This document shows positions 1 to 64,000 of a stretch of DNA of 64,000 nucleotides, piece by piece. The translations under genes were made by a program, and so were the position numbers. This DNA comes from Nitrososphaerales archaeon. Its GTDB lineage: Archaea; Thermoproteota; Nitrososphaeria; Nitrososphaerales; CADDZS01. The notes under the pieces are model-generated. The model saw only the letters and a list, made by a program, of their open reading frames with translations. It did not search any database and was not told the DNA's origin. Each line of letters starts with the position of its first letter. Positions within the stretch are counted from its first letter, which is position 1. Location: contig JASHOD010000115.1 in NCBI GenBank assembly GCA_030041295.1, positions 1 to 64,000 of the forward strand. Direction: 5' to 3'.

Positions 1-1
1 A

Positions 2-127
2 CTAGGTGCTGGCAAACCGCTTTTCTCCGATAGCAATGTCCGGCACCCACTTAGACTTGTGAGCTCGCAACAATTCGACAACGGAGTAATCGGATTGCAC
101 TATGAGCCCATGCTGAACAAAGTTTGA
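2..127 (+). CDS. Dihydrofolate reductase/RibD-C family protein, C-terminal end (5' end outside window)
   Basis: The frame is open from the first bases of the window and ends at TGA 125-127, giving 41 residues. It begins with LGAGKPLF, the loop typical of the last part of the RibD C-terminal (bacterial DHFR-like) fold, followed by strands LRLVSSQQFDNGVIGLHYEP, as expected for that family's C-terminus. These proteins reduce pteridine- or riboflavin-precursor-like substrates with NADPH, but the substrate of this member cannot be told from the tail. The assignment rests on one short motif and the strand pattern. Confidence 0.65.
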   Translation, partial: LGAGKPLFSDSNVRHPLRLVSSQQFDNGVIGLHYEPMLNKV

Positions 128-184
128 TATCCACCCAATTTACTTTCATGATCTCTCCCTGAAGGGCTTACCTCTAAGGACATG

Positions 185-332
185 AGCCTCGGGCGGGATT
201 CGGACCCGCGACCTCGACCTTTTCGTAAGAGTAGAAATCTACCAAGGTCGCGCTATAGCCACCTGCCCGATCATTTTTCTTACTTGAAAAATGCAAATGA
301 AGCAAGTTCTAGCTAGGCTGAGCTACCGAGGC
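185..332 (-). tRNA. tRNA-Thr (anticodon GGU) with two introns
   Basis: Read on the minus strand, the acceptor GCCTCGG (326-332) pairs with CCGAGGC (186-192), followed by discriminator U at 185, the base usual for archaeal tRNA-Thr. The T arm is GCGGG-TCCGAAT-CCCGC. The anticodon stem CGACC/GGTCG encloses TTGGTAA once a 19-nt intron (221-239) is removed at the canonical 37/38 site. A second insertion of about 54 nt (254-307) splits the D arm; removing it restores GCTC/GAGC pairing and a mature tRNA of 75 nt. The D-arm intron carries its own hairpin (CATTTTT 272-278 with AAAAATG 287-293). CCA is not encoded. Intron ends can shift by a base. Splicing would be by the archaeal tRNA endonuclease at bulge-helix-bulge folds. 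Confidence 0.9.
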
Positions 333-428
333 ACGGAAGAAGGGCTTAGTTTGCAAGAAAATCATTTAGAGAATGCGTAATTAACCTTTCTTCCCTTCTG
401 TTCCTCGATTTCCGATAAAGTTGATGAA

Positions 429-1256
429 ATGCCAAGGACGATAATAGACTGTCACATTCACTGCTCCGAGAGCAAAGATGATGCTCTCTTGAGCTATGCA
501 ATTGCGAATGGCTTGAAGTATAATTTAGCAGAACTCTTTGAAATGATGGCTCAAAACGGGGTGGAGCAAGGTCTGCTTTTGAGTCCTCCGATGAAGAACG
601 GCAAGCCGCTAGATAACAAACAAATCGTAACGATGTGCAAGAAAAGCAAAGATCGGTTATTTCCAATTATTACGGCAGAGCCCTCGAGAACGAAGGTGGA
701 AAGAAGCATTGAGCTAGCGAAAGCTCACAAGGGATACGTGAAGGGTTTCAAGATTTTGCTCGGCTATTTTCCGCTTTACCCCTATGACAGAATCTACAAG
801 AAAATCTACGACTACGCTGAAAAGGAAAATCTTCCAGTCATGTTTCATACGGGCGACACGGCGACAAGTAGTGGAAGCTTGGATCACGCAAGACCTCTTG
901 CCATCGATGTCGTCGCGAATGAAAGGCCAAACCTAAAGGTGGTCGTCTGCCATTTCGGAAACCCCTGGTTACAAGACACGGGAGAAATCATGTACAAGCA
1001 TCCGAACGTCTATTCCGACATTTCTGGGATGTTTGTAACGGGCGCGAGATACTCACGCAATTACATAGATTTTTTGAGCAGAGCCATAAGCGAAGTTATT
1101 TATTTCGTGGGGAAGGCGGACAAGATATTGTTCGGAACAGACTACCCGATTGAGCGCTACCCAGATGCAATTGATTTTGTTCGCAGCCTGAAACTAGATG
1201 AAAGAGACATCGAGAATATTCTCTCGAAAAATGCAAGAGGAGTGTTCGACCTTTGA
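429..1256 (+). CDS. Amidohydrolase 2 family metal-dependent hydrolase
   Basis: This 275-residue protein has the amidohydrolase TIM-barrel signature. DCHIH (Asp7, His9, His11) opens strand 1, His140 sits in FHTGD, His175 in CHFG and Asp238 in GTDYP, all candidate metal ligands or catalytic residues. Length fits the Amidohydro_2 family, which includes hydrolases and decarboxylases of aromatic or cyclic acids. The substrate is not evident. The ATG at 429 is followed directly by the barrel strand, so the start is secure. Its stop overlaps the TTG start of the next gene by 3 nt, so the two are probably co-translated. Confidence 0.85.
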   Translation: MPRTIIDCHIHCSESKDDALLSYAIANGLKYNLAELFEMMAQNGVEQGLLLSPPMKNGKPLDNKQIVTMCKKSKDRLFPIITAEPSRTKVERSIELAKAHKGYVKGFKILLGYFPLYPYDRIYKKIYDYAEKENLPVMFHTGDTATSSGSLDHARPLAIDVVANERPNLKVVVCHFGNPWLQDTGEIMYKHPNVYSDISGMFVTGARYSRNYIDFLSRAISEVIYFVGKADKILFGTDYPIERYPDAIDFVRSLKLDERDIENILSKNARGVFDL

Positions 1257-1768
1257 GTGCGAAAGAGGACTCGGCAATACAAATCAAAGACGTCCCTTCT
1301 AACGAAAGGGGGGAACTCTTTCCCATACTCGAAGAGAGCTTCGAAGGTTGGTACCTGCGGCATTCAAAACATACATTGATGGACTCCGAGGTGGTCAGAG
1401 AAGCGATCGTAAATGAGGAAAGAGCAGGCCTCGTCATCCTGAAGGATCTCGGAACCAAGCTAGGATATGTGTACTACATAGCTGTAGGAAGGAAGTTCAG
1501 AGGGAAAGGAATTGGCGGGAAGCTCTTGGACAACTCGATTTCATACTTTTTCGACAAGGGGATGCAAGAGGTCTACGCGAGTATCGAAGAAGACAACGAG
1601 GATTCGGAGCGCTTGTTCGAATCCCGCAACTTTCGTAAGACAAGCAGAGCGGAACTGGCAAAGAAATACGGAACGATCAACTCGTTTGTCCTGCTCAGAA
1701 AAATGGTCGCGGTACCCGGAGAGCACATCATGGTGCGACAACTGTCTCCGAGTCTAGATTCCAAATGA
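1253..1768 (+). CDS. GNAT family N-acetyltransferase
   Basis: The 171-residue product carries the acetyl-CoA pyrophosphate loop RGKGIGGKLL after the strand VYYIAVGRKF, followed by the helix and strand expected of the Gcn5-related fold (VYASIEEDNEDSERLFESRNFRK). It would acetylate a small amine or a protein N-terminus; no substrate is visible. The start is TTG, overlapping the amidohydrolase stop (TTGA arrangement), which implies one transcript. An ATG at 1379 would cut off part of the fold and is less likely. Confidence 0.8.
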   Translation: MSAKEDSAIQIKDVPSNERGELFPILEESFEGWYLRHSKHTLMDSEVVREAIVNEERAGLVILKDLGTKLGYVYYIAVGRKFRGKGIGGKLLDNSISYFFDKGMQEVYASIEEDNEDSERLFESRNFRKTSRAELAKKYGTINSFVLLRKMVAVPGEHIMVRQLSPSLDSK

Positions 1769-1773
1769 AAGGC

Positions 1774-2304
1774 CTAGGAATTGAACCTAGATTGAGGATG
1801 GCAGGCTAACGAACGCGCCATCGAGTTAAAGACATAAGCAAAGTCTGGGTATTCCTTCGGATCACGAAGCAAGCAGTAGACGACGTAGTAACGGGATTGT
1901 TCTGGGCAATAGAGATGGATAGACCACATCTCGCGCTCGTAACTCCCTCGGGAGAACATGCCTGCCTTGACGTCAGCAGTAACGTGAGAAAACAAAGCTC
2001 GATGCCCGGAGATTTGTTCGTCGTGGGATTCAGCAATGTCTACGCTCTTGACATCCGGCCCGCTTCGTATCTGTTTCACATTCTTGTCCCTGTGCTCTTC
2101 TAGGCTCTTGAACCGACTTTCGACGTTGGAAAGGTTACCCCAGGTCACGAAGAACCTGTTCCCTGCCTTCGAATGAAACGCGACGTCGCCTTTCTCCCTG
2201 GTCGATTTTGGGTTAACCTCGACCCGCCAGTCGTTGGGTATCTTCAGCTCAAACCCATACATGGCAAATTTTTCTTGTTGTGGTTGCTGTTGCTGTTCGC
2301 TCAC
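1774..2304 (-). CDS. Conserved hypothetical protein, possible PsbP/Mog1-like fold
   Basis: I do not recognise this 176-residue protein with confidence. It starts with a Gln-rich tail, then alternates strands and helices (GFELKIPNDWRVEV, VAFHSKAGNRFFVTWG, then a long charged helix, then SIHLYCPEQSRYYVVYCLL), a pattern similar to PsbP/Mog1 or DUF1795-type proteins. There is no signal peptide or membrane segment, so it is probably cytosolic. It converges tail to tail with the acetyltransferase, 5 nt apart. Confidence 0.6.
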   Translation of the reverse strand: MSEQQQQPQQEKFAMYGFELKIPNDWRVEVNPKSTREKGDVAFHSKAGNRFFVTWGNLSNVESRFKSLEEHRDKNVKQIRSGPDVKSVDIAESHDEQISGHRALFSHVTADVKAGMFSRGSYEREMWSIHLYCPEQSRYYVVYCLLRDPKEYPDFAYVFNSMARSLACHPQSRFNS

Positions 2305-2565
2305 TACTCGTTAGACCTATAGTATCTTCGAAGAAAGCTTTCTCGATATATACAAATCTGGGCGATGGAAGGGGGAAATCTTTCACAAGAACCTCTCCCC
2401 CTCCTCTCTTTTCTTTTGCTATAGTGCTATTACAATAAACTGTTGAAATCATCAGAATCCCCTGTCTATATTGCTTAAAGGAATAATATTTCGCATAATC
2501 CAATTAGACTAATATCTACAGGAAAACCAATCCAAGACGCACAAAAACCACAGTTGTGAGAGAAT

Positions 2566-3660
2566 TTGAAAGACGAGGTCGCACACAAGCTTCTCGAAGG
2601 GATCAGAAAATATGGTCTCGAAAACGTAAGTACGCTATCAAAATGGATCGGCATCCCCGTCGAAACGGCCCGATACATGATCTGGCATGAACTGCCAAAA
2701 TACAGTATCGGAGTCGGAGTCTCAATCAACCTGCAAAAGATCGGACTCTCTAGATGGTTGCTAGAGTTCAAGCCTGCAAACAAGAACTACACTGAAGCAA
2801 TAGAGAATGCCCTAAAGCCTCAAGGGCTAATGTATGCCGCTCGACCGATTCCCGAAAACAGTTTGCATTCAATCGTCGCGACTCCTTTCGGTGAAGATAG
2901 TAAGCTAAGAGAAGAGTTTGACAGCCTAAAAGACTCGGGTATTCTAGAAAGCTATTCGCTTGACGAGGTGGAATGGGCTCGGTACCTTTCGTTTGATCCG
3001 ACCTTTTACGATTTCAGGACGGACGGTTGGAACTTCAAGTGGTCTGACCTCGAACGAAGACGAGAACCGCTTCTGACTCCTTACTCGAAAGGAGGGCCGA
3101 TAGATGTCGACTACAAGGACATACTGATTCTAAAGGAGCTACGCGAAAATGTCCCGCGAACACTATCGAAACTTTCGAAGAAGATCAAGCTAGACCAGCA
3201 CAACCTCAGATATCACTACAAGAATCATGCAAAGCAGGCAATTCAAGGATATTACCTGAGATACATCCCACATGAAAACGATGATTCCCACGCCACCATA
3301 AAATTCGTGTACGAAATCGCAAATGAAAAAGCTTTGATCGAAGCCCGAACCGTCGCAGTGTCGATACCCTTCACCAACTGGATTGTGAAAACCGAAAGAC
3401 AATACGTTTGGACGGTTAGCTGTCCGGGAGAATATGTAAGTGGTCTTTTGAGCTATGTCAACGGGAAATTCGTCGAAATCCCCGGCAAGCTACGGCTCTT
3501 GATGATCGACAGCAAGAGCGTTTATCGCGGACCGATACCCTCTCAACTCTATGATGAAAACTCTGGCAAGTGGCACTATTATCCAAAAATCGCTGTCCCG
3601 TTGAAGAGGATGGCTCGCAGTGTGCCCTCGGACGACTCTAAAAAGTCACAGCACCTGTAA
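2566..3660 (+). CDS. AsnC/Lrp-like transcriptional regulator with two winged-helix segments
   Basis: The 364-residue protein contains two helix-turn-helix segments, one near residues 5-45 (LSKWIGIPVETARYMIWHEL) and one near residues 180-220 (DILILKELREN followed by LSKKIKLDQHNLRYHYKNH). Each is followed by a region that could be a ligand-binding alpha/beta domain. This duplicated AsnC-like layout is common in Thaumarchaeota. It would bind DNA and act on transcription, with the target unknown. The start is TTG, since no ATG lies upstream in frame. A 260-nt AT-rich leader separates it from the divergent gene at 2304. Confidence 0.7.
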   Translation: MKDEVAHKLLEGIRKYGLENVSTLSKWIGIPVETARYMIWHELPKYSIGVGVSINLQKIGLSRWLLEFKPANKNYTEAIENALKPQGLMYAARPIPENSLHSIVATPFGEDSKLREEFDSLKDSGILESYSLDEVEWARYLSFDPTFYDFRTDGWNFKWSDLERRREPLLTPYSKGGPIDVDYKDILILKELRENVPRTLSKLSKKIKLDQHNLRYHYKNHAKQAIQGYYLRYIPHENDDSHATIKFVYEIANEKALIEARTVAVSIPFTNWIVKTERQYVWTVSCPGEYVSGLLSYVNGKFVEIPGKLRLLMIDSKSVYRGPIPSQLYDENSGKWHYYPKIAVPLKRMARSVPSDDSKKSQHL

Positions 3661-3775
3661 AAAACTTCGCTTACTCTTATTTACCTAGCAGAACGCCCTC
3701 GACCCCTGCGCTTAGTTCTATTTTGCCGGAGAAATTCAAGGACCGTCCCTTCCACAAACTGGAGGGTCTTGGACG

Positions 3776-4201
3776 ATGAATCATCAACCCTCAAAGAATG
3801 AAAGTGACAGCGAGCAGAGCGTGATTCAGGTACTTGTAGCCGACGATGACCGTGATCTGCTGCAGATTTATTCCCGGGCTCTGCGCGATAATGGGTTTGA
3901 CGTTCTGCTCGCGGCCACCGGGAACGATGCAGTCTCTAGGTTTATCGAATCCCGTCCGGAGGTTATCATCTTAGACTACAGGATGCCTCAGGGGAATGGT
4001 CTCGAAGCCGCAGGCCAAATTCTGGCAATGAAGCCGAGTGCGAAGATAATCATGCTGACCGCCGACGGCACCGTATTGGAAGAAGCGGAGCGTATTGGAA
4101 TCGAGCTATTCTTGGAAAAGCCAATCTCCCTCAACAGATTGCTCGGATCTGTCTACACTCTCGTGAAACTAAAGCCCACGTCCGCGGTTGTCAGTCGCTG
4201 A
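3776..4201 (+). CDS. Stand-alone response-regulator receiver domain
   Basis: The 141-residue protein is a single REC domain: acidic pocket Asp23-Asp25 (ADDD), phospho-acceptor Asp67 (IILDYRMP), Thr95 (MLTADG) and Lys115 (LEKP). No output domain follows, so it would work by protein-protein contact, like CheY-type or phosphorelay proteins. No histidine kinase lies in the window. A GGAGGG ribosome-binding sequence sits about 7 nt before the ATG. Confidence 0.93.
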   Translation: MNHQPSKNESDSEQSVIQVLVADDDRDLLQIYSRALRDNGFDVLLAATGNDAVSRFIESRPEVIILDYRMPQGNGLEAAGQILAMKPSAKIIMLTADGTVLEEAERIGIELFLEKPISLNRLLGSVYTLVKLKPTSAVVSR

Positions 4202-4378
4202 AAAATGCGATCGCATTAGAGGTTCCTCGCATCGTCCATGCTGAGGGTCTGCTTTTTGGTGAGAAGACCAATTTGCTTATTATGAGTAATTTCTGCTAAT
4301 TTTCGTAAACTACATTCTCTTAGAAAATAAGAGCAGAAATTTCACGAAAAAGAAGGAGGAGGTTCGGGCAATCAACAC

Positions 4379-5614
4379 ATGGCGCAGGGGAAAAACGTAG
4401 TCGTTCTTGGCTGCGGCTTGATGGGGTTTTCTATCGCACTAGACCTCCTTCAAAGTAACTCCGTGGGAAAACTCACCGTTGTGGACAACAGTCCAGAAAG
4501 ACTGAAGATTCTCGAAGAAAGGGCTTCGAGGAAAATTCAGGGTGGAATGGTCGCGAGCTACGCCGATTACAAGGACAAGCTTGCGACAAAAGAACTTGAC
4601 ATTACGAAGAACGAAGACGAATTCAACAAGTTTCTGACTAATTTTGATTTGGGCATCGGCGCTCTGCCCCACGGAATTGCCGAGCGTGCAGTTATTGCAG
4701 CAGCGGACTCCAAAATCGACTTTGTGGACCTGATATATTCTTGGAGGTATCAGGACGGATCCGAACTCGATGCAAAAGCAAAGAAGAATGGCGTAACGAT
4801 TATTCCCGCCTGCGGTCTAGCTCCGGGGCTGACAAATATTCTTGCAAAGTACGCTGCCGACCAGATGGAGGAAGTAGACGCGATAAAAATCTACGTCGGA
4901 GGGATTCCGGAGGTTCCGAAACCTCCGCTGAATTATAGAATCGTGTTCTCGATCGACAGCGTTCTCGAAGAGTACATGCGCGACGCCCTCATAGTGCGCG
5001 ACGGCAAGAAGGTCGACGTCCCTGCCCTTTCTGAAGTGGAGGAACTCCGCTTCGCCGAATTTTCGGACCAAAAGTTCGAGGCTTTCATGACGGATGGGCT
5101 GTCGACTTTGCCCGAGACTCTGAAAAAAGTCAGATACATGGAAGAAAAGACCATTCGGTGGAAAGGGCACGCCGAGCAGATCGCACTGCTAATTGACCTG
5201 GGGCTGTTTTCAGAGCGTCCCGTGAATTTACACCGCGGAGGTTCGAGGGTTTCCCCGAGAGCTCTACTTTCAACCCTTCTTGACAAAAAATTGGCAATGC
5301 ATCAGGGCGACAAGGACATGACGTTACTCCGCGTCGATGTGAAGGGCAGAAAGAGGAAGGGGGACAGGACCACAAGAATCAAGGAATACGAAATGATAGA
5401 TCACTTTGACACGGAGACCCAGACGACTTCAATGGCGAGGACCACGGCCTTCCCCTGCTCCACGGTAGCTCAAATGGTTCTCGAAGGCAGGATCACTGAA
5501 ACCGGATTCATTCCCCCTGAACTCGCAATAAGGGACGATCGCTTCGACGAGATGCTCTCACGCTTGGGCAGGAAGGGCGTCGTGATCAAGGAGAAAGAAT
5601 TCCTGGCCGACTAA
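4379..5614 (+). CDS. Saccharopine dehydrogenase-family NAD(P)-dependent oxidoreductase
   Basis: The 411-residue protein has a Rossmann motif GCGLMG at residues 11-16, an acidic residue after strand 2 (VVDNS), and the family core IIPACGLAPGLTNI used in the C-terminal substrate domain. Relatives include saccharopine reductase, lysine 6-dehydrogenase and carboxynorspermidine synthase, so a role in lysine or related amino-acid metabolism is plausible but not proven. An AGGAGGAGG ribosome-binding site lies upstream of the ATG. It stands alone as a transcription unit. Confidence 0.85.
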   Translation: MAQGKNVVVLGCGLMGFSIALDLLQSNSVGKLTVVDNSPERLKILEERASRKIQGGMVASYADYKDKLATKELDITKNEDEFNKFLTNFDLGIGALPHGIAERAVIAAADSKIDFVDLIYSWRYQDGSELDAKAKKNGVTIIPACGLAPGLTNILAKYAADQMEEVDAIKIYVGGIPEVPKPPLNYRIVFSIDSVLEEYMRDALIVRDGKKVDVPALSEVEELRFAEFSDQKFEAFMTDGLSTLPETLKKVRYMEEKTIRWKGHAEQIALLIDLGLFSERPVNLHRGGSRVSPRALLSTLLDKKLAMHQGDKDMTLLRVDVKGRKRKGDRTTRIKEYEMIDHFDTETQTTSMARTTAFPCSTVAQMVLEGRITETGFIPPELAIRDDRFDEMLSRLGRKGVVIKEKEFLAD

Positions 5615-5654
5615 AGTTAAGGAAGAAAGGAAGCGAAAAGTTTGTATTCCAAGC

Positions 5655-5981
5655 ATGGCCTCGTGTTTGGTAACTTTGTCCACTCTTAGCCTGATTTTAG
5701 AAAAAAGCGCGGAGGGCGAATCCCCGGTTCCTGTTTCAAATTCCGAAAGGGAAAAGATTCCAACAACATTCGTCAACCTTGCACCTGAGAAGATTGTTCT
5801 AGACCTCGTCGGAATTGACGTCTTGGGCGGTGTCTTCCATATCATGTGGTCAGACATGCCAGCACGAAGAACTTACGGAGTTAGATTATCCGATCATTAC
5901 ACCCATGACGGCACATCGGCCGGTTCCAGTTTGATCTGCACGTTCCCAACAGAGCGAATAATCTCTCTCTCTACATTCTGA
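5655..5981 (+). CDS. Hypothetical protein (108 aa)
   Basis: The frame has codon usage like neighbouring genes and predicts strands in its second half (EKIVLDLVGIDV, GVFHIMWSDM, RTYGVRLSDHY). The WSD...Y...RLSD pattern faintly recalls DUF971-type domains, but not enough to assign it. It lies 40 nt after the saccharopine dehydrogenase-like gene on the same strand. The first 45 residues may be a spurious extension. Confidence 0.4.
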   Translation: MASCLVTLSTLSLILEKSAEGESPVPVSNSEREKIPTTFVNLAPEKIVLDLVGIDVLGGVFHIMWSDMPARRTYGVRLSDHYTHDGTSAGSSLICTFPTERIISLSTF

Positions 5982-6020
5982 CAGAAATTATACGCTCAGT
6001 GTCGTCGGCCCCGTTGAGGG

Positions 6021-7526
6021 TCAAGTACTCGTTGTAGTTTTATTCTTCTCCTTGACAGACACAAGCAATTCCGCGGCTTTTTCGTTTTCTACTGCCTGCT
6101 CGGGATTTTCTAGTGTTTCTGGAATAGCCTTTCTGGCTTCTTCCGCAATTTCATTGAGAGACTGGATGATGTTTTCGACTTCTTGTTGTTGTTCTGTTGC
6201 TGATGCTTCTTCTGGTTCTTCCACTTTTTCGTCCGTTTTTGGTACTTCGGCTAAAATGTCGCTTGCTTCTGGTATATTCTCAGTAGTAGTGGTACTAGCG
6301 AAAATTTCCTCGGCCTCTGGAATGGTAGTAATTTTCTTCTCAGCTTGCTTGTTTATCCTCCGACCACTCTTGATTAAGGAAAGCCTGGACGGGACGTCGC
6401 TGACTTGAGGAATCGTGGGGCGCTCCTCTAACTGTACTTTGTCTTGCAACTGCTCCGCAAAATGCATGGTAAGAATTCTGTTTGTACTATCGTAGCTCTG
6501 TCCTAAAAGCTCCATTCTGTTTCTACTTAGGCTGATTGCTTCCAAGAGTCCAGACGCGATGCCTTCAAGGAACTGGTTGCCATATGAAACATCGCGTTCG
6601 AATGTCGGAGGGTCTAGTACGGTCACGCTTCCCAACTTTCCTTTAATTTCTCCACGCAGTTCGAAAGTCCCCCAGCCTGAGGCTAGTAGGAAGCCTTGCA
6701 CGTTCTCGAGCAGTAGACTATTCCTTATCTTGGGAAGTTTCGGTAACATCCTAGATCCAATTCTGAACACCCGCGTGGAACAAACAGCACATGACCCTTG
6801 CACTGCGGGTTTGCCATTCTTCATAATCACCTGCATCGGATTACTTACTTCCCTCATGGCTCTGCATCTTACACAGAAAGCCTGAACTGTCGTATCTCCG
6901 ACTCCGCCATTTACTTCTTCTTCGATGCCATATCCATCGAGTGGAAGCAGGTCAATCGATTTAGATAACAAGCTCTTGAAATCCTCGATCGCCTCGAGTA
7001 TGTAGCTACGCCCCTCGTCGTAAAGCGCACTGGTCCCAAGAGTTCCCGCGTCTCTAGCTAGGCGGGAGCCTAACTTGATAAACGTGTTCGAGCGTAAAGC
7101 AAGCGCACGGTGCGAGTCGTAGAATACAAGCGGAAAGGATCTTCCGTACATCAATCCTCGCAATTCTTGATATTCTACCGCTGCCACAAATCCCAAATTT
7201 CTAACAAACTTCGAAAGTTCGGCTGGATTTGATCCGCACCTTGATAGGTCGCACTGCAGAGCTATTGTAAACTGCTGCTTTTTTTCGTTACTGACCCGAC
7301 TGTTGAAAGAAAGTATCTGAGCACCTTTTTCGATGAAGAGGCCTAGAATCTTGTTTTGAAAATCGCCAGTATCCTTGCCTTTCACTTTCCCCATAACGAG
7401 GAATTCGTAGCAGTTTTCACCTGCCGGTGCACTGAACCCAATGTTGTTAGAAAAGTACGGAGCAGTAAGCTGATTTTGTCTGTTCCTAAAATTAAAGAGC
7501 GCCACAGTTTTTCTCCAGCATTGCAA
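6021..7526 (-). CDS. V4R-like sensor-type protein with inserted DUF5679 zinc ribbon (paralogue A)
   Basis: This 501-residue protein is one of three paralogues in the window. Residues about 30-135 form an ACT-like regulatory module (CYEFLVMGKVKG, LFIEKGAQILSFNSR). Residues about 140-190 and 272-360 resemble the two halves of a V4R (4-vinyl-reductase) small-molecule-binding domain, with LYDEGRS and GFLLASGWGTFEL. Only this copy carries a zinc ribbon between the halves: Cys218, Cys221, Cys246 and Cys249 in a DUF5679-type sequence (FCVRCRA, KNGKPAVQGSCAVC). The last 130 residues are acidic and Thr/Glu-rich and likely disordered. No enzyme or DNA-binding domain is visible, so the function is unknown. 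Confidence 0.8.
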   Translation of the reverse strand: MQCWRKTVALFNFRNRQNQLTAPYFSNNIGFSAPAGENCYEFLVMGKVKGKDTGDFQNKILGLFIEKGAQILSFNSRVSNEKKQQFTIALQCDLSRCGSNPAELSKFVRNLGFVAAVEYQELRGLMYGRSFPLVFYDSHRALALRSNTFIKLGSRLARDAGTLGTSALYDEGRSYILEAIEDFKSLLSKSIDLLPLDGYGIEEEVNGGVGDTTVQAFCVRCRAMREVSNPMQVIMKNGKPAVQGSCAVCSTRVFRIGSRMLPKLPKIRNSLLLENVQGFLLASGWGTFELRGEIKGKLGSVTVLDPPTFERDVSYGNQFLEGIASGLLEAISLSRNRMELLGQSYDSTNRILTMHFAEQLQDKVQLEERPTIPQVSDVPSRLSLIKSGRRINKQAEKKITTIPEAEEIFASTTTTENIPEASDILAEVPKTDEKVEEPEEASATEQQQEVENIIQSLNEIAEEARKAIPETLENPEQAVENEKAAELLVSVKEKNKTTTST

Positions 7527-7683
7527 GAGCTAAAAACAGTAATCATTAGCCCTTATGAAGGGACAATTGGGCACATGATAGTAGAGCGAGAATTCGTACG
7601 CAGAAGGAATGAACGGAAAAAATGATACCGTGCTCTCTCTTGAGAAGAGAGCTGTTTCTTTGGTTGTTATTGTTGGGAGTTAT

Positions 7684-7830
7684 CTATTTCACCGTAATGT
7701 CTTCGGCCATAACCCAGCCATCCTCGATCTCTCTCAATAGCTGTTCAGCGGCCTTCTTCCTGTTCGGGGCTTCAATATCCAGTACAAGTTCGCATCTGTA
7801 GGTTCTATTTCTATTACTGTTGTGAGACAT
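7684..7830 (-). CDS. Small hypothetical protein (48 aa)
   Basis: An ATG-started frame of 48 codons ends at TAG 7684-7686. The product has a strand YRCELVLDIEAP, an amphipathic helix NRKKAAEQLLREIEDG and a final strand VMAEDITVK, a compact beta-alpha-beta shape that looks like a real small protein. It lies between paralogue A and the zinc-finger gene, on the strand of paralogue A and about 160 nt upstream of it. No function can be assigned. Confidence 0.55.
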   Translation of the reverse strand: MSHNSNRNRTYRCELVLDIEAPNRKKAAEQLLREIEDGWVMAEDITVK

Positions 7831-8278
7831 AATGGATCAAGCTCGCGAATTGCCAAAAATAAGAGACTTGTGAATTTGAAATACTATACCCGAAATTCCA
7901 ATTTTACCTTGATTCTTGACTTGAGCAGAAAAGAAATGACCTGCAGATCTCCCCAATCCTCTTTTTGTCCCACTTGTAACTCAAAAGCCAAAGTCCAAGA
8001 AGAATTATGGTTCCTCTCTTACCGCACCTTCCTAACAATGACTCTGGCTTCAAGCATGCATGCTCAAGGGGAGGGCGTGTTGATAACACAGATTCGTAAT
8101 GATATATCGACTCCCTATGGTAATTTTCGTAAAAGCATCATCATGGACTAGTATGAATAAACCAAAATTCCTTACCTTAGGGTTTCGACATCATATATCA
8201 TAACGAAATCCCCCTGAAGCAAATGGGGGATAAAGAAAAAAAATTACAAAGAAAAAGAAAAAGGAGAGAATTAGACAC

Positions 8279-8488
8279 ATGCGATTTCCACAGACGACAG
8301 CCCGAACGAAGACCCTTTCATCCAAGCAAGGACGAATGCAAATTTATTCTTGCGACTTTTGCGAGTTCGTTCATAGCAGCATCAGCATTGCCGATGACAA
8401 TGAGCGAGAAATGATTGAATTAATGGACGGGGCGTTTGAAGCAAAGTATCTGTTTCATATGAGGACCGTCCATGGCCTAGAGAAGTAA
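8279..8488 (+). CDS. Small C2H2-type zinc-finger protein (copy 1)
   Basis: The 69-residue product has Cys25 and Cys28 (YSCDFCEF) and His60 and His65 (YLFHMRTVH), a C-x2-C-x31-H-x4-H arrangement likely to bind one zinc. A second copy at 35340-35534 keeps exactly the same spacing and the flanking GRM-x-x-YSC and FEAKYL sequences. Both lie next to a V4R-like gene, here converging with paralogue B across 65 nt. Zinc fingers of this size often mediate nucleic-acid or protein contacts. The role is inferred from context only. Confidence 0.75.
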   Translation: MRFPQTTARTKTLSSKQGRMQIYSCDFCEFVHSSISIADDNEREMIELMDGAFEAKYLFHMRTVHGLEK

Positions 8489-8553
8489 TACGCAGAAGAA
8501 TGCGGGGCGCTTTCTTTCCTTCCTTCCGTAAAAGTAAAATGGGAGTTAGCAAC

Positions 8554-10056
8554 TTATAGCCAGAAATTGTCTTCCAACTCGGAGCCCGACGAATCTTTGC
8601 CTATAATTTTCGTACTAGCTCCTTTTTCGTTTTTCTTAGCAGAAACTGCTCTGAACCCGTTCTTTCGTCCACGGCGATTAGGGGCCGTCTTTTGTGGAAC
8701 TTCTTGAGCTTCCTTTTGCTCGTCGTCCCCATACTTTGGCGCTTTATCTAAATTCTTTTTGACCTCTGGACTTGCGACAGGAATTATCTCCTTATCGTAG
8801 GTGACAGAATCATTCGCCTTGGGGATCTTTTCAATCGACTTGATCAGACGATCGACCTGCTCTTGAGCTTCAGCGGAGCCATTATTCTCTTCGATACCAA
8901 GTTCCGGAGATTCTGTTACGACATCATTCATAGATTCCTCGACTGGAGGTGGAAGCTGTTGGGATTGAATTTGTAACCTACTTCTCGTTTGCGAGACGAT
9001 TGGGATCTGGATGACCGGGCTGGCCAATTCCTTTTCGTTTATCGGCTCGGGTTTTGAAGGTTCAATTTCTGGTGTGCCTACTTCATTTCGTTGTTCTTCT
9101 TGGTCTTCTAACGCAACCTGATTAAGGTAGAATAGTGTAAGTGCCCTAGACTCGCTATCGTAAGACTCCTTCGTAATGCAAAGGTTGAGTTTCCGTGAGG
9201 CGCTGGGTAGCGATTCGATTATTCCTGCTATCATTCCCTGCAAGAAATAATTTTCAACAACAATTCCTCCGTCGGCATCTGTCGGAGGATCCCACAGCAT
9301 AACGCGGTAAGCGTCCGAGCCCTCCTTTTTCGAAAAAGACAATGTTCCCCATCCCGCCGCGCGCATAAAGGCTCTTGCATTTTGGAAAATGTAATCTTCT
9401 TCTTTCTCTACTTCTTCTCCACCTGCCGCCTCGTCTCTAGGAAGCTCCTTACCTTTCCCACTATCCCCGTCGCCGTTTCCAAGGAATTCTCTTATTGTGC
9501 TTACGATCTCGCTCCCCTCGCTACGCCCGTCTTCGTACAAGAGACTCTTTGCTCTCACATCCCCCAGCGCTTCAGAGATGTGGCTGAATAGCCTCGTGAA
9601 TCGATCCGAGTCGATAGCTAGTGCTCTAACCGTCCCAAAGAATGTAAGAGGAAATAGGAATTCCGTGAAAATTATACGGTTCGAGCCCTTGTATTCTCCC
9701 AGCTTTACAAATTTCTTGAGCTTGTTTAATCGCAAAGCCAAATCTGCGGGAGTGCGCTTTGCGTTCGAAAAGTCAGTGACCACATCCATGACAAATTGCG
9801 TTGGAGATTGATCATTGAAGAACGTTAGCGAGTTGATGCGGACCTTTTGCTCTTCGAAGATTTTCAAAACTGCTGTAAGGGCTTCCCGTTCCTTGTTTTG
9901 TAACCCCATGAGCACAAATTCATACTGATTTTTGGAGCATGGAATCGAATAGCCGATGTTATTTGGATAATACACTTTCTTCCTCTCAAGCGGAGAACGA
10001 TTTTCTTCGTCGTCATTGCTTTGTGAGCCCAGGTTTTCCTCGACCGTGATCGGCAT
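8554..10056 (-). CDS. V4R-like sensor-type protein (paralogue B)
   Basis: This protein of about 500 residues shares its whole plan with paralogues A and C. After a short leader, an ACT-like module (QYEFVLMGLQNKER, RINSLTFFND) is followed by a V4R-like domain (LLYEDGRSEG, then ARAFMRAAGWGTLSF and NYFLQGMIAGIIES) and a disordered tail of about 160 residues rich in Glu, Pro, Gln and Lys. It lacks the zinc ribbon of copy A; an acidic linker with GEEVEKEED takes that place. ATG 10056 is chosen. GTG at 10062 or 10068 is possible because an AGGAGGAG sequence lies just upstream. The ligand and partner are unknown. Confidence 0.8.
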   Translation of the reverse strand: MPITVEENLGSQSNDDEENRSPLERKKVYYPNNIGYSIPCSKNQYEFVLMGLQNKEREALTAVLKIFEEQKVRINSLTFFNDQSPTQFVMDVVTDFSNAKRTPADLALRLNKLKKFVKLGEYKGSNRIIFTEFLFPLTFFGTVRALAIDSDRFTRLFSHISEALGDVRAKSLLYEDGRSEGSEIVSTIREFLGNGDGDSGKGKELPRDEAAGGEEVEKEEDYIFQNARAFMRAAGWGTLSFSKKEGSDAYRVMLWDPPTDADGGIVVENYFLQGMIAGIIESLPSASRKLNLCITKESYDSESRALTLFYLNQVALEDQEEQRNEVGTPEIEPSKPEPINEKELASPVIQIPIVSQTRSRLQIQSQQLPPPVEESMNDVVTESPELGIEENNGSAEAQEQVDRLIKSIEKIPKANDSVTYDKEIIPVASPEVKKNLDKAPKYGDDEQKEAQEVPQKTAPNRRGRKNGFRAVSAKKNEKGASTKIIGKDSSGSELEDNFWL

Positions 10057-10304
10057 TTTCACTAACACTCTCCTCCTTGTTTACTCCTTTAGGAATATAT
10101 TGCGAACTCGAAATCCTGATTTTGAAGTAGTTAGTTGGATTAGTATTACAAATTCCGTACGAAATTCCAAAGGAAATGATCGTTCTCCGAAACTTTGAAC
10201 CATGACAACAGTGTCTTGTGACCCGAAACATCGATAGGCTTTGGTTTATTATGCCCTTATCAGATCTAACACAGATCAGAGTCGAAGAAGGGAATCTTTC
10301 TAGA

Positions 10305-11324
10305 ATGCCACAGCGAGCTAACACTACGTTTGGAATTTCGTTGGAACCCTCGTGGGATCAAAGCGAATGTCTGGCACTTGCAAAACAGGCCGAGAAGCTC
10401 GGATTTTCAAACGCATGGGTGCCTGACGGAGGACCCGATTCTCCTTACAGCGATGCCATAGTAACACTATCCGCGATTGCTTCGAACACAAGAAGTATCG
10501 AATTTGGCAGCGCTATCGTGAACTTTTACACTCGAAATCCGGCATGGATCGCATCGAGTTTCCTAGCCCTCTCAAATTTAGGAGGTTCGCCACAGCGGGC
10601 AATCCTCGGCATAGGCCTTGGTTCCCCCTACAACGTTGCAAAATTTGGAATTTTCGAACGCAAGGGTAAGATAGAATATCTCCGTGAGGCGATTGAATCA
10701 ATCCAGGAGCTCTTTAGCAGAAAGGAGGTTTCCGTCCGTACCGACCCATTCGTGATTGAAAGAGTCAGACTCTCAAAGAGCAAAGGGAAGATTCCGATCT
10801 ACGTCGGTTCCTCGTCTCCCAAGGGTCTCGAACTTGCGGGAGAGATTTCGGACGGAGTGATTTTGACTGAACGCATAGCAAGGGAAGTGCCTGAAAGACT
10901 GAAACCAATCGAGGTTGGACTTGCCTACTCCGGTAGGAAGAGGAGGAACTTTGAAATCGTAAATTCCGTTGTAATCTCCGTTTCTGATGATGAGGTAAAG
11001 GCCCAGAACGCAGCCCGTCTTACTTGCGCCTACCTCGCCGCTTGGCTCGACGAATCGGTCGCGCAAAAGTATGGAATAGACGAGGGGAGAAGAAACAAAA
11101 TCGCATCTTTGATCAAGGGTGGGTACGAACGTAGGGCTTCAAGGCTCGTCGATCAGAAGATGCTGGATTTGCTCACCGTATGCGGGACCGCGCGGGATTG
11201 CGTTGAAAAATGCCGAGAGCACCTGGAACATGGTGTAGACCAGATAGCTTTTTGCGAACCCTTCGGGCCGAGCAAGGAAGAAGCTTTGAACCTAATAGCG
11301 AGAAAGATAATCCCAAAGATCTAA
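10305..11324 (+). CDS. LLM-class (luciferase-like) oxidoreductase, probably F420-dependent, Mer-like
   Basis: The 339-residue product has the bacterial-luciferase TIM-barrel pattern: substrate and cofactor loops AWVPDGGPDSPYSDA, RAILGIGLGSP, PIYVGSSSPKGLELAGEISDGVIL and a final GVDQIAFCEPFGP. This resembles archaeal 5,10-methylenetetrahydromethanopterin reductases and other F420-using members rather than FMN monooxygenases. The reaction would be hydride transfer with F420, with the substrate unknown. ATG 10305 is preferred over a GTG 87 nt upstream, because the upstream stretch is unlike the family. It is divergent from paralogue B. Confidence 0.8.
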   Translation: MPQRANTTFGISLEPSWDQSECLALAKQAEKLGFSNAWVPDGGPDSPYSDAIVTLSAIASNTRSIEFGSAIVNFYTRNPAWIASSFLALSNLGGSPQRAILGIGLGSPYNVAKFGIFERKGKIEYLREAIESIQELFSRKEVSVRTDPFVIERVRLSKSKGKIPIYVGSSSPKGLELAGEISDGVILTERIAREVPERLKPIEVGLAYSGRKRRNFEIVNSVVISVSDDEVKAQNAARLTCAYLAAWLDESVAQKYGIDEGRRNKIASLIKGGYERRASRLVDQKMLDLLTVCGTARDCVEKCREHLEHGVDQIAFCEPFGPSKEEALNLIARKIIPKI

Positions 11325-11366
11325 AATCGATGATGGCGAAGAAGAAGAAGGAGATGAGGAACTAGA

Positions 11367-11729
11367 CTAGCGGCCGCCGTCTTCCTCTAGGATATTCAGT
11401 ATATCATCAACTAATTGAAGTGAAACCTTCGGCTCTGCCGTAACGAGTAAGATCTTGTGCCCGAATGGGAACTGGAAGACTTTGAGCTTGTCGTGGGCTA
11501 TGATTGAGAAGCGAAAACGATCAAAGTATTTGGTCCAAGAGTCTGACATCCCTCTCGCCACAGTAGTTTGGAGGAATAATTTGTGGTTCTCTTCCTGCGG
11601 GTTGATCGATTCCATACCATGGCGCATCCCTCCCTCAATATGTCCGCCTCTTTGGTCAACTATTGCACAATAGCGTATGTCGGGGCTTAGTGCGAAGACT
11701 CTTTCGATGAGCCGATGGTGACTTGCCAT
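11367..11729 (-). CDS. Roadblock/LC7-like small protein (DUF6659-type)
   Basis: The 120-residue protein begins with a helix (HRLIERVFAL) and then the strand-turn-strand IRYCAIVDQRGGHIEGG typical of roadblock/longin-like folds. It ends in HKILLVTAEPKVSLQLVDDIL. Such single-domain proteins often serve as regulatory partners of small GTPases or sensor complexes in archaea. A distant paralogue lies at 46413-46751. It has its own promoter region, with a TTTTAT-type sequence about 25 nt before the ATG. Confidence 0.6.
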   Translation of the reverse strand: MASHHRLIERVFALSPDIRYCAIVDQRGGHIEGGMRHGMESINPQEENHKLFLQTTVARGMSDSWTKYFDRFRFSIIAHDKLKVFQFPFGHKILLVTAEPKVSLQLVDDILNILEEDGGR

Positions 11730-11931
11730 TTTCGTTCGTGTCTCAAAAAACCCATAAAAGCATTAGCTCACATTCCCACGTGGCCAAGATATCTTCTAGG
11801 TAACGCATCTTTGATTCTTCTAGACAAATTATATAGATGTCCAAGGAGGTGCTCGTTGTTCAGGCATTCCTTTGCAAAGTGGATCGTGATTTAACAATAG
11901 TATAACACTCGCGATATACTCCTTTCTCCTC

Positions 11932-12150
11932 ATGAATAAGATCATCCCCGAGGGCAGGATCAAGGAGTACACGCTTAGAATCTCCATACTCATCGTCGTT
12001 GCAGTTGCTGCATTTGACGGCCTACGGGATCTAGGGGTATTGATGAATTTCGACGTGGTTTATGCGCCGTCAATTATTGTCATGTCTCTAGCGTTTGCGC
12101 TGATTTATGTGCTGTCAAGATCAGAAGTGATCGAACGTTTTTCATTTTAA
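11932..12150 (+). CDS. Small two-helix membrane protein
   Basis: The 72-residue product has two hydrophobic helices (residues about 16-38, ISILIVVAVAAF, and 45-65, SIIVMSLAFALIYVL) with charged ends. It is unrelated to anything I recognise and probably sits in the cytoplasmic membrane. It forms a single transcription unit divergent from the roadblock-like gene. Confidence 0.55.
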   Translation: MNKIIPEGRIKEYTLRISILIVVAVAAFDGLRDLGVLMNFDVVYAPSIIVMSLAFALIYVLSRSEVIERFSF

Positions 12151-12600
12151 TTTGTCAAGAGTTCATTTCTTCGCGGATGAAAAGCGACTACTCCTCCTGA
12201 TTTCCATTAAGGACCCACCGGTTGTCCTTTTCGCAATCCATGAATGATTTTCTTCCTCCTGCTTAGACATTTCAGCAATTAAAGGAAATTAGTTCCACAA
12301 TCGTCGCGGTTTTTTTCTCGCGGTGTCATATTACGAGGTTTTTCAGTTATCGCCCTAAAGCCTTTGTTTGAAAGTAGTTCATTAAGGACACCCGCGCCGA
12401 TGAAATTTGCGCCTCTATTGAGAATATAAAAAGGAAACTAGTAACAATTACAATGGAAAAGCTGCTTTGGCAATGCCCTATTCAGTATATATCAAGACGT
12501 AATGCCCTAAAATAATTATGAAATGGGAAACTCTGCTTCCCTTTTTCAAAATCTAAACACATGAACGTATTCTATAATTCTCTCTTGGGACGATATTAAG
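12151..12600. other. 450-nt stretch without an intact gene
   Basis: Nothing intact is seen here. On the minus strand, about 12291-12425 holds an open frame with coding-like composition (includes GANFIGAGVLNELL and GFRAITEKPRN) but no start codon after the preceding stop, so it may be the remains of a gene. The rest is AT-rich. This begins a zone of broken genes that runs to 15.8 kb. Confidence 0.35.
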
Positions 12601-12813
12601 ATGCCTCTCCTAGTCACAAGCGCGGCGTGTACCGATGGTGACAGCTATGGTGCGCTTCTTTCTTTCGATCGCAATGGCAAGCCGCTAGGCACCTTCAGCA
12701 ACGATAGTCGTATTGCTGATCCTCGTGGGCTAGCTGTCGACCTAAAGGAAGAACTGCTCTTTCTCAACAGTGGCCCGCTTATCGGTTGCGAACAAGAGTC
12801 ATATCTGATGTAA
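12601..12813 (+). pseudogene. Fragment of an NHL/beta-propeller protein
   Basis: The 70-residue frame contains one NHL-like blade (GALLSFDRNGKPLGTF, then DPRGLAVDLKEELLFLNSG) and then stops. Proteins of this family normally carry several blades and exceed 250 residues, so this is probably the N-terminal remnant of a larger gene. The following 120 nt are non-coding. Confidence 0.5.
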
Positions 12814-13008
12814 TTTTTTCATCTTTTATGTTAGGAGAAATGATTTTTCATCCTACGGGGCTGGTAGGTTTATTCCGAATGATCTCTCAGAAATATTGGT
12901 AACTTGTAACGAGAAGTAATCCAAGAGATAAGGTCAGCCTTGAAACATTCTGAGACAAAGGAAATATTAGCGACGAGAAACCTCCGAAAGGAACAGGGAT
13001 TTAGTTTA

Positions 13009-13341
13009 ATGCCCGAGAAGAGCGTACAAGAAGCGACCACCATAGTTAGCAGACGAATCAAGCCAGGCCATGAGTTGGAATATGCTAACTGGTTCGGAAG
13101 AATAGTTGAAGCAATCAAAAAAGCACCTGGCTTTAGGGGGATAACTGTAGTCGTTCCTGCAGACTCTGATTCTAGAATAATTCTCTATCGATTCGCAGAT
13201 GTCGAAACGATGGAAAGCTGGGAGATGTCCCCAGAAAGGCAAGAGCTGATGTCCGAGGTAGAGAAATACGCGAGTCAATCATACGATAGTATGAGTGGCC
13301 TAGAAACATGGTTCCATGTAAGCGATGCTCGGTCGGCGTAG
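13009..13341 (+). CDS. Antibiotic biosynthesis monooxygenase (ABM) domain protein
   Basis: The 110-residue product fits the dimeric alpha/beta-barrel ABM family: VSRRIKPGHELEYANWFGRIVEAIKKAPGF-type first half (strand, then helix), then strand IILYRFADVETMESW. Members include quinol monooxygenases and heme-degrading enzymes, while many are of unknown role. ATG 13009 is chosen. A TTG 69 nt upstream would add an unsupported leader. After its TAG stop the same frame runs on into the remnant of a different gene. Confidence 0.75.
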   Translation: MPEKSVQEATTIVSRRIKPGHELEYANWFGRIVEAIKKAPGFRGITVVVPADSDSRIILYRFADVETMESWEMSPERQELMSEVEKYASQSYDSMSGLETWFHVSDARSA

Positions 13342-13497
13342 CAGAATTGTGACGAATCCGAAAATGTAGATCAATTCCCAAGATTCTACAACAATTCTGA
13401 ATTTGCAAAGCAATATGCCGTAATCTGTGAGGCTTGTGCGGAAATGTACGCAAAAGATACTCACAGGCCACATTTTGTGGAATGCGCAAAGGTCTGA
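13342..13497 (+). pseudogene. Remnant of a DUF326 cysteine-rich (copper-binding type) protein
   Basis: Directly after the ABM stop, and in the same frame, lie 51 codons ending at TGA 13495-13497. The segment SEFAKQYAVICEACAEMYAK followed by HFVECAKV matches the last helices of DUF326/copper-storage four-helix-bundle proteins. There is no start codon, and most of the Cys-rich helices expected upstream are absent. It is most simply the 3' end of a deleted gene. Readthrough of the TAG is possible in principle but not supported by any other sign. Confidence 0.6.
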
Positions 13498-13611
13498 GAA
13501 GGCGTGCTGAGGAATGTCGCCAATTACAAGGTTATGCGAGGAAATAACCGATTGTTAGTTTTCTAATCTGTTAAGCCAGTATTTCCGGTAATTCTCGTTA
13601 GTCGCGATTAT

Positions 13612-14229
13612 CTAATCATGCGAACGGCGAGTTTGTCTCGCAGGACGACTTACAAGAGTCTTCTTTGCATCTCTTTTCTTTGTGCCCATTGCAAACTCAA
13701 TTGCCTCCTCCAAGACTTCATACTCATAACTTCCATTGTGTCGGTAATCGTTGATGAAGAAGGTCGGGGTTCCATTCACACCGCTTCTTATCCCGCTCAT
13801 GAAGTCTTCCTTGATCCTGGGGGTATACACCTGCGCCAATACCTCTTCTTTTAACCTTCTTCCATCCAGTCCCAGTTTTTCATTCGCATATCTCACGAAA
13901 AAAGCCACGTTAGAAAGGGATTGCTGATTTTCGTACAGATGATCATGCATTTCCCAGAATTTGCCTTGAGCTCCTGCAGCTTCGGCTATCTCCGCTCCAG
14001 TTTCAGCAAATGGATGAGCTTCGGTTATTGGAAAGTTTCTGAAAACAAATCGCAGTTCTGAACCAAATCTCTTCTGGATTTTCTTGATAATCCCGTATGC
14101 TTCACCACAATAAGGGCACTGGTAGTCACCATACTGCGCAAGCGTAACTTTGGCTGTTGGAGATCCTTCAATATGATCCCTTGTTTCGTTTACGGGAAAG
14201 GTAAGTTTGGGGATGTCCTCTGAACTCAC
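13612..14229 (-). CDS. DsbA-family thiol-disulfide oxidoreductase
   Basis: The 205-residue protein has a thioredoxin fold with an inserted helical domain. The redox motif CPYC is at residues 38-41 (GDYQCPYCGEA), FRNFPITEAHP follows, and the cis-proline loop is NGTPTFFIND. No signal peptide is seen, so it may act in the cytoplasm. It follows the peroxiredoxin gene by 10 nt on the same strand, and the pair probably forms a peroxide/thiol redox operon in which this protein could reduce the peroxiredoxin. Confidence 0.88.
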   Translation of the reverse strand: MSSEDIPKLTFPVNETRDHIEGSPTAKVTLAQYGDYQCPYCGEAYGIIKKIQKRFGSELRFVFRNFPITEAHPFAETGAEIAEAAGAQGKFWEMHDHLYENQQSLSNVAFFVRYANEKLGLDGRRLKEEVLAQVYTPRIKEDFMSGIRSGVNGTPTFFINDYRHNGSYEYEVLEEAIEFAMGTKKRDAKKTLVSRPARQTRRSHD

Positions 14230-14239
14230 GCTGCTGCGC

Positions 14240-14779
14240 TCACCTGTTTAATCTCTCTTTTTCAGGATAGATCTTTTCTAGGGCATTCAAGATACCGTCA
14301 GCGCCTGGATTGACCCCGTCGGGAGACAAGTAACTCCAGCGAATGATTCCTTTATCATCGACTACGAAGAGAGCACGTTCACACTCACCGGTCGTAGGTC
14401 TATAAGCGCCATAAGACTGGGAAACTCGACCCTTTGGCTCAAAATCGGACAACAGTGGCAGATGCAGATTTCGATCTTTGGCAAACGCGAGGTGAGACCA
14501 CACACCATCGACTGAAATTGCCAATATTTCCGCGTTGAACTTTTGAAATTCTGAAAGAATCTGGTTGTACAGAGAAAGTTGATCTGTGCATACCGGGCTC
14601 CAGTCTGCGGGATAGAATGCAATGACCACTGGGCGTCCCCGAAAATCGGCCAAGGAGACTTTTTGATCAGGAGTAGTGTTGAGCGAGAAATTTGGGGCCT
14701 TTGATCCTGGTGAGAGAATAGTCGAGTGGTTGTTCGAGGAACGATCTAGATGTTTCTTCGAGACTTTTTTTACAGTCAT
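14240..14779 (-). CDS. Peroxiredoxin (AhpC/TSA, BCP-like)
   Basis: The 179-residue protein carries the peroxiredoxin core: GSKAPNFSLNT, then SLADFRGRPVVIAFYPADWSPVCT with the peroxidatic Cys64, and the downstream LLSDFEPKGRVSQSYGAY and ERALFVVDDKG. It reduces hydrogen peroxide or organic peroxides using a thiol donor. A second Cys near residue 133 could resolve the sulfenate. It is the first gene of a two-gene unit with the DsbA-like gene. Confidence 0.9.
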   Translation of the reverse strand: MTVKKVSKKHLDRSSNNHSTILSPGSKAPNFSLNTTPDQKVSLADFRGRPVVIAFYPADWSPVCTDQLSLYNQILSEFQKFNAEILAISVDGVWSHLAFAKDRNLHLPLLSDFEPKGRVSQSYGAYRPTTGECERALFVVDDKGIIRWSYLSPDGVNPGADGILNALEKIYPEKERLNR

Positions 14780-14902
14780 GCGATTACCTTCCTAAACCTC
14801 TGCTTAGTTGGAGTATGATGTATTTTAACATGGCACTCTTGTTGGCGAAGCAAGCCAAATCAGGTGATGAATCTCCGACGATCGTTGGATCTGTACACCC
14901 TC

Positions 14903-15442
14903 CTACATGAGCAGGGGTGTTCCAACGACCCCGCCCAAGGGGATGGTATCCACACTCAGGGTGTGAAACTGCAAGAGGCCTCCGATTTGCGTTTGTCTTT
15001 CGGACATCATATTTGCCGATTCCATTTCTCTAGTTACACGCAATTGCTTCATTCCAGAACGTCCGAAAACTGCGGCAGGGGCGAATTCCATATCGAGCTG
15101 GACCTGTGCTTTTTCGGCAAGGGAAATTGAAGCATCACGATCAATCGTACTCATCTCTATCCATACCCCATTCTTGTTTAGGGCTGAAAGGAATCCATCT
15201 TCTGCAAGAGCCAGCTCCTCAACGGCATTCTCGTCAGTAAGAGAAGTTATCAAAACTTCGACATTAGAAGCTAATTCATTTGGCCTCGGATGAATAGTCA
15301 CTCCCTTCTCTTTCATAGCTTGAGCTCTCTCCGGTGTGCGATTGAAGCCGTGAACCTCGAATCCTCTTGCAAGGAGGTTAGAGGCGATGGCAGATCCCAT
15401 CAGCCCTAAACCAACGATTCCAACTTTTGTTTTTGGATTCAA
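14903..15442 (-). pseudogene. Truncated 3-hydroxyisobutyrate/6-phosphogluconate dehydrogenase-like gene
   Basis: The N-terminal Rossmann domain is intact (KVGIVGLGLMGSAIASNLLA, FNRTPERAQ, then DGFLSALNKNGVWIEMSTID). The family would continue for another 140 residues with a helical domain holding the catalytic lysine, but this frame runs into unrelated sequence after FGRSGMKQLRV and stops at about 180 residues. Normal length is about 290. A TTG at 15440-15442 is the likely start. It is probably inactive. Confidence 0.65.
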
Positions 15443-15449
15443 TTCATTA

Positions 15450-15755
15450 TCACTTCTTCCAAGTTCGGGACTTCTGATAGTAGTCCATTTTGATGCGTGT
15501 AGAAGCCCGCTCAATCATATTAAGATCTTGTTTTGATAGTTCAAAGTCTAGGGACGATACTTTTTCGTAAGCCTGCTTGGGAGTCTTCGCTACAGGAATG
15601 GGAACGACATCCGGCATGCTTGCAAGCAAGTTGAGAGTACCTGTGAAGGCGAACGATCGTATTTCTTTCCAACTGTTGAAATGACATCGATCAGGGGAGT
15701 CATGTGTTCAAAATTTTTGGGCGCAAAGATTGAACAGCTACGAATCTGATAACTT
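15450..15755 (-). pseudogene. Frameshifted C-terminal fragment of an aldo/keto reductase
   Basis: Two neighbouring minus-strand frames together read as the end of an aldo/keto reductase. One encodes PLIDVISTVGKKYDRSPSQV. After a shift near 15640, the other encodes LNLLASMPDVVPIPVAKTP and then SLDFELSKQDLNMIERAS, ending at TGA 15450-15452. These match the cofactor-binding loop and C-terminal helices of the family. The N-terminal catalytic part (Asp-Tyr-Lys-His) is missing, so this is a remnant. Confidence 0.65.
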
Positions 15756-15832
15756 TATCTCTGCCTAACTAACCCTGAGTCGACTACAACGCGAAAAGTA
15801 TAGGATGAACCGTTTGCGATAATGACCCAATT

Positions 15833-16858
15833 ATGAAAACTTCCAGCTTGGTGAAGGACTTTACAAGGATTGACAGGTCCGGGTTCAATCCTTCGTTCGG
15901 AGCAATAGCAGCCTTCTTCGTCGTGTCTCCGATAATCTTGGCCGTTTTTATTCACCAGCTGGTCTTGTTCTCTACGGTCATCGGTGCGTTGCTGATTGCT
16001 CAGATGGAAGGACAACCGATAGCGCCATCTGGACGGATTTTATTGGTGGCTTGTTTCACCGTCAGTGCCGCCATAGGAATTGGAACACTCGCCGCTACAA
16101 CAGGACATGTCCTTTCGCCGGTTCTTCTCGCCGTTTCTTTCTTCGTGATACTGTTGGCTCGCGCCAGGCTGAATTGGGCCCCGGTCGGGACATTCACTGC
16201 ATTCGCGTTTGCTTTAGGAATTGGCCTACCAGGAGCGTCATTGCAGGAAGCTGATCTTAGAGCAATCTTCGCACTCCTTGGTGGGTTCTGGGGGGTCCTT
16301 GGTATCGAGCTGCGGAGATACGTTATGGCGCGTAGGAAAACGTCCGTAAAAATCGCAGCAACAGCTCTATCCACATCGCAGATGTCAAGAGCCGAGAATC
16401 TTAGGGGCGCTTTCGTTCTGGCTATTGCGTGCGCGTTGGGATTCTCTCTCGGATTCGTTCTGGGTTTTCCTAGAGATTATTGGGTGATTCTTACAATAAT
16501 TTTTACTGTGAGGCCGAGCATCAGCTTGACAATGACTTTCACATCGCTAATGGCCGCGGGCACCATTGTAGGCGCGGTGATCGCCGCAGCTATAACGATC
16601 TTGATAGGTCGCGACACTTATTTTTTGGCGGTACTACTGCTGCTAATCGCATTCTTGCTTTTCTCGCTAAGAGGCGTGAACTTTGGCATCATGCAGGTCT
16701 TCGTTTCAACTTTCATCATAGTACTGCTTAACATAGTGTTTCCGGGAGAATGGTATCTAGCAGTTTATCGCGTCGTAGATGTTGCAATAGGAATAGGTAT
16801 TTCACTCGCGGTAGTCGAGTTGCTCGGAGTTTTCAAAAAGACTTCGACGTGGTTATGA
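15833..16858 (+). CDS. FUSC-family membrane protein
   Basis: The 341-residue protein has two blocks of hydrophobic helices (about residues 22-165 and 190-330), separated by a basic loop RRYVMARRKTSVK. The second block begins ENLRGAFVLAIACALGFSLGF and contains DYWVILTIIFTVRPS, the core signature of FUSC/aromatic-acid-exporter proteins. It probably exports small organic acids or amphipathic compounds. The usual cytosolic C-terminal domain is absent. It stands alone. Confidence 0.85.
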   Translation: MKTSSLVKDFTRIDRSGFNPSFGAIAAFFVVSPIILAVFIHQLVLFSTVIGALLIAQMEGQPIAPSGRILLVACFTVSAAIGIGTLAATTGHVLSPVLLAVSFFVILLARARLNWAPVGTFTAFAFALGIGLPGASLQEADLRAIFALLGGFWGVLGIELRRYVMARRKTSVKIAATALSTSQMSRAENLRGAFVLAIACALGFSLGFVLGFPRDYWVILTIIFTVRPSISLTMTFTSLMAAGTIVGAVIAAAITILIGRDTYFLAVLLLLIAFLLFSLRGVNFGIMQVFVSTFIIVLLNIVFPGEWYLAVYRVVDVAIGIGISLAVVELLGVFKKTSTWL

Positions 16859-16942
16859 GGCAAATCTCATCCAAGGTTGGTGGATTGCATTACCAGTTTT
16901 TCACACTTATCAAAACGATGGAAAGAGGGGTTGTTTCATTTA

Positions 16943-17992
16943 TCAATTGAGCATAGTTACGAGTTTTTCACGCACAATTGGGGCAACGCGGGTTGCAATT
17001 AGCTCCATAGAATGCAATAATTTCTCGCGCGAAACAGATCCAGGGTCCATTTGAAAAGTCACTCGAGATAAACCTCCGAGTGCCTCGCTGTGGCGAATAA
17101 TTTTTTCGGCCACTTGTTCCGGATCGCCTACGAGCAGAGCCCCAGTCGGACCGCGTTGAGCCTCATAATCAGCACGAGTTACTGGTGCCCAGCCACGCTC
17201 CTGGCCGATTTTTGTGAATGCTTTAGCATAACCGGAGAAAAACTCATCGGCAGCTTGCTGCGACGTCTCTGCGACGTACCCTAACGAGTGCATCCCTACC
17301 TTCATTTTGCCAGATGGATGATCTTTTCGCTTGTAGGTCTTCCTGTACAGATCAACCAGTGGCGCAAAGTCTGCGGTTTCTCCGCCAATTATTGCGACCA
17401 TGAGAGGCAATCCTAACTTTCCCGCGCGAAGAAATGATTCTGGAGTTCCACCAGTCCCTATCCATATCGGGAGCGGGTTCTGCACCGGTCTTGGGTACAC
17501 GCCGAGACCGTCAAGTGGAGGTCTGAATCTCCCTGACCATGTCACTTTCTCATTATCGCGAATCTTTAACAGAAGATCCAATTTTTCTTCGTAGAGCGCG
17601 TCATAATCGCTAAGTTCGTATCCGAACAGTGGAAATGCTTCGATAAATGAGCCTCGACCTGCGACAATCTCCGCCCTCCCATTGGAAATCAGGTCAAGCG
17701 TCGCAAATTGCTGAAACACCCGAACAGGATCCGCGGCGCTGAGGACTGTCACGGAACTTGCTAGACGAATTCGCTTCGTCCTCGCCGCACCCGCAGCAAG
17801 AATCACGGCTGGTGCTGAATCCAAGAAATCTTTCCGATGGTGCTCCCCAATTCCAAATACGTCGAGCCCTAACTTGTCAGCTAGCTCAATTTCTTGTAAT
17901 ACGTTTTGAAGCCGTTGCTCATCGCTTTCCCTTCTAGTATCATTTGGATCGGCGGCAAAAGCTGCGGCAAATGTATCAATTCCAATTTCCAC
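16943..17992 (-). CDS. LLM-class flavin-dependent oxidoreductase
   Basis: The 349-residue luciferase-like protein has FGIGEHHRKDFLDSAPAV, IRLASSVTVLSAADPVRVFQQFATLD and GRAEIVAGRGSF, motifs of the FMN-binding monooxygenase group common in bacteria. The oxygenation substrate is unknown. Its subfamily differs from the two Mer-like proteins in this window and resembles bacterial versions, so horizontal acquisition is possible. Confidence 0.85.
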   Translation of the reverse strand: MEIGIDTFAAAFAADPNDTRRESDEQRLQNVLQEIELADKLGLDVFGIGEHHRKDFLDSAPAVILAAGAARTKRIRLASSVTVLSAADPVRVFQQFATLDLISNGRAEIVAGRGSFIEAFPLFGYELSDYDALYEEKLDLLLKIRDNEKVTWSGRFRPPLDGLGVYPRPVQNPLPIWIGTGGTPESFLRAGKLGLPLMVAIIGGETADFAPLVDLYRKTYKRKDHPSGKMKVGMHSLGYVAETSQQAADEFFSGYAKAFTKIGQERGWAPVTRADYEAQRGPTGALLVGDPEQVAEKIIRHSEALGGLSRVTFQMDPGSVSREKLLHSMELIATRVAPIVREKLVTMLN

Positions 17993-18154
17993 TTTCTAAC
18001 CAAACTCCCCATGTATGCTCGATTGAATCCTCTTAGTCGAATGCGTCCACTTTCCTATATACCTTAGTTCGAAACTCAAACCGGTGTTATTTAGGCGTGA
18101 CGTTTTGTAGGTAAAGTCTAATTTGCCTTAACTAATCTGGACGGCCGATCTCTC

Positions 18155-20092
18155 TCATTTGTTTAATGTAGCGAGTACAACTTGTGCGGCCTTCCTGCTA
18201 ATATTTCCTGCCTGAGCAATTTCTTCAGGATTGGAATTTTTTATGGCATCAATTGAGCCAAAATGGGCAAGTAAATTTCTCTTTCTTTGCTCTCCGATGC
18301 CTTCGATGGAATCGAGAACGGATTCGGTCATCTTTCCTCCACGTAATCTTCTGTGGTATGTTACTCCGAATCTGTGTGCTTCATCTCTGATGTGCTGCAA
18401 TATGTGCAAGGCCTCAGAATCCTTCCCGAGCTTGATCGGAAAGACTCTCCTCGGAAGGAAGATTTCTTCTTCTCTTTTTGCAAGAGAAATGGTTGGGATC
18501 CCAAAAACGCCGTCGCGATGCATTTGTTCGATTGCGGCATTGAGCTGACCCTTTCCGCCATCGATTACGACCAAGTTTGGCGGTTCGCTGAACTTCTTCT
18601 TAGGTGAAGAGTTGGTCCTTTCTCCTACTTCTGCAACTTCTTTTTCTTCTCCAAGCAGGCGTCGAAATCTTCTGCCGATCATCTCTTGCATCATCGAGTA
18701 ATCATCTATGCCGCTCACGGTTTTGATTTTGAACTTTCTGTAAGAACTACGATCCGGGATACCGTCGACGAATACAGTCATCGCTCCAACTGCCTCTTCT
18801 CCGTGAATATTTGAAATGTCGTAGCACTCGATGCGTCTAGGAACTCGATCTAGACCTATTATTTCTTTGAGTTCCTTCAGAGCACGCAGTCTCTCTCTCT
18901 TTCTTACCTCGTCTTTTGATTCTTCTTCCTTTAGGACTAGCATTGCGTTTTCTTGCGCAAGTTTGAGTAATGCCTTGTTCTCTGGACTGTGCGCAGTAGT
19001 AGATATCTTGATTCGCTTATCTTCCAGCTGTTGTTCTTTGTTGCTAGCTTCAATCCTCCTTTCAAGCTGAGTATTCAATAGCAACTCGACTTCGTCCAAA
19101 TCTTCTAATTCATAAGGGACTACAATTTCCCTTGGCATTTCAAGAGTCTTGGATCCGTAATACTGTTTCATGAAAGCTGAGAGGATCTCGGAATCCTTTG
19201 TAGTCGAACTCGCACCTTCGAGAATGAACTTATCTCGTCCGACGACATTACCCTCTCTTACGTGAAATGCTATCGCTGCGATTATGCTGCCCTCTCGCGC
19301 AATAGTAAGAACGTCCTTGTCGCTTTTCTGATCTGGGAAGACTACTCGCTGTTTTAGTGCCGTTGTTTCTAGAGAGCGAATTTCGTCTCGAATCTTTCTG
19401 GCTTTCTCATAGTCCTGAGCTCTGGAAGCTTTCCACATCTCCGAATACATTTGTCTGCCTAATTGTACGAGCTTACCCTGTAGAAAAAGCTGGAATTTAG
19501 AAACGTCTGAATAATATTCAGTTTTAGAAACGGCGAAAATGCATGGGGCCTTGCATAAACCGATATTGTAGTCTATACAAGACTTGAATTTCTTCGCTCC
19601 GTCAAGAGGTAACGTGCATCCTCTGATTGGAAACATTTTCCTAAGGTATTTTACGGACCTTTTAGCGGCTCGGACATTTCCATAAGGGCCAAAGTATTTC
19701 CCGCCGTCATCTAGTACCTGGCGAGTGACAAACACTCTTGGATAGATTTCGTTCGTAATCTTGATGTACGGATAGCTCTTGTCGTCTTTTAACCTGATGT
19801 TGTACCGCGGCTTGTATCTCTTGATCAGGACGTTTTCTAAAATCAGAGCCTCGATCGGACTAGAAGTTATGATGTAATCCGCGCTTGTGATTTGATCTCT
19901 CAGGCTTTGTCCGACGGGATCTTCAAACCGAGGTCTGAGGTGCGCGAGTATCCTCGATTTGATACTCGTCGCTTTGCCGATGTATATCGGAGCCTCGGCT
20001 CGATTCTTTAGAATGTATACTCCGGCTAGAGTGGGGAGATTCTCAAAATTACCGAGCGGCGTTGACACTGTTCGTTGTTGCTTGAAGCTCAA
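18155..20092 (-). CDS. uvrC: UvrC, excinuclease ABC subunit C
   Basis: The 645-residue protein has all UvrC parts. They are an N-terminal GIY-YIG nuclease (GVYILKN...[13 protein letters not shown]) for the 3' incision, a Cys cluster (GCTL, SCID, LCKAPC) that can hold an Fe-S cluster, a UVR helix pair ([15 protein letters not shown]) for UvrB contact, an RNase-H-like domain ([20 protein letters not shown]) for the 5' incision and a helix-hairpin-helix end ([18 protein letters not shown]). The TTG start at 20092 overlaps the uvrA 3' end by 44 nt, so expression is probably coupled. Confidence 0.96.
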
Positions 20093-23000
20093 CTAGCTTC
20101 TTCTTATCCTCCTGTTCTTGTTCTTCTTCTCGTCGGCCTCTGCGAATATCCTCCAGCTGCCTATTTAGCTCCTTTTCCGCATTTGCAACCGCCCTAGCTC
20201 TTGAATCATTCAGGATGTGTTTTAGGAACTGTCCCGTGTAGGAAGTACCCGAATATGTCGAGACTTGCTCGGGTGTTCCTTCCGCTACAACTAACCCACC
20301 CGCCTCTCCTCCCTCCGGCCCAAGATCTATTATCCAGTCGGCGGTCTTGATAACGTCCAGGTTATGCTCTATCACAATGACGGAATTACCGGCATCTGTC
20401 AATCGTCCAAGCACCTCTAGTAGCTTCTTGATATCTTCGAAATGTAGTCCGGTTGTCGGCTCATCCAGCAAATACAGAGTCTTTCCTGTAGCTCTCTTCG
20501 AAAGTTCGGATGCTAATTTTACCCTTTGAGCTTCGCCACCAGATAATGTAGTCGCGGATTGACCCAAGGTTATGTAGCCAAGGCCGACGTCATTCAGGGT
20601 AGCTAACTTTCGTTTAATTTTCGGGATATTTTCGAAGAAACCAAGAGCTTCCTCGACCGTCATTTCGAGAACGTCCGAGATGCTTTTTGTCTTGTATCTT
20701 ATCTCGAGCGTTTCGCGGTTGTACCTCTTTCCCTTGCAGACTTCGCAGGGGACATACACGTCTGGTAGGAAGTGCATTTCCAAGCGAATGATTCCGTCTC
20801 CCTCGCAGGCTTCGCACCTGCCGCCACGTACGTTGAAACTGAACCTCCCAGTCTTGTATCCCCGCGCGATAGAGTCAGGCATCCTAGTATAGAGGTCTCT
20901 AATGTCTGTGAATACTCCGACATATGTTGCCGGGTTGGATCTAGGGGTTCTCCCTATGGGGGACTGGTCAATTATTATCGCCTTGTCGATGTTCTCGAGT
21001 CCAACTAACGAATCATAAGCTCCTGGCTTTTCTCTAGCTCCGTACAGTTTCTGTGCTAGCGCACGATACAAAATGTCATTGACAAGCGTACTCTTGCCGG
21101 AACCAGATACCCCGGTAATGCAGGTAAATATGCCGAGAGGAAACCGCACGTCAATGTTTCGTAAATTGTTCTCTTTAGCTCCTTTTATGATCAGATATTT
21201 ACCGTTGGGAGCTCTTCTTTTCGGCGGAATTTCGATCTGGCGCTTGCCTGAAAGATACTGACCGGTTATCGAGCTCTCGCTTGAAGCAATTTCATCTGGA
21301 GTCCCTATTGCGACAACATGACCACCATGAATTCCGGCGCCAGGCCCCAAGTCAACAACAAAATCCGATTCCCTAATTGTTTCTTCGTCGTGCTCGACGA
21401 CTAGTACAGTGTTCCCTAGGTCTCGTAGAGCCTTCAACGTCGCAATTAGTTTCCTATTATCCCTTTGATGCAACCCGATGCTAGGTTCGTCAAGTATGTA
21501 GAGAACTCCGACCAGACTGGAGCCTATCTGAGTAGCGAGCTGGATTCGCTGGGCTTCACCTCCAGAGAGAGAAGCAGCGGCGCGATCCAAAGTGAGATAA
21601 TCTAGACCGACGTTTAGTAGAAACCGCAGTCTCGCGTTGATTTCTTTGAGGATTTGTGACGCGATGACTCTTTCCTTTTCGGTAAGGCTCAAAGAAGAAA
21701 AGAAATTGATAGCTTGGCGAATTGAGAGCGAAGACACCTGCGATATTGATTTCCCGCCAACCGTCACCGCGAGAATCTCGGGTTTGTAGCGCTCTCCGCT
21801 GCACGATGGACAACGCTGGTTGCTGAGGAACTTTGCATACCACTCTTTCATAAAGTCGGACTCGGTCTCAAAGTAGCGGCGCTCGAGTTGCAGAAGAATA
21901 CCTTCGAACTCCCTTTCATAGAACCACCAGTGTCGCTCTCTTCTCACCCCGGAGGCTACAGTTTCATTTTGCGTTTCCTTCCTGCCGCTTTTGTTTCCAT
22001 ATAGAAGATAGTTGAGTTGCTCTCTTTTGAGCTTGTTGATCGGAGCATCCATGCTAAAGCCCGCCTTTCTTGCGACGCGCGCAAGCATTCGCATACTCCA
22101 AGAGTCGGTGTCAGACATGGTCACAATCGCTCCCTCGTTGATCGACTTGGTCTTGTCGGGTATTACGAGATCAGGATCCATGTTTAGAAGGTATCCCAGT
22201 CCAAGACATTGCTTGCATGCCCCGAATGGGCTATTGAATGAAAACATCCTAGGAGAGAGTTCTTCCAAGGAGAAACCGCAAGTAGGACAAGCCATCGCCT
22301 CGCTCAGGACAATTTCATTAGATGTGCCGCGAGTCTTGCGATCCTTTTCGTTTTGTGTAGGGGGTTCTCCGAGTACGAACACCACAGTTCCTTTGGAGAA
22401 ATTGAGAGCTGTTTGGATAGAGTCGGCCAGCCTCTTTTGGATTCCGTCTCTTACGATTAATCTATCTACGATCGCTTCGATTGTATGTTTCTTGTTCTTC
22501 TCAAGTGGTATCGTCTCGTCTTGGTCTAACTCGTAGACCGCGCCGTCCACTCTTACCCTAGAGTAGCCGTCGACCTTTAGGTCCTTGATGATATCCTTGT
22601 GTTCCCCCTTCTGGGATTTGATCAGCGGTCCCAGAACCTGAATCTTTGTTCCATCTTTTAGTTTCATTATCTGGTCGACCATCTGCTCCACGGTTTGCTT
22701 CTCAATCACCTTCTTGCAGTTTAGACAGTGGGGAATTCCAATTCTTGCGAACATAAGCCGGAGATAATCGTGAATCTCTGTCACGGTTGCGACGGTCGAT
22801 CTTGGGTTTTTCGCAGAACTTCTTTGCTCGATGGAAATCGCCGGAGAAAGTCCCTCGATATAATCGACATCCGGCTTGTCCATCTGCCCGAGGAATTGTC
22901 TTGCGTAAGCCGAGAGGGATTCGATGTAGCGCCTTTGCCCTTCGGCGTAGATTGTGTCAAAGGCGAGCGAAGACTTGCCCGAGCCGGAGAGACCCGTCAA

Positions 23001-23120
23001 AACAACAAATTTGTCACGCGGAATCTCAAGACTAATGTTCTTGAGATTGTGTTGTCTCGCGCCGCGGATGATTATTCGGTCTTTGGATTTCTTGATCGAA
23101 TAATCTAGCTGCTCGGGCAT
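20049..23120 (-). CDS. uvrA: UvrA, excinuclease ABC subunit A
   Basis: The protein of about 1,023 residues is a full UvrA with two ABC ATPase modules (GLSGSGKSS and GVSGSGKST Walker A motifs, two LSGGEAQR signatures) and Cys-pair zinc modules (CPTCG...CKQC and CEACEGDG...CEVC). It recognises bulky DNA damage and loads UvrB. ATG 23120 is chosen, with upstream codons looking non-coding. The C-terminal 60 residues form a charged Glu/Arg/Gln-rich extension beyond the usual end. uvrB is not in the window. Confidence 0.97.
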
Positions 23121-23309
23121 GATTGTATTATGCTTGTTTAGTTCGGATGAGGACAAGATAGATTCATTTCTTTCCAATTTTTTAGAAAAAATTGTGCGTA
23201 GATCCAATCTACAGCTAAATTCAATCAATTAACTGTTTATGCTATCCGAGGCATACAGCAATCGCTAAAGTAGATAATAATTACTGCATTTTTACTGCAT
23301 AATCCGTAT

Positions 23310-23687
23310 CTAAGACAATCGGGTCAATTCAACAACCGTGGAGAGTTCAAACCAATCGTCGATTACTTCCTTGGAAGTGGGTCCATAGTATTTCGCGTAC
23401 AATGATTTCATACCTAGTTCTCTTGGCTCGGTGTCCGTCTTGCCTAGAATTTTGCCATTCGCCTCAAAATTTACCGAACCTATCCTTACCTGAACTTTGG
23501 CGTTCTTTGCGATATTTTTCATCCAATCGGTATAATCTCCCTCGTGGCTGAGGTAGATCTTGCCATCTCCAATCGCAAACCAAAGCTCCTTTGTGTACAA
23601 TTTTCCTGTCTTTCTTCCAACAGTGGTAAGGTAGATGAACTTCTGAGTCTTGATCGAATTGAGATTATCATTATTGATAGAGGGCAT
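23310..23687 (-). CDS. Deazaflavin (F420)-dependent nitroreductase-family protein
   Basis: The 125-residue protein fits the split-beta-barrel Ddn family: FIYLTTVGRKTGKLYTKELWF near the N-terminus, then IYLSHEGDYTDWMKNIAKN and VQVRIG. These motifs bind coenzyme F420 in mycobacterial Ddn and relatives, which reduce quinones or other acceptors. Together with two Mer-like proteins it supports F420 use in this organism. It lies about 190 nt upstream of uvrA as a separate gene. Confidence 0.82.
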   Translation of the reverse strand: MPSINNDNLNSIKTQKFIYLTTVGRKTGKLYTKELWFAIGDGKIYLSHEGDYTDWMKNIAKNAKVQVRIGSVNFEANGKILGKTDTEPRELGMKSLYAKYYGPTSKEVIDDWFELSTVVELTRLS

Positions 23688-23742
23688 GAGCAGTTTGCAT
23701 TACGACGCTAGATGTGCTTTTTAAAGAGTCTCGCTGCAGGAA

Positions 23743-24204
23743 ATGAGCGAGATGCAAATTACTGAAGAGAAGCAATTAGATGCAGTCGCCTTACATCAGA
23801 TATTCACCAAGGCCTGGAAGGGCTTTGCTCCGATTTCCTGGAACCTTGCCATCTTCGAGGGATCGCCCGAAAATGGACTGTACTCTTGGTGCCCCGACTG
23901 CGTTGTAGCGAGTAGCCATATCGCGAAATTCGAATCGCTTCAAAAATCGAGCAAAAGCAAGAAGGCGAGACTATACAAATTCCATGTTGGAAGCCGTAAT
24001 GAGTGGAAATCGAAGGAAAATCCGTTCAGGAAAGAGTTTCCACATTTGCCCGATCTTCCGACGGCGATCTTGTTCTATGGAAGTATAGATGTCGTTCGTA
24101 TAATTGCTCCACGAGAACCAGATCTCGAAATGATGATTTCTCGGATCCGGACTTTTGAGGAACAGATCGAAAAAGGAGAATGGCATCCCCCAATGAGGAA
24201 ATGA
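23743..24204 (+). CDS. TXNDC17/TRP14-like thioredoxin-fold protein
   Basis: The 153-residue product has the WCPDC motif (LYSWCPDCVVAS) preceded by WNLAIFEGSPENG, the arrangement of thioredoxin-domain-containing 17 (DUF953) proteins. They reduce disulfides of specific targets. The cis-Pro loop is PDLPTAILF. It is divergent from the Ddn-like gene across 55 nt. The family is best known in eukaryotes and some bacteria, so its presence here is notable. Confidence 0.78.
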   Translation: MSEMQITEEKQLDAVALHQIFTKAWKGFAPISWNLAIFEGSPENGLYSWCPDCVVASSHIAKFESLQKSSKSKKARLYKFHVGSRNEWKSKENPFRKEFPHLPDLPTAILFYGSIDVVRIIAPREPDLEMMISRIRTFEEQIEKGEWHPPMRK

Positions 24205-24323
24205 GCCGCAAAGAAATGAGCTCTTGCATATTCGATCATGACGACGTCGATGTTGCCCTGATACTAACTGGAAATCCATTTTTCTTAAATCGCGTCAAGT
24301 TCGATTGTCGCCGAGCAGCGTAA

Positions 24324-25784
24324 ATGAATGCCCGTCGCGTTGTGAATTCCAGAAGAATACAATTTTTCACAACAATTTTCTTTCTCGTTCTCCTTTCACT
24401 CTTAACTTTTCCGCTTTCAATGCAAACAGTTGGATTGCGAGCAACGACTCCATCGCTGCAATTTGCATCAGCGATTTCCTCTTCTAGCTGGCACGAAGGA
24501 ACTAATCAGTCAACACCAGAAGTAGACGTCAACTACTCCGAAATGTACAGCACAGGTCCAAACGTAAATACAAATGCCACGCTGGACAGACTTTCCGCCG
24601 ACATGGGGCTAGGCTACAATGATGGTACCGGCGAATCTGTCCTGTTTGGAATCTCGTACTCCTTTGCTCCCGGTGGAATCAATCTAACTAGTGATCAAGT
24701 GCTTAATTGGAGCAAGGTTGTCGATGCAGGTTTTACACTACAGACCCAAGCAAATGTGAATGGCACCTTAATTGGCACAATGTACACGTTTACGGGATTC
24801 GACATCGTAAATGGAAGTAATCTTTCTCTTAGTTACAATAACCTCGGTCATGGTAATTTCTCATACTCGGTCAACAACATTGTCAGTAGCATCAACTATG
24901 CAAATGCAACTTCAATCACGATCGGGGCCGTAAGTTTGAGCACTGCGAATACAACTTACAACGGGAGAACCTTGAACGAAAGCATCGCTAGATTCAACGT
25001 AACAATCGACGCACAGATGTCCAATCTCCCGCTACCACCCATAAACCCGGGCCTGCAGAACTACTCCAGTTCGGTGCCCGTTCCGGTAGTCCTAATGTTT
25101 GAAGTTACTCATGACACAGCTCAGACCGACATTAAATACGGAGTCAGCATTGATTGGAGCGCAACTAGAGCGTTCCCGACCTCAATTTTAAACAACAACG
25201 ACAATTCAAGCCAACCTCCTCTTATTCCTAATGCACTGAAGACAGGAGACAATTTCAGCCTCATAGCGGCTGACCGTTTATCCTTCGCATATGGAAAGTT
25301 CGAAGGAGCCAATACCACATACACTTATGGAACTACGTTCACCACCGATCCAGAAAATGATAGCGCAATTTATCTAGTCAACGGTACTCAACTTTGTAGG
25401 GAAGTTTTCCCAACAAATTACACAATAACTGGTAGTTCCGAGGTTTACAATACAACTCGTGTTTACGTTCCAGTAAGTTTCCAAAGTACATGGAATCAAT
25501 CCTCCATGTTCGTCGTCTTCAACGGTTTTCAGTACAACGAGAGCTCGGGGTTTTCGTTTGATCCAGCAGTGATAACACCGAATTCAGTATCAAATTCTAT
25601 TTCTCAACAACCAACTCTCTCGTCATCGAGTTCAACCGGGAGTAGCTCTTCGTCTTCCCATATGACTTCCAATCCTTCATCCCCGAATTCTCCTCCGAAC
25701 CCAATCTTGATCGTGATTCCAGTAGCTGTTGTATTAGCGGCAATCGCAGCCGGAACTGTGATTGTCTTAAGACGAAAGAAGTAA
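24324..25784 (+). CDS. Cell-surface protein with C-terminal membrane anchor
   Basis: The 486-residue protein has an N-terminal signal or anchor helix (residues about 14-38, FFTTIFFLVLLSLLTFPLS), a large extracellular part rich in Asn, Ser and Thr with many N-x-S/T glycosylation sequons, a Ser-rich stalk (about 430-455) and a final transmembrane helix followed by RRKK. This is the layout of an archaeal surface glycoprotein anchored in the membrane. No enzymatic domain is recognised. Confidence 0.75.
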   Translation: MNARRVVNSRRIQFFTTIFFLVLLSLLTFPLSMQTVGLRATTPSLQFASAISSSSWHEGTNQSTPEVDVNYSEMYSTGPNVNTNATLDRLSADMGLGYNDGTGESVLFGISYSFAPGGINLTSDQVLNWSKVVDAGFTLQTQANVNGTLIGTMYTFTGFDIVNGSNLSLSYNNLGHGNFSYSVNNIVSSINYANATSITIGAVSLSTANTTYNGRTLNESIARFNVTIDAQMSNLPLPPINPGLQNYSSSVPVPVVLMFEVTHDTAQTDIKYGVSIDWSATRAFPTSILNNNDNSSQPPLIPNALKTGDNFSLIAADRLSFAYGKFEGANTTYTYGTTFTTDPENDSAIYLVNGTQLCREVFPTNYTITGSSEVYNTTRVYVPVSFQSTWNQSSMFVVFNGFQYNESSGFSFDPAVITPNSVSNSISQQPTLSSSSSTGSSSSSSHMTSNPSSPNSPPNPILIVIPVAVVLAAIAAGTVIVLRRKK

Positions 25785-25884
25785 GTTCTGCGAATCACGT
25801 ACGAACGTATCCAAGAATTTTTTGCCTCACTTTCAGCACTGACAATAACATCCCGTTATGAAAAGAATCATCATGGCAAATTCA

Positions 25885-25893
25885 CTTATATGC
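25885..25893 (+). promoter_or_regulatory. Probable TATA box for the TRAM gene
   Basis: CTTATATGC lies about 45 nt before the chosen ATG at 25938, which would place transcription start near 25915 and leave a short leader. The match is by sequence resemblance to archaeal TATA elements only. Confidence 0.4.
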
Positions 25894-25937
25894 AATAAAG
25901 ATGACAGAATCGGGTTACAGTAGTGTTATCGAAGGAA

Positions 25938-26240
25938 ATGAGTTACATAAACAGAGGCGGATCCGGCGGAAGGAGCAGTTATGGAAGAGGGAGCAGCGGC
26001 GGATATGGGCGTTCGTCGATGGGGCAGGGACCAAAGCCTGTTGAAGTGGGAAAGGAATACGACGTCGAAATTACCGAGCTTTCAAGGCGCGGCGACGGAC
26101 TCGCAAAAGTGCAAGGTTTCGTTGTCTTTGTAAAGGGATCCAAAGTGGGCGAGAAGGTTAAGATCAAAATCGAGACCGTCGGTCCAAGGTTTGCGACAGC
26201 CACGGTGGTCACACCATCTGCAGCGAAAACAGAATCCTAA
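25938..26240 (+). CDS. RGG-type TRAM domain RNA-binding protein
   Basis: The roughly 100-residue product starts with a Gly/Arg/Ser-rich segment (RGGSGGRSSYGRGSSGG) and ends with a TRAM domain (VEVGKEYDVEITELSRRGDG, AKVQGFVVFVKGSKVGEKVKI). Archaeal single-TRAM proteins bind RNA and can act as cold-shock-like chaperones; the RGG segment should add RNA affinity. ATG 25938 is preferred over GTG 25923, which is also in frame. Confidence 0.88.
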   Translation: MSYINRGGSGGRSSYGRGSSGGYGRSSMGQGPKPVEVGKEYDVEITELSRRGDGLAKVQGFVVFVKGSKVGEKVKIKIETVGPRFATATVVTPSAAKTES

Positions 26241-26348
26241 GACTAGACAGTGTTTTTTACCCAAGTGGGTGTCAATAGGTGTCAAGAGCCCACTTGTCTT
26301 TGGTAATTAAAATCGACAAGTGAGCAAGTGACCTGAAAGAGAGCCGGC

Positions 26349-26450
26349 TTACTTCTTTCTACCTTTTGCTGCTTTCTTCTTTGCTGGCAATTTTTGATTT
26401 GCAATATGGAGAAATACATGCTTGCTTAAGTGTGTTTGCTTTTTCTCCAA
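26349..26450 (-). CDS. Very small basic protein (33 aa)
   Basis: From TTG 26448-26450 the frame encodes EKKQTHLSKHVFLHIANQ followed by a Lys-rich tail ending AAKGRKK, then TAA 26349-26351. Composition (basic, no rare codons, His pair) looks like a real nucleic-acid- or ribosome-associated peptide. An in-frame TGA directly precedes the TTG region, fixing the maximum length. It lies in an otherwise empty 306-nt gap between the TRAM gene and the next regulator. Confidence 0.4.
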   Translation of the reverse strand: MEKKQTHLSKHVFLHIANQKLPAKKKAAKGRKK

Positions 26451-26546
26451 TTCTCAAAAAAAATTGAAAACTAGTTTCTGACATAGCGCACTTTGAATTT
26501 CGTCAGCTTCGAATAGATCGAAAGATTCCAAAGAGGTAGAATTAAT

Positions 26547-27080
26547 TCAGAATGGCTTCTTTTTCCAAGTTCTCAAAGTCTCGTACCAAGCGAAAGCAGA
26601 TCCTAGACCTCCAAAAATTACGGCGAAGACGTTTGAATCTCCTCGGTAGATGATTAGATAGCCCGCAAGAAGTGTAGTAAAGAACATCGCATAGAAGGTA
26701 AATCTCGGAACAAGCAAACGCCCAATATGCGTGAACGCCTGAAGCACGGAAACATCTACATTTTTCACAAGAGAGTACTCGCCATACTGATCCTTTTCAA
26801 CCAGACCCATTCGCTCTAGCTTTTCCAAGTGATGATATGCGACGCTCGGACTGGATAGTCCCAACGATCTTTGGAGTTCTCTCACCCCGACGGGTTTGGC
26901 ATTCTTCATCATGAAAAGATAAGTCTGGAGGGTGCGCCCCCGCAGGTCGGATTCGATGTCCATTGAAGTAGCGACAGGAGTCTTTGGAGGGGTAGCAATT
27001 GGGATAATTTTCTTTGGCTTGTCTTTCTGTATTCTATCCTCATCATCAAGATTATTGCTTTCTTCAGCGTCATCCTTCAC
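26547..27080 (-). CDS. Membrane-anchored winged-helix regulator
   Basis: The 177-residue protein has an acidic/basic N-terminal tail, a winged helix at about residues 45-110 (GVRELQRSLGLSSPSVAYHHLEKLERMGLVEKD) and two C-terminal transmembrane helices (FYAMFFTTLLAGYLIIY and VFAVIFGGLGSAFAWY). This layout of DNA-binding domain plus membrane anchor is frequent in archaea and suggests a regulator that senses membrane state. The target is unknown. Confidence 0.78.
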   Translation of the reverse strand: MKDDAEESNNLDDEDRIQKDKPKKIIPIATPPKTPVATSMDIESDLRGRTLQTYLFMMKNAKPVGVRELQRSLGLSSPSVAYHHLEKLERMGLVEKDQYGEYSLVKNVDVSVLQAFTHIGRLLVPRFTFYAMFFTTLLAGYLIIYRGDSNVFAVIFGGLGSAFAWYETLRTWKKKPF

Positions 27081-27281
27081 AAATCATCGCTGCTCTTTCC
27101 TTTCTGTTAGCTTCTTGTTCTTCTTCCACGTCTCAGCTAAAGCTCTTCCTCTTTAATACCATGCTGTCGGCCAAAGCGCGTATTCTCTATTTCTGTCCTA
27201 AGAGACTCTCGTAAAATCAGTCGCCCAAAGCATAAATAATGAAAAGAGGGCCTCTTTCGGTCAACAGGGAGTAATATACTC

Positions 27282-27623
27282 ATGGCGCGCGATAGAGTCA
27301 TCGGAGCAGCCCTCGTTGTGGGGGCTATCATTGGAGTTATCGTATACGGATTGTTGGTGTTTGCCTCGTTCTGGTATCGTCCTACCACCTTGACGGGAGG
27401 ATTGTACGTTTCGATGGCGGTTCTCGAAATCTCCGCCTTCGTAGCGGTGCTCGCAATCCTAGCCATCTTGGGCTGGATCGGATACGTTATGGCAACGACC
27501 CCGCCGCCGGTACCTCTGGAGCCAGAACCAGCGGTAGCATCGTCTAGCAGTAGCACTGGAACTGCATCTCCCAGCAACAGTCCTACAACTACTCCTGCTG
27601 GAAATCCTGACCAACAGAAATAG
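27282..27623 (+). CDS. Small two-helix membrane protein with Ser/Thr/Pro tail
   Basis: The 113-residue product has two transmembrane helices (residues about 7-30, and 40-70 including AFVAVLAILAILGWIGYVM), then a 40-residue Pro/Ser/Thr-rich tail. It is divergent from the membrane-anchored winged-helix gene, which hints at shared regulation. A CATAAATAAT sequence at 27231-27240 could be its TATA box. Function is unknown. Confidence 0.6.
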   Translation: MARDRVIGAALVVGAIIGVIVYGLLVFASFWYRPTTLTGGLYVSMAVLEISAFVAVLAILAILGWIGYVMATTPPPVPLEPEPAVASSSSSTGTASPSNSPTTTPAGNPDQQK

Positions 27624-27789
27624 CATATCGTGTTTTGTGTGGGGATCCGTTTCCGATCGGCCCCGCAAACGAATTTTGTTTGGCTTAAGGGCCATTCTGT
27701 CGTATCTGCGGCTGGCTGGTCTAGAAATGATCAAACAGAGATATGAAAGTAGCTCAGTAGAAGAGAGAACTCAGAGCGAATTACATCTA

Positions 27790-29147
27790 GACGAATATTA
27801 GCCATGCTGCCAACGATGATTATTTCGCAGACGGACTGACCGAAGAACTCATCTCTAGACTATCGCTTGTTAGAAGCCTCAAAGTAATTTCGCCGAACTC
27901 CGACAATGAAATACAAGGGAAAGAATGAGGCGCTTACACACATTGGAAAAGAGCTCGGTTGCGGAGTTTTGGTGGAGGGAAGTGTGCGTAAAGCCTGTAA
28001 CAGAATAAGGGTGACAGTTCAGGTAATCGACCCGAACAACGAAGAGCATCTGTGGTCTTCAAGTCTCGGCGATATATTTGCCGTTCAAGACGAAATAGCA
28101 AGAAAAGTAAGTGAGTCTCTTCCGAATTATGTTTTGACTGAAAAGCTCGAACTGGGTACTGCTCCCCCCGATACAAAAAACGTCGAAGCTTACACCTGTT
28201 ATCTGAAAGCAATGAAAGTATACAAGGAAAGCACGAAAGATTCACTGAATCGGGCACTGGAACTCTTTACCAAGGCTACCCAACTGGATCCGAATTTTGC
28301 TCGAGCACACATCGGGTTGGGCAACTGCTACCCCGAACTGGGAGCAAAGAGTATGATGCCATAAGACGAAGGGTTGCAACGCATGAAGGCTGCCGCCCTC
28401 AGAGCACTTCAGATAAATGACAAGCTAGCCGAGGCGCATACACTTATGTCGAATCTGGCGTGGGCAGAAGACGACTTTCAGACCGAGGAAAGAGAAGCCC
28501 GAATAGCTATTCGGCTTAATCCAAACCTCGCTGAGGCGCATTACATTCTGGGAAGATTTCTCATGACTACAGGTTATCCTCAATCTTTTCTAAAGTCGTT
28601 AGAAACGGCACACAACCTTGATCCTCTATCGTCCCACTACGCCAGGTACCTTGGACTCATACTGGCTTTCGCAGGGAGGGATCAGGAGGCTCTGGATCTA
28701 CTGAATAAATACGTCACAGCCGCTCCCTTCGAGATGCATCTAGCGAAGGCAGAATATTATCTCGGGAAGAAGGAGTTTGATCAAGCCGACACGGAAATCA
28801 AGGAATTAGAAGTTCTATCGCCGTCAGATTTTCATACACTATCTTTCCGCGGGTTTTTCTTCGCAATGAAAAAGGACAAGGATAGAATTCAGAAAATAAT
28901 CAGGCAATTGGACCATGATTTCAGTGGAGGGGCGACGCTTGACCGCACAATAGGATACTTCGCTTACATGTTTGGAGACATGGGTGGATTATTCGGCGCA
29001 ATGTCAAGAGCCGTCGAAGGACATGTCTTCGACCCATTCAGAATGCGCTACTCTCCAATCTTTGAAAGTGCTAGAAGAGACCCTCGGTATCGTGAACTGA
29101 TGAAGAAGCATGGTATCGATCCCGATTTGAAGGAGCCATTCTCCTAG
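27790..29147 (+). pseudogene. Decayed FlgO-like/TPR-repeat gene (adenylate-cyclase-associated type)
   Basis: Three stretches together read as one protein. The first (about 27800-27905) encodes YFADGLTEELISRLSLVRSL. A one-base shift near 27900 leads to 27906-28361 with KYKGKNEALTHIGKELG and LVEGSVRKACNRIRVTVQVID. Then TAA at 28362-28364 replaces the Tyr codon expected in the family, and the same frame continues to 29147 with several TPR helices (DKLAEAHTLMSNLAW, PNLAEAHYILGRF). The family is common in bacteria behind cyclase or winged-helix domains. The N-terminus is missing. A shorter TPR protein starting at TTG 28374 might still be made. Confidence 0.75.
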
Positions 29148-29157
29148 TCTCTTGTCC

Positions 29158-30534
29158 CTAGGAACTTGCGCCCTGCGGATCAGTTGACTTTTTCTGTCTG
29201 TGTCGTTGTACTGATTTCAACACCTCCGAAGAAGCAAGTGCGTCCCGATCGAAATACTCCGCGACCTCGTAATTTGTTTCTAGGCGTAGTGCCCATTTTG
29301 TTTTGAACGTAATATCGGTATCGTAATTTCCGCTTTCCCTCACAATCAAGTGAGTCAGAGGAACTTCCAAATTCGCAAGCCTGGCTTTCGTAGCTTCTAT
29401 CATGCTGTCGTGTCTCGACGAGGAGATACCAATTATCGCCCGGCCGGATTCCACTTGCTTGTAAGCGTCGTTCTTTCCCTGCTCAATCAGGAGATCAAGC
29501 TCGGCGTACTTTGGACTGTTGTAAAGGTCCCAGAATTTATCTCGCAATTCTTTATCATGAATATCAGAAGCCCTCATCGATGGAGACAGGCCGAGTTCCT
29601 GCATAGCCGCGCGTCTTCTCGGCAGCGGATCTAGCATCGTGCTATCGACGTCAAAAACTGCAATTTTCGACCCTTTTGGGAGGGAATCGATCAAAAACGG
29701 ATTGCAACGTTCAGAGTAAGCACAGCGCTCGCATTGGACAAAATCTCTGTTAAATGAAGCCTCCTTTTGAGGCAGGAGATTTTGTTTGAGAGCTTCGTGC
29801 AATTCGAAGACTCGCTCGCGCAATACAATTTGCATCACGTCATCTTTGGGGATTGAGAAGGCCTTGACTCCCCCGCCTCTCTTCGCCCAGTACAGTAAAA
29901 CACCAATTGGAAAATTCTTGGCAAGAAGATATGTCGAGAGCTGGTAATAATGAGCCTGTTTTGGTTCCTCGGGAAGCGTTCCGATACTCTTGATTTCAAG
30001 CGGGATGAATAGTTTGAAATCCTGCGAATCCTCATCTGTAATTCTGATCAGCAGCAGGTCGTCGATTCTGCCATGCAACTTTGCTTCGCCGTCCGCGAAC
30101 TCCAAATCAACGACAACTTCTCTACCCTCGACTGAAATCAGCCCCGATCTTCGTAGAGCGATTGCAATTAGTTCGTGGATCGCCCTACCCTCGCCGAATA
30201 TTGCCAAGTCTTCCTTGCTAGGGGGAATTGGCGCAGTGTATGAGTAAGCCTGCTGACGAAGACAGCGTTCTATCATACTGGGGTAGTAGGAACCTAGCCT
30301 GAACTTGTGATTCGCAGATTCTGCTTCCCATTCTGAATGCATACCCTCGTGAAGAGCATCCTCAATCATCGAGGAAATTTTCGCTGGCTTGTCTAGAATC
30401 TTTGCGACCCATTTCTCGAACTTCATCCTTTCTTCCACAGAGAGAGCATTAGGATCTGTAGGGTCGTGAAGGAAAGAGTCTAGTGAAGATGCCAAATAGA
30501 AAGGACTGCCTAACGCAATCAGAATTACCTTCAC
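29158..30534 (-). CDS. Cas4-like PD-(D/E)XK nuclease fused to a HAD-superfamily phosphatase
   Basis: The 458-residue protein has two domains. Residues about 80-280 resemble Cas4/RecB-type exonucleases: Cys91, His120, Asp158 in GRIDD, Glu180-x-Lys182 in PLEIKS, Gln198 in YYQLSTY, and Cys268, Cys271 and Cys277, which with Cys91 would hold a 4Fe-4S cluster. Residues about 289-440 are a HAD domain with DVDST (Asp295, Asp297), motif II GISSSR, Lys411 or Lys413 and an acidic EYFDRD (Asp429, Asp431). The SSR...LIVRES...D...FKTK...DRD order resembles polynucleotide 3'-phosphatases. It would trim DNA and clean its ends, by inference. No cas genes or CRISPR array are nearby. Confidence 0.78.
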   Translation of the reverse strand: MKVILIALGSPFYLASSLDSFLHDPTDPNALSVEERMKFEKWVAKILDKPAKISSMIEDALHEGMHSEWEAESANHKFRLGSYYPSMIERCLRQQAYSYTAPIPPSKEDLAIFGEGRAIHELIAIALRRSGLISVEGREVVVDLEFADGEAKLHGRIDDLLLIRITDEDSQDFKLFIPLEIKSIGTLPEEPKQAHYYQLSTYLLAKNFPIGVLLYWAKRGGGVKAFSIPKDDVMQIVLRERVFELHEALKQNLLPQKEASFNRDFVQCERCAYSERCNPFLIDSLPKGSKIAVFDVDSTMLDPLPRRRAAMQELGLSPSMRASDIHDKELRDKFWDLYNSPKYAELDLLIEQGKNDAYKQVESGRAIIGISSSRHDSMIEATKARLANLEVPLTHLIVRESGNYDTDITFKTKWALRLETNYEVAEYFDRDALASSEVLKSVQRHRQKKSTDPQGASS

Positions 30535-30684
30535 AAATTAAAACAGTTCTCTCTGAAAGATTCATCTTGTCAAAGGGTCGTCGGAATTAGATGAAGAGTG
30601 AATATTTCAATTCTCATGTATGGTAACCAGATTTTTAAAGTGCGGCGTAGAGACTCCAAAATAACTCGTAAAGAGGCGAAAAAC

Positions 30685-30930
30685 ATGAGAGCTCTAACCC
30701 CGACAGAAATGGTAATGCTTTACAAATTGACGAAGAGTTCAATGATCGCCGGAGGGATCTTTCTGCTCGGGTACGGAGCATGGTGGCTACTCGGTCCATT
30801 TCTATTGCGAACTGCGAGCGACCCATTGTGGTTATTTGGTATTTTTCCGCTCTACGTCGGAGCTATGTTCATCATTATAGCACTCGCAATGAAGGAAGAC
30901 TGGTTTACGAACGCAAGGCGTTATTGGTAG
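30685..30930 (+). CDS. Small two-helix membrane protein
   Basis: The 81-residue product has two transmembrane helices (residues about 18-38, SSMIAGGIFLLGYGAWWLLG, and 50-70, IFPLYVGAMFIIIALAM). ATG 30685 is chosen; the 29 codons upstream look like leader and contain a TTTTTAAAG promoter-like sequence near 30631. Function is unknown. Confidence 0.55.
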   Translation: MRALTPTEMVMLYKLTKSSMIAGGIFLLGYGAWWLLGPFLLRTASDPLWLFGIFPLYVGAMFIIIALAMKEDWFTNARRYW

Positions 30931-31001
30931 CAGTTCTTGAATTTCCGTTAACGGTACTACACGCGTGATGAGAACACTTCGAATCTTCTTGCTTTTCTAT
31001 C

Positions 31002-31298
31002 CTAAAATTTATCAAAGTAATATCTATCCAATTTCACTCGCTCGCCATTTACTGTGATTCTCTCACGCTTGAGCATCGCGATTCTCTTTCTTACATCGTC
31101 TGGGTGCCCTCTCACAACTCCATCGGATCTTACTACGCGGTGGCATGGCACATCAGAATGAGGGCACACTCGCATTGCCCACCCTACCGCTCTAGCCCCT
31201 CTTGGATTTCCCAAGAATTTTGCAATTGAGGAATAAGTGGTGACCCTACCTCTTGGTACTCGTCGAGCAGTTTCGTAAACAAGATCGAAGAAGCTCAT
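31002..31298 (-). CDS. MGMT-family DNA alkyl-repair protein (DNA-binding domain type)
   Basis: The 98-residue protein is the methylguanine methyltransferase C-terminal domain: GRVTTYSSIAKFLG winged helix, GARAVGWAMR (Arg finger region) and PCHRVV with the acceptor Cys at about residue 52. Short members of this family that lack Cys are alkyltransferase-like proteins feeding lesions to nucleotide excision repair; here the Cys is kept, so direct alkyl transfer is possible. The ATG at 31298 starts right at the domain. Confidence 0.85.
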   Translation of the reverse strand: MSFFDLVYETARRVPRGRVTTYSSIAKFLGNPRGARAVGWAMRVCPHSDVPCHRVVRSDGVVRGHPDDVRKRIAMLKRERITVNGERVKLDRYYFDKF

Positions 31299-31402
31299 GT
31301 CTGACCTAGCTTTCAAAAAATGGGATTGTGACCTCCCCAAATCGGAAAAGAGATTCTGTCATATCTCTCGCTGAAGATAGATCGCTTGCTGCTTTTTTCT
31401 TC

Positions 31403-31528
31403 CTACCACATCGTGGTCTGTTTTATAGGAACTGGCTGCCTACGTCCTCCTTTCTTCCCGCACCGACTCTGATGTCTGATCCATTTCTTTTCGCTGATTG
31501 ATTTCCCGCATTTTGGACAAACTGGCAA
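31403..31528 (-). CDS. Small C2HC zinc-finger protein (41 aa)
   Basis: From TTG 31526-31528 the frame encodes PVCPKCGKSISEKKWIRHQ followed by SRCGKK, with Cys4, Cys7, His19 and Cys23 forming a likely zinc knuckle, and a basic tail. An in-frame TAG upstream limits the length. It sits in the gap between the MGMT-type gene and the antiporter. Small basic zinc fingers of this kind are frequent in archaea and may bind nucleic acid. Confidence 0.5.
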   Translation of the reverse strand: MPVCPKCGKSISEKKWIRHQSRCGKKGGRRQPVPIKQTTMW

Positions 31529-31722
31529 GATGATGGTCTGTATTCCCTTACCTCTTTGCTACGCTAGCCCGACATTAATCGTTAACTGTTTTTCGCAAGA
31601 GGGGAGCCGTTCACGGAGCGAAATGCCCAGAGTAAGTCACAAATTAAAAATCAAAAACAATAAACGAATGCGTTCACCTGAAGCAGATTCAAATATAGTG
31701 TGACCGAACCATCCAAAGCCCG

Positions 31723-33105
31723 TTGGGATATCTTCCATTATCAACGCCTGCACTAGCAGTAGGCTCTTCCTCAACCTCTCAAGTTTCCTTTCTCCTTGAT
31801 CTGGTCGTCCTGATTTTAGCGGCGCTTGTCTTTAGTCTAATTTTCGCAAGACTACGCCTCTTCGTCGTGGCAGGGCAGATCCTGGCAGGGATGATCGTCG
31901 GTCCCTACGTTCTGGGCTGGGTAACAGATCCACTGGTACTGAATGAGCTTTCCCAGATAGGAGTCGTTCTGTTACTGTTCATAATAGGGTTGGAACTCGA
32001 CCCACGCGAACTGCGAAAAATCATAAGCAAGGTATCAATGCTCACAGCCCTTGAGATTGGTATTGCGTTCGCATTCGGTCTCCTCGCATCCTACCTTTTG
32101 AAGTTCAGTTTACTCGAATCCATAATTTTCGCTTTCGCAGCGAGCATGACGAGCACGGCCGTAGTTGGAAAGGTCTTCCTTTCGAAACGAATCCTTAGAA
32201 CGCCAGAGTCTGGTTTTCTGATAGGTCTACTCGTTATTGAGGACATGTTCGCCGTCGCTTTCCTGATCATCCTATCATCAATCACTTCTTCGAACATAGG
32301 AACATTCCCATACTACGCAATCGGGAGCAGCGTCTCTACGCGGGGGTTCTTCTCCGCAATCGAGGCTGCTCTCGGAGGGCTTGCCCTAATCGGTCTAGCG
32401 TACGCAGTTTCTCATTACGTTGCCCCCACGGTCATAAACCACCTTAGCTACTTCGAAGAAGAATTCGAGGAAATTCCATTCCTATTCGCCTTGGGACTAG
32501 GTTTCCTTTTCGCATTGATAGCCGCCGTGTTAGGCTACTCGCCAGGCACGGGGGCTTTCATCGTAGGTCTGTCGATTAGCGGCAAACAATCGAGGTTTCT
32601 GTCTTCTAGGATAGCCCCGATCAAAGATCTCTTCATTGTGTTATTCTTCGTTTCAATGGGTGGACTCATAGACCCGCAACCGGCTCTGGCGCTTGGTTGG
32701 ATCATAGTGGTCGCCTTCGCTCTCTTGATCACAGGCAAATTTGCAGGCGGTTTTACGATAGGCGAGATCCTCAGCTACCAAAGTCGAAGGCAAACCAAGA
32801 ATAACAGTAGTAATAACAGCAACAATTCGAAATCAAAAGAAGAACAAGACATCTTTCATATGGGAAACGAAAAGCTAGCTTCTGCCAGTCATTACGGAGC
32901 GTGGCTCATTCCAAGAGGCGAATTCTCCCTCATCATCGGCGTACTTGCAGTTTCTCTTTCTCTAGTCAATGGTACATTTTACTCACTAATCGGTCTATCC
33001 GTCATTGTAACAACTATAGTGGCTTCGATAATCCAAAGACAGATCGAGCCAAAGAGCGCCGCGTCGATTTTTCCGCTCAAAGGAAAGACAGATGCTGATG
33101 TTTAG
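31723..33105 (+). CDS. CPA2-family cation/proton antiporter (Kef-type membrane domain)
   Basis: The 460-residue protein has about 12 transmembrane helices with family motifs GQILAGMIVGPYVLG, ELSQIGVVLLLFIIGLELDP, the ion-site region SMTSTAVVGKVF, LLVIEDMFAV and GYSPGTGAFIVGLSIS. It exchanges Na+ or K+ for protons across the cell membrane. A Asn/Ser-rich loop near residues 365-385 interrupts the last helices. No TrkA-N domain follows. The start is TTG 31723. Confidence 0.9.
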   Translation: MGYLPLSTPALAVGSSSTSQVSFLLDLVVLILAALVFSLIFARLRLFVVAGQILAGMIVGPYVLGWVTDPLVLNELSQIGVVLLLFIIGLELDPRELRKIISKVSMLTALEIGIAFAFGLLASYLLKFSLLESIIFAFAASMTSTAVVGKVFLSKRILRTPESGFLIGLLVIEDMFAVAFLIILSSITSSNIGTFPYYAIGSSVSTRGFFSAIEAALGGLALIGLAYAVSHYVAPTVINHLSYFEEEFEEIPFLFALGLGFLFALIAAVLGYSPGTGAFIVGLSISGKQSRFLSSRIAPIKDLFIVLFFVSMGGLIDPQPALALGWIIVVAFALLITGKFAGGFTIGEILSYQSRRQTKNNSSNNSNNSKSKEEQDIFHMGNEKLASASHYGAWLIPRGEFSLIIGVLAVSLSLVNGTFYSLIGLSVIVTTIVASIIQRQIEPKSAASIFPLKGKTDADV

Positions 33106-33114
33106 TGGCTACCG

Positions 33115-33521
33115 CTATTTGCTATTCGTCTTTTTCTTTGCATTTGATTGTTTGAATTTTCCCAGCAGTTCAATCCATATCCCGTCAGGATCTTTTACGA
33201 AAGCTAGTTCGTAATTGCCTTCTCTGAAAGGTTTAATGGCTGATTCGGCCCCCTTGCTAACCAGCCGATCAAAACTATCCTCAACATTGAGAGACCAAAA
33301 AGCGAGATGATCCAGTTCTTCTCCACTGTGATACTTCGTAAAGTATTGATTGTCTCGCGGATACCAGTTGAGCTCTAGTCGCTGTGGAGATCTTGAACTT
33401 TTTAGATGAACGAAAACTCCGCCGTGTTGCATTTTCCCTCGAAGAATTACTTTCATTCCCATTGCTTTTTTGTAAAATTCAACCGATCTCTCGGACTAGA
33501 TCCTGAATAATAGAATCTCAC
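33115..33521 (-). pseudogene. VOC/glyoxalase-family gene with a broken start region
   Basis: The frame 33115-33495 encodes most of a VOC domain (ERSVEFYKKAMGMKVI, then LDHLAFWSLNVEDSFDRLV and FVKDPDGIWIELLG). The first strand (VRFYYSG, from GTG 33521) is in a different frame, and TAG 33496-33498 blocks the main frame just before ERSVEFY. A one-base indel would restore a normal protein of about 130 residues. Translation from ATG 33462 would lose the first metal-ligand strand. It may be a recent lesion or a sequencing error. Confidence 0.6.
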
Positions 33522-33597
33522 CGTGTAAAACAGGCTATTATTAGCTTGGCTCCCCTGCGATGGGGACAATTGCGAGTCAGAGCTAAGGCCCGATCTC

Positions 33598-35145
33598 TCA
33601 GAACTTTACAGCGTCGACTGAAGAATATTCTTCGTCGTTGTTCTCGCTTACTTCAACGACTTGCTGCTGCTGAACTTGCTGTTGCTGTTGCGCTTGCGCT
33701 TGCGCTTTTGGGGTTCGCTTCCTCGCCGGTGATTTTCTTACAGGTGTCGGCGGCTGCTCCAGCGGAGGCTGAACAATTTGAACGCCATATCCTATCATTT
33801 CTCCTTGTTTGACAACTTTGATAGACGTTGGTTGATCGGCTAAAGGAGCAGCGCTAGTAGTAGCAACAGGAGCAATTTGTGTCTTTCTAGGTCGGGGAGT
33901 TGGCGGAATTATTTGTTGCGGAGCTACGGTCTTTTCATCTTCTAGTTGTTCTTCTTGTTGAGGTAACTGTTGAGGAGTTACGTCAGGATTCATAACTACT
34001 GAGGCATTTCCGATTGGAGCGGCAGAAGTAGCAACTACAACTACTGGATTGCTAGGAGCCGCTGGTTGTTGCTGTGGCCCAGTTTCTCCACCACCTTCTT
34101 CAATTTGTTTGATTGATTTTATTACTTGAGCTACTTGGACAGCCGCATCTCCGGAGTTTCGTGCTCGTTGCGTGAGTTGCGGCATAGGCGCAACAAGTTT
34201 CTTCGCCCTAATTGGTTGTTCATCAAAATCTTCATCCTCATCCTCTTCGGCTTGGATGCTGTCTTCATCCTCATGCGAAAGTTCCTTAATCGCTGCCTTG
34301 TCCATGTAATACAGCACAAGGTTCTGTCTCTGCTCTTCGTACCCCTCTCTTAACATTGTGAGTTTAACTTCAGGTCTTAGGAAAGACTCTATGATACCTG
34401 CGACTACACCTTGTAGAAAGTAGTTTCCTAAAACTGCGTCACCTTCAGCATCGGCTGGAGGTTCTGTGATTGTCGCCTTGTAAATTTCAGCACCTTCGTT
34501 GTGGAAGAGTAATTTGCCCCATCCGGCTGCTTGGAATAGAGCCTTCGCATTGTCAAGGAGCAATGATTTGTCCTTCGACAACTTTTCTCCTAGTTTCTCT
34601 TTGAGAGCTGCCATTATTTCTCTTCCTTCCGTTCGTCCGTTATCATACAAAGATTCCTTTGCTTTATTGCCAAAGGATTTTGTGATATTTTCGAATAAAT
34701 GTACGAACCTATCTGAATCTAGGGCGACAGCCCTAATTTCTCCTCCAAAGAATGTAAGAGGAAACATGAAATTGCTAAACATCCTTCCTTCGAGCGGATT
34801 CATCTCAGCTAACTTCACGAACTTTGACTTGTTCAATTTGATAAGGAGTTGATCCTCCCGGGTCTTTGCGAAAGTGAAGTCGCACACAACATCCATCGCA
34901 AATTTATCCATCGATTGGTCGTTGAAGAAAGCAAGAGAGACTATCCTAACTCCGCCAGAGTCTAGGATTTTCATAATCTGGGGGATGGCTTCTCGTTTCT
35001 CGTTTTGCTGACCCGATATTGCAAATTCAAAATGCTGACTAGGAACCGGAGTAGGCATGCCCAACGTTATGGGATAGCTGACCTTCTGGTCTGGTTCGTA
35101 ATTCAGCGCTTTTTCCGTACTTTCTAAGACTCTTTCTAGTCCCAT
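33598..35145 (-). CDS. V4R-like sensor-type protein with Gln-rich tail (paralogue C)
   Basis: The 515-residue protein aligns with paralogues A and B throughout: ACT-like module (HFEFAISGQQNEKREAIPQI, VRIVSLAFFNDQS), V4R-like domain (SLYDNGRTEG, AKALFQAAGWGKLLF, NYFLQGVVAGIIESF) and a long disordered tail (about residues 300-515). The tail has acidic blocks and runs of Gln, including one of QQQQQ type. It is closest to paralogue B. A C2H2 zinc-finger gene of the same kind as at 8.3 kb lies 194 nt upstream on the same strand. Function is unknown. Confidence 0.8.
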   Translation of the reverse strand: MGLERVLESTEKALNYEPDQKVSYPITLGMPTPVPSQHFEFAISGQQNEKREAIPQIMKILDSGGVRIVSLAFFNDQSMDKFAMDVVCDFTFAKTREDQLLIKLNKSKFVKLAEMNPLEGRMFSNFMFPLTFFGGEIRAVALDSDRFVHLFENITKSFGNKAKESLYDNGRTEGREIMAALKEKLGEKLSKDKSLLLDNAKALFQAAGWGKLLFHNEGAEIYKATITEPPADAEGDAVLGNYFLQGVVAGIIESFLRPEVKLTMLREGYEEQRQNLVLYYMDKAAIKELSHEDEDSIQAEEDEDEDFDEQPIRAKKLVAPMPQLTQRARNSGDAAVQVAQVIKSIKQIEEGGGETGPQQQPAAPSNPVVVVATSAAPIGNASVVMNPDVTPQQLPQQEEQLEDEKTVAPQQIIPPTPRPRKTQIAPVATTSAAPLADQPTSIKVVKQGEMIGYGVQIVQPPLEQPPTPVRKSPARKRTPKAQAQAQQQQQVQQQQVVEVSENNDEEYSSVDAVKF

Positions 35146-35339
35146 TTTATTTTCAAAGCGGACCTAGCTTTCGAACGTTACCTGCTTTCAAATCTTCGAA
35201 AGCGTGGCCAATGGACTGGTCTTAAGTGCGCTTATAACATTGCGAAGCGCAAACTAAAATTACGAAGATCTACACATTGATCGGAACCTGAAATTCTATA
35301 TCCAGAACAGAGAGGTGGAGAAAACGGATCCACGAGTCT

Positions 35340-35534
35340 CTAGCGGTCGAGCGAGTGGACTGATCTCAGATGGTAGAGGTATTTGGCTTCAAAAGCAGAA
35401 TCGGCGAGCTTTCCATCGTCAGAATCAACTTCTCCTGCGTCTGGTAGGTTATTTTGGACGAACTCGCAAAAGACACAGGAGTAAACCTTCATGCGTCCTT
35501 CTTTCGTTGATAAGGCGCTTTTTTCTTGGCTCAT
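35340..35534 (-). CDS. Small C2H2-type zinc-finger protein (copy 2)
   Basis: The 64-residue product (ATG 35534) has Cys20 and Cys23 (YSCVFCEF) and His55 and His60 (YLYHLRSVH). The C-x2-C-x31-H-x4-H spacing and the surrounding GRM-K-V-YSC, FEAKYL and VHSLDR/VHGLEK segments match copy 1 at 8279-8488. It precedes paralogue C on the same strand. An upstream in-frame extension to 35615 is possible but not conserved in copy 1. Confidence 0.72.
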   Translation of the reverse strand: MSQEKSALSTKEGRMKVYSCVFCEFVQNNLPDAGEVDSDDGKLADSAFEAKYLYHLRSVHSLDR

Positions 35535-35840
35535 GATGGAGCTTTGCTCTTCTGTCCTGTCTTGTTTTTCTGCTCCGTTCATCGCTTTCTGTTGGATGCT
35601 TTTTCTGGTGCGCAATTTTCGGACGCTCTATAGGTAGCTTGAACCCTAAAGTAAAGAATTTGAGCGAATTGCAGATCTGATGCTTTAGTGAATTTGTGAA
35701 AAGTGCACAAAGGGATTCGATATGAAGTCTGAAATTCATATTATCGAATCAATTCGTGCTTAGATTTTCCCTCTTTTCATCTCATTCTCCCTTAAAAGCT
35801 CGTTAACAACGCCGTAATCTGTTCGACCACTAGCATATCG

Positions 35841-36095
35841 TCTCTGGGGCACCCTCAGCGTTTTCGTGTTATCCCGATCCTTCCTCCGGTCTTTTACCCG
35901 ATCACCATACTACCATCTGATCTAAGGCCGTTCGCCGAGCTTTCGCCTACGACGCATGCCTCGATATTGATCCAGAGCCTTAACAGCGTTCATTTCAGCT
36001 CGAGCCAGATTACTCTAAGTTGGATCGCGCTTCCGATTTTCGCCGCGGTGTTCCTCTCCCTCGCAATGTTCAAAGCACGCTGGAGGGAAGGTTAA
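35841..36095 (+). pseudogene. C-terminal remnant of an ABC-2 type transporter permease
   Basis: The frame ending at TAA 36093-36095 encodes ILPPVFYPITILPSDLRPFAE, then LSPTTHASILIQSL, and a final hydrophobic helix (IALPIFAAVFLSLAMF) ending KARWREG. This is the highly recognisable end of DrrB/ABC-2 permeases. There is no start codon and no ATPase partner gene, and the upstream half is missing, so it is a leftover of a deleted transporter. It fills most of the 540-nt gap between zinc-finger copy 2 and the next small gene. Confidence 0.65.
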
Positions 36096-36157
36096 TTCTC
36101 TCAAAAATGAGGATCGTATACGCTTCTTAAGTACGAGAACTGGCCTATCTCTATCAT

Positions 36158-36325
36158 ATGTCCTTGGACGAAGAAGCTTTCCTGAAAGAGATTAGGAACT
36201 ATGATAAAAGAAGGCTAGAAGAAGAACTCGACAAGCTAAAGTCTCTTGAAGATACTGTCGCCAGCTGCGAGCGAATACAAATCAGGGTATACTTGCTGGA
36301 ACAGGAATTAAAGAGAAGGAGCTAG
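36158..36325 (+). CDS. Small coiled-coil protein (55 aa)
   Basis: An ATG-started frame encodes a highly charged helical protein: SLDEEAFLKEIRNYDKRRLE, then a Leu-spaced stretch ELDKLKSLEDTVASCERIQ and LLEQELKRRS. It reads as one long helix or helical hairpin suited to a coiled coil. I do not recognise the family. It stands between the ABC-2 remnant and an exported-protein gene. Confidence 0.6.
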   Translation: MSLDEEAFLKEIRNYDKRRLEEELDKLKSLEDTVASCERIQIRVYLLEQELKRRS

Positions 36326-36474
36326 AAGGATTTTGAATTCTGTTTTCGAATCTAGTTTTTCTTCATCTATCTGCAACAGAGACATCTGCCAAATTTGATT
36401 AACTGCATTTCAATTGTCATATTTTTTTGGAAAAAAACGAAATATGTTCTCCGGCTCGGATAATTAAGCTGCAA

Positions 36475-37149
36475 ATGTCTCGGCGAAGATCTTTGCATTG
36501 CCATGCACCCTTTTTGAATAGCGTCTTGACCAGAAGTAACAAGAAAAAGATCTTCGGAATTACAATCCCGATCTTTTTCATAATGTGGATCGCGCTCATG
36601 GTATCGAGCGCGGGCGCAGCGAAATTCCCGCTATCTTTCGCCTCGAATGACAACCTCGCTACCGGAAACCTGTCGATTGTGGCAGGTAATGACACTTCTT
36701 CCTGCTGCCTCTCGAACCCTTGTGCCTCGTTAGAATCTCGGTCGAAGGATGACGTCGAAGTATCGTTTAACCTCTTTCGCTCGCAAATAGAATCCCCCCA
36801 ACCCCAGACCTACTACACTGATCTTGTCAGAATAGAAAACCCCAGTAATCATAGCCAGCAAGTGGATTCCGTGTTCGTCCAGGTAAACGCCGGGGTTTCG
36901 TCGCTAGGGGCGCTCACAGTCTTTTATTGCACCATGCCCTCCAAGGACCCATACGACGACTCTAATTGTGCGATGTTTACAATGAACGACAGCGTGAATT
37001 CAGGATATCTGGTTGGAAAGGGTATCTTCCCCGAAAGCTTGAGCCCAGGGAGTGCCGGATACATCGGTGCTGCGGGTTTTGCAAATTTGGGTGCAAAGGT
37101 GTCTGATCAGACTTCCTTCCAAATTTTGGTAAACACCGGCGAAACCTAG
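36475..37149 (+). CDS. Exported protein with N-terminal signal/anchor
   Basis: The product of about 224 residues has a basic stretch and a hydrophobic helix (NKKKIFGITIPIFFIMWIALM) followed by an extracellular domain with a CCLSNPC cluster, N-x-S/T sequons and beta-rich sequence (YTDLVRIENPSNHSQQVDSV, VFYCTM). No enzymatic motif is seen. The start is uncertain: TTG 36427 is longer, and TTG 36526 would leave a standard-length signal peptide. Confidence 0.6.
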   Translation: MSRRRSLHCHAPFLNSVLTRSNKKKIFGITIPIFFIMWIALMVSSAGAAKFPLSFASNDNLATGNLSIVAGNDTSSCCLSNPCASLESRSKDDVEVSFNLFRSQIESPQPQTYYTDLVRIENPSNHSQQVDSVFVQVNAGVSSLGALTVFYCTMPSKDPYDDSNCAMFTMNDSVNSGYLVGKGIFPESLSPGSAGYIGAAGFANLGAKVSDQTSFQILVNTGET

Positions 37150-37248
37150 TAGCAAATTATCCTCGCTTGCCTCCAACTGCAGTGGTAGATTCTGGAAATG
37201 TAAGGATGATATTAGCTAGAATTTAGACATCCTGAGTATCTTAATCGT

Positions 37249-38508
37249 TTAGCTATTTCTTAGATCATTACGCCATTGCTCGGGAACCTTGCTCGAAAAC
37301 ACTGTTTCCTTTGCACCTAGAAAATCTGCCAGTTCCAGAATCGAGCGGGCGACTGCTTTTGAAGTATCTTTGGATTTTGGAGCCGCTGGTTCTGCAAAGA
37401 CAGCGTTTATGAAGAGCTTCCCTTGTTCTCTGTCCATTTTAGGATCTATCCTTCCGATCAACCTATCGCCGTGAAGAATTGGAAGGACATAGTATCCAAA
37501 CTTTCGTTTGGCCTTTGGAACGTAGATCTCGAAACTCATTTCAAAGCCAAAAAGAGTTAGAGTTCTCTTTCGGTCAATAATCAGGTTGTCAAACGGCGAA
37601 AGAAGCGTCGTTCTTGGATCGAATTTTCCATTTTGAACTAGTTCCAAGATGGGTATATCCTTTGAATGAATGTACCATTCTTTTCCCTTACCATTTCCAT
37701 TTGGAACGAGATCACGAACTTGCACCTCAGAAATTTCTCCTTCCCGCTCCAAATCATTTAGAATTTTGTCAGGATCTTTGTATCGACCGTACGCGAAATG
37801 CTCCATCATCTGTTTCTTCGTTGCGATTCCCAGCGCTTGTAGGGATTTCATCACTCCAAGCCGGTCCACCTCGCGATCAGAAAGCGCATGCTTCGGAGTC
37901 GAGCTTGGTAAACATCGCTCCGAAAGATCCCAAAACTTTTTGATTCCGGATCTTCTCTGGACCATCACCTCACCTTTCATCAAGAGAAATTCCAGCATAC
38001 GATTGACATTTCTTTCATTTGTCCAGCCCGAAGATTTCCATCCTTTGTGTGACAGGTCCTCAATATCTCGAGACTGGAGTGGTCCCCTGTGCTTTAGCTC
38101 CTCGATTATATGGATGCGGAGCTTTGCGTTTTGTTTCATCCAACTTCCAATGTATTCATGCCACGATGCATAATACAAAGTTCCATCTGTAAATTGTCTC
38201 ATCCTCGCGCTGTGAATCGGATAATCATCTGTTATGACTATTGAGGCCGCATGAGCGAAATATTCGAAGAGTTTCCGCTCCTTCCATAACAAATGACCTA
38301 GGTCAGCGAGCTTGTAATTTCCAAGCCTGCTCCAAAGTACTAGCTCGTGACTACGAGCCACGACGCTTATTGGATCGATTTGTAAGTAAGACAGGCTTTG
38401 AATTACTTGATAGATGTGCTCCCTAGTCGGGCTAGACGGGCGAGCGCCTGCTAGATGCTGTTTTAAGATTGCGACTCGTCTTACGTCTTGAACCGATACT
38501 TCAAGCAT
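37249..38508 (-). CDS. AlkZ/YcaQ-like winged-helix DNA glycosylase family protein (HTH_42)
   Basis: The 419-residue protein matches the HTH_42 family: SLSYLQIDPISVVARSHELVLWSR near residue 40 (the Gln-x-Asp motif of AlkZ-type enzymes), EYFAHAASIV, and the C-terminal LSPFDNLIIDRKRT, KRKFGYYVLPILHGDRLIGRID. Characterised relatives excise alkylated bases and unhook interstrand crosslinks. It fits the repair theme of the window but stands alone as a gene, divergent from an isochorismatase-type gene. Confidence 0.85.
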   Translation of the reverse strand: MLEVSVQDVRRVAILKQHLAGARPSSPTREHIYQVIQSLSYLQIDPISVVARSHELVLWSRLGNYKLADLGHLLWKERKLFEYFAHAASIVITDDYPIHSARMRQFTDGTLYYASWHEYIGSWMKQNAKLRIHIIEELKHRGPLQSRDIEDLSHKGWKSSGWTNERNVNRMLEFLLMKGEVMVQRRSGIKKFWDLSERCLPSSTPKHALSDREVDRLGVMKSLQALGIATKKQMMEHFAYGRYKDPDKILNDLEREGEISEVQVRDLVPNGNGKGKEWYIHSKDIPILELVQNGKFDPRTTLLSPFDNLIIDRKRTLTLFGFEMSFEIYVPKAKRKFGYYVLPILHGDRLIGRIDPKMDREQGKLFINAVFAEPAAPKSKDTSKAVARSILELADFLGAKETVFSSKVPEQWRNDLRNS

Positions 38509-38670
38509 TTCCGCGATTGCGCAGATTCTGACAGGAATTTCAGGTTAATCTAACTTTCCAAGTCAAGCATAGTGATTTGTAATTCTATCAAGAACTGAGA
38601 ATTGCTTCTAGCATCTCTTAGCTTGTCCATAAGAATTAAGTGCCTAAAGTACGTAGTCTACCAAATAATC

Positions 38671-39219
38671 ATGCAAGAAGCTCTAATCGTCGACGATGTG
38701 CTGGAGGAGTTTGTCTACGGAAAGATAAGCTCACCGCGGGCCAAGAACATCATATCGCCTACCAAGAAACTAATCGAAACCGCGAGAAAATCAAAGGTTC
38801 CCATCATATACGTCTGCGATGCCCACCTTCCCAGCGATCCGGAGATGGATGTGTGGGGACCGCACGCCATGAAGGGAACAAGAGGAGCCCAGGTAGTTCA
38901 AGCTATCAAACCATCCAAGGGTGACTATATTTTCGAAAAGAGGGTTTACAGTTCCTTTCAAGGGACGGGTCTAGAATTATTGCTTCGGGACCTCAGCGTC
39001 GACACGGTTGTAATTGTAGGATTGCTAACCGAAATCTGCGTGAGGCATTCCGCGGCTGACGCTTTCATGCGCGGTTTCAAAGTAAAGATTCCGAAAGACT
39101 GCGTGGAAGCACTTTCGGAGAAAGCTCAGAGGGAAGGAATTGAATACCTAAAGAAGATGTACGGGGCGGAGATTACGACGAGTGTGAAAATATCGCAAAG
39201 ATGGAGTAGAGGGTTGTAA
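38671..39219 (+). CDS. Isochorismatase-family cysteine hydrolase
   Basis: The 182-residue protein has the catalytic triad expected of this fold: Asp8 or Asp9 (LIVDDVLEEF), Lys90 (FEKRVYSSFQGT) and Cys123 (LLTEICVRHSAADA), with the cis-peptide region before the Cys. Family members are nicotinamidases, ureidoacrylate or N-carbamoyl hydrolases; the Asp-rich metal site of nicotinamidase (D-x-H) is suggested by DAHLPSD. ATG 38671 starts directly at the fold. Confidence 0.87.
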   Translation: MQEALIVDDVLEEFVYGKISSPRAKNIISPTKKLIETARKSKVPIIYVCDAHLPSDPEMDVWGPHAMKGTRGAQVVQAIKPSKGDYIFEKRVYSSFQGTGLELLLRDLSVDTVVIVGLLTEICVRHSAADAFMRGFKVKIPKDCVEALSEKAQREGIEYLKKMYGAEITTSVKISQRWSRGL

Positions 39220-39312
39220 CTATAGTTCATAGGGAAGAAAGGGGAACCGCAGGATGGAACGATAACACCGTAAGCGGTTCCAAATCATAGCTACCTAAAT
39301 TGCTTTCTTTCT

Positions 39313-40185
39313 TTAGCCCAGTCCGAGACTTGCCTGACCGTAGATCTTGGTCATGCGTTCTCTATGGATCTTGCTTCCCCTCCGCATGTGGCGTAAGCTC
39401 CTCTGAGGTGTAAAGCCAAATTCGTTCAATAATTTCGTCGCTTGCATATTTGCTTCCGAAGTATACACAAACGGTTCCTCTTCAAATGGAAATTCAAGTG
39501 ATCTTGAAAGCAGACGCCTTGCAACACTGTAGTCATTTGCAATCCATGGTCCAATGACATTTTGTTGCGCAACCAAGTAACCATCGATTTGTCCCGATAA
39601 CGAATCACGAGACATAAGGAATCTCGCAGGATTATCATTCCAAAAAGAGCGGAGAAGGGATTTCCTCTGAGCTCCGAAAATTGCAGAATCGAATGAATCT
39701 AGCTCTGGCGTTATTCTTTCTTCCTTTATAAGGAAATCAATGTCTTTAGAGCAATCGTTTTGTTTTGTGTTTGCGATGGGGCTTGACTGTTTTTTGAAAA
39801 CAGTTGTCACGTCCTCGTCTACGAAACCGCACTGCTCGTATAGCGATGCGGCGGCCGGTCTAGCATCGAGGAAAATCGTCGGACATCTGCGTCCATCGAG
39901 AAAGTCGAGCATTCTCGCCATCATCAGGTGACCGAGGCCCAGACCTTGGAAATTCGGGTCTGTTCCCATGAGACCGATGTAAGACAAGTTTCCGAAGTCA
40001 ACAGATGCCCCAAAACCCACTGCCTTCCCATTAACGTCCCTTCCGACGAAGCAACCATCCGGCTGAACCTCGAGATAGCGCCTTAGCTGACGTGTGAATG
40101 AGTGCTGAGTATTGTAGGCGCGCATAAGGACAATGTCAGTAGCGGCCAAGTCTTTTTCTGAGAAACTATCAATTGCAAAATCCAA
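39313..40185 (-). CDS. Double GNAT-domain acetyltransferase
   Basis: The protein of about 290 residues has an N-terminal GNAT domain (FVGRDVNGKAVGFGASVDFG, MGTDPNFQGLGLGHLMMARM with the acetyl-CoA loop, ASLYEQCGFV) and a C-terminal second, degenerate GNAT of the Acetyltransf_18 type (NMQATKLLNEFGFTPQRSLRHM, then IYGQASLGLG). TTG 40185 is chosen, because sequence further up to 40362 is Cys-rich and unlike the fold. The substrate is unknown. Confidence 0.75.
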   Translation of the reverse strand: MDFAIDSFSEKDLAATDIVLMRAYNTQHSFTRQLRRYLEVQPDGCFVGRDVNGKAVGFGASVDFGNLSYIGLMGTDPNFQGLGLGHLMMARMLDFLDGRRCPTIFLDARPAAASLYEQCGFVDEDVTTVFKKQSSPIANTKQNDCSKDIDFLIKEERITPELDSFDSAIFGAQRKSLLRSFWNDNPARFLMSRDSLSGQIDGYLVAQQNVIGPWIANDYSVARRLLSRSLEFPFEEEPFVYTSEANMQATKLLNEFGFTPQRSLRHMRRGSKIHRERMTKIYGQASLGLG

Positions 40186-40438
40186 AAAAGTTCTCTTGTC
40201 TCCGAAAGTGCAGCAGCACCCGCCGTCTTTTTGAAAGTTCTTTAGATTCTGCCGGATATTAATGTGAGCGTAAAAATTTTGAGAAGACTTGACTCTTTCG
40301 ATCTTGGACTGCGGAGAGACTCCGTATAACTTGCCGAATTGAATGTAGGTAGTACAACGCAATCTTCCGTTTTTTGTTTTGAGAAAAGAAGGAAAGGATG
40401 GATGGAAGAGAAGAAGGTAATAAAATGTGCCGCTGAGT

Positions 40439-40603
40439 CTAGCTCAACAAAGTGACTTCTCGAACTCCGAAGGGAATATTGCCTGCTCCTTCCATACCGA
40501 CTGTCAGGAGTTCCTTCACGCCCTTTATTATGTCGTCAGGCGACGGAGCTGGGTCTGCTTCGGGATCCACTTCAATTCTCAGTTTCAAGAATATTTCTTG
40601 CAT
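40439..40603 (-). CDS. Small hypothetical protein (54 aa)
   Basis: From ATG 40603 the frame encodes a strand-helix-strand product (EIFLKLRIEVDPEADP, DDIIKGVKELLTVGM, FGVREVTLL). It is compact and acidic. It ends the minus-strand run that also holds the genes at 40673 and 41446, with a 69-nt gap, so it may belong to the same operon. No function can be assigned. Confidence 0.55.
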   Translation of the reverse strand: MQEIFLKLRIEVDPEADPAPSPDDIIKGVKELLTVGMEGAGNIPFGVREVTLLS

Positions 40604-40672
40604 GTTTTTCCTACCTTTGTCAGAAATATGCTTACCATTTCTCAAGTAGATAAGAAAAGCGCTCTTACCAAG

Positions 40673-41395
40673 TTAAGAAATGACTAATGTAACACTATGG
40701 TCTGCCTGGCTCTTGAAATCATAGTCGCGTTTTGTAACTACCGTCTCATAGGATCTTAATTGAGCCCAGAGAAGCGCCTTGTCTAGCATTCCATCAATTT
40801 CCTTCTGCGAGTAATCTGAGATTGTTATTATCGGACCCCGGCAATCAAGCCCTAGCGGCTCGATCACGTATTCAATCCTCTGTAATTCGTCGCACAGTGC
40901 CCTCGCGACATCGCAACTGAATCGCCGATCGAAGATAATTGTTAGATCCACTCTTTCTCTCTGCTTTTTGAACGCTGAAAGTACGTCCCTGAAATTGACT
41001 TCTTTTCCCTCGGTACTAGCTTTGAGCAGTTGAAGGAGCTTTAGATAGGAATCAATCCTTGTCTTTTCTTTTTGAGAAAGAGTGTTGTAGAACTTTCCGT
41101 CGCTCAGAGGTTTCGAGCCTGTGATTATTTCCTCGTGATACGTTATTCCTAGAGAAAGGACATCTGACATGCTTGCGATGTTTTGCTGCGGTTGATTTTG
41201 CTCAGCCTGCTGCTGTTGCTGTGAAGGCTTTTGTTGCAGACCTTGTTGTGCTTCTTCTTCCTTGGTTTTCCGTTTCTGGGTACGCGGTTGCCTCTTTCTC
41301 TTCTTAGTGGTCGGCGTAGCGATTGCTTGCGCTTCTTCCGAGGGAATCTGAGAGCTTGGTGTAATGACCTCTACTTTTTCTCCCGACTTAAGCAT
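40673..41395 (-). CDS. Unknown protein with Lys/Gln-rich disordered N-terminus
   Basis: The 240-residue protein starts with about 75 disordered residues rich in Lys, Arg and Gln (KKRKRQPRTQKRKTKEEE, PSQQQQQAEQNQPQQN). A folded part follows with long helices (KFYNTLSQKEKTRIDSYLKLL) and strands (VDLTIIFDRRFS, PIITISDYS, HSVTLVIS). The basic tail suggests nucleic-acid contact. It follows the DUF3052-like gene by 50 nt and probably shares its transcript. I do not recognise the family. Confidence 0.65.
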   Translation of the reverse strand: MLKSGEKVEVITPSSQIPSEEAQAIATPTTKKRKRQPRTQKRKTKEEEAQQGLQQKPSQQQQQAEQNQPQQNIASMSDVLSLGITYHEEIITGSKPLSDGKFYNTLSQKEKTRIDSYLKLLQLLKASTEGKEVNFRDVLSAFKKQRERVDLTIIFDRRFSCDVARALCDELQRIEYVIEPLGLDCRGPIITISDYSQKEIDGMLDKALLWAQLRSYETVVTKRDYDFKSQADHSVTLVIS

Positions 41396-41445
41396 TCAAA
41401 CACCCAAGTGCTTGCTAGAGATCAGCTCTGCATCCGCTCTCTCTT

Positions 41446-41802
41446 TTACTTCATCCTCTTCGGTCTAAAACGCATTGCTGACCGGACATCATCAATACTC
41501 ACTAGCCTTACGCCTTCGATTCCGTAGGTCCCCATAAGCTCGTGGAGTTTGTCTCGGTTCAGATCCGTTTCGAGTTTTCCCGCTTTTGGATAAGCAATCC
41601 AAGAGAGGCGATCTACCTTTGCTGCATCAATTGCAGGCTTTGCACTTGCCTTCAGTACTTTAGAGTTTGAAGCAAAGACAAGAACTGCACTTTCTCCATC
41701 ATCTTTCTTGGCGATTGGCACTCCCAATTCCAAGCCTTGCGAAAGATCGACAACAAAGATTGGTTTTCCTTCCGGGATCTGTAACTTTTTCAAGAGATCC
41801 AT
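41446..41802 (-). CDS. DUF3052-like protein
   Basis: The 118-residue protein has the pattern of DUF3052-type proteins: AVLVFASNSKVL, then DRLSWIAYPKAGKLETDLNR and GIEGVRLVSIDDVRSAMRFR near the end. The equivalent family end is V-x-x-V-x-I-D-x-x-W-S-A-x-R-F, here with Val-Arg in place of Trp. No biochemical role is known to me. It is first in a three-gene minus-strand run with the Lys/Gln-rich protein and the 54-residue protein. Confidence 0.65.
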   Translation of the reverse strand: MDLLKKLQIPEGKPIFVVDLSQGLELGVPIAKKDDGESAVLVFASNSKVLKASAKPAIDAAKVDRLSWIAYPKAGKLETDLNRDKLHELMGTYGIEGVRLVSIDDVRSAMRFRPKRMK

Positions 41803-41954
41803 TTTAGTTGAATCGAAGGATTAGGTATGCAAAAATCTTTCGCAGAAACCCGTATACTGACATTTAGGCATCTTTGGTGGGACAAATTTTGGTAAAAACA
41901 TAAACTCCTTTTAGCTCATTGCGTAAAAATAGGATTAAGGAAAAAATAGGAAAA

Positions 41955-41963
41955 TACTTAAAG
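41955..41963 (+). promoter_or_regulatory. Probable TATA box of the vapBC-type operon
   Basis: TACTTAAAG lies 24 nt before the antitoxin ATG at 41987, the spacing expected for a leaderless archaeal transcript. An A-rich purine stretch precedes it (possible BRE). Antitoxins of this type often repress their own promoter. Confidence 0.5.
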
Positions 41964-41986
41964 TAGGAAAACTATTCTCTCTTCAT

Positions 41987-42211
41987 ATGGAAAAAGAAGA
42001 AGTGCTGGTTACTCGACGTGGACAGACAACAATACCAAATAAGATTCGAAAGAAGCTAAATATCCGAGAAGGTACACGATTGAGAGTCGAAACTAAAGAC
42101 GATAAGGTCATTTTTAGTAAAATACCCTCGATCTTCGACTTGGCGGGTACGGGCAGATTAACTAGACAACAAGCAATCAAACGTCTCGATCAGATGCGAG
42201 AAGAAGATTGA
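41987..42211 (+). CDS. AbrB/MazE-type antitoxin (VapB-like)
   Basis: The 74-residue product has the swapped-hairpin AbrB fold: VLVTRRGQTTIPNKIRKKLNIREGTRLRVE, then DDKVIFSKIP. A C-terminal helical tail (RLTRQQAIKRLDQMREED) would wrap and block the toxin. It sits 4 nt before the PIN-domain gene, the standard antitoxin-first order. It likely binds the operon promoter as a dimer. Confidence 0.88.
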   Translation: MEKEEVLVTRRGQTTIPNKIRKKLNIREGTRLRVETKDDKVIFSKIPSIFDLAGTGRLTRQQAIKRLDQMREED

Positions 42212-42215
42212 CAAA

Positions 42216-42584
42216 ATGCTTTTCGAAACTCGCTATTTTTGGACAATATTTAATGAGAAAGATTCTGAGTACGTAAACAGGCTTCGCCAGATCTTCGAAA
42301 GATCAAAGAGGAGGCTGGTGAGTTCGATTACTATCTATGAGATTTACAAACTCAGCTTGGAGAGCGAAGGAGAAATTGTTGCAGAACTGCGTGTCAACAC
42401 GATCAGGAGCGATTTCGATGTAATAGACGTTAATTTCCAGATTGCGCAAGAAGGAGCAAGAATTGCGCATGTTCAGAGAACACCAATGGCTGATTCCTTG
42501 ATTATTGCAACAGCAAAGCAACTGAAGGTACCTTGTGTCACTGATGATCCACATTTTGAGGCCATTAAGACTGTTTGGCTCTAA
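42216..42584 (+). CDS. PIN-domain ribonuclease toxin (VapC-like)
   Basis: The 122-residue protein is a PIN nuclease: Glu42 (ITIYEIYKL), Asp93 (PMADSLIIATA) and Asp110/Asp111 (CVTDDPHF). The first acidic residue, usually Asp after the first strand, is replaced by Glu4 in MLFETRYFW, which may weaken metal binding. VapC toxins cleave tRNA or rRNA. It is co-transcribed with the upstream AbrB-type antitoxin. Confidence 0.87.
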   Translation: MLFETRYFWTIFNEKDSEYVNRLRQIFERSKRRLVSSITIYEIYKLSLESEGEIVAELRVNTIRSDFDVIDVNFQIAQEGARIAHVQRTPMADSLIIATAKQLKVPCVTDDPHFEAIKTVWL

Positions 42585-42791
42585 GACGTAAGGAACGATC
42601 AGCAAATCTTCGATTCTACTAAATATGAAGGCCTCGTTTGCCTTATTCGATGGGATGAGAGACACCATTCTAAGAATCCATTGCTATTCTACTCTTAGAA
42701 CGAAGGGTTCTGTAATCATGAAAGATCGTTTGAAAACGTAGCACTAAATAGATCAACCAACTGAACACAACGTGAAGAGGGAACTTTAGCG

Positions 42792-43982
42792 GTGTCCGGG
42801 CATGGAAGACAAATCGTTCTGACGGCGTCAGTCGCGCTGGTGATTGCTGCAGGAATTGGAGTCGGGGTCTACTATATTGTGCCTCAGCTGCAAAATAGTA
42901 CAACATCTTACCATCGGGGAACCACTTCCTCGTCGAATGTCCTCACGTACTCAGGTTGTAACAATACAACAGCTCTAAACGGAACCGAGTATTGCACGCT
43001 GAATGTTTCCAATGAAACATTATTCGGAAACCCCGGTTACAGTGTGTTCAATAACAATGACAGTTCAATTTCTTTCAATGGGGTGACCTTTACGCTATTG
43101 TGCCCATCAGGGTACATTGGTTGTCCAAACACATCACACAATAGTACAACTGTCACCTTACTTATCGGCGTGATTGCTTTGCGCCTGACTTTTCCGAACA
43201 ATACGACCCAGTATGTACAAAATTTTGTCCCAGTAGGGGGAGTACCAGTAAATGTAACGATGCTCTCAAACAACGTCAGTCCTAGCGCGGGCATGTACAT
43301 TGAACTCGTACAGCAAAGCTATGAGACGTTTTTGCTTGTCCAGGAAACGTCTTCTACTTGTGGTCCTTTTGGATGTGATGAGAGCAGTACGACGAGTACG
43401 AATACTTTGCTTTCAGAATGTTCTAATGCGTCAACGCCTAATTCTGGATTTGGAACGGTAGTCGTCGGAACAGATTCGCCAGCTATCATTTGTGTTCAAT
43501 TTTACTTTTACAATTCCACTACTCCATTATCGTTGAATCTCAGTAGCACAATATCTGTTCAAGGTTGGCAGGACATTTCGATAAATGGAACAATTTCTAA
43601 CAGAGTGTCTGATGGGATGTCCAATTTTACTCTCACAACCAGCTCAGATGAATTAGTCCTAGGAGGACCCGCGAACGAAAGCGAGGGAATAACAGTTGCA
43701 TACGCACTAACCGCCAAGTCAGGGGCCAGCGGAACGTACGAGTTGGGATTTCTACAATCATGGGGATTGGGAGCGAGCTTGCTTGGAGAGACGTGCGGGT
43801 TTTACGGAGAGATCGTGGCGGGAAACGGACAGCCAAATTATGCACAAAATGAAAATTTATGTGTAGCACAAAGCACTAGCTACCTAGAAGAGCATAACGA
43901 TACAGTAACTATGCCCGGAATAGGGCCGATAGTTCCAAATGATTTGTACTTTAGAGTAGTCGGAGTAAGTAATTCTACATAG
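42792..43982 (+). CDS. Membrane-anchored surface protein
   Basis: The 396-residue protein has one N-terminal transmembrane helix (residues about 8-30, IVLTASVALVIAAGIGVGVYYIV), then an extracellular domain rich in Thr, Ser and Asn with numerous N-x-S/T sequons and several Cys. There is no C-terminal anchor. The start is GTG 42792. It resembles the surface protein at 24.3 kb in composition only. Function is unknown. Confidence 0.65.
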   Translation: MSGHGRQIVLTASVALVIAAGIGVGVYYIVPQLQNSTTSYHRGTTSSSNVLTYSGCNNTTALNGTEYCTLNVSNETLFGNPGYSVFNNNDSSISFNGVTFTLLCPSGYIGCPNTSHNSTTVTLLIGVIALRLTFPNNTTQYVQNFVPVGGVPVNVTMLSNNVSPSAGMYIELVQQSYETFLLVQETSSTCGPFGCDESSTTSTNTLLSECSNASTPNSGFGTVVVGTDSPAIICVQFYFYNSTTPLSLNLSSTISVQGWQDISINGTISNRVSDGMSNFTLTTSSDELVLGGPANESEGITVAYALTAKSGASGTYELGFLQSWGLGASLLGETCGFYGEIVAGNGQPNYAQNENLCVAQSTSYLEEHNDTVTMPGIGPIVPNDLYFRVVGVSNST

Positions 43983-44128
43983 TAATGACTCCAAAGTTCG
44001 GTTATTTAGTGCCAATTCCGTTCATATCATTTGTAAAGTTAGTACTCAGAGACTCTCTTTAGAGAATTAAGAAAAAGGCTTAATTCAATAAAGAGGCACA
44101 CGGTCTTTGTTCGTGAGTACATTTGGTC

Positions 44129-45481
44129 ATGACAGTTGAAAAGCCAGAGCAAGTTGATCACGTCGTCCAGACTACTGTAAATCACACCTATGGAACTTGG
44201 AGATACCAGTGGGGGTGGAACCCATTACACATTGTAGACGCCGAAGGATGCTATTTCACCGATTCAAAAGGAAAGCGCTATCTTGATTTTTCTTCACAGC
44301 TCATGTGCTCGACTTTAGGGCATAAGAACAAAGCTGTCATTGACGCGATCTGCGACCAGGCTACAAAACTAGCGTACATTGCGCCCTCGTTTGCCTGCGA
44401 TGCGCGAGCCGAGCTCAGCGATCTCCTTCTCGAGGTTCTGCCGAAGGGCTTGGAGAAGTTCTTCTTCGGAACTTCCGGTACGGAAGCGAACGAGGCCGCG
44501 ATCAAAATTGCGAGACTCTACACCGGGAAATACAAGATAATTTCTCGTTATAGATCCTACCATGGCTCAACTGCAGGCTCGATAGCAGCCACTGGAGATC
44601 TCCGAAGGTTGCCAATAGAGCCTTCGGGAAAGGTCGACGGAGTGATCTTCGCGCCAGATATGGACTTGTATAGATCCCCGTTCGGAGTGGAATTTGAAGA
44701 ACGAGCAAAAGCTTCCGCACAATACATCGACTATATGATAAAGAACGAAGGAAATGTGGCTGCAATACTGGTTGAGCCTGTCGTCGGAACAAACGGCATA
44801 CTAGTTCCACCAAAGGAATATCTTCCAATGCTAAGGGAAATCGCGGATCGGCGTGGGGTGCTTCTCTTAGCAGACGAAGTCATGTCTGGCTGGGGCAGGA
44901 CAGGCGAGTGGTTTGCCGTAAATCACTGGAAGGTGATCCCAGACATTTTGACAACTGCGAAAGGAATCACCGCAGCGTATATTCCGCTGGGGCTAACCGC
45001 GACAACTAAAGAAATCGCGGACTATTTTGAGGATCACTATTTTGCGCACGGCCACACATACGAAGCTCATCCGCTCACACTTGCAGCTGGAGTTGCTGTG
45101 ATAAAGGAGTACAAGCGTCTAGATCTAATCAACGAGGCAAAGAGGAAGGGGGAATATCTCGGAAAGAGATTGAGGGAGTTAAACGACAAGCACGAATGCG
45201 TGGGAGACGTGAGAGGTATTGGACTCTTTTGGGCGGTCGAGCTAGTGAAGAATAGAGCTACGAAGGAGCCGTTCTTCGAGGCCTCGGATAAATTAGCCGG
45301 CAAAGCCTCCCCCCTGGACAAGGTCGCCAGTGAAATGATGACAAACGGGGTCTTTGTCCAGACGTGGCTCAGCCACTTTATATTAGCCCCGCCTCTTATC
45401 GTGACAGAAAGAGAAATTGACGAAGGAGTCGAAGCACTCGACAAAGCCCTAAAGAACACGGACACTCTCGTGGTAAATTAG
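44129..45481 (+). CDS. Class III (PLP-dependent) aminotransferase
   Basis: The 450-residue protein is a fold-type I class III aminotransferase. Motifs are TSGTEANEAAIKIAR (phosphate cup), SYHGSTAGS, LLADEVMSGWGRTG (Asp pairing with pyridine N) and ILTTAKGITAAYIPLG with PLP-binding Lys278. Relatives use taurine, omega-amino acids or beta-alanine with pyruvate or 2-oxoglutarate, so the exact donor is open. ATG 44129 is preferred over TTG 44123. Confidence 0.9.
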   Translation: MTVEKPEQVDHVVQTTVNHTYGTWRYQWGWNPLHIVDAEGCYFTDSKGKRYLDFSSQLMCSTLGHKNKAVIDAICDQATKLAYIAPSFACDARAELSDLLLEVLPKGLEKFFFGTSGTEANEAAIKIARLYTGKYKIISRYRSYHGSTAGSIAATGDLRRLPIEPSGKVDGVIFAPDMDLYRSPFGVEFEERAKASAQYIDYMIKNEGNVAAILVEPVVGTNGILVPPKEYLPMLREIADRRGVLLLADEVMSGWGRTGEWFAVNHWKVIPDILTTAKGITAAYIPLGLTATTKEIADYFEDHYFAHGHTYEAHPLTLAAGVAVIKEYKRLDLINEAKRKGEYLGKRLRELNDKHECVGDVRGIGLFWAVELVKNRATKEPFFEASDKLAGKASPLDKVASEMMTNGVFVQTWLSHFILAPPLIVTEREIDEGVEALDKALKNTDTLVVN

Positions 45482-45578
45482 AGCGTTAGGCTTTTTTAAA
45501 CGTCAATCACTTACAGCGAACCGATAAAGATGTGCGAGCGTCGACCCACCCGTTAAATAGGTGATTCCCGGCCTATAG

Positions 45579-45606
45579 CATCACGTACTCGTGCTCGAAC
45601 GTGATG
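45579..45606. repeat. Perfect inverted repeat (8 nt arms)
   Basis: CATCACGT (45579-45586) and ACGTGATG (45599-45606) flank a 12-nt spacer. It could be a terminator-like hairpin for the small minus-strand gene or an operator. It lies in the sparse region after the aminotransferase gene. Confidence 0.5.
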
Positions 45607-45763
45607 TTCGGTCATCAATCTTCTTTGCCCTTTCCCTTAGGAGAAAGAAACAAGCGAGCGACGAAAGAACAATTGGCAGAAACCAGATCGAAACAACTGG
45701 AAGCGCTAGAGCTGACGCAATCGATGCCCCCTGCAACGTACGAATGATTAGCTTAGATCGCAA
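45581..45763 (-). CDS. Possible small membrane protein (60 aa)
   Basis: The frame predicts one or two hydrophobic helices (ASIASALALPVVSIWFLPIV, LSSLACFFLL) followed by a charged tail RERAKKIDDR. The opposite strand also has an open frame here, but with a less protein-like composition. The rest of the 450-nt region between 45482 and 45934 shows no gene. Confidence 0.35.
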   Translation of the reverse strand: MRSKLIIRTLQGASIASALALPVVSIWFLPIVLSSLACFFLLRERAKKIDDRTSRSSTST

Positions 45764-45934
45764 AAATTTTCCCCTTGGCCAATGGAAATGATGGGAACAT
45801 GAAAAATCAATTCATGTTATTTTTATTCCACCAAAGTGTCAGAAAAATTAATGGCCACTCGTCACATATGAGATGACCGCCATTGCCTTTGATCCTTTTT
45901 CCCCTTCGAGAATACCTAAATCAGTGCCAAGAAT

Positions 45935-46396
45935 ATGGTTGTTGCGCAGATGAGCACACCAAAAGAAAGCAGCACACTAGAAACTGAATTTACAAGTTTC
46001 CTTCTTTTTGCTGCCGGAATTTTATTCGTGGTTGAATCAATTATTCATTACAACACTTTCTTCGTGGTTACACATGGAAGCAACAATACTCTCACAACAA
46101 CTATCCTGGTTGGCGGAAATGCCGGAATTGGGATTGTGTGTTTGGGACTAGCATATGCGTGTTGGAAAGGTCCAGATAACAAAGACCTTTTCGGATTTGT
46201 AGCGCTACTTTCGGGACTACTCTCATTATCTTATCTTACAGTTGAGATCATCGAATCTTTGAGTCCAAATCTGTACTTCTCTACATTCGTTAACTACTTT
46301 CAATTCGTGGTTGGTTACGGATCCGTGACGATCTTTGTCGAACTCTTGATCGTGTTTTTCTCGCTAAGAGTTTATAGATCAATACCCGGAGTTTGA
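45935..46396 (+). CDS. Four-helix membrane protein
   Basis: The 153-residue product has about four transmembrane helices (FLLFAAGILFVVESIIHY, ILVGGNAGIGIVCLGLAYA, LFGFVALLSGLLSLSYL, SVTIFVELLIVFFSL) with short loops. I do not recognise the family. It is a single-gene unit converging with the roadblock-like gene at 46413. Confidence 0.65.
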   Translation: MVVAQMSTPKESSTLETEFTSFLLFAAGILFVVESIIHYNTFFVVTHGSNNTLTTTILVGGNAGIGIVCLGLAYACWKGPDNKDLFGFVALLSGLLSLSYLTVEIIESLSPNLYFSTFVNYFQFVVGYGSVTIFVELLIVFFSLRVYRSIPGV

Positions 46397-46412
46397 CCTA
46401 CCATTTTCAAAT

Positions 46413-46751
46413 TTAGCCCGAGCCGAACCGCTTGATCACTTTATCACAAATATCGTCAGGGATAGTGTTCAGTGGAAGCGCAAACATGATCGTGTTTTGA
46501 CCTATGACCAATCCTATGAGTCTGTATTTGTCAGTGACCACGACGTTGAATTTGACTTTGCCCAATTCCTTTGGAAGGGCATCCAATAGACTAGATCTGA
46601 CTAGCACATTGATCATTAACGCAGAGTCCTTTGGAAGATTTTCCTCCCTGCCTTCTTCAGATTCTGCATAGCTTAGGACTCTGCCCGCTTCGTCCAGCAC
46701 GGCGACGCGAAGGATACTCGGATCTATTTTTAGCACTTCAGTTGCCTGCAA
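46413..46751 (-). CDS. Roadblock/LC7-like small protein (DUF6659-type), second copy
   Basis: The 112-residue protein has strand-turn-strand ILRVAVLDEAGRVLSYAES, a helical centre (ALMINVLVRSSLLDALPKELG) and strands VKFNVVVTDKYRLIGLVIGQ and TIMFALPLN. The order matches the protein at 11367-11729. It is probably a regulatory or scaffold protein that dimerises. The gene is single, about 100 nt before the thioredoxin-like gene. Confidence 0.6.
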   Translation of the reverse strand: MQATEVLKIDPSILRVAVLDEAGRVLSYAESEEGREENLPKDSALMINVLVRSSLLDALPKELGKVKFNVVVTDKYRLIGLVIGQNTIMFALPLNTIPDDICDKVIKRFGSG

Positions 46752-46849
46752 GGAGGTCTTGACAAAGATATCATTTTTCTCGCAGACTATTTAATTTGTT
46801 TTGGAAAGGTGCGCATTCAAGTTAACAACGAAGTACAATATCATGGAAT

Positions 46850-47404
46850 CTACTGCCTAATTTTCTTCTTTTTGTCTAACAACATCTCTTCTACTCCGAG
46901 ATCGCTCAAGTCAGGATCTTCAGCATCGAGCAGAAATTTGGTCTCGTCGCCGAACCTTGCAGAATCCAGTCTAAGACTTGGGTCACCAGAATCGAGTTGA
47001 TGCATCCAAAATGATGGTTCCGGTGCTTCTTCCTCATTTTCCCATTTTATCCTTGGCGAATAAAGGAGGTAAACGTCCCAAGCTACATCATTTTGTAGTC
47101 GAAGCATGCTTCCAAACAAACGCCCGGCGCCACGATCTTGATCCCACAATTGCGAAATTCTCTGGTCTTCCACAGTAGCTGATTCTGTTTTGGCGGCTTG
47201 CTCATCGTCTTTCTCGAGCATTGGGATCCATATGATGAATCCTCGCAACTTTTTCGTGTCAAATCTTTGGAATAGTTTCCTGACAACTTCAAATCCTTGC
47301 AGGCATTCAGGGCAGGTCGGGGAAACTATGGTTATTATTCTGATTGAATCTTGCGACGAGTTGAACTGATCGATCAAGTCTTCTAACTTGTATTTTGATA
47401 GCAT
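46850..47404 (-). CDS. Thioredoxin-like fold protein with CPEC motif
   Basis: The 184-residue protein begins with a thioredoxin-like half: IITIVSPTCPECLQGFEVVRKLF with the redox pair Cys-Pro-Glu-Cys near residues 31-34, then RGFIIWIPML. The second half (QLWDQDRGAGRLFGSML, VYLLYSP) resembles proteins that monitor metal or thiol status. The C-terminal 50 residues are acidic. It may be a disulfide reductase. It ends 18 nt before the alpha-glucosidase stop, on the same strand. Confidence 0.65.
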   Translation of the reverse strand: MLSKYKLEDLIDQFNSSQDSIRIITIVSPTCPECLQGFEVVRKLFQRFDTKKLRGFIIWIPMLEKDDEQAAKTESATVEDQRISQLWDQDRGAGRLFGSMLRLQNDVAWDVYLLYSPRIKWENEEEAPEPSFWMHQLDSGDPSLRLDSARFGDETKFLLDAEDPDLSDLGVEEMLLDKKKKIRQ

Positions 47405-47422
47405 GAAGATCCCAGATCCTTG

Positions 47423-49477
47423 CTAATTGGAAAGAAGCTTGATTTCTTTGAATCTCGTGGTCTTTACGAACGTCGAATTGTTTCTTACCTCAGTATCAAA
47501 CAAGACCTTATCGATAGAAGCACGGCTACAATGCGATTCCTTGAATTCTATCTCCCTTTCTCCGCTCAATATCTTTGAAGCAGACAAACTAAGTCCTCTA
47601 CTAGACTTGAGCTCAGTTGAATTGTTATTTTCATGGAGGACAAATGAGGTAGAGGGCCCCCAAACTACAATGCTTTCCTTGGTCGGAACTATCGACCCAA
47701 ATCGAATAAACAATGGCATCTCTTCTTCTGTGGAGATCCACCTGCCTCCCTCTAACGTCTCACCATTATCCCCCCGCCAGCTTTGCCATTTACCTTCCGG
47801 GAGATACAAATCTCTGTCCTTCCGCCCTTTCTCGACGATAGGAGCGTAGAGTAAAAACTTGCCGATCATATATTCGTCGTTTATCGCATACGCGTCGTCA
47901 TCCTTTTGGAATTCGTAGGACAGGGGCCTGATTACCGGATGACCGAACTCGTGAGATTCGCGAGCCAGACTGAGTAAGTAAGGTAAAAAGGAATACCTGA
48001 GTTCAATCACTTTCCTAACTTTATCCCTATACTCGATTGGCAGTCTGAAGGCCTCTTGGTCGTTGCCGTCCTTCCCTTTGTGATTCCTAAATATCGGAAA
48101 GAAAAGGGCCATCTCGTAAAACCTTGTCACAAGCTCTGGGTCTGACCTGCCTATGAATCCGCCAATGTCGCACCCGATATAAGGAATTCCAGAAACTGAC
48201 AGGCTCAATAGCAGTGGAATTTGTAGCCTCATGTTCTCCCAGGAAGCAACGTTGTCTCCGGACCACACGGCCGCGTATTTCTGAATGCCGGCGCACCCCG
48301 CCCTGGTAAGAATAAATGGCTCCTGCGAGATTCGTTCCAGCGCCTTGAAAGTAGCCTCGGTTTCAAAGTAAGAATAGGCGTTGTGAACGAATTTGTGCTC
48401 GACCTGCTCGCCGCTATCTCTTTGATGGACTACCTGTTCGTCGATCGTCTTTGACTTCGTAAATACTGAGGGTTCGTTCATATCGAGCCAAACCCCATCC
48501 AAACCGCTGCTTGAGACAAACTTCTCGATCTGAGATGTCCAAAACTTGCGAGCATTATCGTTTAGAAAATCTGGGAAGACGCAATTGCCCGCCCAAAGTG
48601 GCGCGACGTATGCTTCGTTGTTAGGCGTTTTGCAGTATAATCCCATCCCTTTTCTAAAGATATGGTAATCTTGATCTATCTTTATACCAGGTCCGATGTT
48701 TACCGCAACTCGCGTCCCAAGAGAGTGAAGTTCTTTGATCATTGATTTGGGGTTTGGGAATCTTTCCTTGTTCCATGTTAAGATCTTCATATCTTCGGTG
48801 TAATCAATGTCAAGATAAACGCAGGAAACGGGGAATCCTTGCTTCTTGTACTGTTTTACAATTTCAACGACACTTTCCTGAGGGTAGTACGAGTACCTTG
48901 AGATTTGGTGCCCAAGAGCCCACTCCGGTATCATGAACGGCTTTCCAGTAAGTGTAGTGTAGTTTTCAAGGACGCATTCAACGCTCGGCCCTTCAATCAG
49001 GTACAAACGGACGCTACGCTCGGGAATATTGATCGCAATTTTATCATAGGATGCAACTCCGATGTCAAAGGTTACGTTGGAGCACGAATTGACTAAGAAG
49101 CCTCTAGCAACCCCTCGGTTCACGGAGATAAAAAGGGGGATTGAAACGTAAAGCGGGTCCGTGTACCAACCGTAAGAGTAGGAATCGTTGTTCCACATTC
49201 TAACGGAAACTCTACGCCTTTCAATTTCGAACGCCTTCTCTCCGAGCCCTAAAATATGCTCGTCTAATCTCAAACCCTTCTTGACTGTGATTCCCTCAGG
49301 AGTCTCAGAGATTTCAATACTTTCGGTTTTGTCAAAAAAAGTGGTACTTTCTAAGACTGGCTTCCTACGCGTCTCGTTTTTCCTAGAAATTGGCGGTGCA
49401 TTGAAATCAATCACCGGATCAGGGGAATTGACCTCGAAGATAGTAAATTTCCCAGAGGTCTGTTTTTCGACTTTCAA
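47423..49477 (-). CDS. GH31 alpha-glucosidase family hydrolase
   Basis: The 684-residue protein is a GH31 retaining glycosidase. The nucleophile lies in GVWLDMNEPSVF (Asp near residue 331) and the acid/base in WSGDNVASW (Asp near residue 407). Also present are GHQISRYSYYP, VYLDIDYTEDMKILTW and PYIGCDIGGFIGRSDPEL. It has no signal peptide, so it acts inside the cell on alpha-glucosides or alpha-xylosides. Its substrate transporter is probably the broken malG/malK remnant next to it, so its job may now be limited to internal glycans. Confidence 0.93.
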   Translation of the reverse strand: MKVEKQTSGKFTIFEVNSPDPVIDFNAPPISRKNETRRKPVLESTTFFDKTESIEISETPEGITVKKGLRLDEHILGLGEKAFEIERRRVSVRMWNNDSYSYGWYTDPLYVSIPLFISVNRGVARGFLVNSCSNVTFDIGVASYDKIAINIPERSVRLYLIEGPSVECVLENYTTLTGKPFMIPEWALGHQISRYSYYPQESVVEIVKQYKKQGFPVSCVYLDIDYTEDMKILTWNKERFPNPKSMIKELHSLGTRVAVNIGPGIKIDQDYHIFRKGMGLYCKTPNNEAYVAPLWAGNCVFPDFLNDNARKFWTSQIEKFVSSSGLDGVWLDMNEPSVFTKSKTIDEQVVHQRDSGEQVEHKFVHNAYSYFETEATFKALERISQEPFILTRAGCAGIQKYAAVWSGDNVASWENMRLQIPLLLSLSVSGIPYIGCDIGGFIGRSDPELVTRFYEMALFFPIFRNHKGKDGNDQEAFRLPIEYRDKVRKVIELRYSFLPYLLSLARESHEFGHPVIRPLSYEFQKDDDAYAINDEYMIGKFLLYAPIVEKGRKDRDLYLPEGKWQSWRGDNGETLEGGRWISTEEEMPLFIRFGSIVPTKESIVVWGPSTSFVLHENNNSTELKSSRGLSLSASKILSGEREIEFKESHCSRASIDKVLFDTEVRNNSTFVKTTRFKEIKLLSN

Positions 49478-49573
49478 ATAATAAGATCCCTTTACGCTCT
49501 GTCAGAATGTTCTTTCAAAAGTATTTGATCGGTTTTAAAGTTCGTCGGAAAGCACGATTAACGGAACTTGTGA

Positions 49574-49950
49574 TTAAACCAAACTTTGGCCGGACTCGTT
49601 ATCGAAAACGTGAGCATTTGGACTGGAGAGGTTCATCCACACTCCTTGTTGCAAAACAGTCGGGAATGTCATGGGAGCTCTCGCGACGATGCGTTCCTTT
49701 CCGTTCATGGCATAGACAAACTGTTCCGCGTCCATCAGCTCACTTCCGAAAACCGTGAAATTAACGAAACCGTCCAATTGGTTCAAATTGACCCCGACGT
49801 CTTCGGCGCGGATTCCATAGGTCACCTTCCTTCCTGCAATGCCTCCTTGAGCTCGCAGTGTATCAGAGATCGAGGGATCTATCGGAATCAGAGACTGGCC
49901 GCTAACGTCAACAAACAGTTTCGCGTTTTTTTCGACTATGACTCCGCCAA
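49574..49950 (-). pseudogene. C-terminal remnant of a sugar-transport ATPase (MalK/UgpC type)
   Basis: The frame encodes the regulatory OB/TOBE domain that ends MalK-type ATPases: YGIRAEDVGVN, FTVFGSELMDAEQFVYAMNG, then VWMNLSSPNAHVFDNESGQ. No Walker A, signature or Walker B motif is present. It begins at a deletion joint with the malG fragment. The protein would not be functional as an ATPase. Confidence 0.75.
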
Positions 49951-50345
49951 AATACTCTGACATCGCTAGCTCCGTCGATTTTGGCAGCTTCGTCCAAGTC
50001 TTTTGGAACTCCATCGAATGCATTTTTTATTATGAAGATTGAAAGTGATAAAGAGCCGGCCGTGTATGCAATAATAAGTCCAAGGTACGTATTTACTAGA
50101 TGAAGATTGGCATAAATTAGAAACAGCGGAATGATGGTTACCACTCCGGGAAATATCGTCGGCAAGAGGAATGAGAACATTACTGAGCTCCGACCTGGAA
50201 ACGCTCGGCGGGACAAGGCGTAGCCGGCAGGCAGGACAACGGCCAGAGATCCGGCTACGGTTGAAAGAGTAATTATCAAACTGTTCTTAGCCCATAGAGT
50301 GAACGGAATTAGTTTTGGATTGAAAATGAACTGAAATTGGATTGA
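49951..50345 (-). pseudogene. Truncated sugar ABC permease (MalG type) joined to the ATPase remnant
   Basis: The frame encodes permease helices (LIITLSTVAGSLAVVLPAGY, then SVMFSFLLPTIFPGVVTIIP) and the cytoplasmic EAA loop (PKDLDEAAKIDGASD) that docks to the ATPase. It ends abruptly after VFW, where the family would continue with a final helix, and the malK remnant follows in another frame. The N-terminus is also lost. This is an internal deletion of a malG-malK operon. Confidence 0.75.
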
Positions 50346-50488
50346 GCCAGAGGCAGGACTTTGGCAACCTAAGCTCCTATGCCGACACGGAAGCTCGGCG
50401 TTTCATGAAATGGAAGCTAGACGCCGAGGAACAGAAATTGCTTCATACCTTTCGCGGCATTTTCTGTGAATAGCGAGGAATCAGGATT

Positions 50489-50908
50489 ATGAGCATGTCC
50501 TCCTATGAATTGAAATTTCGTGTGCCTTTCGGCGACGTCGATATGATGGGCCACGTCAACAACGCACGATATCTTACATATTTTGAAACTGCAAGAACGG
50601 GACTACTTTTACAGTCGTTTGGAAATTTTCCTCGGGGAAGATTGGGAGTGATAATTGCCCACGCGGAAATTGATTATCAAACTCCCGCTAAATGGAACGA
50701 CGAATTGACAGTTAAGGTGAAGCCGACGTCGCTTGGAAACAAGAGCTTTGTATACGAGTATGAAATTTTGAATCAAGAAAACAAACTAGTTGCAACGGGA
50801 AAGACTGTCCAGGTCACCTACGATTACGACAAGGGCGAGTCGATTCCAGTTCCTGAACTAGCCCGCACTATCCTGCAGAAGCAGATTGAAGAAACGAAAG
50901 ACGACTAA
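50489..50908 (+). CDS. Acyl-CoA thioesterase, 4HBT hot-dog fold
   Basis: The 139-residue protein has the 4-hydroxybenzoyl-CoA thioesterase core: VPFGDVDMMGHVNNARYLTYFE with the catalytic Asp, then IAHAEIDYQTPAKWNDELTV and SFVYEYEILNQ. It hydrolyses acyl-CoA thioesters; substrate chain length is unknown. ATG 50489 is the start. Its stop overlaps the 3' end of the opposite gene by 4 nt. Confidence 0.9.
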   Translation: MSMSSYELKFRVPFGDVDMMGHVNNARYLTYFETARTGLLLQSFGNFPRGRLGVIIAHAEIDYQTPAKWNDELTVKVKPTSLGNKSFVYEYEILNQENKLVATGKTVQVTYDYDKGESIPVPELARTILQKQIEETKDD

Positions 50909-51165
50909 TGTTCCGCATGATAACCGTTGTTATCGTTATCAGAGAGAACTACTAGGCGTAGCGCGAAATCAATTGCTATTCCGTTTTCGACTCTATCTGT
51001 CGAGAATCTGAGTTTCTGAATCTGTATTCTCTTGTTCTGGGCAATTGTGGCGATTTGCTCTCTAATAGCGTCGAACCTGCTCGTGCTTTCCTCCTCTTCC
51101 ATTTCTACTTCTTCATTCTGGGAATCATTCTTCGCTAGAGCTGACCTTTGCATTGCGTTCTGCAA
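50905..51165 (-). CDS. Small hypothetical protein (86 aa)
   Basis: The product has an acidic N-terminal half (EEVEMEEEESTS), a helix (FDAIREQIATIAQNKRIQIQ) and strands KLRFSTDRVENGIAIDFALR and VVLSDNDN. The second half looks folded and the first disordered. It converges with the thioesterase gene. Function is unknown; an internal start may give a shorter form. Confidence 0.5.
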   Translation of the reverse strand: MQNAMQRSALAKNDSQNEEVEMEEEESTSRFDAIREQIATIAQNKRIQIQKLRFSTDRVENGIAIDFALRLVVLSDNDNNGYHAEH

Positions 51166-51239
51166 AGAACAATATTGAGCTATTAAAGAAACAATGTTGC
51201 TTTCTCTAGATTATTGCACGTTAAGAAATCGCACAACTT

Positions 51240-52853
51240 CTACTCAGGCGGGATCTCTTTGAAGATGAGATCGAATTTTACTCCTCTGCTTTGATTGATA
51301 TATTTTGCAACAAAGTAGATGACAAACAGTACGACAATTGGCACGAATATTACCTCGTATCCAAAAACAGTACCTGTTGCACCCCCATATATGGCAGGGA
51401 TCGTAACATATTCATAAAATGTTGCCAGAGTAAAGCCTATCGTAACAACTGCCGCGATTATTAAGATCGGGCCTCCAAGAATCGAATTTGCCAAAGTGGA
51501 GCTCTTGAACGTCTGCTTCCTTGCAAATCTGAAATAAAGCAATGCTATTCCTACAATGGTGATCGGGAAGAGCAAGAGTATTGCCACTGCCGCCGAAGAC
51601 ATGTCGAATACAATTGCTACGGGTAGTACGAATGTGAAAATTATGCCAGCTAAAAGACCAATTACAAGCGAAACAATCATAGCTTTAACAGGGCCGTGAA
51701 ATCGCTCACTAACGTCTCCCATAAATGATGGCATGATTCTATCGAAGGAATAAGAAAGCAGGAGCCTTCCGCCAATGAACACTGCATTTGTCTGATACCA
51801 TAACAATTGGATTATAGCCACAATGATTATGAAACTGCCCACATACATGTTAGGACTGATCGCAGCGGCCAGAAAGTCAAGATAGGGGTAAATTGGAAAC
51901 TGCCCGCTTTGATATGTATAGAGGTTAGAGAGATAACCGTACCCAAAAGCATGGTAGCTCAATAACGTTGATCCTGCAAAAATCACCAAAGTTATCGCCA
52001 ATGTCGCGATTATGGCAATTGGCATGTTCCTTTTGACTTGTTTCACTTCTCCTGAAATGTAAACCGCTGAGATTATGTAAGAGAATCCCACCACATAGAC
52101 TGCGTTTAAGGCAAACGCGTGCCCCCAGCCAGATTCCGGTGGAGGAGTACCTGAGCTAGTGACAATATTAGTGAGATTTGAAACGCCTGACAGTTTCGCG
52201 AGATCCGCAACAGCAGTCGATGCCGGCGTCGCCACAAGTACTGCGAACATCACAGCGACCGCGATCAGAATCAAAGGAAGAATGACGTTGTTTAGCCCTT
52301 TATAGATCCGATAACCGAAAAATGGTAAGAGACCGAAAATTATGGTGAGTCCTCCGCCAAGGGCAAATTCTAATTCTGGTTTGCTCTCTAAATTCGTTGC
52401 CAAAGTTACCATACCGTGGTTTCCGGTCGCCAACCCAACATATGCGAAAAGGGAGCTGAAACCAAACGACTCGATTGTTCCAATTGTAATTCCCATAAAG
52501 AGCGGAACCGTTGCAACAAAATAACCCGCATTTCCGACAAATCCTAACGCGGGATTGAGGTACCTGCTTGTGAATACATAGTCTCCAGCCGTTCTTGGCG
52601 TCAAAATGGAGACAGCGGAAAAGGCCAGACCTACAAAGAACATTCCTACAAGTGCGATCAACCCTCCAAGAAGCGGATCTCCTCCAATCAAAGGAGCTTC
52701 AGATGCAATGAAAGTAAGAGAGAAAAAGATTCCAACGAGCGAAAGATTTGTCCAGATTGCATCAGCAATACCGAACGTGCGAACAAGACCCGTTGCCTGC
52801 CTTAGGAAGATAGTTTGCTTATCAGTTGCCAAATTCGTCTCCATCGAAGCCAA
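51240..52853 (-). CDS. APC-superfamily amino-acid permease
   Basis: The 537-residue protein has about 12 transmembrane helices and APC features: DAIWTNLSLVGIFFSLTFIA on the first helix, LTPRTAGDYVFTSRYLNPALG with conserved Gly-Asp-Tyr, and GEVKQVKRNMPIAI on the cytoplasmic loop. It is probably a proton-coupled amino-acid or amine transporter. The N-terminal Gly motif is partly changed. It fits the amino-acid theme of the region but has no fixed partner gene. Confidence 0.88.
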   Translation of the reverse strand: MASMETNLATDKQTIFLRQATGLVRTFGIADAIWTNLSLVGIFFSLTFIASEAPLIGGDPLLGGLIALVGMFFVGLAFSAVSILTPRTAGDYVFTSRYLNPALGFVGNAGYFVATVPLFMGITIGTIESFGFSSLFAYVGLATGNHGMVTLATNLESKPELEFALGGGLTIIFGLLPFFGYRIYKGLNNVILPLILIAVAVMFAVLVATPASTAVADLAKLSGVSNLTNIVTSSGTPPPESGWGHAFALNAVYVVGFSYIISAVYISGEVKQVKRNMPIAIIATLAITLVIFAGSTLLSYHAFGYGYLSNLYTYQSGQFPIYPYLDFLAAAISPNMYVGSFIIIVAIIQLLWYQTNAVFIGGRLLLSYSFDRIMPSFMGDVSERFHGPVKAMIVSLVIGLLAGIIFTFVLPVAIVFDMSSAAVAILLLFPITIVGIALLYFRFARKQTFKSSTLANSILGGPILIIAAVVTIGFTLATFYEYVTIPAIYGGATGTVFGYEVIFVPIVVLFVIYFVAKYINQSRGVKFDLIFKEIPPE

Positions 52854-52972
52854 TATATCGGAATTTAAGCTTTGAGCATGTTTCTACGAATAAATGGCCT
52901 GCTCGGAAATACTTATGCTGATAAATTTGAGAGTATGCTCTGTTTTTGAAATTCTTTCATAACTTCGGCATT

Positions 52973-53776
52973 TTAGGTCGAATAAGCACCAGGCTCTAAC
53001 TCGCGAAGGTACGGTAACAATCTCCTTTGCTCGTCGAGTACTTTCAAGTCTACCTTTGCCGAAACAAAACCTTGGCCCCCACCAGCCTGAGCTAGAATCC
53101 TTGTATCTGGAGAGCTGATCTGGCTCTCGCCAAAGAAGGATAGGTTGCGTTCATAACCTACCCTGTTTGAAAATGCAGTGAACACGCAATTCTCTGAAGA
53201 TCTACTTCTAACATAGATTTCGACCATCTTTCGTGCATTCGAAGGCTGAGCTGACGGATAGAAAACAATCTTCGCCCCCTTCCGCGCAAGAATTCGAGCT
53301 GATTCGGGAAATTCTAAATCATAGCAGATTCCTATTCCGATCGTAGCAAGTTTTGTCCTAAAAACTGGAAAAGATTTACCCGAAGTAAAGTATTTTCTTT
53401 CACTTCCCCAGAGATGCACTTTCCTATAAACCCCGACGAGCTTTCCCTTTGGATCAATTAAGACGGCCGAGTCGTAGATGTTTTGTGCTTCTTCTCCTCT
53501 GCCACGCTCGTCCACTCCGCAAATTAAGTAAAAACCATATTCGGAAGCCATCTTAGAAAGCTCTTCAGTCACCGTTCCGGGAATTTCCTCGGCTAATTCA
53601 ATCCATTTCCTTCCCAGGGCATAGCCTGTCGTTGCAAGTTCTGGAAAACAGACAATGTCTGATTTTCTTATTTGTGATGAGAGCTTGCGAATCAGACTGA
53701 GATTTGATTTCACGTCTCCGAGCTTTGTTTTGATTTGAGCTACAGTTACATTGAAGGGGCTAGAATCGTGCACCAA
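52973..53776 (-). CDS. Carbon-nitrogen hydrolase (nitrilase superfamily)
   Basis: The 267-residue protein has the Glu-Lys-Cys catalytic set: Glu46 in CFPELATTGY, Lys in YRKVHLWGSE and Cys in IGICYDLEFPE. The family hydrolyses amides, carbamoyl amides or nitriles (omega-amidase, N-carbamoylputrescine amidase and so on); the specific substrate is not shown. It is cytosolic. Its promoter region faces a 286-nt gap in which I see no gene. Confidence 0.9.
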   Translation of the reverse strand: MVHDSSPFNVTVAQIKTKLGDVKSNLSLIRKLSSQIRKSDIVCFPELATTGYALGRKWIELAEEIPGTVTEELSKMASEYGFYLICGVDERGRGEEAQNIYDSAVLIDPKGKLVGVYRKVHLWGSERKYFTSGKSFPVFRTKLATIGIGICYDLEFPESARILARKGAKIVFYPSAQPSNARKMVEIYVRSRSSENCVFTAFSNRVGYERNLSFFGESQISSPDTRILAQAGGGQGFVSAKVDLKVLDEQRRLLPYLRELEPGAYST

Positions 53777-54062
53777 GTTTGATTGTCTTGAATACTGAAC
53801 AGGCCGAACCTTAAATCATTTCCATGTTGCATAGAAATAATATATGGCCAAATGTGCAAATGTGTCGTCGCTTTGAAACAATAGAGAAACGAAATTCAAT
53901 CTCTTTGAAATCCGAGTACGTCGCGGTTGTAATTGGAGGGTCATAACGGGCTTTTCAGGCCTGCCTACCAACAGTACTCTCAAATTTGAAACAAATCGAA
54001 AAGTAATGTGGCAAAAACGCATTTCATGTAAAAAAAAGGAAAATTTGGAGAGCGTCCTTTGA

Positions 54063-54437
54063 ATGAAAATACCTAAAGCCAGCCCGAACTCAGTTGAGCT
54101 ACTGAAATCCCTTCTACCTCACGACGAACGAGTTAGAACGCGCCCTTTGTTTGGCAACCTGGCTGCGTTTGTGAATGGAAACTTGTTCTTGGGTCTCTTC
54201 GGAGACGGCATTTTCGCAAGAGTTTCGCCCGATGATATGAAAGGGCTTCTCAAAATAGATGGAACGTCTTTGTTTTCGCCGAGGAAGGGAAGGCCCATGA
54301 GAGGATATGTTGCTTTCTCAAAAGCTTGGCACAAGGATCAAGGCAAGATAAAGCCCTGGGTTTCGAAATCTCTAGGCTATACACTAACTCTGCCAGTAAA
54401 AAATTCACGAAAAGAGAAAAGGAAACTAAAGCCCTAA
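54063..54437 (+). CDS. TfoX N-terminal domain protein
   Basis: The 124-residue protein has the TfoX-N pattern: VRTRPLFGNLAAFVNGNLFLGLFGDGIFARV, then the conserved GRPMRGYVAFS and KPWVSKSLGYT. In bacteria this domain belongs to competence regulators, but stand-alone copies are widespread with unknown roles. A Lys/Arg tail ends the protein. ATG 54063 fits the domain start. Confidence 0.82.
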   Translation: MKIPKASPNSVELLKSLLPHDERVRTRPLFGNLAAFVNGNLFLGLFGDGIFARVSPDDMKGLLKIDGTSLFSPRKGRPMRGYVAFSKAWHKDQGKIKPWVSKSLGYTLTLPVKNSRKEKRKLKP

Positions 54438-54506
54438 ACTTCAGGTCTAGGTTGCCGATATATTGGACTGATATCGGGTATCCAGATATCCCGTTTCTTG
54501 AGAAAA

Positions 54507-54944
54507 TTACTTGCCAGAATTATAGTCTTGTTCGAGGGCGGCGACGTACTTGTCCCACACGTCGCTTGTATGTTGCACTTGCCAAGCCTTAGAAGGAGGA
54601 TTGGAAATCTTCCATTTTTCCTTGAAGACCATATCTAGCCTAGTCTTGCTCTTTCCAAGACTCGAGAGCCTGTATACGCCTGTTTCATCGTCTTCTTCAC
54701 CAAAGTATTCTAAATCCCATGACCTCGGAGGCTTCAAGGACACAATGTCCACCGCAACCTTCTGCTCTCCCTTTTCGTTGTTATAGAGCGATGCATAGAT
54801 CACTCTCTTCTGTGACTTTTCAAGGATCTTCCTTTGAGATTTCGACCCAGTTAGCTGGGTATCATCTTCCCTGAAATCCGTGCACCATTTGAACACGTAT
54901 GATAGTGGGGCGTTGATTGTTTTTGAGACGCAAATAGTATCCAT
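54507..54944 (-). CDS. SRPBCC (START/Bet v1-like) protein
   Basis: The 145-residue protein follows the SRPBCC fold: VSKTINAPLSYVFKWCTDFR (first strand and helix), VAVDIVSLKPPRSWDLEYFG, then TRLDMVFKEKWKI and a long C-terminal helix. Such proteins bind hydrophobic ligands in a cavity, often as polyketide cyclases or ligand carriers. No catalytic residues can be assigned. It is divergent from the DUF4097-like gene. Confidence 0.8.
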   Translation of the reverse strand: MDTICVSKTINAPLSYVFKWCTDFREDDTQLTGSKSQRKILEKSQKRVIYASLYNNEKGEQKVAVDIVSLKPPRSWDLEYFGEEDDETGVYRLSSLGKSKTRLDMVFKEKWKISNPPSKAWQVQHTSDVWDKYVAALEQDYNSGK

Positions 54945-54976
54945 CTTTCTTTGACCAATCCAAAACGAAGTTGCGT

Positions 54977-54987
54977 GATTATTTAAG
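54977..54987 (-). promoter_or_regulatory. Probable TATA box of the SRPBCC gene
   Basis: On the minus strand CTTAAATAATC lies about 33 nt before ATG 54944, suggesting a leader of about 10-15 nt. The same 11-mer is found upstream of the substrate-binding protein gene at 57726-57736, which supports it as this organism's promoter element. Confidence 0.5.
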
Positions 54988-55066
54988 CATCAAAGAGGAG
55001 ACTACGTACTCCAAGATTGAGAGTCTCCAATTTCTTAAAAATCCCATGATTTTGATTCGATAATAA

Positions 55067-55909
55067 ATGCCAGTGTCCTATTGCGCCAACTGCGGAGTCC
55101 AGCTTCCAGAAACGGGGGCTAACTTTTGTCCTTCATGCGGGGCGCCAGTTCAATCGGCCTCGAAGAGGTCATCCGCTTCTTCCCAGCATCAAGTGTTCAA
55201 TGTCTCTGGAAAACCTAGATTGATCGTGAAAGTAATGGTACCTGGCTCTATCGACGTGAGACGAGGACAGGAAGGGGAGGTAGTAATCGATACCAAGGTC
55301 ACTGATCCAGAACTCGTTGATTTCGAAATCGGACAAAATGGGAATGTCGTGTCGGTGAAAAGCCACACAAGGTCTTGGAATCCGGTCCTATGGGGTTCAT
55401 ACTTTCTTTCTCAGGGGCCGAGGACCAGCGTTTCTGTGCTAGTTCCTCAACAGGCAGATCTGAGTTTGGAAACTTCGACGGATCCAATAAACGTGAACGG
55501 GGTCTCCGGAACAATTGACGCTGATTCAAAGACCGGTTCGATTCAATTTGCGGGGTGTAGCGGTAATGTCAACGCGACGTCTCATACGGGCTCTTTGAAT
55601 TTAGATAACGTGAACGGGGCGTTGACGATGCGCGCAACAACTGGGCCAACGAGATTTGTAGGTAGCTTGACTAACAATACCACTTTTAGATCAACGACCG
55701 GGAGCATTGATATCACCTTGGTTGGCGAACAAAATCTCTCAATTGATGCATCTACAACTGTGGGCCAAATCACATGTGCTTTGGATTTGCATGAGAGCCG
55801 CTACGAAAAGGGGCAATACATAGGACAGCATATCAGCGGCAAAATTGGTACCGGTGCTTGGAGATTGTCCGTTGAGACGACGGTTGGTTCGATATCTATC
55901 CACAAGTAA
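55067..55909 (+). CDS. Zinc-ribbon and DUF4097-like beta-helix protein
   Basis: The 280-residue protein opens with a zinc ribbon (YCANCGVQLPETGANFCPSCG), then carries a repeated beta-strand domain of the DUF4097 type (DADSKTGSIQF, NATSHTGSLNLDNVNG, LTMRATTGPTRFVGSL). Each repeat is a turn with Thr-Gly-Ser. There is no signal peptide, so it may be cytosolic or attached to a membrane partner. Function is unknown. Confidence 0.78.
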   Translation: MPVSYCANCGVQLPETGANFCPSCGAPVQSASKRSSASSQHQVFNVSGKPRLIVKVMVPGSIDVRRGQEGEVVIDTKVTDPELVDFEIGQNGNVVSVKSHTRSWNPVLWGSYFLSQGPRTSVSVLVPQQADLSLETSTDPINVNGVSGTIDADSKTGSIQFAGCSGNVNATSHTGSLNLDNVNGALTMRATTGPTRFVGSLTNNTTFRSTTGSIDITLVGEQNLSIDASTTVGQITCALDLHESRYEKGQYIGQHISGKIGTGAWRLSVETTVGSISIHK

Positions 55910-56426
55910 CTCACCTTGAGTCATAATCTCATCAGTCTCAGGCATTGTACAATACTCTCATTTGCATTGAGAAAATTTTGACGAAATTTTGTCACCGCTT
56001 GGTTAGGCCATAGAGTACAGAAAAGATATAGTTAATGCATTTTTTCGATTTTATAGCTCATACATCTGCTTGTTCTTCTTATGAAGGCAACGGATGGCTG
56101 GCATGGCAAACAAGTACTCGGCGGGATCATGGTCGCGGGGAAGGAAATCTCCTCCCTCGCAGGTTCCGCTGTAATAATTCGTTTCTTATTGTCGTGTTTT
56201 CTTTGAGCGTAGTTAGAGCATAGATTTTGCACTATTTTGGAACGGCGCTTTGATCTCTTGCTGCTTACTGCTCCCTTGTCGTTGACAGATCGGGCTCTGG
56301 AAAAGCATATCCTATCCTGATGGAAATCGTGGTTCGATAGGATAACATGTCATGTCACAGAACAAAAAGAAAAAAGGTTGGAAGGAGCGGGGGAAATAAT
56401 CCCTCCGATCCCCATTATTGGTTTGC
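55910..56426. other. 517-nt stretch without a confident gene
   Basis: The only candidate is a plus-strand frame 56081-56206 (ATG to TGA, 41 residues) with GKQVLGGIMVAGKEISSLAG and a hydrophobic end; it could be a small peptide or chance. The remainder holds no recognisable RNA gene or repeat. Confidence 0.3.
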
Positions 56427-57704
56427 CTATGAGCCAGTCAAAGTAACTTGGTTTGTCGCGCCGTTGTATGTTCCAATTTGTATCGTAGTTTCAGCAGGTG
56501 TGACCTCCACCACATTGTAAATGGCGAAAGTCTGTGCGTTTGCACCATCTAGCCAAACTCCTGTTCCAGTTGCTCCGAAATAGTGATCTGCTGCTAAGTA
56601 AATAGCGCTCAAGATAGCTGTGCCGTTATTCTGTCCTCCAGTCAAAAGAATAGCGTCCATTGCGATGAATGCGTTATCGTATGCATAGTTAGAATATGGT
56701 TGCGGCGGTGAACCAAACATTGCAGTGAAAGTCGAATTGAAGTAGGTGAGTTGCGGACTGCTGAATGCGGCAGGTGTCGTCATAGTGAAGTTTACACTCG
56801 ACATCCATGGACCATATGTCGACGAAGCATACAATGAAGGTGTATCAATTGCTTCAATACCGAACCATCGGAGACTGCTGAGTGGAGTGTCTGACATCGC
56901 ATGGGTGAATATGTTCTGATCCTCTGTTACCTCGTCGCATGCACAAACAACAACAGTGTTGCTCTTTGTTCCACCAGACGAGAGCATTGTTTGAGCATCA
57001 GATGCTGCAGTAGTGACTATACTTCCATAGTCAGTTTGAGATGGTTGATACTCGACTCCCATTACATTTATTCCGGCAGCTGACATCAAAGCGCTAGAAG
57101 CATTGAAAGTTCCAGATTCCGAAGTGTCATCACGGTATAGGAACACCACGTTCTTTGCTCCCAGTTGCTCTACAGTCTGAGCAAGCGCTGAACCCTCGTA
57201 TTGATCTCCTGGTTGGCCGGGTCTTACGAGATAGTTATCCGTTCCTTTGGGATATCGGAGTGATACTGCTGTTGCAGCAGGCGGAAGAACTACGATATGA
57301 TCTGTATCGGCAGTTTGAAGAACTCCTGCTACTTCGGCAGACGTCAACGGTCCGATCACAACATGGATATTGTCTGTTGAGTACATGGATGCGAGATCAG
57401 AGCCAGCCGTCGCGGCTGATCCCATATCATCTTCCGATATGACTTTGAACTGAAGAGGATTTCCAGCTTGAGTAAGGTTTGCATCCATCTGGTCTACCGC
57501 AAGTGTGACGGCATCGGCAAATGAGATGCCGTAGACAGCATCGCCGCCGCCAGTTAGCGGCTCGATGCTTCCAATGTATATTGTTCTTGTCGTAGTTGTA
57601 GAAGTTGTAGTTGTTGGAACTGTTAATGCGCTGATTCCGTAACCAACGCCGGCACCAACGACTAGACCGATTACTAAGAGAGCTATAGCTGTAGTACTTA
57701 CCAT
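56427..57704 (-). CDS. Branched-chain amino-acid-type ABC transporter substrate-binding protein
   Basis: The 425-residue protein has an N-terminal membrane anchor (IALLVIGLVVGAGVGYGISAL), a Thr linker (TTTTSTTTTRT) and a periplasmic-binding-protein type 1 fold (IYIGSIEPLTGGGDAVYGISF, VVIGPLTSAEVAGVLQTAD, NVVFLYRDD). It captures amino acids or similar ligands outside the cell for the permease and ATPase genes that start divergently 126 nt away. Confidence 0.9.
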   Translation of the reverse strand: MVSTTAIALLVIGLVVGAGVGYGISALTVPTTTTSTTTTRTIYIGSIEPLTGGGDAVYGISFADAVTLAVDQMDANLTQAGNPLQFKVISEDDMGSAATAGSDLASMYSTDNIHVVIGPLTSAEVAGVLQTADTDHIVVLPPAATAVSLRYPKGTDNYLVRPGQPGDQYEGSALAQTVEQLGAKNVVFLYRDDTSESGTFNASSALMSAAGINVMGVEYQPSQTDYGSIVTTAASDAQTMLSSGGTKSNTVVVCACDEVTEDQNIFTHAMSDTPLSSLRWFGIEAIDTPSLYASSTYGPWMSSVNFTMTTPAAFSSPQLTYFNSTFTAMFGSPPQPYSNYAYDNAFIAMDAILLTGGQNNGTAILSAIYLAADHYFGATGTGVWLDGANAQTFAIYNVVEVTPAETTIQIGTYNGATNQVTLTGS

Positions 57705-57725
57705 AGAAACTGCCCACTCGCCTAG

Positions 57726-57736
57726 GATTATTTAAG
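57726..57736 (-). promoter_or_regulatory. Probable TATA box of the substrate-binding protein gene
   Basis: CTTAAATAATC on the minus strand ends 21 nt before ATG 57704, so transcription would start at or just before the start codon (leaderless or nearly so). It is identical to the element at 54977-54987. Confidence 0.55.
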
Positions 57737-57830
57737 AGTTGGCCGACTTTGGATATTTTTGAAATTTAATTCCATCATCCAGAAACAGTAAAATCCATGA
57801 TCAAAGGTCGGTCGAATCGTCCTCAGATAT

Positions 57831-58835
57831 TTGTTACCATATTGGCTGGTCCCTTCTATAATAGAATCTTTATCTGAAGGAAGCATTTTCGTGGTAGCAT
57901 CGATCGGCCTAACCCTTACTCTTGCAGTTGTCAAACTTCCAAATTTCGCGCATGCAGAATTTCTAACTGTGGGAGCGTACGTTGGAGTTGTGGTTTCACG
58001 AATTTATCCGAACAATCTGCTAATAGTGGGCATCTGCGCGTTTCTTGTTTGCGGCGCTGCCGCAATGGTTATCCACCATTCCGTATACAAGCCACTTATG
58101 AATCGGAAGGTTTCAATTTATTTCCTTGTCCTAGCTTCTTTCGCTGTCGCCCAGCTGATTCGTTATCTAGTTTATTTCACGACCGACTCGTTGAATCCAA
58201 ATCTCCTCGCCACAACACAAAGCATCAAGATCTACACAATTGTAACCCTGTTCAACGTGCAGATTTCCAATATCTATGCGATTTCAATTATTCTTGCGAT
58301 TGTGATCTCCGCACTTCTTGCTGTTTTCTTCAACTTTACACACCTTGGGAAATCAATGCGAGCGATTGCAAATAATTTCGACCTGGCGAGAATTTCAGGA
58401 ATAAATGTATCATTCGCTGTCAACATAATGTGGGTGATAGCTGGTGGACTGGGAGGACTTGGCGGGGTTATTTTAGGAACTTATACTTCCGTTACTCCAA
58501 CTCTCGGATTCGATGCTTTGCTTGATATTTTCGCAGTGGTCATCATTGCAGGTCTAACGAGCTTTGTCGGGACAATCATTGGAGGTTATGTTGTGGGATT
58601 TGCAAGTAACACAATAATCGAAGCTCTCTACCACTACGCTGGGGTACCTTTGGGATATGCGCCCCTATTGCCGTTTGCAATGATCGTTGTAATCTTGATA
58701 ATAAAGCCAACTGGTCTTGCACCAAATTCCCAGACAGCTATCGAATTTTTCAGAAAGGCGATTTCTGATAGACAAAGAACAAATTTCAAACGAGAGACGA
58801 AGGCCCAAGATATTTCGGTCAAAGGAGAAAAATAG
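57831..58835 (+). CDS. livH: Branched-chain amino-acid-type ABC permease (LivH)
   Basis: The 334-residue protein has about eight transmembrane helices with LivH features: GSIFVVASIGLTLTLAVVKL, NFAHAEFLTVGAYVGVV (the Asn-x-Ala-His-Gly-like motif) and the EAA-like loop SMRAIANNFDLARISGIN. The start is TTG 57831. It ends 1 nt before livM, so the two permeases are translated together. It is divergent from the substrate-binding protein gene. Confidence 0.92.
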   Translation: MLPYWLVPSIIESLSEGSIFVVASIGLTLTLAVVKLPNFAHAEFLTVGAYVGVVVSRIYPNNLLIVGICAFLVCGAAAMVIHHSVYKPLMNRKVSIYFLVLASFAVAQLIRYLVYFTTDSLNPNLLATTQSIKIYTIVTLFNVQISNIYAISIILAIVISALLAVFFNFTHLGKSMRAIANNFDLARISGINVSFAVNIMWVIAGGLGGLGGVILGTYTSVTPTLGFDALLDIFAVVIIAGLTSFVGTIIGGYVVGFASNTIIEALYHYAGVPLGYAPLLPFAMIVVILIIKPTGLAPNSQTAIEFFRKAISDRQRTNFKRETKAQDISVKGEK

Positions 58836-58836
58836 C

Positions 58837-60000
58837 ATGGTTGACTTGGTTGGTCTGATTGTAAATTTTGCCTCGTTTTACGGCATTTACGCGATACTTG
58901 CGCTCAGTTTAAACTTGGAATACGGATACGCCGGGCAACCGAACTTTGGCCAGGCATTATTCTATGGAGTGGGAGCATTCGCTGGCGGAATTATTGCAGC
59001 AAATCTTCTTCCTTTCTTCGCAGGAGTTCCCATTGGAAATATTTGTGATCCTAATACTGAGCCAACCAGAGTCATGATAGCAAGCACCGATCCGTCAATT
59101 GTGATTCCCGTCTGGATATTGGTTCTTATCATAGGCACGGCCGCCGGAGGATTTTTTGGATTTATCTTATCCTATCCCGCAATTAGAATCAAAGAAGAAT
59201 GGTACCTTTCCATGATTCTTCTGGTAGCTAGTGAAGCATTCGTTGTTGTAGTTGAAAATACGCCGCAATTTGGATGTGGAATAGCCGGCCTCCTCGGAAT
59301 CCAGAATCCATTCACTTGGATATCTAATTCGTATAGAAGCTCTCCATTTGCTTCTTCTGTGTTAGGAATAGACATGCCTGGAATAATCTATGCTATCATA
59401 ATCATGGCCTTTACTGGAATCTGTTATCTGATAGCGAAGAACCTCACAAATTCCCCCTATGGAAGATTGCTCAAATCGATACGGGACGATAAGATTGCGT
59501 CCGAGTCACTTGGTAAGGACGTATCGAAAGTTCGAAGGCAGATCATGATCATAGGATCAATGATGGCAGGATTAGCTGGAGGCTTGTACGTATTTTTTAT
59601 TGGAACAGCACAACCTGGAGATTACCTTCCGGCTCTCACATTTACTATATGGGTCATGATGATTCTTGGTGGTTACGCGAATAATCGTGGCGTTCTTGCA
59701 GGAGCGCTTGCACTAACGTTACTTCAGAGAGGGTTAACAGAAGCTGGGATTCTTGTGCAAAATCAGCTCCCTAGCTTTAATCCAAGCATTTTGATTTACC
59801 TTCAGTACATAGTTGAAGCAGTAATCCTCATCTTGCTCTTGATGTTTAGACCAAAAGGACTTATCCCGGAGAAACGAATCGAGACTAAAGCTTACGAACT
59901 CTTTGATTTTAACAAGAAACAAGGGACCCCTAAGAAGACTCCTGTTGAACAGGCAGAATTCGAAAAACCCACCTTGTCCAAGGAGAATGTATCAGATTAA
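58837..60000 (+). CDS. livM: Branched-chain amino-acid-type ABC permease (LivM)
   Basis: The 387-residue protein matches LivM: YAILALSLNLEYGYAGQPNFGQALFYGVGAF at the N-terminus, IRIKEEWYLSMILLVASEAF, and the cytoplasmic loop GRLLKSIRDDKIASESLGKD. It pairs with LivH to form the channel. ATG 58837 is chosen, because upstream in-frame codons lie inside livH. The C-terminal 40 residues are polar and cytosolic. Confidence 0.93.
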   Translation: MVDLVGLIVNFASFYGIYAILALSLNLEYGYAGQPNFGQALFYGVGAFAGGIIAANLLPFFAGVPIGNICDPNTEPTRVMIASTDPSIVIPVWILVLIIGTAAGGFFGFILSYPAIRIKEEWYLSMILLVASEAFVVVVENTPQFGCGIAGLLGIQNPFTWISNSYRSSPFASSVLGIDMPGIIYAIIIMAFTGICYLIAKNLTNSPYGRLLKSIRDDKIASESLGKDVSKVRRQIMIIGSMMAGLAGGLYVFFIGTAQPGDYLPALTFTIWVMMILGGYANNRGVLAGALALTLLQRGLTEAGILVQNQLPSFNPSILIYLQYIVEAVILILLLMFRPKGLIPEKRIETKAYELFDFNKKQGTPKKTPVEQAEFEKPTLSKENVSD

Positions 60001-60017
60001 AGGGAGATTGATCAGAT

Positions 60018-60785
60018 CTGGCAGACAGCGAGGATATCTTAAGAGTTGAGCGTGTCTCAAAGTCGTTCGGTGCCCTAAGAGCTGTTGATGATGTTAGCTT
60101 TTCAATAAAAAGAGGCAGTATTACAGGACTAATCGGTCCAAATGGCAGCGGGAAGTCAACTCTCTTTGATTTAATTTCTGGTACTCAGGGAAAATTCGGT
60201 GGTTCGGTATTCCTCAATGGAAAGCGAGTTAATGGAATGGCATCGCATAAGATCTTTGAACTAGGATTGGGGAGAACATTCCAAACTCCTAGGCTCTTTT
60301 CAGGAATGACCGTACTCGAGAACTTAATGGTAGGGGGAAAACAGCAAAAAGGAGAGAATCCGCTTTTAGCACTATTACGGGGTAGATGGGAGCCCGAAGA
60401 AATAACCCTAGCGAAAACAGCACAAGATCAGCTTAATGCCCTCGAAATAAGTCACCTCTACGGTGAACTTTCGTCAAACTTGTCGGGAGGACAAATGAAG
60501 CTACTCCAACTAGCGAACGCGCTATCAGGGGAGCCAGAGATGCTTTTACTTGATGAGCCTACAGCTGGAGTTGCGCCTCGACTTGCGCAGGATATTTTTT
60601 CGAGCATCGAAAGTCAGCGAAAGGAGAAAGGGGTCACTTTTTTCATAATTGAGCACCGCTTGCAAGTTCTGTTCAAACATGTCGATCGTGTATTTGTTAT
60701 GCACCAAGGACGAATTATAGCTGATGGAAAACCCTCCGATATCACAAAAAATCAGGAAGTCATCGACGCTTATTTGGGCTCTTGA
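60018..60785 (+). CDS. livG: Branched-chain amino-acid-type ABC ATPase (LivG), CTG start inferred
   Basis: The protein has LivG motifs: Walker A GPNGSGKST, LGRTFQTPRLF (Q-loop), signature LSGGQMKLLQLANAL and Walker B MLLLDEPTAG. Walker A lies upstream of the first ATG (60237), so translation must begin earlier. In frame, after TGA 60009-60011, no ATG, GTG or TTG occurs; the only near-cognate is CTG 60018, preceded by GGGAG. From there the length is 255 residues, exactly the family norm. Confidence 0.85.
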   Translation: MADSEDILRVERVSKSFGALRAVDDVSFSIKRGSITGLIGPNGSGKSTLFDLISGTQGKFGGSVFLNGKRVNGMASHKIFELGLGRTFQTPRLFSGMTVLENLMVGGKQQKGENPLLALLRGRWEPEEITLAKTAQDQLNALEISHLYGELSSNLSGGQMKLLQLANALSGEPEMLLLDEPTAGVAPRLAQDIFSSIESQRKEKGVTFFIIEHRLQVLFKHVDRVFVMHQGRIIADGKPSDITKNQEVIDAYLGS

Positions 60786-60801
60786 GGACTAGAGATTCAT
60801 T

Positions 60802-61524
60802 TTGCCATTACTCGAAGTCGAAGACCTAATTTCAGGCTACGGCAAGATGGCTATAATTCAGGGCGTTTCTCTTAGAATAGAGACTGGCGATTTTGTAGCG
60901 CTTGTAGGCCCGAATGGATCTGGAAAAAGCACTCTAATCAAATCAATTGTAGGTCTTACAACCATTTTCGAAGGGCAGATCAAATTTGATGGTTCGGATG
61001 TTACAAAACAACAACCGGAACACATAGCTTCTATGAGATTAGGTTACGTTCCCCAGATTTCGAATGTTTTCACAGACATGACAGTAAAAGAGAACCTTGA
61101 GATGGGGGGAACTATCATCAGAAGTTCAGCTCATAAGAGAGAAATCTACGAAAGAGTAGTAACCCTATTTCCTTTGCTTGCTTCCAGAGAAAACCAAAGA
61201 GCCGGTTACTTGAGTGGTGGTGAGAGACAAATGCTTGCGGTAGGCAGAGCTCTTATGGCGGAACCAAGATTGCTGATATTAGATGAGCCGACGGCGGCAT
61301 TGGGTCCCAAAATCGCAGATCAGCTTTTTCTCAAGCTATCAGAGATCAGGAGTCAACTGGGGGTGACGATCATGTTGGTTGAGCAGAACGCAAGGAAAGC
61401 CTTGGGCATATCTAATCATGGCATAGTTTTGATCCAAGGAAAGAAAGCTTTCGAAGGAACTCCAGAGCAGATCCTAAATGATACAGAAATTATTCGGCTG
61501 TTCCTCGGTGAATTGACTATTTAG
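60802..61524 (+). CDS. livF: Branched-chain amino-acid-type ABC ATPase (LivF)
   Basis: The 240-residue ATPase has Walker A GPNGSGKST, Q-loop VPQISNVFTDMTVKENLEMG, signature LSGGERQMLAVGRAL and Walker B LLILDEPTAAL. Together with LivG it energises the LivHM permease. The start is TTG 60802, 16 nt after livG. The gene is last of the transporter run, followed by metabolic genes on the same strand. Confidence 0.94.
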   Translation: MPLLEVEDLISGYGKMAIIQGVSLRIETGDFVALVGPNGSGKSTLIKSIVGLTTIFEGQIKFDGSDVTKQQPEHIASMRLGYVPQISNVFTDMTVKENLEMGGTIIRSSAHKREIYERVVTLFPLLASRENQRAGYLSGGERQMLAVGRALMAEPRLLILDEPTAALGPKIADQLFLKLSEIRSQLGVTIMLVEQNARKALGISNHGIVLIQGKKAFEGTPEQILNDTEIIRLFLGELTI

Positions 61525-61605
61525 TTCTACTCGAAAAGAATGTCTGGTAAATTCTTGTTATAATGCCAATCCCTTAAAAGAAAAACATCGGAGTTGCTCT
61601 GTAAA

Positions 61606-62610
61606 ATGAAATTTGGACTACGACTTGCTGACTGGTTTGGGACCACGCAAAATATGGTCGAACTTGCGGTACTCGCGGAGAGAAATGGTTTCGATTTCGT
61701 GTGGGTTTCCCACGATGTCTTTATGCGGAGCTCCTTTGTCACTTTGGCTGCGATCGCATCGAAGACTACGAAGATAAAACTAGGAAACACGATTCTCAAC
61801 CCTTACACGACGAATCCATCCGAGCTAGCGATGTTCCTCGCTTCGATGGACGAGATTTCAGGGAATCGAATGGTATGCGGCATTAGCGCCGGATCTTTGG
61901 AGTACATGGATTGGCTCGGTATTTCGCACGAACTCCCGCTGACTAGGACGAGGGAAAGCGTTGAGTTGATTCGTTCCCTTCTTTCAGGCGAAGTGACAAA
62001 ATACGATGGAAAGGAGTTCGAATGGAGCGAGCAGTGTTACATGCGGTTTGCTCCCCCGAGGAGCAAGATTCCGATCTACATCGGTGGTCAAGGCGACAAA
62101 ATGTTGGAGTATTCCGGTGCCGACGGGGACGGAGCTCTGCCTTTGTTATACCCGCCAGATTTTGCTCCTTATGCAGTCAAGAAAATTTCGGAAGGGGCGA
62201 AAAAAGCCGGGAAGGATCCATCGGAAGTTGACATTGCAGGCTGCGTTTGGGTTTCAATCGCGAAGGATCGAGAGACCGCGAAGACCGATCCTCTCAAAGA
62301 ACTTGTCGCATATTTCGGCCCCCTCCTCGGTGTAAAGGGCCTTGCAGCAGTCGGATTGAGCCATGAGCAGTTTGCACCAGTTCATGCGGAGTTCAAGAAA
62401 TCCGGCATCAAGAGTGCAATAAAATTAGTAAATGACAAGATGCTTAACCTTGCAATTTACGGTTCACCGGAAGATTGTATTATGAGATTGGAGAAATTAG
62501 AGAAGGACGGAGTGAATCAAGTGCTACTAGGGGCACCTCTCGGTCCCAATCCTAGAGAATCGGTCAACATAATCGGCGAGAAAATCATACCTTACTTCCA
62601 TCATAGCTAA
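61606..62610 (+). CDS. LLM-class oxidoreductase, probably F420-dependent, Mer-like
   Basis: The 334-residue protein has the Mer-like luciferase fold: FGLRLADWFGT, FVWVSHDVFMRSSFVTLAAIA, RMVCGISAGSLEYM, IPIYIGGQGDKMLEYSGADG and NQVLLGAPLGPNPRES at the end. It likely reduces or oxidises an imine or folate-type substrate with F420. It sits directly between the amino-acid transporter and the RidA and racemase genes, so a role in amino- or imino-acid catabolism is suggested. ATG 61606 starts the first strand. Confidence 0.85.
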   Translation: MKFGLRLADWFGTTQNMVELAVLAERNGFDFVWVSHDVFMRSSFVTLAAIASKTTKIKLGNTILNPYTTNPSELAMFLASMDEISGNRMVCGISAGSLEYMDWLGISHELPLTRTRESVELIRSLLSGEVTKYDGKEFEWSEQCYMRFAPPRSKIPIYIGGQGDKMLEYSGADGDGALPLLYPPDFAPYAVKKISEGAKKAGKDPSEVDIAGCVWVSIAKDRETAKTDPLKELVAYFGPLLGVKGLAAVGLSHEQFAPVHAEFKKSGIKSAIKLVNDKMLNLAIYGSPEDCIMRLEKLEKDGVNQVLLGAPLGPNPRESVNIIGEKIIPYFHHS

Positions 62611-62643
62611 GAAATGATGATTTGAGCGTCGGCGTGGGCTAAG

Positions 62644-63033
62644 TTGAAGAAGCGAATCGAAAGAGTAAGCAGTGGTGGAAAGTACGAGGAAATCATTGGT
62701 TATTCGAGAGCTGTGAAAGTGGGAAGGCAGGTCTTCGTTTCAGGTACGGCCAGTGTTGATCCGAAGCGGAAGAATGCTGGAAAGAACGAAGCATATGTTC
62801 AAACTACCGAAGCCCTGAAAATAATTAAACGCGCACTAGGCAAACTAGGAGGTTCCCTGGACGATGTTGTGAGGACAAGGGTCTTTGTTCGACAAGGCAC
62901 GAATTGGGAGCTAGTGGCAAAAGCTCATAGGGAAGCTTTTGAGAAAACTAGACCCGTGTCCACGTGGCTAGTTGGAACTTTTCTTGACCCCGGCATCCTT
63001 GTCGAAATCGAAGCTGACGCGATTTTGAGCTGA
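62644..63033 (+). CDS. RidA/YjgF-family protein
   Basis: The 129-residue protein has the RidA fold: IGYSRAVKVGRQVFVSGTAS, TTEALKIIKRALGKLGGSLDDVVRTRVFV, then RPVSTWLVGTFLDPGILVEIEADAI, with the conserved Arg that binds carboxylates and a Glu near the end. RidA deaminases hydrolyse reactive enamines and imines from amino-acid enzymes. It lies 33 nt after the F420-type gene and 74 nt before the racemase. The start is TTG 62644. Confidence 0.9.
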   Translation: MKKRIERVSSGGKYEEIIGYSRAVKVGRQVFVSGTASVDPKRKNAGKNEAYVQTTEALKIIKRALGKLGGSLDDVVRTRVFVRQGTNWELVAKAHREAFEKTRPVSTWLVGTFLDPGILVEIEADAILS

Positions 63034-63107
63034 TTATTCTAAAAATAGATAACTGTTTTCTAACACGAGAGCTGTAGGCACGATAAAGGAGATAGTTCAA
63101 TCACAAT

Positions 63108-64000
63108 TTGACATCAGAAAATCTGCTTCATGTTGTTGATTCGCACACTGGCGGTGAGGGAACTCGCTTGTTTTTGGGCGAAGTTCCCCAGTTGATAGGA
63201 AGAAATATGGTGGAACGTAAGAAATACTTTCAGTCCAATTACGACTATTTTAGGACGACCCTTACTCTAGAGCCAAGGTACTTCCCTGGAATAGCCGCGT
63301 TTCTTGTTCCTCCCTCTGAACCCAAAGCTGACTATGGTGTAATATTCGGAGATTACAGAGGATACGCGGATATGTGCGTACATGGAACAATTGGTATCGT
63401 TACAACCTTATTTGAATTGGGATTACTCAGGAATCCAAAAAATACAATTATATTCGACACTCCTGCCGGACTAGTTCGCGCAAAAGCAAACCTTGTGGAT
63501 GGAAAGATAAGATCGGTAAGTGTCACAAACGTTCCTGCGATGTATCTGGGAAATATCGCACTGGATGAAGATGGTACTTTTGGGGGAGTAAACGCTGAAA
63601 TCGCTTTTGGCGGAAATACTTTTGCCTATGTGAACGCACGCGATACGGGCTTGAAGGTGATTCCTAAGAATCTCTCAAGTCTTCTCAAAATGGGCAACGA
63701 TTTACTTTCAAAACTAAGAAAAATGAAGAGTATCTCTTCAGAACCCAAAACAACAAGGAAAATTCCAACTATACTTGGTATCTCGCTTTACGAAGATCTA
63801 GACACTGGCGCGCAAAAGAGACAAGCAAGAAATATCATGATAGCAGATAATGGTCTATTCGACAGATCACCTTGTGGGACCGGAACTTGTGGCCGAATGG
63901 CGCTGCTTTACGCAAAGGGGAAACTTTCTACCGGAGAACAATTCACGAACCGTAGCATCATAGGCTCGGAGTTTATCGGGAGAATTGTCGGCCTGACAAA
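63108..64000 (+). CDS. Proline racemase/hydroxyproline epimerase-family protein (3' end outside window)
   Basis: The open frame from TTG 63108 runs to the window end (297 codons). It has the family's two catalytic cysteines: Cys90 in YADMCVHGTIG and Cys256 in DRSPCGTGTCGRMA, plus VVDSHTGGEGTRLF at the N-terminus. With both Cys it fits proline racemases and 4-hydroxyproline 2-epimerases rather than Thr-type dehydratases. It may convert an imported proline-type compound, for which RidA and the transporter make sense as partners. Confidence 0.9.
   Translation, partial: MTSENLLHVVDSHTGGEGTRLFLGEVPQLIGRNMVERKKYFQSNYDYFRTTLTLEPRYFPGIAAFLVPPSEPKADYGVIFGDYRGYADMCVHGTIGIVTTLFELGLLRNPKNTIIFDTPAGLVRAKANLVDGKIRSVSVTNVPAMYLGNIALDEDGTFGGVNAEIAFGGNTFAYVNARDTGLKVIPKNLSSLLKMGNDLLSKLRKMKSISSEPKTTRKIPTILGISLYEDLDTGAQKRQARNIMIADNGLFDRSPCGTGTCGRMALLYAKGKLSTGEQFTNRSIIGSEFIGRIVGLT

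Follow-up and report, generated by a model that had tools for sequence, protein, structure and literature searches.

Three true paralogues, designated P1, P2 and P3, are encoded in the window, i.e. the whole stretch of 64,000 nucleotides that was analysed. Each consists of an ACT domain, then a V4R/Bet3-type domain and then a disordered tail. Far from being featureless, the tails share a conserved predicted helix, which was overlooked in the preliminary description of this DNA. We give about an even chance to P1-P3 being small-molecule sensors that regulate transcription in trans via partners, which would dock on the tail helix. Action in trans is proposed because related sensors are fused or adjacent to DNA-binding-type proteins (winged helix, zinc finger). 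The genes and their cores are the following:

6021..7526, minus strand: P1, 501 aa, ACT and V4R-type protein with an inserted zinc ribbon and a disordered tail
6450..7457, minus strand: ACT-V4R core of P1, zinc ribbon insert included (E 4.3e-63)
8554..10056, minus strand: P2, ACT and V4R-type protein with a disordered tail (ORF and homology)
9121..9972, minus strand: ACT-V4R core of P2 (E 6.8e-99)
33598..35145, minus strand: P3, 515 aa, ACT and V4R-type protein whose tail is disordered and rich in Gln and Pro

The P2 ORF occupies 8554-10068 of the minus strand (504 aa), with an ATG at 10056. The N-terminal 300 residues are alignable among the three proteins. In the full-length alignment, P1 is 27% identical to P2 and 23% identical to P3, and the P2 and P3 cores share 45% identity. 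The presence of ACT-like and V4R-like modules in three related proteins, as initially claimed, was borne out by intermediate sequences, profile-profile comparison and a structure model. Neither ACT nor V4R gave a direct Pfam match in P1-P3; both were matched in Pfam by intermediate sequences linked to them. The domains were delimited in P3:

34792..35040, minus strand: ACT domain of P3, residues 36-118 (structure model, strand-helix-strand-strand-helix-strand)
34276..34731, minus strand: V4R/Bet3-type domain of P3, residues 139-290 (AF2 model and structure search)

The secondary structure of the ACT part in the AF2 model is E38-46 H53-63 E67-74 E81-89 H97-106 E110-113. Its best structural match is 2f1f, an acetolactate synthase regulatory subunit (Z 10.7, rmsd 2.2, 77 residues), which is not specific since ACT folds widely match one another. 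ACT domains bind amino acids or related effectors, in many cases at a dimer interface. The V4R part of P3 matched 2oso (Foldseek E 4e-4; Z 9.4, rmsd 4.7, 122 residues) and MopR 5kbi (Z 10.1, rmsd 4.9, 134 residues), the AlphaFold cores of P1 and P3 being of moderate confidence only, as built from six-sequence alignments. A direct PDB sequence search with P3 gave no match. In hhalign, profile A2 aligned with the canonical ACT-V4R profile A3 with a probability of 99.8 (E 7.6e-28), and a member of A3 matches Pfam V4R (E 4e-9). As to the known enzyme fold or lack of V4R similarity that had been named as grounds for refutation, the outcome favours V4R.

The absence of a direct V4R match looks like a matter of detection, because the Pfam model covers the cysteine-bearing C-terminal part, which is replaced in the tailed clade together with the cysteines of the canonical relatives (FEC, ETKC...CEF). 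V4R and Bet3 are homologous, and most V4R domains carry, in each of helices 2 and 5, a pair of glycines spaced by three residues (PMC2253512). Both pairs are kept in P2 (GRSEG and GMIAG) and P3 (GRTEG and GVVAG). In P1, the second is kept (GIASG) and the first reads GRSYI. P1 also has a zinc ribbon inserted within its V4R part, missed in the preliminary description:

6759..6875, minus strand: DUF5679 zinc ribbon of P1, residues 218-256, CxxC...CxxC (PF18930, E 1.6e-12, above cut-off)

This was the sole match of P1-P3 in the Pfam, NCBIfam and PADLOC scans, which therefore point to no defence link. The five DUF5679-type members, P1 included, form one clade (support 100/99); two of them adjoin apparent sulfate-assimilation genes. 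No paper on DUF5679 was found in the literature search.

The ACT-V4R profile was matched in 89 of 300 genomes of the phylum, a count to which single ACT or V4R matches also contribute. Widespread archaeal ACT and V4R two-domain proteins of about 265-300 aa share domain order and full-length homology with P1-P3; neither a dedicated Pfam or NCBIfam family nor a paper on ACT-V4R proteins was found. These relatives are tailless, and the canonical ones keep a C-terminal cysteine motif, whereas the tailed clade has the tail with its motif helix and lacks those cysteines. Tailed members form a single clade in the tree and were found in one archaeal family only, and the lineage expansion suggested earlier is supported. 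Three copies within 30 kb are indeed present in this window, but their clustering is not a conserved feature, since related genomes have the orthologues on different contigs. A fourth family copy, without a tail, is located on contig C53.

Beyond the core, the tails comprise 142 (P1), 188 (P2) and 232 (P3) residues. Their claimed disorder was upheld by charge-hydropathy for P1-P3 and by pLDDT mostly under 50 in the AlphaFold models of the P1 and P3 tails. The helix found within them is amphipathic, with the motif V-x-x-[IVL]-I-x-S-[ILV]:

6135..6191, minus strand: QQQEVENIIQSLNEIAEEA, helix motif in the P1 tail (genome-wide E 1.0e-4; helix predicted at 443-466)
8815..8868, minus strand: AQEQVDRLIKSIEKIPKA, helix motif in the P2 tail (genome-wide E 2.5e-6)
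34093..34146, minus strand: AAVQVAQVIKSIKQIEEG, helix motif in the P3 tail (genome-wide E 4.9e-5; helix predicted at 332-350)

De novo motif discovery brought it out in 15 of 17 tails with a score of 317, versus 209-223 in shuffles. When its HMM was run over nine genomes, the same 15 proteins ranked first (E <= 1.5e-4), and the next match had E 0.008. Look-alikes in DegT/DnrJ-type aminotransferases (E 0.008-0.08) correspond to the C-terminal helix of the enzyme and were rejected as chance. AlphaFold places a helix at the motif site in the tails of P1 and P3, that of P3 (332-350) with low confidence inside the disordered tail.

P2 and P3 each adjoin a tiny, previously undescribed zinc-finger gene, an association with the sensor genes that had also been missed:

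8279..8488, plus strand: tiny gene for a C2H2-like zinc finger of 69 aa, convergent with P2 at a distance of 65 bp (E 7.1e-33)
35340..35534, minus strand: tiny gene for a C2H2-like zinc finger of 64 aa, upstream of P3 on the same strand (E 6.6e-34)

Seven relatives also have such a neighbour, so that nine of the 22 zinc-finger copies lie no more than 1.2 kb from an ACT-V4R gene, against an expectation of 0.1; independent cases number about five, because some of the nine loci are orthologous. The other 13 copies have no sensor alongside, and a nearby zinc finger is missing from 10 of the 17 tailed members, in some cases because the contig ends. Among the seven cases with a tailed sensor, four have the two genes in convergent orientation and not co-transcribed. 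The zinc finger and the ACT-V4R genes occur in the same eight of nine family genomes; one dubious match excepted, the zinc finger is absent from all others among 151 genomes sampled from the order. The encoded proteins (53-69 aa) have invariant Cys, Cys, His and His with CxxC and HxxxxH spacing and are under purifying selection (pN 0.048, pS 0.504). They gave no Pfam, NCBIfam or credible PDB match, and their DNA binding is therefore assumed.

Winged-helix proteins provide the second link. The tailed member G008 (L011/L116) is fused C-terminally to an HTH_45 winged helix (E 2e-8, above the Pfam cut-off). Because of this member, the earlier statement that no output domain is present holds for P1-P3 and fails for the family. 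At three loci, a separate winged-helix gene lies between sensor and zinc finger. The winged-helix gene beside L117 matches HTH_45 (E 6.9e-10) and the Sso10a family (E 8.6e-11, below cut-off), and the matches of those at L138 and L142 are weak (E 0.05). No winged-helix genes were found adjoining P1-P3.

ACT and V4R are ligand-binding folds in other proteins. In the sensor reading, the ACT and V4R domains would bind an amino-acid-like and a hydrophobic effector, respectively, and form a dimer. Effector binding may then alter access to the tail helix, which would dock either the zinc finger or an Sso10a/HTH_45-type winged helix, and the docked sensor-partner complex would set the transcription of target genes. 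The paralogues might serve as separate inputs to related outputs, and the built-in zinc ribbon of P1 may replace a separate zinc finger.

The preliminary description had suggested sensing or scaffolding. Sensing is likely, but a role as scaffold alone is not positively supported. A scaffold or trafficking function, with V4R/Bet3-type dimers tethering membranes or complexes as in TRAPP and the tail recruiting clients, appears improbable to us. Foldseek does place TRAPP Bet3-type chains beside MJ1460, in line with the V4R-Bet3 homology (PMC2253512) and the helix-packing glycine pairs of P2 and P3. However, the fold is equally near bacterial phenol sensors, the fused and adjacent genes indicate DNA-binding-type proteins, and we noticed neither a longin nor a GTPase nor any other trafficking gene when reading the neighbourhoods, many neighbours having been judged by eye only.

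An equally small chance is given to P1-P3 being allosteric or regulatory subunits of a metabolic enzyme or exporter, with ACT playing the part that it has in the small subunits of acetolactate synthase and the tail tethering the enzyme or transporter. The 2f1f match would agree with this, as would the ABC-2-type exporter genes, which adjoin P3 orthologues and two tailless members, and the apparent sulfate-assimilation genes mentioned above. However, that structural match is unspecific, and no enzyme family is a constant neighbour, contexts varying among paralogues and genomes.

Slightly less probable still is that the tails are neutrally expanded low-complexity extensions and the ACT-V4R core alone matters. 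The tails evolve faster than the cores (pN 0.35-0.46 vs 0.15-0.24), differ in length and contain homopolymer stretches, but 15 of 17 retain the helix motif across genera and the tailed state marks a single clade. Least probable is a redox or metal sensor, in which oxidation or zinc would be sensed by the cores and zinc ribbons, as in MsvR, a V4R redox regulator (PMC3729527): the V4R part of a canonical relative matches the MsvR model (E 1.1e-5, below cut-off) and P1 has its ribbon, but the replacement of the conserved cysteines in the tailed clade means that a cysteine-based redox mechanism has been lost from the core.

The reading of P1-P3 as sensors acting through docked partners can be set against known systems. 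In methanogens, MsvR joins a V4R domain to a helix-turn-helix (PMC3729527); it has in common with the family an archaeal V4R domain, which in MsvR is used for gene control. Unlike MsvR, P1-P3 have neither the helix-turn-helix (Pfam) nor its three conserved cysteines, whose positions are replaced, and have an ACT domain instead. The phenol sensors XylR, DmpR, MopR and PoxR have the same V4R sensor fold as P3, but XylR/NtrC-type regulators possess AAA+ and sigma-54 output, whereas P1-P3 lack AAA+ (Pfam), the sigma-54 output and the zinc-site cysteines. TRAPP Bet3/TRAPPC3 and MJ1460 (2oso) have the fold and glycine pairs in common with the family (PMC2253512) and differ from it in the ACT domain and the long tail. 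TRAPP subunits belong to a tethering complex that includes longin subunits and a GTPase, whereas no trafficking context was seen for the family. The fused or adjacent partner candidates belong to Sso10a/HTH_45 winged-helix proteins, while P1-P3 themselves have no winged helix.

Accounts of archaeal regulation usually centre on one-component regulators, which carry their DNA-binding domain within the one chain. Sensors with ligand domains, no DNA-binding domain and a docking-like helix in the tail would, if the reading is true, represent a different regulatory layout. It would also offer a testable candidate partner, the 53-69 aa zinc-finger protein, and a handle on the common, uncharacterised archaeal ACT-V4R proteins. 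More tentatively, these sensors might form a lineage-specific module that resembles eukaryotic co-regulators, in which the tail helix recruits zinc-finger or Sso10a-like partners and several sensors share one partner set.

A short element lies between the zinc-finger gene and P3:

35231..35244, minus strand: 14-nt element CGCAATGTTATAAG, kept in three genomes

It occurs in the window no more often than expected (17 vs 18 matches, allowing up to 3 mismatches), with one exact copy, and is a possible candidate for a promoter or operator.

The three open reading frames named in the preliminary description were confirmed on the minus strand:

6021-7526, minus strand, P1
8554-10056, minus strand, P2
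33598-35145, minus strand, P3

They can be aligned across the first 300 residues; the cores (ACT domain plus V4R/Bet3-type domain) of P2 and P3 are 45% identical, with P1 more distant. The source assembly comprises 3.68 Mb in 159 contigs and is estimated as 96% complete and 6.9% contaminated. A contaminant origin is unlikely because orthologues occur in two further genomes of the same genus.

P2 and P3 match no Pfam model, and the only Pfam match of P1 is a DUF5679 zinc ribbon (E 1.6e-12). In other genomes, homologues lacking the disordered C-terminal tail match Pfam ACT models slightly below cut-off, and one of them matches V4R above cut-off as well as ACT. The profile of tailed proteins and near relatives was aligned with that of canonical ACT-V4R proteins over 227 columns (probability 99.8, E 7.6e-28). 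The AlphaFold model of P3, built from six sequences only, shows ACT topology for residues 38-113 and, for 144-282, an arrangement like that of V4R; most block means fall between 57 and 87. Foldseek and VIA-align comparisons assign the first part to the ACT domains (2f1f, Z 10.7); the second part resembles MJ1460, Bet3-type subunits of TRAPP and the phenol sensors MopR/PoxR. Of the two glycine pairs described as packing helices in V4R and Bet3 (PMC2253512), P2 and P3 retain both and P1 retains one. In the tailed clade the cysteines of canonical relatives are substituted. Cysteines of that region coordinate zinc in PoxR and Thor-TRAPPC3, and mouse TRAPPC3 carries a hydrogen bond in place of the zinc site (PMC10933270); the loss is therefore compatible with a ligand cavity. 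The earlier assignment of P1-P3 to one family with ACT and V4R folds was correct.

By charge-hydropathy, the tails of P1, P2 and P3 all plot as disordered, as do 15 of the 17 family tails overall (exceptions: the short L107 tail and a winged-helix-bearing one); pLDDT is below 50 almost throughout the modelled P1 and P3 tails. A Gibbs search found a 14-residue motif in 15/17 tails, with a score of 317, compared with 209-223 for six shuffled sets; it is missing from L116, a winged-helix fusion, and the divergent L114. Across nine genomes the motif HMM returned the same 15 proteins as top matches (E <= 1.5e-4). The next match, an aminotransferase helix, was discounted as chance. Low-confidence AlphaFold helices span the motif in P1 (443-466) and P3 (332-350). 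At the C-termini of P2 (DNFWL), P3 (VDAVKF) and relatives, many tails seem to close with a run of acidic residues and then aromatic or hydrophobic ones.

ACT-V4R genes, often multicopy, occur in 8 of nine genomes of the archaeal family, and 89 of 300 genomes sampled across the phylum gave profile matches. None of the matches listed outside the family has an open frame longer than 329 aa, and long tails were not observed among them. In the maximum-likelihood tree, all 17 tailed proteins form one clade (97/89), and the five DUF5679-type members group together (100/99). P2 and P3 fall into two groups that are sisters, and both groups contain orthologues from other genomes. It follows that the tail most likely arose once, within this archaeal family, and that P1-P3 are old paralogues rather than recent tandem duplicates.

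P2 and P3 are each adjoined by a gene for a tiny C2H2-like zinc-finger protein of invariant pattern YSCxFCxFV...KYLxHxxxxHxL:

8279-8488, plus strand, zinc-finger gene beside P2
35340-35534, minus strand, zinc-finger gene beside P3

The protein belongs to no family in Pfam or NCBIfam and is under purifying selection. Seven further ACT-V4R genes (five tailed, two tailless) have the same neighbour. The gene is found in exactly the 8 family genomes that carry ACT-V4R genes and is absent from the ninth; outside the family, an order sample of 151 genomes gave one dubious match only. For nine of the 22 copies an ACT-V4R gene is no more than 1.2 kb away, against 0.1 expected; these represent about five independent cases, as some loci are orthologous. 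The link is strong; it is not obligatory, because 13 copies stand alone. Between the zinc finger and P3, CGCAATGTTNTAAG (35231-35244, minus strand) is retained in three genomes despite diverged flanking intergenic DNA and is a possible promoter or operator.

One tailed member, nested within the tailed clade, has a C-terminal winged helix that scores above the Pfam cut-off for HTH_45. At three loci (L117/L129, L138 and L142) a separate winged-helix gene immediately follows the sensor gene; its HTH_45 match is E 6.9e-10 at L117/L129 and only 0.05 at the other two. The L117/L129 protein also resembles Sso10a chromatin proteins, under the curated cut-off. These output links, fused or adjacent winged helix and zinc-finger neighbour, were overlooked in the preliminary description.

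The analysis establishes which domains and motif the proteins carry, that the tail has one origin, and that the genes are physically linked to those of winged-helix and zinc-finger proteins; on this footing a mechanism may be proposed. By analogy with known families, the sensors would dimerise, ACT binding amino-acid-like and V4R hydrophobic effectors. In a more tentative step, the tail helix would dock a partner, and the complex would act on transcription. The chance that this whole chain holds is put at about even. Leaving the partner step aside, proteins of the P1-P3 type are very probably ligand-binding regulators. V4R-based sensing is already known; the tail architecture and the candidate partner family are new.

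Several neighbours were recorded. Judged from sequence alone, ABC-2-type exporter pairs (ATPase and permease) adjoin orthologues of P3 as well as two ACT-V4R genes that lack the tail; next to P3, all that remains is an apparent permease fragment. Another small protein rich in cysteine (KDCRKYLARxHYSVCKRCYNKR) is found repeatedly in the vicinity of a tailed gene and of outlying zinc-finger copies.

L104 7293-9082; L106 3921-5695; L118 3369-5170; L122 3447-5369, ABC-2-type exporter genes
Window 35796-36092, apparent permease fragment
L109 7521-7889 and 8345-8638; L134 703-1182; L144 2766-3098, cysteine-rich protein

In three genomes, a conserved cluster of a MoxR-like ATPase and companion genes is located close to tailed members (L109 1504-6253; L114 2518-7428; L117 189-2885). 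Near P2, a small protein (window 11367-11729) matches DUF6659 weakly (E 0.004, below cut-off). Apparent sulfate-assimilation genes (ATP sulfurylase, APS kinase and a permease, as read from sequence) adjoin two DUF5679-type members (L105 4903-9408; L108 5054-9552). Bacterial-type UvrC, UvrA and an AlkZ-like DNA glycosylase are encoded between and around the family members (window 18155-23228 and 37249-38508).

Follow-up and report, generated by a model that had tools for sequence, protein, structure and literature searches.

A family of small putative zinc-finger genes with a private upstream element, some of them beside ACT-V4R genes, in a lineage of Nitrososphaerales

Why should two small zinc-finger genes of one archaeon each lie beside a gene for a V4R-like protein? 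Both pairs occur in the stretch of DNA analysed here, 64,000 nucleotides of a Nitrososphaerales contig (hereafter the window), and a first-pass annotation proposed that they represent a two-component partnership, perhaps a ligand-sensing protein with a nucleic-acid-binding finger. V4R domains have been proposed as sensors of hydrophobic ligands that signal in cis or in trans (PMC2253512). The genes concerned, including a third V4R-like gene about 750 bp from the first finger, are the following:

8279..8488, plus strand: ZF1, finger protein of 69 aa, C-x2-C-x31-H-x4-H
35340..35534, minus strand: ZF2, finger protein, ATG at 35534, frame open to an upstream TTG at 35615
8554..10068, minus strand: ACT + V4R-fold protein 1, 504 aa, long low-complexity C-terminal tail with QVDRLIKSIEKI
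33598..35145, minus strand: ACT + V4R-fold protein 2, 515 aa, long tail with VAQVIKSIKQI
6021..7526, minus strand: third ACT + V4R-like protein, 501 aa, DUF5679 zinc-ribbon-like insert between both domains

Both finger reading frames are real genes, because pN/pS ratios of 0.05-0.35 between relatives indicate purifying selection, most pairs being close to saturation at synonymous sites. ZF1 and ZF2 are paralogues with 47% identity and have in common the pattern GRM..YSC.FCEFV...FEAKYL.H.R.VH.L. A permissive threshold yields four members of the finger family in the source genome, among which the two window copies score far above the rest. Their identical cysteine-histidine spacing, remarked on in the first-pass annotation, is a genuine property of the window pair: across all six frames of the window, C-x2-C-x31-H-x4-H has exactly two matches, at 8351 (+) and 35477 (-). 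It does not extend to the family, in which the loop varies from about x22 to x31. The two cysteines and two histidines, invariant in 15 aligned relatives, would be predicted to bind zinc, and the proteins may bind DNA.

Classical C2H2 zinc fingers have the spacing C-x2-4-C-x12-H-x3-5-H. We rejected assignment to this class (zf-C2H2) on account of the long loop and the lack of any Pfam match above the cut-off. The AlphaFold model of the finger, of low confidence (pLDDT 66), is helical and unlike a classical finger, and comparison of the finger profile with solved structures gave chance-like matches alone, in repeat proteins that contain a short HGL peptide. AFV1p06, a DNA-binding protein of an archaeal virus, is likewise very small, with a single finger, a disordered N-terminus and an archaeal setting, but its motif has the classical short loop (PMC3541406), whereas here the loop spans 22-31 residues. 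A viral origin was also considered for the family and discarded, as viral contigs held no relative. The zinc-finger mu-proteins of Haloferax are similarly tiny, one-domain archaeal proteins; however, they carry C(P)XCG pairs (PMC11241148, PMC6562870), in contrast to the CC/HH arrangement of the window fingers.

The neighbours are V4R-like, as claimed, and combine two predicted folds. An AlphaFold model of protein 2, built with 11 rows, places an ACT domain at about residues 36-118 and a V4R/TRAPP-type fold at about 130-290. The N-terminal part has the beta-alpha-beta-beta-alpha-beta order and the structure matches of an ACT domain, and Pfam ACT gives weak matches in two relatives. On the alpha/beta V4R fold of the model, with structure matches to MopR (Z 12.3), Bet3-TPC6B (Z 10.8) and MJ1460 (Z 10.7), the second part is predicted to belong to the V4R/TRAPP fold superfamily. 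Pfam V4R (PF02830) matches none of the window proteins; their relatives are too divergent for that model, and the fold agrees. The GxxxG of helix 5 is kept in 26 of the 27 ACT-V4R rows; in the glycine pair of helix 2, the first position is invariant and the second varies among G, A, S, V and I. All three window ACT-V4R proteins are paralogues, and a motif of about EVxxIIxSLExI recurs in the tails of many long-tailed members. A further motif, CTTCGCAATGTTATAAGC at 35247-35230 (-), precedes V4R gene 2 by about 85 nt and is kept in the two orthologous loci; it is possibly the gene's own promoter.

Compared with known V4R proteins (MJ1460 and the sensor domains of MopR, PoxR and DmpR), these proteins have the same predicted fold and the same helix-5 GxxxG pair, but carry an ACT domain in front, a long tail in one subgroup and a V4R part without conserved cysteines. 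Aromatic sensors of the MopR/XylR type have a zinc site with cysteines in the sensor domain. Such a site is not found here: most rows have zero or one cysteine in the V4R region, and the four or five of a single group fit its DUF5679 insert. That insert is confined to one clade, made up of the third window gene and four relatives (L074, L075, L077 and L081), and none of the five has an adjacent finger of its own. The TRAPP subunits Bet3 and TPC6 share the fold class (Z about 10), the ACT fusion being a difference. Ligand sensing by the ACT-V4R proteins is a plausible function.

The two window pairs do differ in orientation, pair 1 (ZF1 and protein 1) being convergent across a 65-bp gap and pair 2 (ZF2 and protein 2) tandem, with the finger upstream and a gap of 194 bp. 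We surveyed nine draft genomes of the window's family with a 15-row finger profile, leaving out one partial match, and recovered 31 finger copies in eight of the nine genomes; a V4R profile found 27 nearly full-length ACT-V4R genes in the same set. For nine of the 31 fingers, an ACT-V4R gene is located at a distance of 65-523 bp, against about 0.1 expected from gene density (P about 4e-7 with orthologous loci counted once). Six of these loci are convergent and three are tandem with the finger upstream, and the linked V4R genes are spread over four or more separate branches of the V4R tree. Of the 15 profile rows, two had been found through adjacency to V4R genes. Yet the first profile, seeded from the window fingers alone, already had five of its 12 matches outside the window linked to V4R, and the enrichment is therefore independent of those rows. 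One genome of the same genus (G042, 82% complete) is the only family member in which no finger, ACT-V4R gene or upstream element of the kind described below was found.

The association is thus real and statistically strong, but optional. The first-pass annotation had named as evidence against a partnership that finger homologues elsewhere should usually lack a V4R neighbour, and 22 of the 31 family fingers do, which weakens the strict partnership and leaves the linkage standing. Some of these unlinked copies may be artefacts, since the draft assemblies are split into many short contigs. Most V4R genes, in turn, have no adjacent finger. The finger is almost absent outside the window's family. 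By contrast, of 201 genomes surveyed in the order, 59 (family members among them) encode ACT-V4R proteins, and the examined V4R genes of other families had no finger within 1.5 kb. These data do not support a dedicated, obligate two-component pair, and a physical interaction between finger and V4R protein may be envisaged where the two are linked.

The stronger signal lies upstream of the fingers. When the upstream regions of finger genes were compared, a bipartite element emerged, represented in the window by:

8104..8185, plus strand: ZF1 upstream element, box A ATATCGA at 8104-8110
8162-8175, plus strand: box D of the ZF1 element, CCAAAATTCCTTAC, then GGG; middle T-rich/AA
35651..35723, minus strand: ZF2 upstream element, box A ATATCGA at 35723-35717, box D CTCAAATTCTTTAC at 35664-35651

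The consensus is ATATCGR followed by a CCAAAATTGCTTAC-like box D, which resembles a BRE/TATA-like core, at 57-60 nt from start to start, and the distance from the element to the start codon ranges from some tens of nucleotides to about 120 nt. Information peaks at both boxes, at a TA and a TTTTC..AA stretch that follow box A, and at a GG that follows box D; elsewhere the spacer stays close to background. With a two-box matrix, all 12 copies score 26-39 bits, and nothing else in the fetched loci exceeds 20. We wrote an exact pattern from these 12 copies and searched 400 genomes of the order. In the nine family genomes it occurs at 12 sites, every one of them upstream of a type-I finger gene, the window pair included. 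These fingers comprise both V4R-linked and unlinked copies, and most of the finger copies closest to the window pair bear the element. The other 391 genomes gave three matches, compared with five for a reversed control pattern in the whole search. The idea that the element marks a wider regulon was rejected on these outside matches and on the lack of any further site in the family genomes. The 300 nt upstream of the V4R genes contain no box D, and the best scores there fall below the 99th percentile of random stretches. The element goes with the finger and not with V4R, and that the only element common to the finger genes is missing from the V4R genes counts further against a strict partnership.

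V4R genes are not the only neighbours that recur. Three deeply paralogous loci (G070:C178, G023:C149 and G057:C131) have a small winged-helix gene interposed between the V4R gene and the convergent finger, passing the HTH_45 cut-off at G070 and matching below it at the other two. In genome G050, a coiled-coil-like ORF (EDERVYSEF..LTELIQEFGILK) or its remnant comes immediately after each of three fingers. The finger is therefore not tied to V4R alone. These neighbours are:

L036:10589-10867: winged-helix gene, the only one with HTH_45 above the Pfam cut-off
L069:7456-7833: winged-helix gene
L078:7998-8414: winged-helix gene
L031:5819-6157: coiled-coil-like ORF or remnant directly after a finger, G050
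L032:729-1040: coiled-coil-like ORF or remnant directly after a finger, G050
L032:4711-4848: coiled-coil-like ORF or remnant directly after a finger, G050

A weaker relative of the coiled-coil ORF occurs at L070:10218-10559. In both genera, a gene with a weak, below-cut-off PD-(D/E)XK nuclease match (window 29158-30534, L069:9705-11015 and L078:10274-11152) occurs within a few kb of a finger-V4R locus. The window also holds, at 41987-42584, what looks from its sequence like a toxin-antitoxin pair of AbrB and PIN type.

What, then, is the element, and what does the proximity mean? Its position before the start codon could make the element part of a leader, as it would be if it were a structured RNA, a small RNA or a coding exon and not promoter or operator DNA. 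We consider this very unlikely. RNAalifold yields no consensus structure for the element (0 kcal/mol), and Rfam gives nothing above chance level at the ZF1 site. A conserved reading frame is excluded by the box spacing of 57, 58, 59 or 60 nt, which is not a multiple of three, and by the unconserved middle. With neither a consensus RNA structure nor triplet spacing, a shared promoter with upstream operator sites is the most likely interpretation of the sequence.

The proximity itself might be a relic, with one ancestral finger-V4R pair having been duplicated and partly scattered without any functional link. Some linked loci are indeed orthologous, pair 2 sharing flanking genes with G050:C138 and G033:C81, and many finger and V4R copies have become dissociated. 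Co-duplication also predicts that finger and V4R distances should correlate, and they do (r 0.79 over nine pairs). When the loci are collapsed into five groups, co-divergence of finger and V4R is not significant (P about 0.1), which weighs against the reading that we prefer below. Nevertheless, proximity has been kept across deep V4R paralogues (identity about 20%) despite near-saturation at synonymous sites. Moreover, the finger lies 5′ of the V4R gene in pair 2 and 3′ of it in pair 1, though both V4R proteins are close relatives, and simple inheritance would predict a constant arrangement. We regard inherited proximity alone as somewhat unlikely. That the finger works as a regulator in its own right, with V4R, winged helix or coiled coil as exchangeable partners, is suggested by an element tied to the finger and not to its neighbour, and by the coiled-coil and HTH_45-like genes just described. 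V4R is nonetheless the commonest shared neighbour seen (nine loci, eight finger-bearing genomes), and we judge full autonomy unlikely, a little more so than inherited proximity.

The account that we tentatively prefer, while giving it somewhat less than an even chance, is one of lineage-specific finger regulators under their own promoter/operator, some of which serve adjoining ACT-V4R sensors. The fingers would form a lineage-specific, multi-copy family of small zinc-finger proteins, probably regulators, and most type-I copies appear to have in common a dedicated promoter/operator that occurs at no other site in the nine family genomes. Such an exclusive common element would most simply mean that one regulator controls the finger genes as a set, and this regulator is quite possibly the finger proteins themselves, acting by autoregulation. 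The ACT-V4R proteins, which carry no recognisable DNA-binding domain, would be cytoplasmic sensors of small molecules that signal in trans, with amino-acid-like ligands suggested by the ACT domain and hydrophobic ones by the V4R fold. At a subset of loci, the finger may act for the sensor as a small effector or adaptor that stays nearby but has its own transcript. The winged-helix gene that separates V4R from finger at three loci fits a regulatory role. We speculate further, on what we consider a doubtful and distinctly less probable extension, that the system is a self-contained network, in which the several finger paralogues of each genome bind a private bipartite operator controlling only finger genes, while ACT-V4R sensors tune particular fingers by ligand. 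Metabolite signals would then pass through a mutually cross-regulating set of fingers.

The lineage in which this system would operate can probably be named through one of its members. A contig of SubAcS9-71 (JAPCJU010000172) matches G023:C82 in its encoded finger. SubAcS9-71 is listed under Heterotrophic Terrestrial Thaumarchaeota, and two genomes of that study outside Group I.1c fall in GTDB family UBA141 (PMC10640624). From this one member, we infer the window's family to be UBA141, heterotrophic terrestrial Thaumarchaeota and little-known soil archaea.

Archaeal V4R proteins are relatives of eukaryotic TRAPP subunits and are thought to signal in cis or trans; to our knowledge, few of their effectors have been described. 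A small finger beside ACT-V4R sensors at several loci is a concrete candidate for such an effector. The bipartite element private to type-I finger genes is new here, and its exclusiveness provides a short DNA target for direct tests of binding and autoregulation. Together, the finger family and its private element point to a putative lineage-specific regulatory system.

Follow-up and report, generated by a model that had tools for sequence, protein, structure and literature searches.

The genome of a soil-dwelling Nitrososphaerales archaeon (G000; 3.68 Mb on 159 contigs) encodes a protein in which a Cas4-like nuclease is followed by a phosphatase-type HAD domain. The locus raises the question of whether one enzyme could both resect DNA and clear its blocked 3' ends, as a first-pass annotation of the window (the whole stretch of DNA that was analysed, 64,000 nucleotides of one contig) had proposed. 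Cas4 phylogenomics has described solo-Cas4 proteins as well as UvrD-Cas4 or Cas1-Cas4 fusions, and solo-Cas4 is widespread in archaea, where its non-CRISPR role is uncharacterised (PMC5704561). The main text of that study contains neither "phosphatase" nor "thaumarch", and the whole words "nuclease" and "haloacid" are likewise absent from a survey of archaeal fusions (PMC11237513). We found no published description of a Cas4-HAD fusion, and subscription papers or supplements could hold one.

A nuclease and a phosphatase-type domain in one protein

The protein combines a Cas4/SSO0001-type Fe-S nuclease with a HAD domain of the PNKP/T4 Pnkp type. The fused reading frame that had been annotated is real: it spans 458 codons, both of its halves are matched by profiles and the fusion recurs in relatives. 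Its features are as follows, with residue numbers throughout given in the 458-amino-acid frame that begins at the GTG.

29158..30534, minus strand: open reading frame of the fused Cas4-like nuclease and PNKP-type HAD protein, 458 amino acids from the GTG at 30534
29695..30357, minus strand: Cas4-like PD-(D/E)XK Fe-S nuclease domain, residues ~60-280 (profiles, invariant residues, Foldseek)
30262..30264, minus strand: Cys91, the N-terminal Fe-S cysteine (invariant)
29989..30060, minus strand: nuclease motifs GRID (D159) and ExK (E180, K182) (invariant)
29704..29733, minus strand: Cys268-x2-Cys271-x5-Cys277, the C-terminal Fe-S cysteines (invariant; spacing as in Pcal_0546 and SSO0001)
29206..29673, minus strand: HAD domain of the PNKP 3'-phosphatase type, residues ~288-443 (profiles, structure model)
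29644..29652, minus strand: HAD motif I, DVD (D295 nucleophile, D297 acid/base; both invariant in the window's family, f1)
29413..29421, minus strand: HAD motif II, SSR (S372, R374; R374 aligns with T4 Pnkp R213; alignments)
29302..29304, minus strand: HAD motif III, Lys411 (invariant throughout the alignment of fused and standalone HADs)
29242..29250, minus strand: HAD motif IV, DRD (D429, R430, D431), with Arg for the second Asp of the canonical DD (alignments)

A TTG at 30493-30495 (residue 14), which five relatives also have at the corresponding position, is a likelier start than the GTG at 30534 and would give a protein of about 445 amino acids. The AlphaFold2 model has a mean pLDDT of 91 and a pTM of 0.82 for the whole protein, and a pLDDT of 96 for the HAD domain.

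The first-pass annotation of the N-terminal half as a Cas4-like PD-(D/E)XK nuclease with four candidate Fe-S cysteines is borne out. The window protein matches TIGR00372 cas4 with an E value of 1.4e-6 (28.3 bits, below the cut-off of 65 bits), PF12705 PDDEXK_1 (E 4e-4) and the CRISPR/Cas-associated phrog_1706 (E 2.4e-16). It gave no match to the Pfam Cas4 family PF01930, whose cut-off is passed by three fused relatives (L066, L067 and L030). A profile of nuclease halves and solo archaeal Cas4-like proteins reached SSO0001 (4ic1) at 6e-16 and the Cas4 family exonuclease 4r5q at 0.004. The top Foldseek match was again 4ic1 (E 8e-9, TMt 0.70), and further matches included 8d3l Cas4-Cas1-Cas2, lambda exonuclease and EXO5. 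Across eight aligned fused homologues Cys91, Cys268, Cys271 and Cys277 are invariant, as are H120, D159, E180, K182, Q198, Y202 and Y215. Pcal_0546 needs Asp123, Glu136, Gln149, Tyr153 and Tyr166 for Cas4 activity and holds its Fe-S cluster with cysteines 64, 200, 203 and 209, and the C-terminal cluster cysteines of SSO0001 are Cys188/191/197 (PMC4176176). The spacings of the window nuclease are identical to those of Pcal_0546, with a tyrosine four residues after the glutamine, another 13 beyond that and the Cx2Cx5C cysteines.

The window nuclease thus resembles Cas4 and solo-Cas4 (SSO0001, 4ic1; Pcal_0546, 4r5q) in its PD-(D/E)XK fold, its H/D/ExK/QxxxY residues, the tyrosine 13 beyond the QxxxY Tyr and the Cys plus Cx2Cx5C spacing. 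It differs from them in its C-terminal HAD, its longer N-terminus and its TIGR00372 score (28 vs 65 bits). Like solo-Cas4, it has a CRISPR-independent location and a mainly vertical inheritance (PMC5704561). The UvrD-Cas4 helicase-nuclease fusions also place a Cas4-like nuclease within a repair/defence fusion (PMC5704561), but their partner is a helicase whereas the partner here is a phosphatase-type domain.

The C-terminal half of the window protein matches phrog_415 polynucleotide kinase (E 9.4e-6), and a Pfam search with its HAD alone reached no family. A profile of fused and standalone HAD homologues matched the PDB sequences of Pnkp1 (4xrp, 1.4e-13), VSP1 (8e-9) and T4 Pnkp (2e-7). Two standalone archaeal relatives pass the cut-off of Pfam HAD_PNKP (PF25109; E 2.7e-17 and 5.7e-16), and the fused L066 scores 21.8 bits against a cut-off of 27.6. 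Foldseek returned Pnkp1 (4xru/4xrp), T4 Pnkp (5uj0 and 1ltq), AphA and VSP1. The modelled HAD superimposes on T4 Pnkp with a TM score of 0.69-0.70. VSP1 and the acid phosphatases of classes B and C fit about as well, so that comparison of predicted folds by itself cannot tell PNKP from such acid phosphatases. It is the sequence profile and the Pfam results that favour PNKP. A metabolic HAD was rejected, as Pfam Hydrolase, Acid_phosphat_B and the NCBIfam phosphoglycolate phosphatases scored below HAD_PNKP for the standalone L044 and L054. The motif order of the PNKP/PseT type that had been noticed at first pass is supported, with matches of the homologue profile to Pnkp1 and T4 Pnkp and with the DxD, S/T-x-R and Lys motifs present, and the sequence appears to fit PNKP better than it fits metabolic phosphatases.

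With the 3'-phosphatase of T4 Pnkp and the PNKP family (PF25109; 1ltq, 5uj0) and with Pnkp1 (4xrp), the window HAD shares the fold, a motif I DxD followed by Arg, the motif II S/T-x-R, the R..G..D...K stretch and the first Asp of motif IV. Unlike these enzymes, it has no kinase domain, is fused to a nuclease, reads D-R instead of D-D in motif IV and itself falls below the Pfam cut-off. Its direct homologues are archaeal standalone PNKP-like HADs (f81, f43, f41 and others), which mostly have an intact DxD, TGR, RxxGDxRxDxxxK and an acidic motif IV (DD, ED or HEDD); unlike the fused HAD, they are separate genes of about 165-200 amino acids. Two PNKP-like HADs (L040:520-2082 and L115:1408-2313) have an extra C-terminal region.

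The kinship with Pnkp1 also admits a different substrate. The HAD could be an RNA end-healing or nucleotide phosphatase, the fusion then working on the ends of RNA or on nucleotides that its nuclease has released. Pnkp1, which gave the best PDB sequence match, belongs to an RNA repair complex, the fit of acid phosphatases and VSP1 would suit this reading, and the fused gene of G024 (f17) adjoins tiaS, a tRNA-modification gene. The tiaS adjacency was found one time only, however, DNA is the substrate of the characterised Cas4 nucleases (PMC4176176, PMC12538437), and standalone HADs are linked to a uracil-DNA glycosylase. We regard an RNA or nucleotide substrate as improbable.

Distribution and history of the fusion

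The fused gene is present in eight of the nine genomes of f1, the ninth being 67% complete; in one of the eight (G007) it runs off the contig end inside the HAD. Other carriers belong to deeper Thermoproteota lineages: f17 (G024), f61 (G348, G729), f83 (G446, G449, G469) and f86 (G472). In a further f61 genome (G270) the gene was seen as two pieces on two contigs. Far from being absent in all relatives, the fusion occurs in other genera and families and in independent assemblies, which rules out an assembly artefact. Family f82 has the nuclease followed by an eroded HAD without motifs I and II, which the HAD profile recovers with an hhalign probability of 96.8 (E 2.9e-10). In f84 the nuclease stands by itself, a search of nine genomes having turned up no HAD, and f81 has the HAD alone. 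In more distant Thermoproteota the nuclease and the HAD are separate, non-adjacent genes, and no adjacent but unfused pair was seen among the genomes that hold both. A first scan of genome contigs with the single window protein gave no match, and one restrictive pattern scan was the probe for occurrence outside Thermoproteota.

In the nuclease tree all fused members together with f82 and f84 form one group, whose support of 84/55 is not strong. Within it f84 and f82 are sisters (91/91) inside the fused set, and a topology that holds the HAD-bearing members apart from f84 was rejected (p = 0.03). The HAD tree unites f1, f17 and f61 (95/95), and a single clade of all fused HADs was not rejected (p = 0.36). 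The gene lies at conserved loci across f82, f83 and f86. Its neighbours are TBP and signal-peptidase-like genes in f82 and f83, and a thermosome-type gene, assigned by eye, in f82 and f86. The simplest history suggested by these comparisons is that the two domains fused once and that the HAD later decayed and was lost within a single taxonomic order, the one searched, to which f82, f83, f84 and f86 all belong. The fusion itself is judged to be old. The best reading of the HAD half is that it descended from a standalone PNKP-type 3'-phosphatase and was originally a catalytic 3'-end module.

Conservation and decay of the HAD active site

Six T4 Pnkp residues that matter for catalysis, D165, D167, R176, R213, K258 and D277, align with D295, D297, R306, R374, K411 and D429 of the window protein. 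Among seven f1 members with 48-83% HAD identity, D295, D297, S372, R374, K411 and D429 are invariant (six of six core positions). Since only 28% of HAD columns are invariant in f1, this conservation argues for a constrained active site. The hypergeometric enrichment has p = 4e-4, and a wider list, with seven of nine positions invariant, has p = 0.002. The core positions were picked by T4 Pnkp homology, but columns are not independent by descent, so these values serve as a guide only. The family f17 also retains the DxD.

Other observations point the opposite way. All aligned f1 members have Arg430 in place of the second motif-IV Asp (T4 D278), and this Asp is lost in every fused HAD aligned. 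In 16 fused genes with a readable motif I the nucleophile is Asp in nine (eight of f1, one of f17) and is replaced in seven, by Glu in f61 (3) and f83 (3) and by Ser in f86 (1). Four further genes have lost HAD motif I altogether. One f83 genome (G449) encodes, in addition to its fused HAD with Glu as the nucleophile (ExD), a separate HAD in which the DxD is intact and which is of the kind with the extra C-terminal region. The HAD half has also changed faster than the nuclease half: 28% of its columns are invariant in f1, vs 54%. The one usable dN/dS value, for the nuclease half, is 0.02, with synonymous sites saturated.

Across the fusion-bearing families the phosphatase half is, by these alignments, dispensable and subject to decay, because its nucleophile is Glu or Ser in f61, f83 and f86, its motif is gone in f82 and the whole domain is absent in f84. 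The HAD might accordingly be read as a pseudo-phosphatase that has kept its fold and a pocket for phosphate or the DNA end, and that binds or positions the end for the nuclease and does not catalyse. The substituted nucleophiles, the erosion in f82 and absence in f84, the altered motif-IV DD, the second HAD of G449 and the faster evolution of this half all favour such a reading. It sits poorly with the six invariant core residues of f1 and with the DxD of f17, and we consider it rather unlikely. For f1 itself the chances of HAD catalysis appear about even, because its active site is constrained but R430 and the dead relatives speak against activity.

The idea of one enzyme that resects DNA and clears 3' ends survives in part and is weakened as a general claim. 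In f1 the nucleophile, the acid, the motif II Ser/Arg and the Lys are kept, which leaves activity there plausible; against the idea stand the lost second Asp of motif IV, the lost nucleophile of some relatives and the HAD-less family nested in the fusion clade. A bifunctional end-repair enzyme that is active in this lineage and whose HAD dephosphorylates the 3' end exposed by its own nuclease half, its HAD having become a non-catalytic DNA-end module and then been lost in relatives, is a tentative reading that we hold at distinctly less than even confidence.

Genomic context and a proposed role in DNA-end repair

The absence of CRISPR genes near the locus, noted at first pass, is upheld. No cas genes were seen near the fused gene and no cas1 on the window's contig; the only Cas1-family matches in G000 lie on other contigs (C6:1090-1938 and C149:8031-8219) and may be of either CRISPR or casposon type. 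The view of the protein as a Cas4 derivative recruited to CRISPR adaptation or antiviral defence could draw on its Cas4 homology and on the Cas1 homologues of some f1 genomes, G000 included. Four f1 members, all drafts (G004, G005, G006, G008), nevertheless have the fused gene without any cas1 match, and f82 and f83 show synteny with housekeeping genes such as TBP. The fused protein had no match in phages and none in viral contigs with the patterns used, and plasmids gave one weak match to the Cas4 part only. Such a factor seems very improbable.

No repair operon surrounds the fused gene; the neighbours that are conserved in f1 comprise small ORFs and a gene for a winged-helix membrane protein. 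The standalone HADs of f81 lie adjacent to, or one gene away from, a uracil-DNA glycosylase at six of six loci in six genomes. The one glycosylase tested matches PF03167 (E 6.9e-40), the rest are 53-92% identical homologues, and by eye the enzyme looks to be of family 4. This linkage points to DNA repair, and the f81 HAD/UDG cluster is a candidate archaeal base-excision-repair cluster. Beta,delta-elimination in base excision repair leaves 3'-phosphates, so a 3'-phosphatase would fit there. A repair role, which the first-pass annotation had called likely, gains from this linkage and from the lack of cas genes nearby. On the other side of the HAD, the f81 loci (L142, L143, L144, L092-L097) have a conserved protein of ~122 amino acids with no Pfam match. 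The HAD-less Cas4-like gene divergently adjoins a short SMC/RecN-type ATPase gene in three genomes, all from a single f84 genus (L084/L138, one genome, L138:6446-8991; L085; L089).

All f1 genomes with the fusion have Nfo (EndoIV), and most have a LigD-type phosphoesterase (not found in G001); Xth was found in none of them. The HAD would therefore be a second route for 3'-end clearing in f1, and its being the sole 3'-end cleaner is out, given Nfo in all of these genomes.

Other partners were considered and set aside. In G006 a gene for a stand-alone LigD 3'-phosphoesterase domain (L026:422-1039) lies about 2 kb upstream of the fused gene, and Ku was not found in that genome. A partner role in NHEJ was rejected, with Ku absent or weakly matched and the LigD phosphoesterase adjacency restricted to the G006 locus. 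An MGMT link in the window was not seen at relatives' loci. The window has overlapping bacterial-type uvrC and uvrA genes (18158-20092 and 20052-23228, minus strand), G001 and G003 have uvrC/uvrA within a few kb of the fused gene, and uvrB is nearby in G003. A uvrA/uvrC link was dropped: in the genus, three genomes have these genes no more than some kb away, but they form no operon and were not so placed in other genera. Two consecutive TPR ORFs of the window (27906-28364 and 28374-29147, plus strand) may be one gene, possibly frameshifted.

The explanation that we prefer, at a confidence just short of even, is a housekeeping, non-CRISPR repair nuclease that processes DNA ends, with a linked HAD that clears 3' ends. 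The Cas4-like half, an Fe-S stapled PD-(D/E)XK nuclease, would trim or resect single-stranded or branched DNA at breaks. At a damaged break the nuclease would take away the 5' strand or flap, the HAD would then act on the 3' end exposed by resection and remove a 3'-phosphate, and the unblocked 3' end could prime synthesis or be ligated. Cleavage by PD-(D/E)XK enzymes leaves 3'-OH ends, so the phosphatase would not be needed for the nuclease's own products. Beyond the fusion and the kept residues we infer every step of this scheme, including the substrates, the choice of DNA over RNA and the 3'-phosphatase activity, which f1 may have kept but several relatives have lost.

Functional clues of this sort are rare: the fused 3'-end phosphatase-type domain points to the kind of DNA end that such a nuclease may meet. 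The graded series of HADs, which runs from apparently intact through nucleophile-dead and eroded to absent, would allow a direct test of whether the nuclease needs end cleaning. In archaea a PNKP-like 3'-phosphatase may serve base excision repair, as the UDG-linked standalone HADs suggest.

Follow-up and report, generated by a model that had tools for sequence, protein, structure and literature searches.

At the downstream end of a 64,000-nucleotide stretch of DNA from a soil archaeon of the Nitrososphaerales, here called the window, genes for an importer are followed by genes for several enzymes, and the locus raises the question of what compound these proteins take up and what they do with it. 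A first-pass annotation read the set as a transporter-linked unit for the use of imino acids such as proline or hydroxyproline, with an F420-linked imine step. Our analysis retains a catabolic unit with conserved synteny, for which an imino acid is a possible substrate, and does not support the F420-linked step or proline or hydroxyproline as the substrate. The reading that we favor, and consider probable, is that the cluster forms a module with which heterotrophic Thaumarchaeota take up an amino acid or imino acid and oxidize it with a flavin enzyme, with a racemase as a stereochemical add-on.

The importer and the enzyme genes that follow it

The window is taken from contig C28 of a 3.68 Mb genome in 159 contigs, and this contig runs past the window edge to position 70959. 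The original gene calls are intact and real, as judged by open reading frames and Pfam matches, with the corrections given below. The Liv-type (HAAT) importer is complete and consists of a substrate-binding protein (SBP; 56427-57704, PF13458), LivH-like and LivM-like permeases of the BPD_transp_2 family (57831-58835 and 58834-60000, both PF02653) and LivG-like and LivF-like ATPases (60018-60785, PF00005 and PF12399; 60802-61524, PF00005, with the LivF model second-best in NCBIfam); its ligand is predicted by sequence. The whole transporter had been placed on one strand, but only the permease and ATPase genes share the plus strand and the SBP gene is divergent, on the minus strand. Of the four genomes whose intergenic region was compared, three keep a TATA-like CTTAAAT about 24 nt before the SBP start, which suggests that SBP may have its own promoter. 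The solved proteins nearest to SBP are branched-chain and other amino-acid binding proteins of the Leu/Ile/Val type, which supports a binding protein for amino-acid-type ligands, and orthologs of SBP are present in the other clusters. The LivH-like permease is 76-79% and the LivM-like permease 65-69% identical to those of same-genus clusters. The N terminus of LivG is without ATG, GTG or TTG, and an in-frame CTG at 60018, the apparent start, gives a full-length protein. CTG is an uncommon start codon; the frame is intact from it, and LivG was rejected as a pseudogene.

Downstream on the plus strand lie genes for an LLM-class oxidoreductase of the Bac_luciferase family (LLM; 61606-62610, PF00296, likely start codon ATG at 61606), a Rid-family protein (62644-63033, PF01042) and a Pro_racemase-family protein with two cysteines (63108-64115, PF05544), which the window edge cuts at 64000. 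The first-pass annotation had suggested a search beyond 64000 for a reductase or dehydrogenase, and the next gene after the racemase does encode a dehydrogenase-like FAD enzyme, an oxidoreductase of the DAO family (DAO; contig positions 64243-65394, PF01266). It is followed by genes for a SAM methyltransferase, a PNPOx-like protein and an SDR. Upstream of the cluster, an amino-acid permease gene adjoins a carbon-nitrogen hydrolase gene (51240-53776, both on the minus strand). The window contains a second, distant LLM gene (10329-11321, 29% identical), and the whole genome has 26 LLM matches. A neighboring aminotransferase, for which the nearest NCBIfam model is GntC at a score below cut-off, was rejected as a cluster component because genomes without the cluster have it too.

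Conservation of the linkage in two families

When 350 genomes of the order were searched with DAO, orthologs with identities of 56% or more turned up in five genomes each of two families (f1 and f10), and the linked set recurs in these ten Thaumarchaeota genomes, with some contigs holding a partial set. The synteny survey proposed in the first-pass annotation thus found the linkage conserved. Recurrence in ten genomes places it well beyond chance, and the linked sets in both f1 and f10 make linkage across two families firm. The importer and the FAD enzyme are the constant part, and Rid and LLM usually accompany them. In two same-genus genomes, G001 and G004, SBP, LivHMGF, LLM, Rid and DAO are found without the racemase, and identities to the window's proteins are about 86% and 82% for LLM and about 58% and 57% for DAO. 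G007, from another genus of the same family, has SBP, Liv, Rid and DAO with no LLM between LivF and Rid. In G003, Rid and DAO are intact and LLM is reduced to 55 matching residues; this remnant (L097:2059-2223, residues 284-338) adjoins the two intact genes and suggests gene decay. LLM is thus an optional member of the set. The f10 genomes (G105, G739, G114, G738 and G385) keep the components linked, in gene orders and on strands that vary. Two contigs, those of G003 and G385, are short and carry a partial set, and no Rid gene was seen on the second of them. The Gagatemarchaeaceae study (PMC10640624) is the source of G105, the subsoil genome of Thaumarchaeota archaeon SubAcS15-57. A gene for a threonine-synthase-like PLP enzyme lies near the cluster or on the same contig in five genomes (L094, L093, L116, L117 and L118), but the genome of the window yielded no close copy. 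Searched against plasmids, DAO and LLM gave only distant matches, at no more than about 35% identity and with uninformative names.

The racemase is an optional, rare add-on. It was found in two of the ten cluster genomes, the window's own (G000) and G105, and not in the other eight; some of these absences may be gaps, since completeness is 55-88% for several of the genomes. In the window's genome it sits between Rid and DAO, a pair that is 20-30 nt apart in G001 and G004. The racemase of G105, 52% identical, lies about 11 kb from DAO and has CoxLMS-like, cyclase and FAH genes and a second LLM and Rid as neighbors. A single-protein scan of genome contigs with the racemase found no relative, and an alignment with the G105 homolog found 13 loci; the racemase proved rare in searches that covered 400 genomes of the class and 398 of the phylum.

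Active-site residues and the nature of the substrate

By its sequence relatives, the FAD enzyme is likely to be the imine-forming enzyme of the cluster and would make the strongest case for a substrate that is a secondary amine or resembles proline. A DAO profile built from 13 relatives matches PDB chain 1y56_B at 281 bits, the next match being dimethylglycine dehydrogenase at 184, and the proteins share 28-33% identity with this chain as well as the motifs GIRxQF and GHGFMxAP. The PDB lists 1y56_B as sarcosine oxidase; we take it to be PH1364, the proline dehydrogenase beta subunit of Pyrococcus horikoshii. DAO resembles sarcosine oxidase too, and its kinship is closer with secondary-amine enzymes than with L-amino acid deaminase. 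Proline dehydrogenase beta normally works with an alpha subunit, and no gene for this subunit lies next to DAO in the loci read.

These relationships bear on a pathway for proline or hydroxyproline in which the racemase or epimerase would invert the alpha carbon, the FAD enzyme would form pyrroline carboxylate and distant genes would finish the degradation. In favor of such a pathway are the similarity of DAO to proline dehydrogenase beta, the presence of both enzyme types in one Thermococcus litoralis cluster (PMC4364671) and the position of the racemases of G000 and G105, which form one clade (support 100/100) next to a clade with Thermococcus proline racemase (ProR; 94/94). The window's genome also has two OCD-family and two DHDPS-family genes elsewhere. 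The catalytic Cys motifs of ProR are MCGH and DRSPCGT. Both catalytic Cys residues and the His are present here, and the description of a two-Cys proline racemase-family enzyme was correct; the second Cys also led us to reject a trans-3-hydroxyproline dehydratase, in which this residue is Thr. The first motif reads MCVH in G000 and MCIH in G105, placing Val or Ile after the first Cys, and both proteins have Ala at site 5 and a gap or an aliphatic residue, not Phe, at site 1. ProR has Phe at site 1 and Phe at site 5 (Trp in the Thermococcus litoralis enzyme, TlProR), and 4-hydroxyproline epimerase (HypE) has His at site 4 and Cys or Tyr at site 5 (PMC4364671); site 4 is not His in the enzymes described here. 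The same pocket pattern is absent from the other homologs fetched. Because of the unusual residues after the first Cys and at sites 5 and 1, the racemase appears to fit no characterized specificity class of the proline racemase superfamily. Since the pocket differs and the racemase was not found in eight of the ten genomes, the proposal of proline or hydroxyproline as substrate was not borne out; nor are DHDPS, ALDH or OCD genes, which known pathways would lead one to expect (PMC4113996), adjacent, the DHDPS and OCD copies lying on other contigs. We consider this pathway unlikely. An imino acid is nevertheless a possible substrate, given that proline dehydrogenase beta is the nearest solved relative of DAO and that the racemase falls together with the proline/hydroxyproline racemase of Thermococcus.

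A slightly less likely explanation is that the importer takes up branched-chain or general amino acids and that the enzymes oxidatively deaminate ordinary L-amino acids, with no dedicated unusual substrate. It would agree with the Leu/Ile/Val-type matches of SBP and with the Liv system and amino-acid use described for Gagatemarchaeaceae (PMC10640624). However, the persistent linkage of LLM and an oxidase like proline dehydrogenase beta, with the racemase added, points to something more specific, as does the kinship of DAO with secondary-amine enzymes.

LLM was originally described as Mer-like, and this is true of its overall sequence: its closest solved relatives are Mer enzymes (methylene-H4MPT reductases), and it is of similar length and family. 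It scores 245 bits against the Mer equivalog, below the cut-off of 276, and the catalytic residues of the C1-carrier site are replaced. At the position of Mer Glu6, each of the 13 LLM sequences compared has Arg, and at that of Asp96 the window's protein has Ser and the LLMs compared have Ser, Ala, Gly or Thr. The comparison rests on these two residues because Gln178, as given for jMer (PMC11094777), reads Asn in the aligned PDB chain; the Glu6Gln variant of jMer retains 0.4% of kcat (PMC11094777). LLM was rejected as a Mer on these residues, which make Mer activity very unlikely. Demethylation of N-methyl amino acids, in which DAO would act like the sarcosine and dimethylglycine enzymes that it resembles and the Mer-like protein would reduce the C1 unit on H4MPT, is highly improbable given these non-acidic replacements and the absence or reduction of LLM in two clusters. 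F420 use by LLM is predicted from family similarity, but the F420-linked imine step finds no support, because Glu6 is replaced by Arg and the FAD oxidase is the natural imine-former.

The LLM subfamily repeatedly adjoins importer genes, whether the Liv set, another Liv-like set (two copies in G019) or SBP_bac_5 (G000 and G007), and this suggests that it may process imported compounds. The relatives beside SBP_bac_5 binding proteins are at L104:9743-12975 and L101:1524-4879. In G019 and G041, from another family (L098:6178-9614 and L099:1-3428), a Liv set and a 59% identical LLM occur without Rid and DAO, so LLM may serve a different compound; there a ferredoxin gene follows LLM and, in G019, a gene for aldehyde ferredoxin oxidoreductase by Pfam comes next.

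The protein first called RidA does belong to the Rid family, but its catalytic Arg (Arg105 type) is Ser in all six members aligned, and a canonical imine deaminase is therefore not supported. About 10% of RidA proteins carry this Ser, and Rid4-7 proteins, which are without the Arg, are believed to have no imine-hydrolysing activity (PMC4433059).

Known systems and the proposed module

The first-pass annotation knew of no such pathway in archaea. The combination of importer, LLM, Rid and DAO was not found in the open-access literature searched, a limited negative, but a cluster from T. litoralis that combines a racemase (TlProR), a proline dehydrogenase of the PH1363/PH1364 type and a Pyr2C reductase has been published (PMC4364671) and is the closest known system. 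Both clusters link a two-Cys racemase from the same archaeal side of the tree with an FAD enzyme like proline dehydrogenase beta. Unlike that cluster, the one described here has a Liv importer, LLM and Rid, has no linked alpha subunit or Pyr2C reductase, and contains in most genomes no racemase, the pocket of which differs from that of TlProR. The bacterial trans-4-hydroxyproline pathway, with 4HypE, a DAAO-family oxidase, a DHDPS-family deaminase and ALDH (PMC4113996), similarly has a racemase-superfamily gene, a DAO-family gene and a transporter as neighbors, whereas our cluster is without DHDPS or ALDH and its racemase is without the His at site 4. Rid genes are known to cluster with FAD amine oxidases (PMC4433059), as the neighboring Rid and DAO genes do here; the change from Arg to Ser and the linked dedicated importer and LLM set the present cluster apart.

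In the uptake and flavin-oxidation module that we favor, the Liv-type importer and its divergently transcribed SBP would import an amino acid or secondary-amine acid. DAO would then oxidize this compound to an imine, from which hydrolysis would yield an oxo acid or semialdehyde. The Rid-family protein could act on or bind a reactive intermediate, and LLM might catalyze an additional reaction of the imported compound that is dispensable and is not methylene-H4MPT reduction. In this genome, the racemase would probably interconvert enantiomers so that both feed a stereoselective oxidase. The gene identities, the conserved linkage, the optional nature of the racemase and LLM and the residue changes were observed directly, and we infer the substrate class, the order of steps and the direction of racemization. 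In favor of the module are the linkage, in ten genomes and in differing gene orders, of importer and FAD oxidase, mostly with Rid and LLM, the closest relatives of SBP and DAO, the known clustering of Rid with FAD amine oxidases, the close spacing of Rid and DAO in G001 and G004, and the single clade and common pocket of the racemases. The missing Arg of Rid, the alpha subunit gene that was not seen in these loci and the Liv-LLM pair without Rid and DAO count against the module. More tentatively, and with considerable doubt, we raise the idea that the racemase clade of G000 and G105 has a new specificity, for neither proline nor 4-hydroxyproline, and that it could act with the proline dehydrogenase beta-like oxidase, the Ser-type Rid and the non-Mer LLM in a hitherto undescribed pathway by which uncultivated Thaumarchaeota degrade amino acids.

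Deep-branching Thaumarchaeota that do not oxidize ammonia, an abundant group in acidic soils, are thought to feed on organic matter, but the compounds they use have been little tested. An importer-oxidase set conserved in two families provides a concrete target that can be assayed, and the altered racemase pocket and the Arg-less Rid offer clean tests of functional change in these superfamilies.
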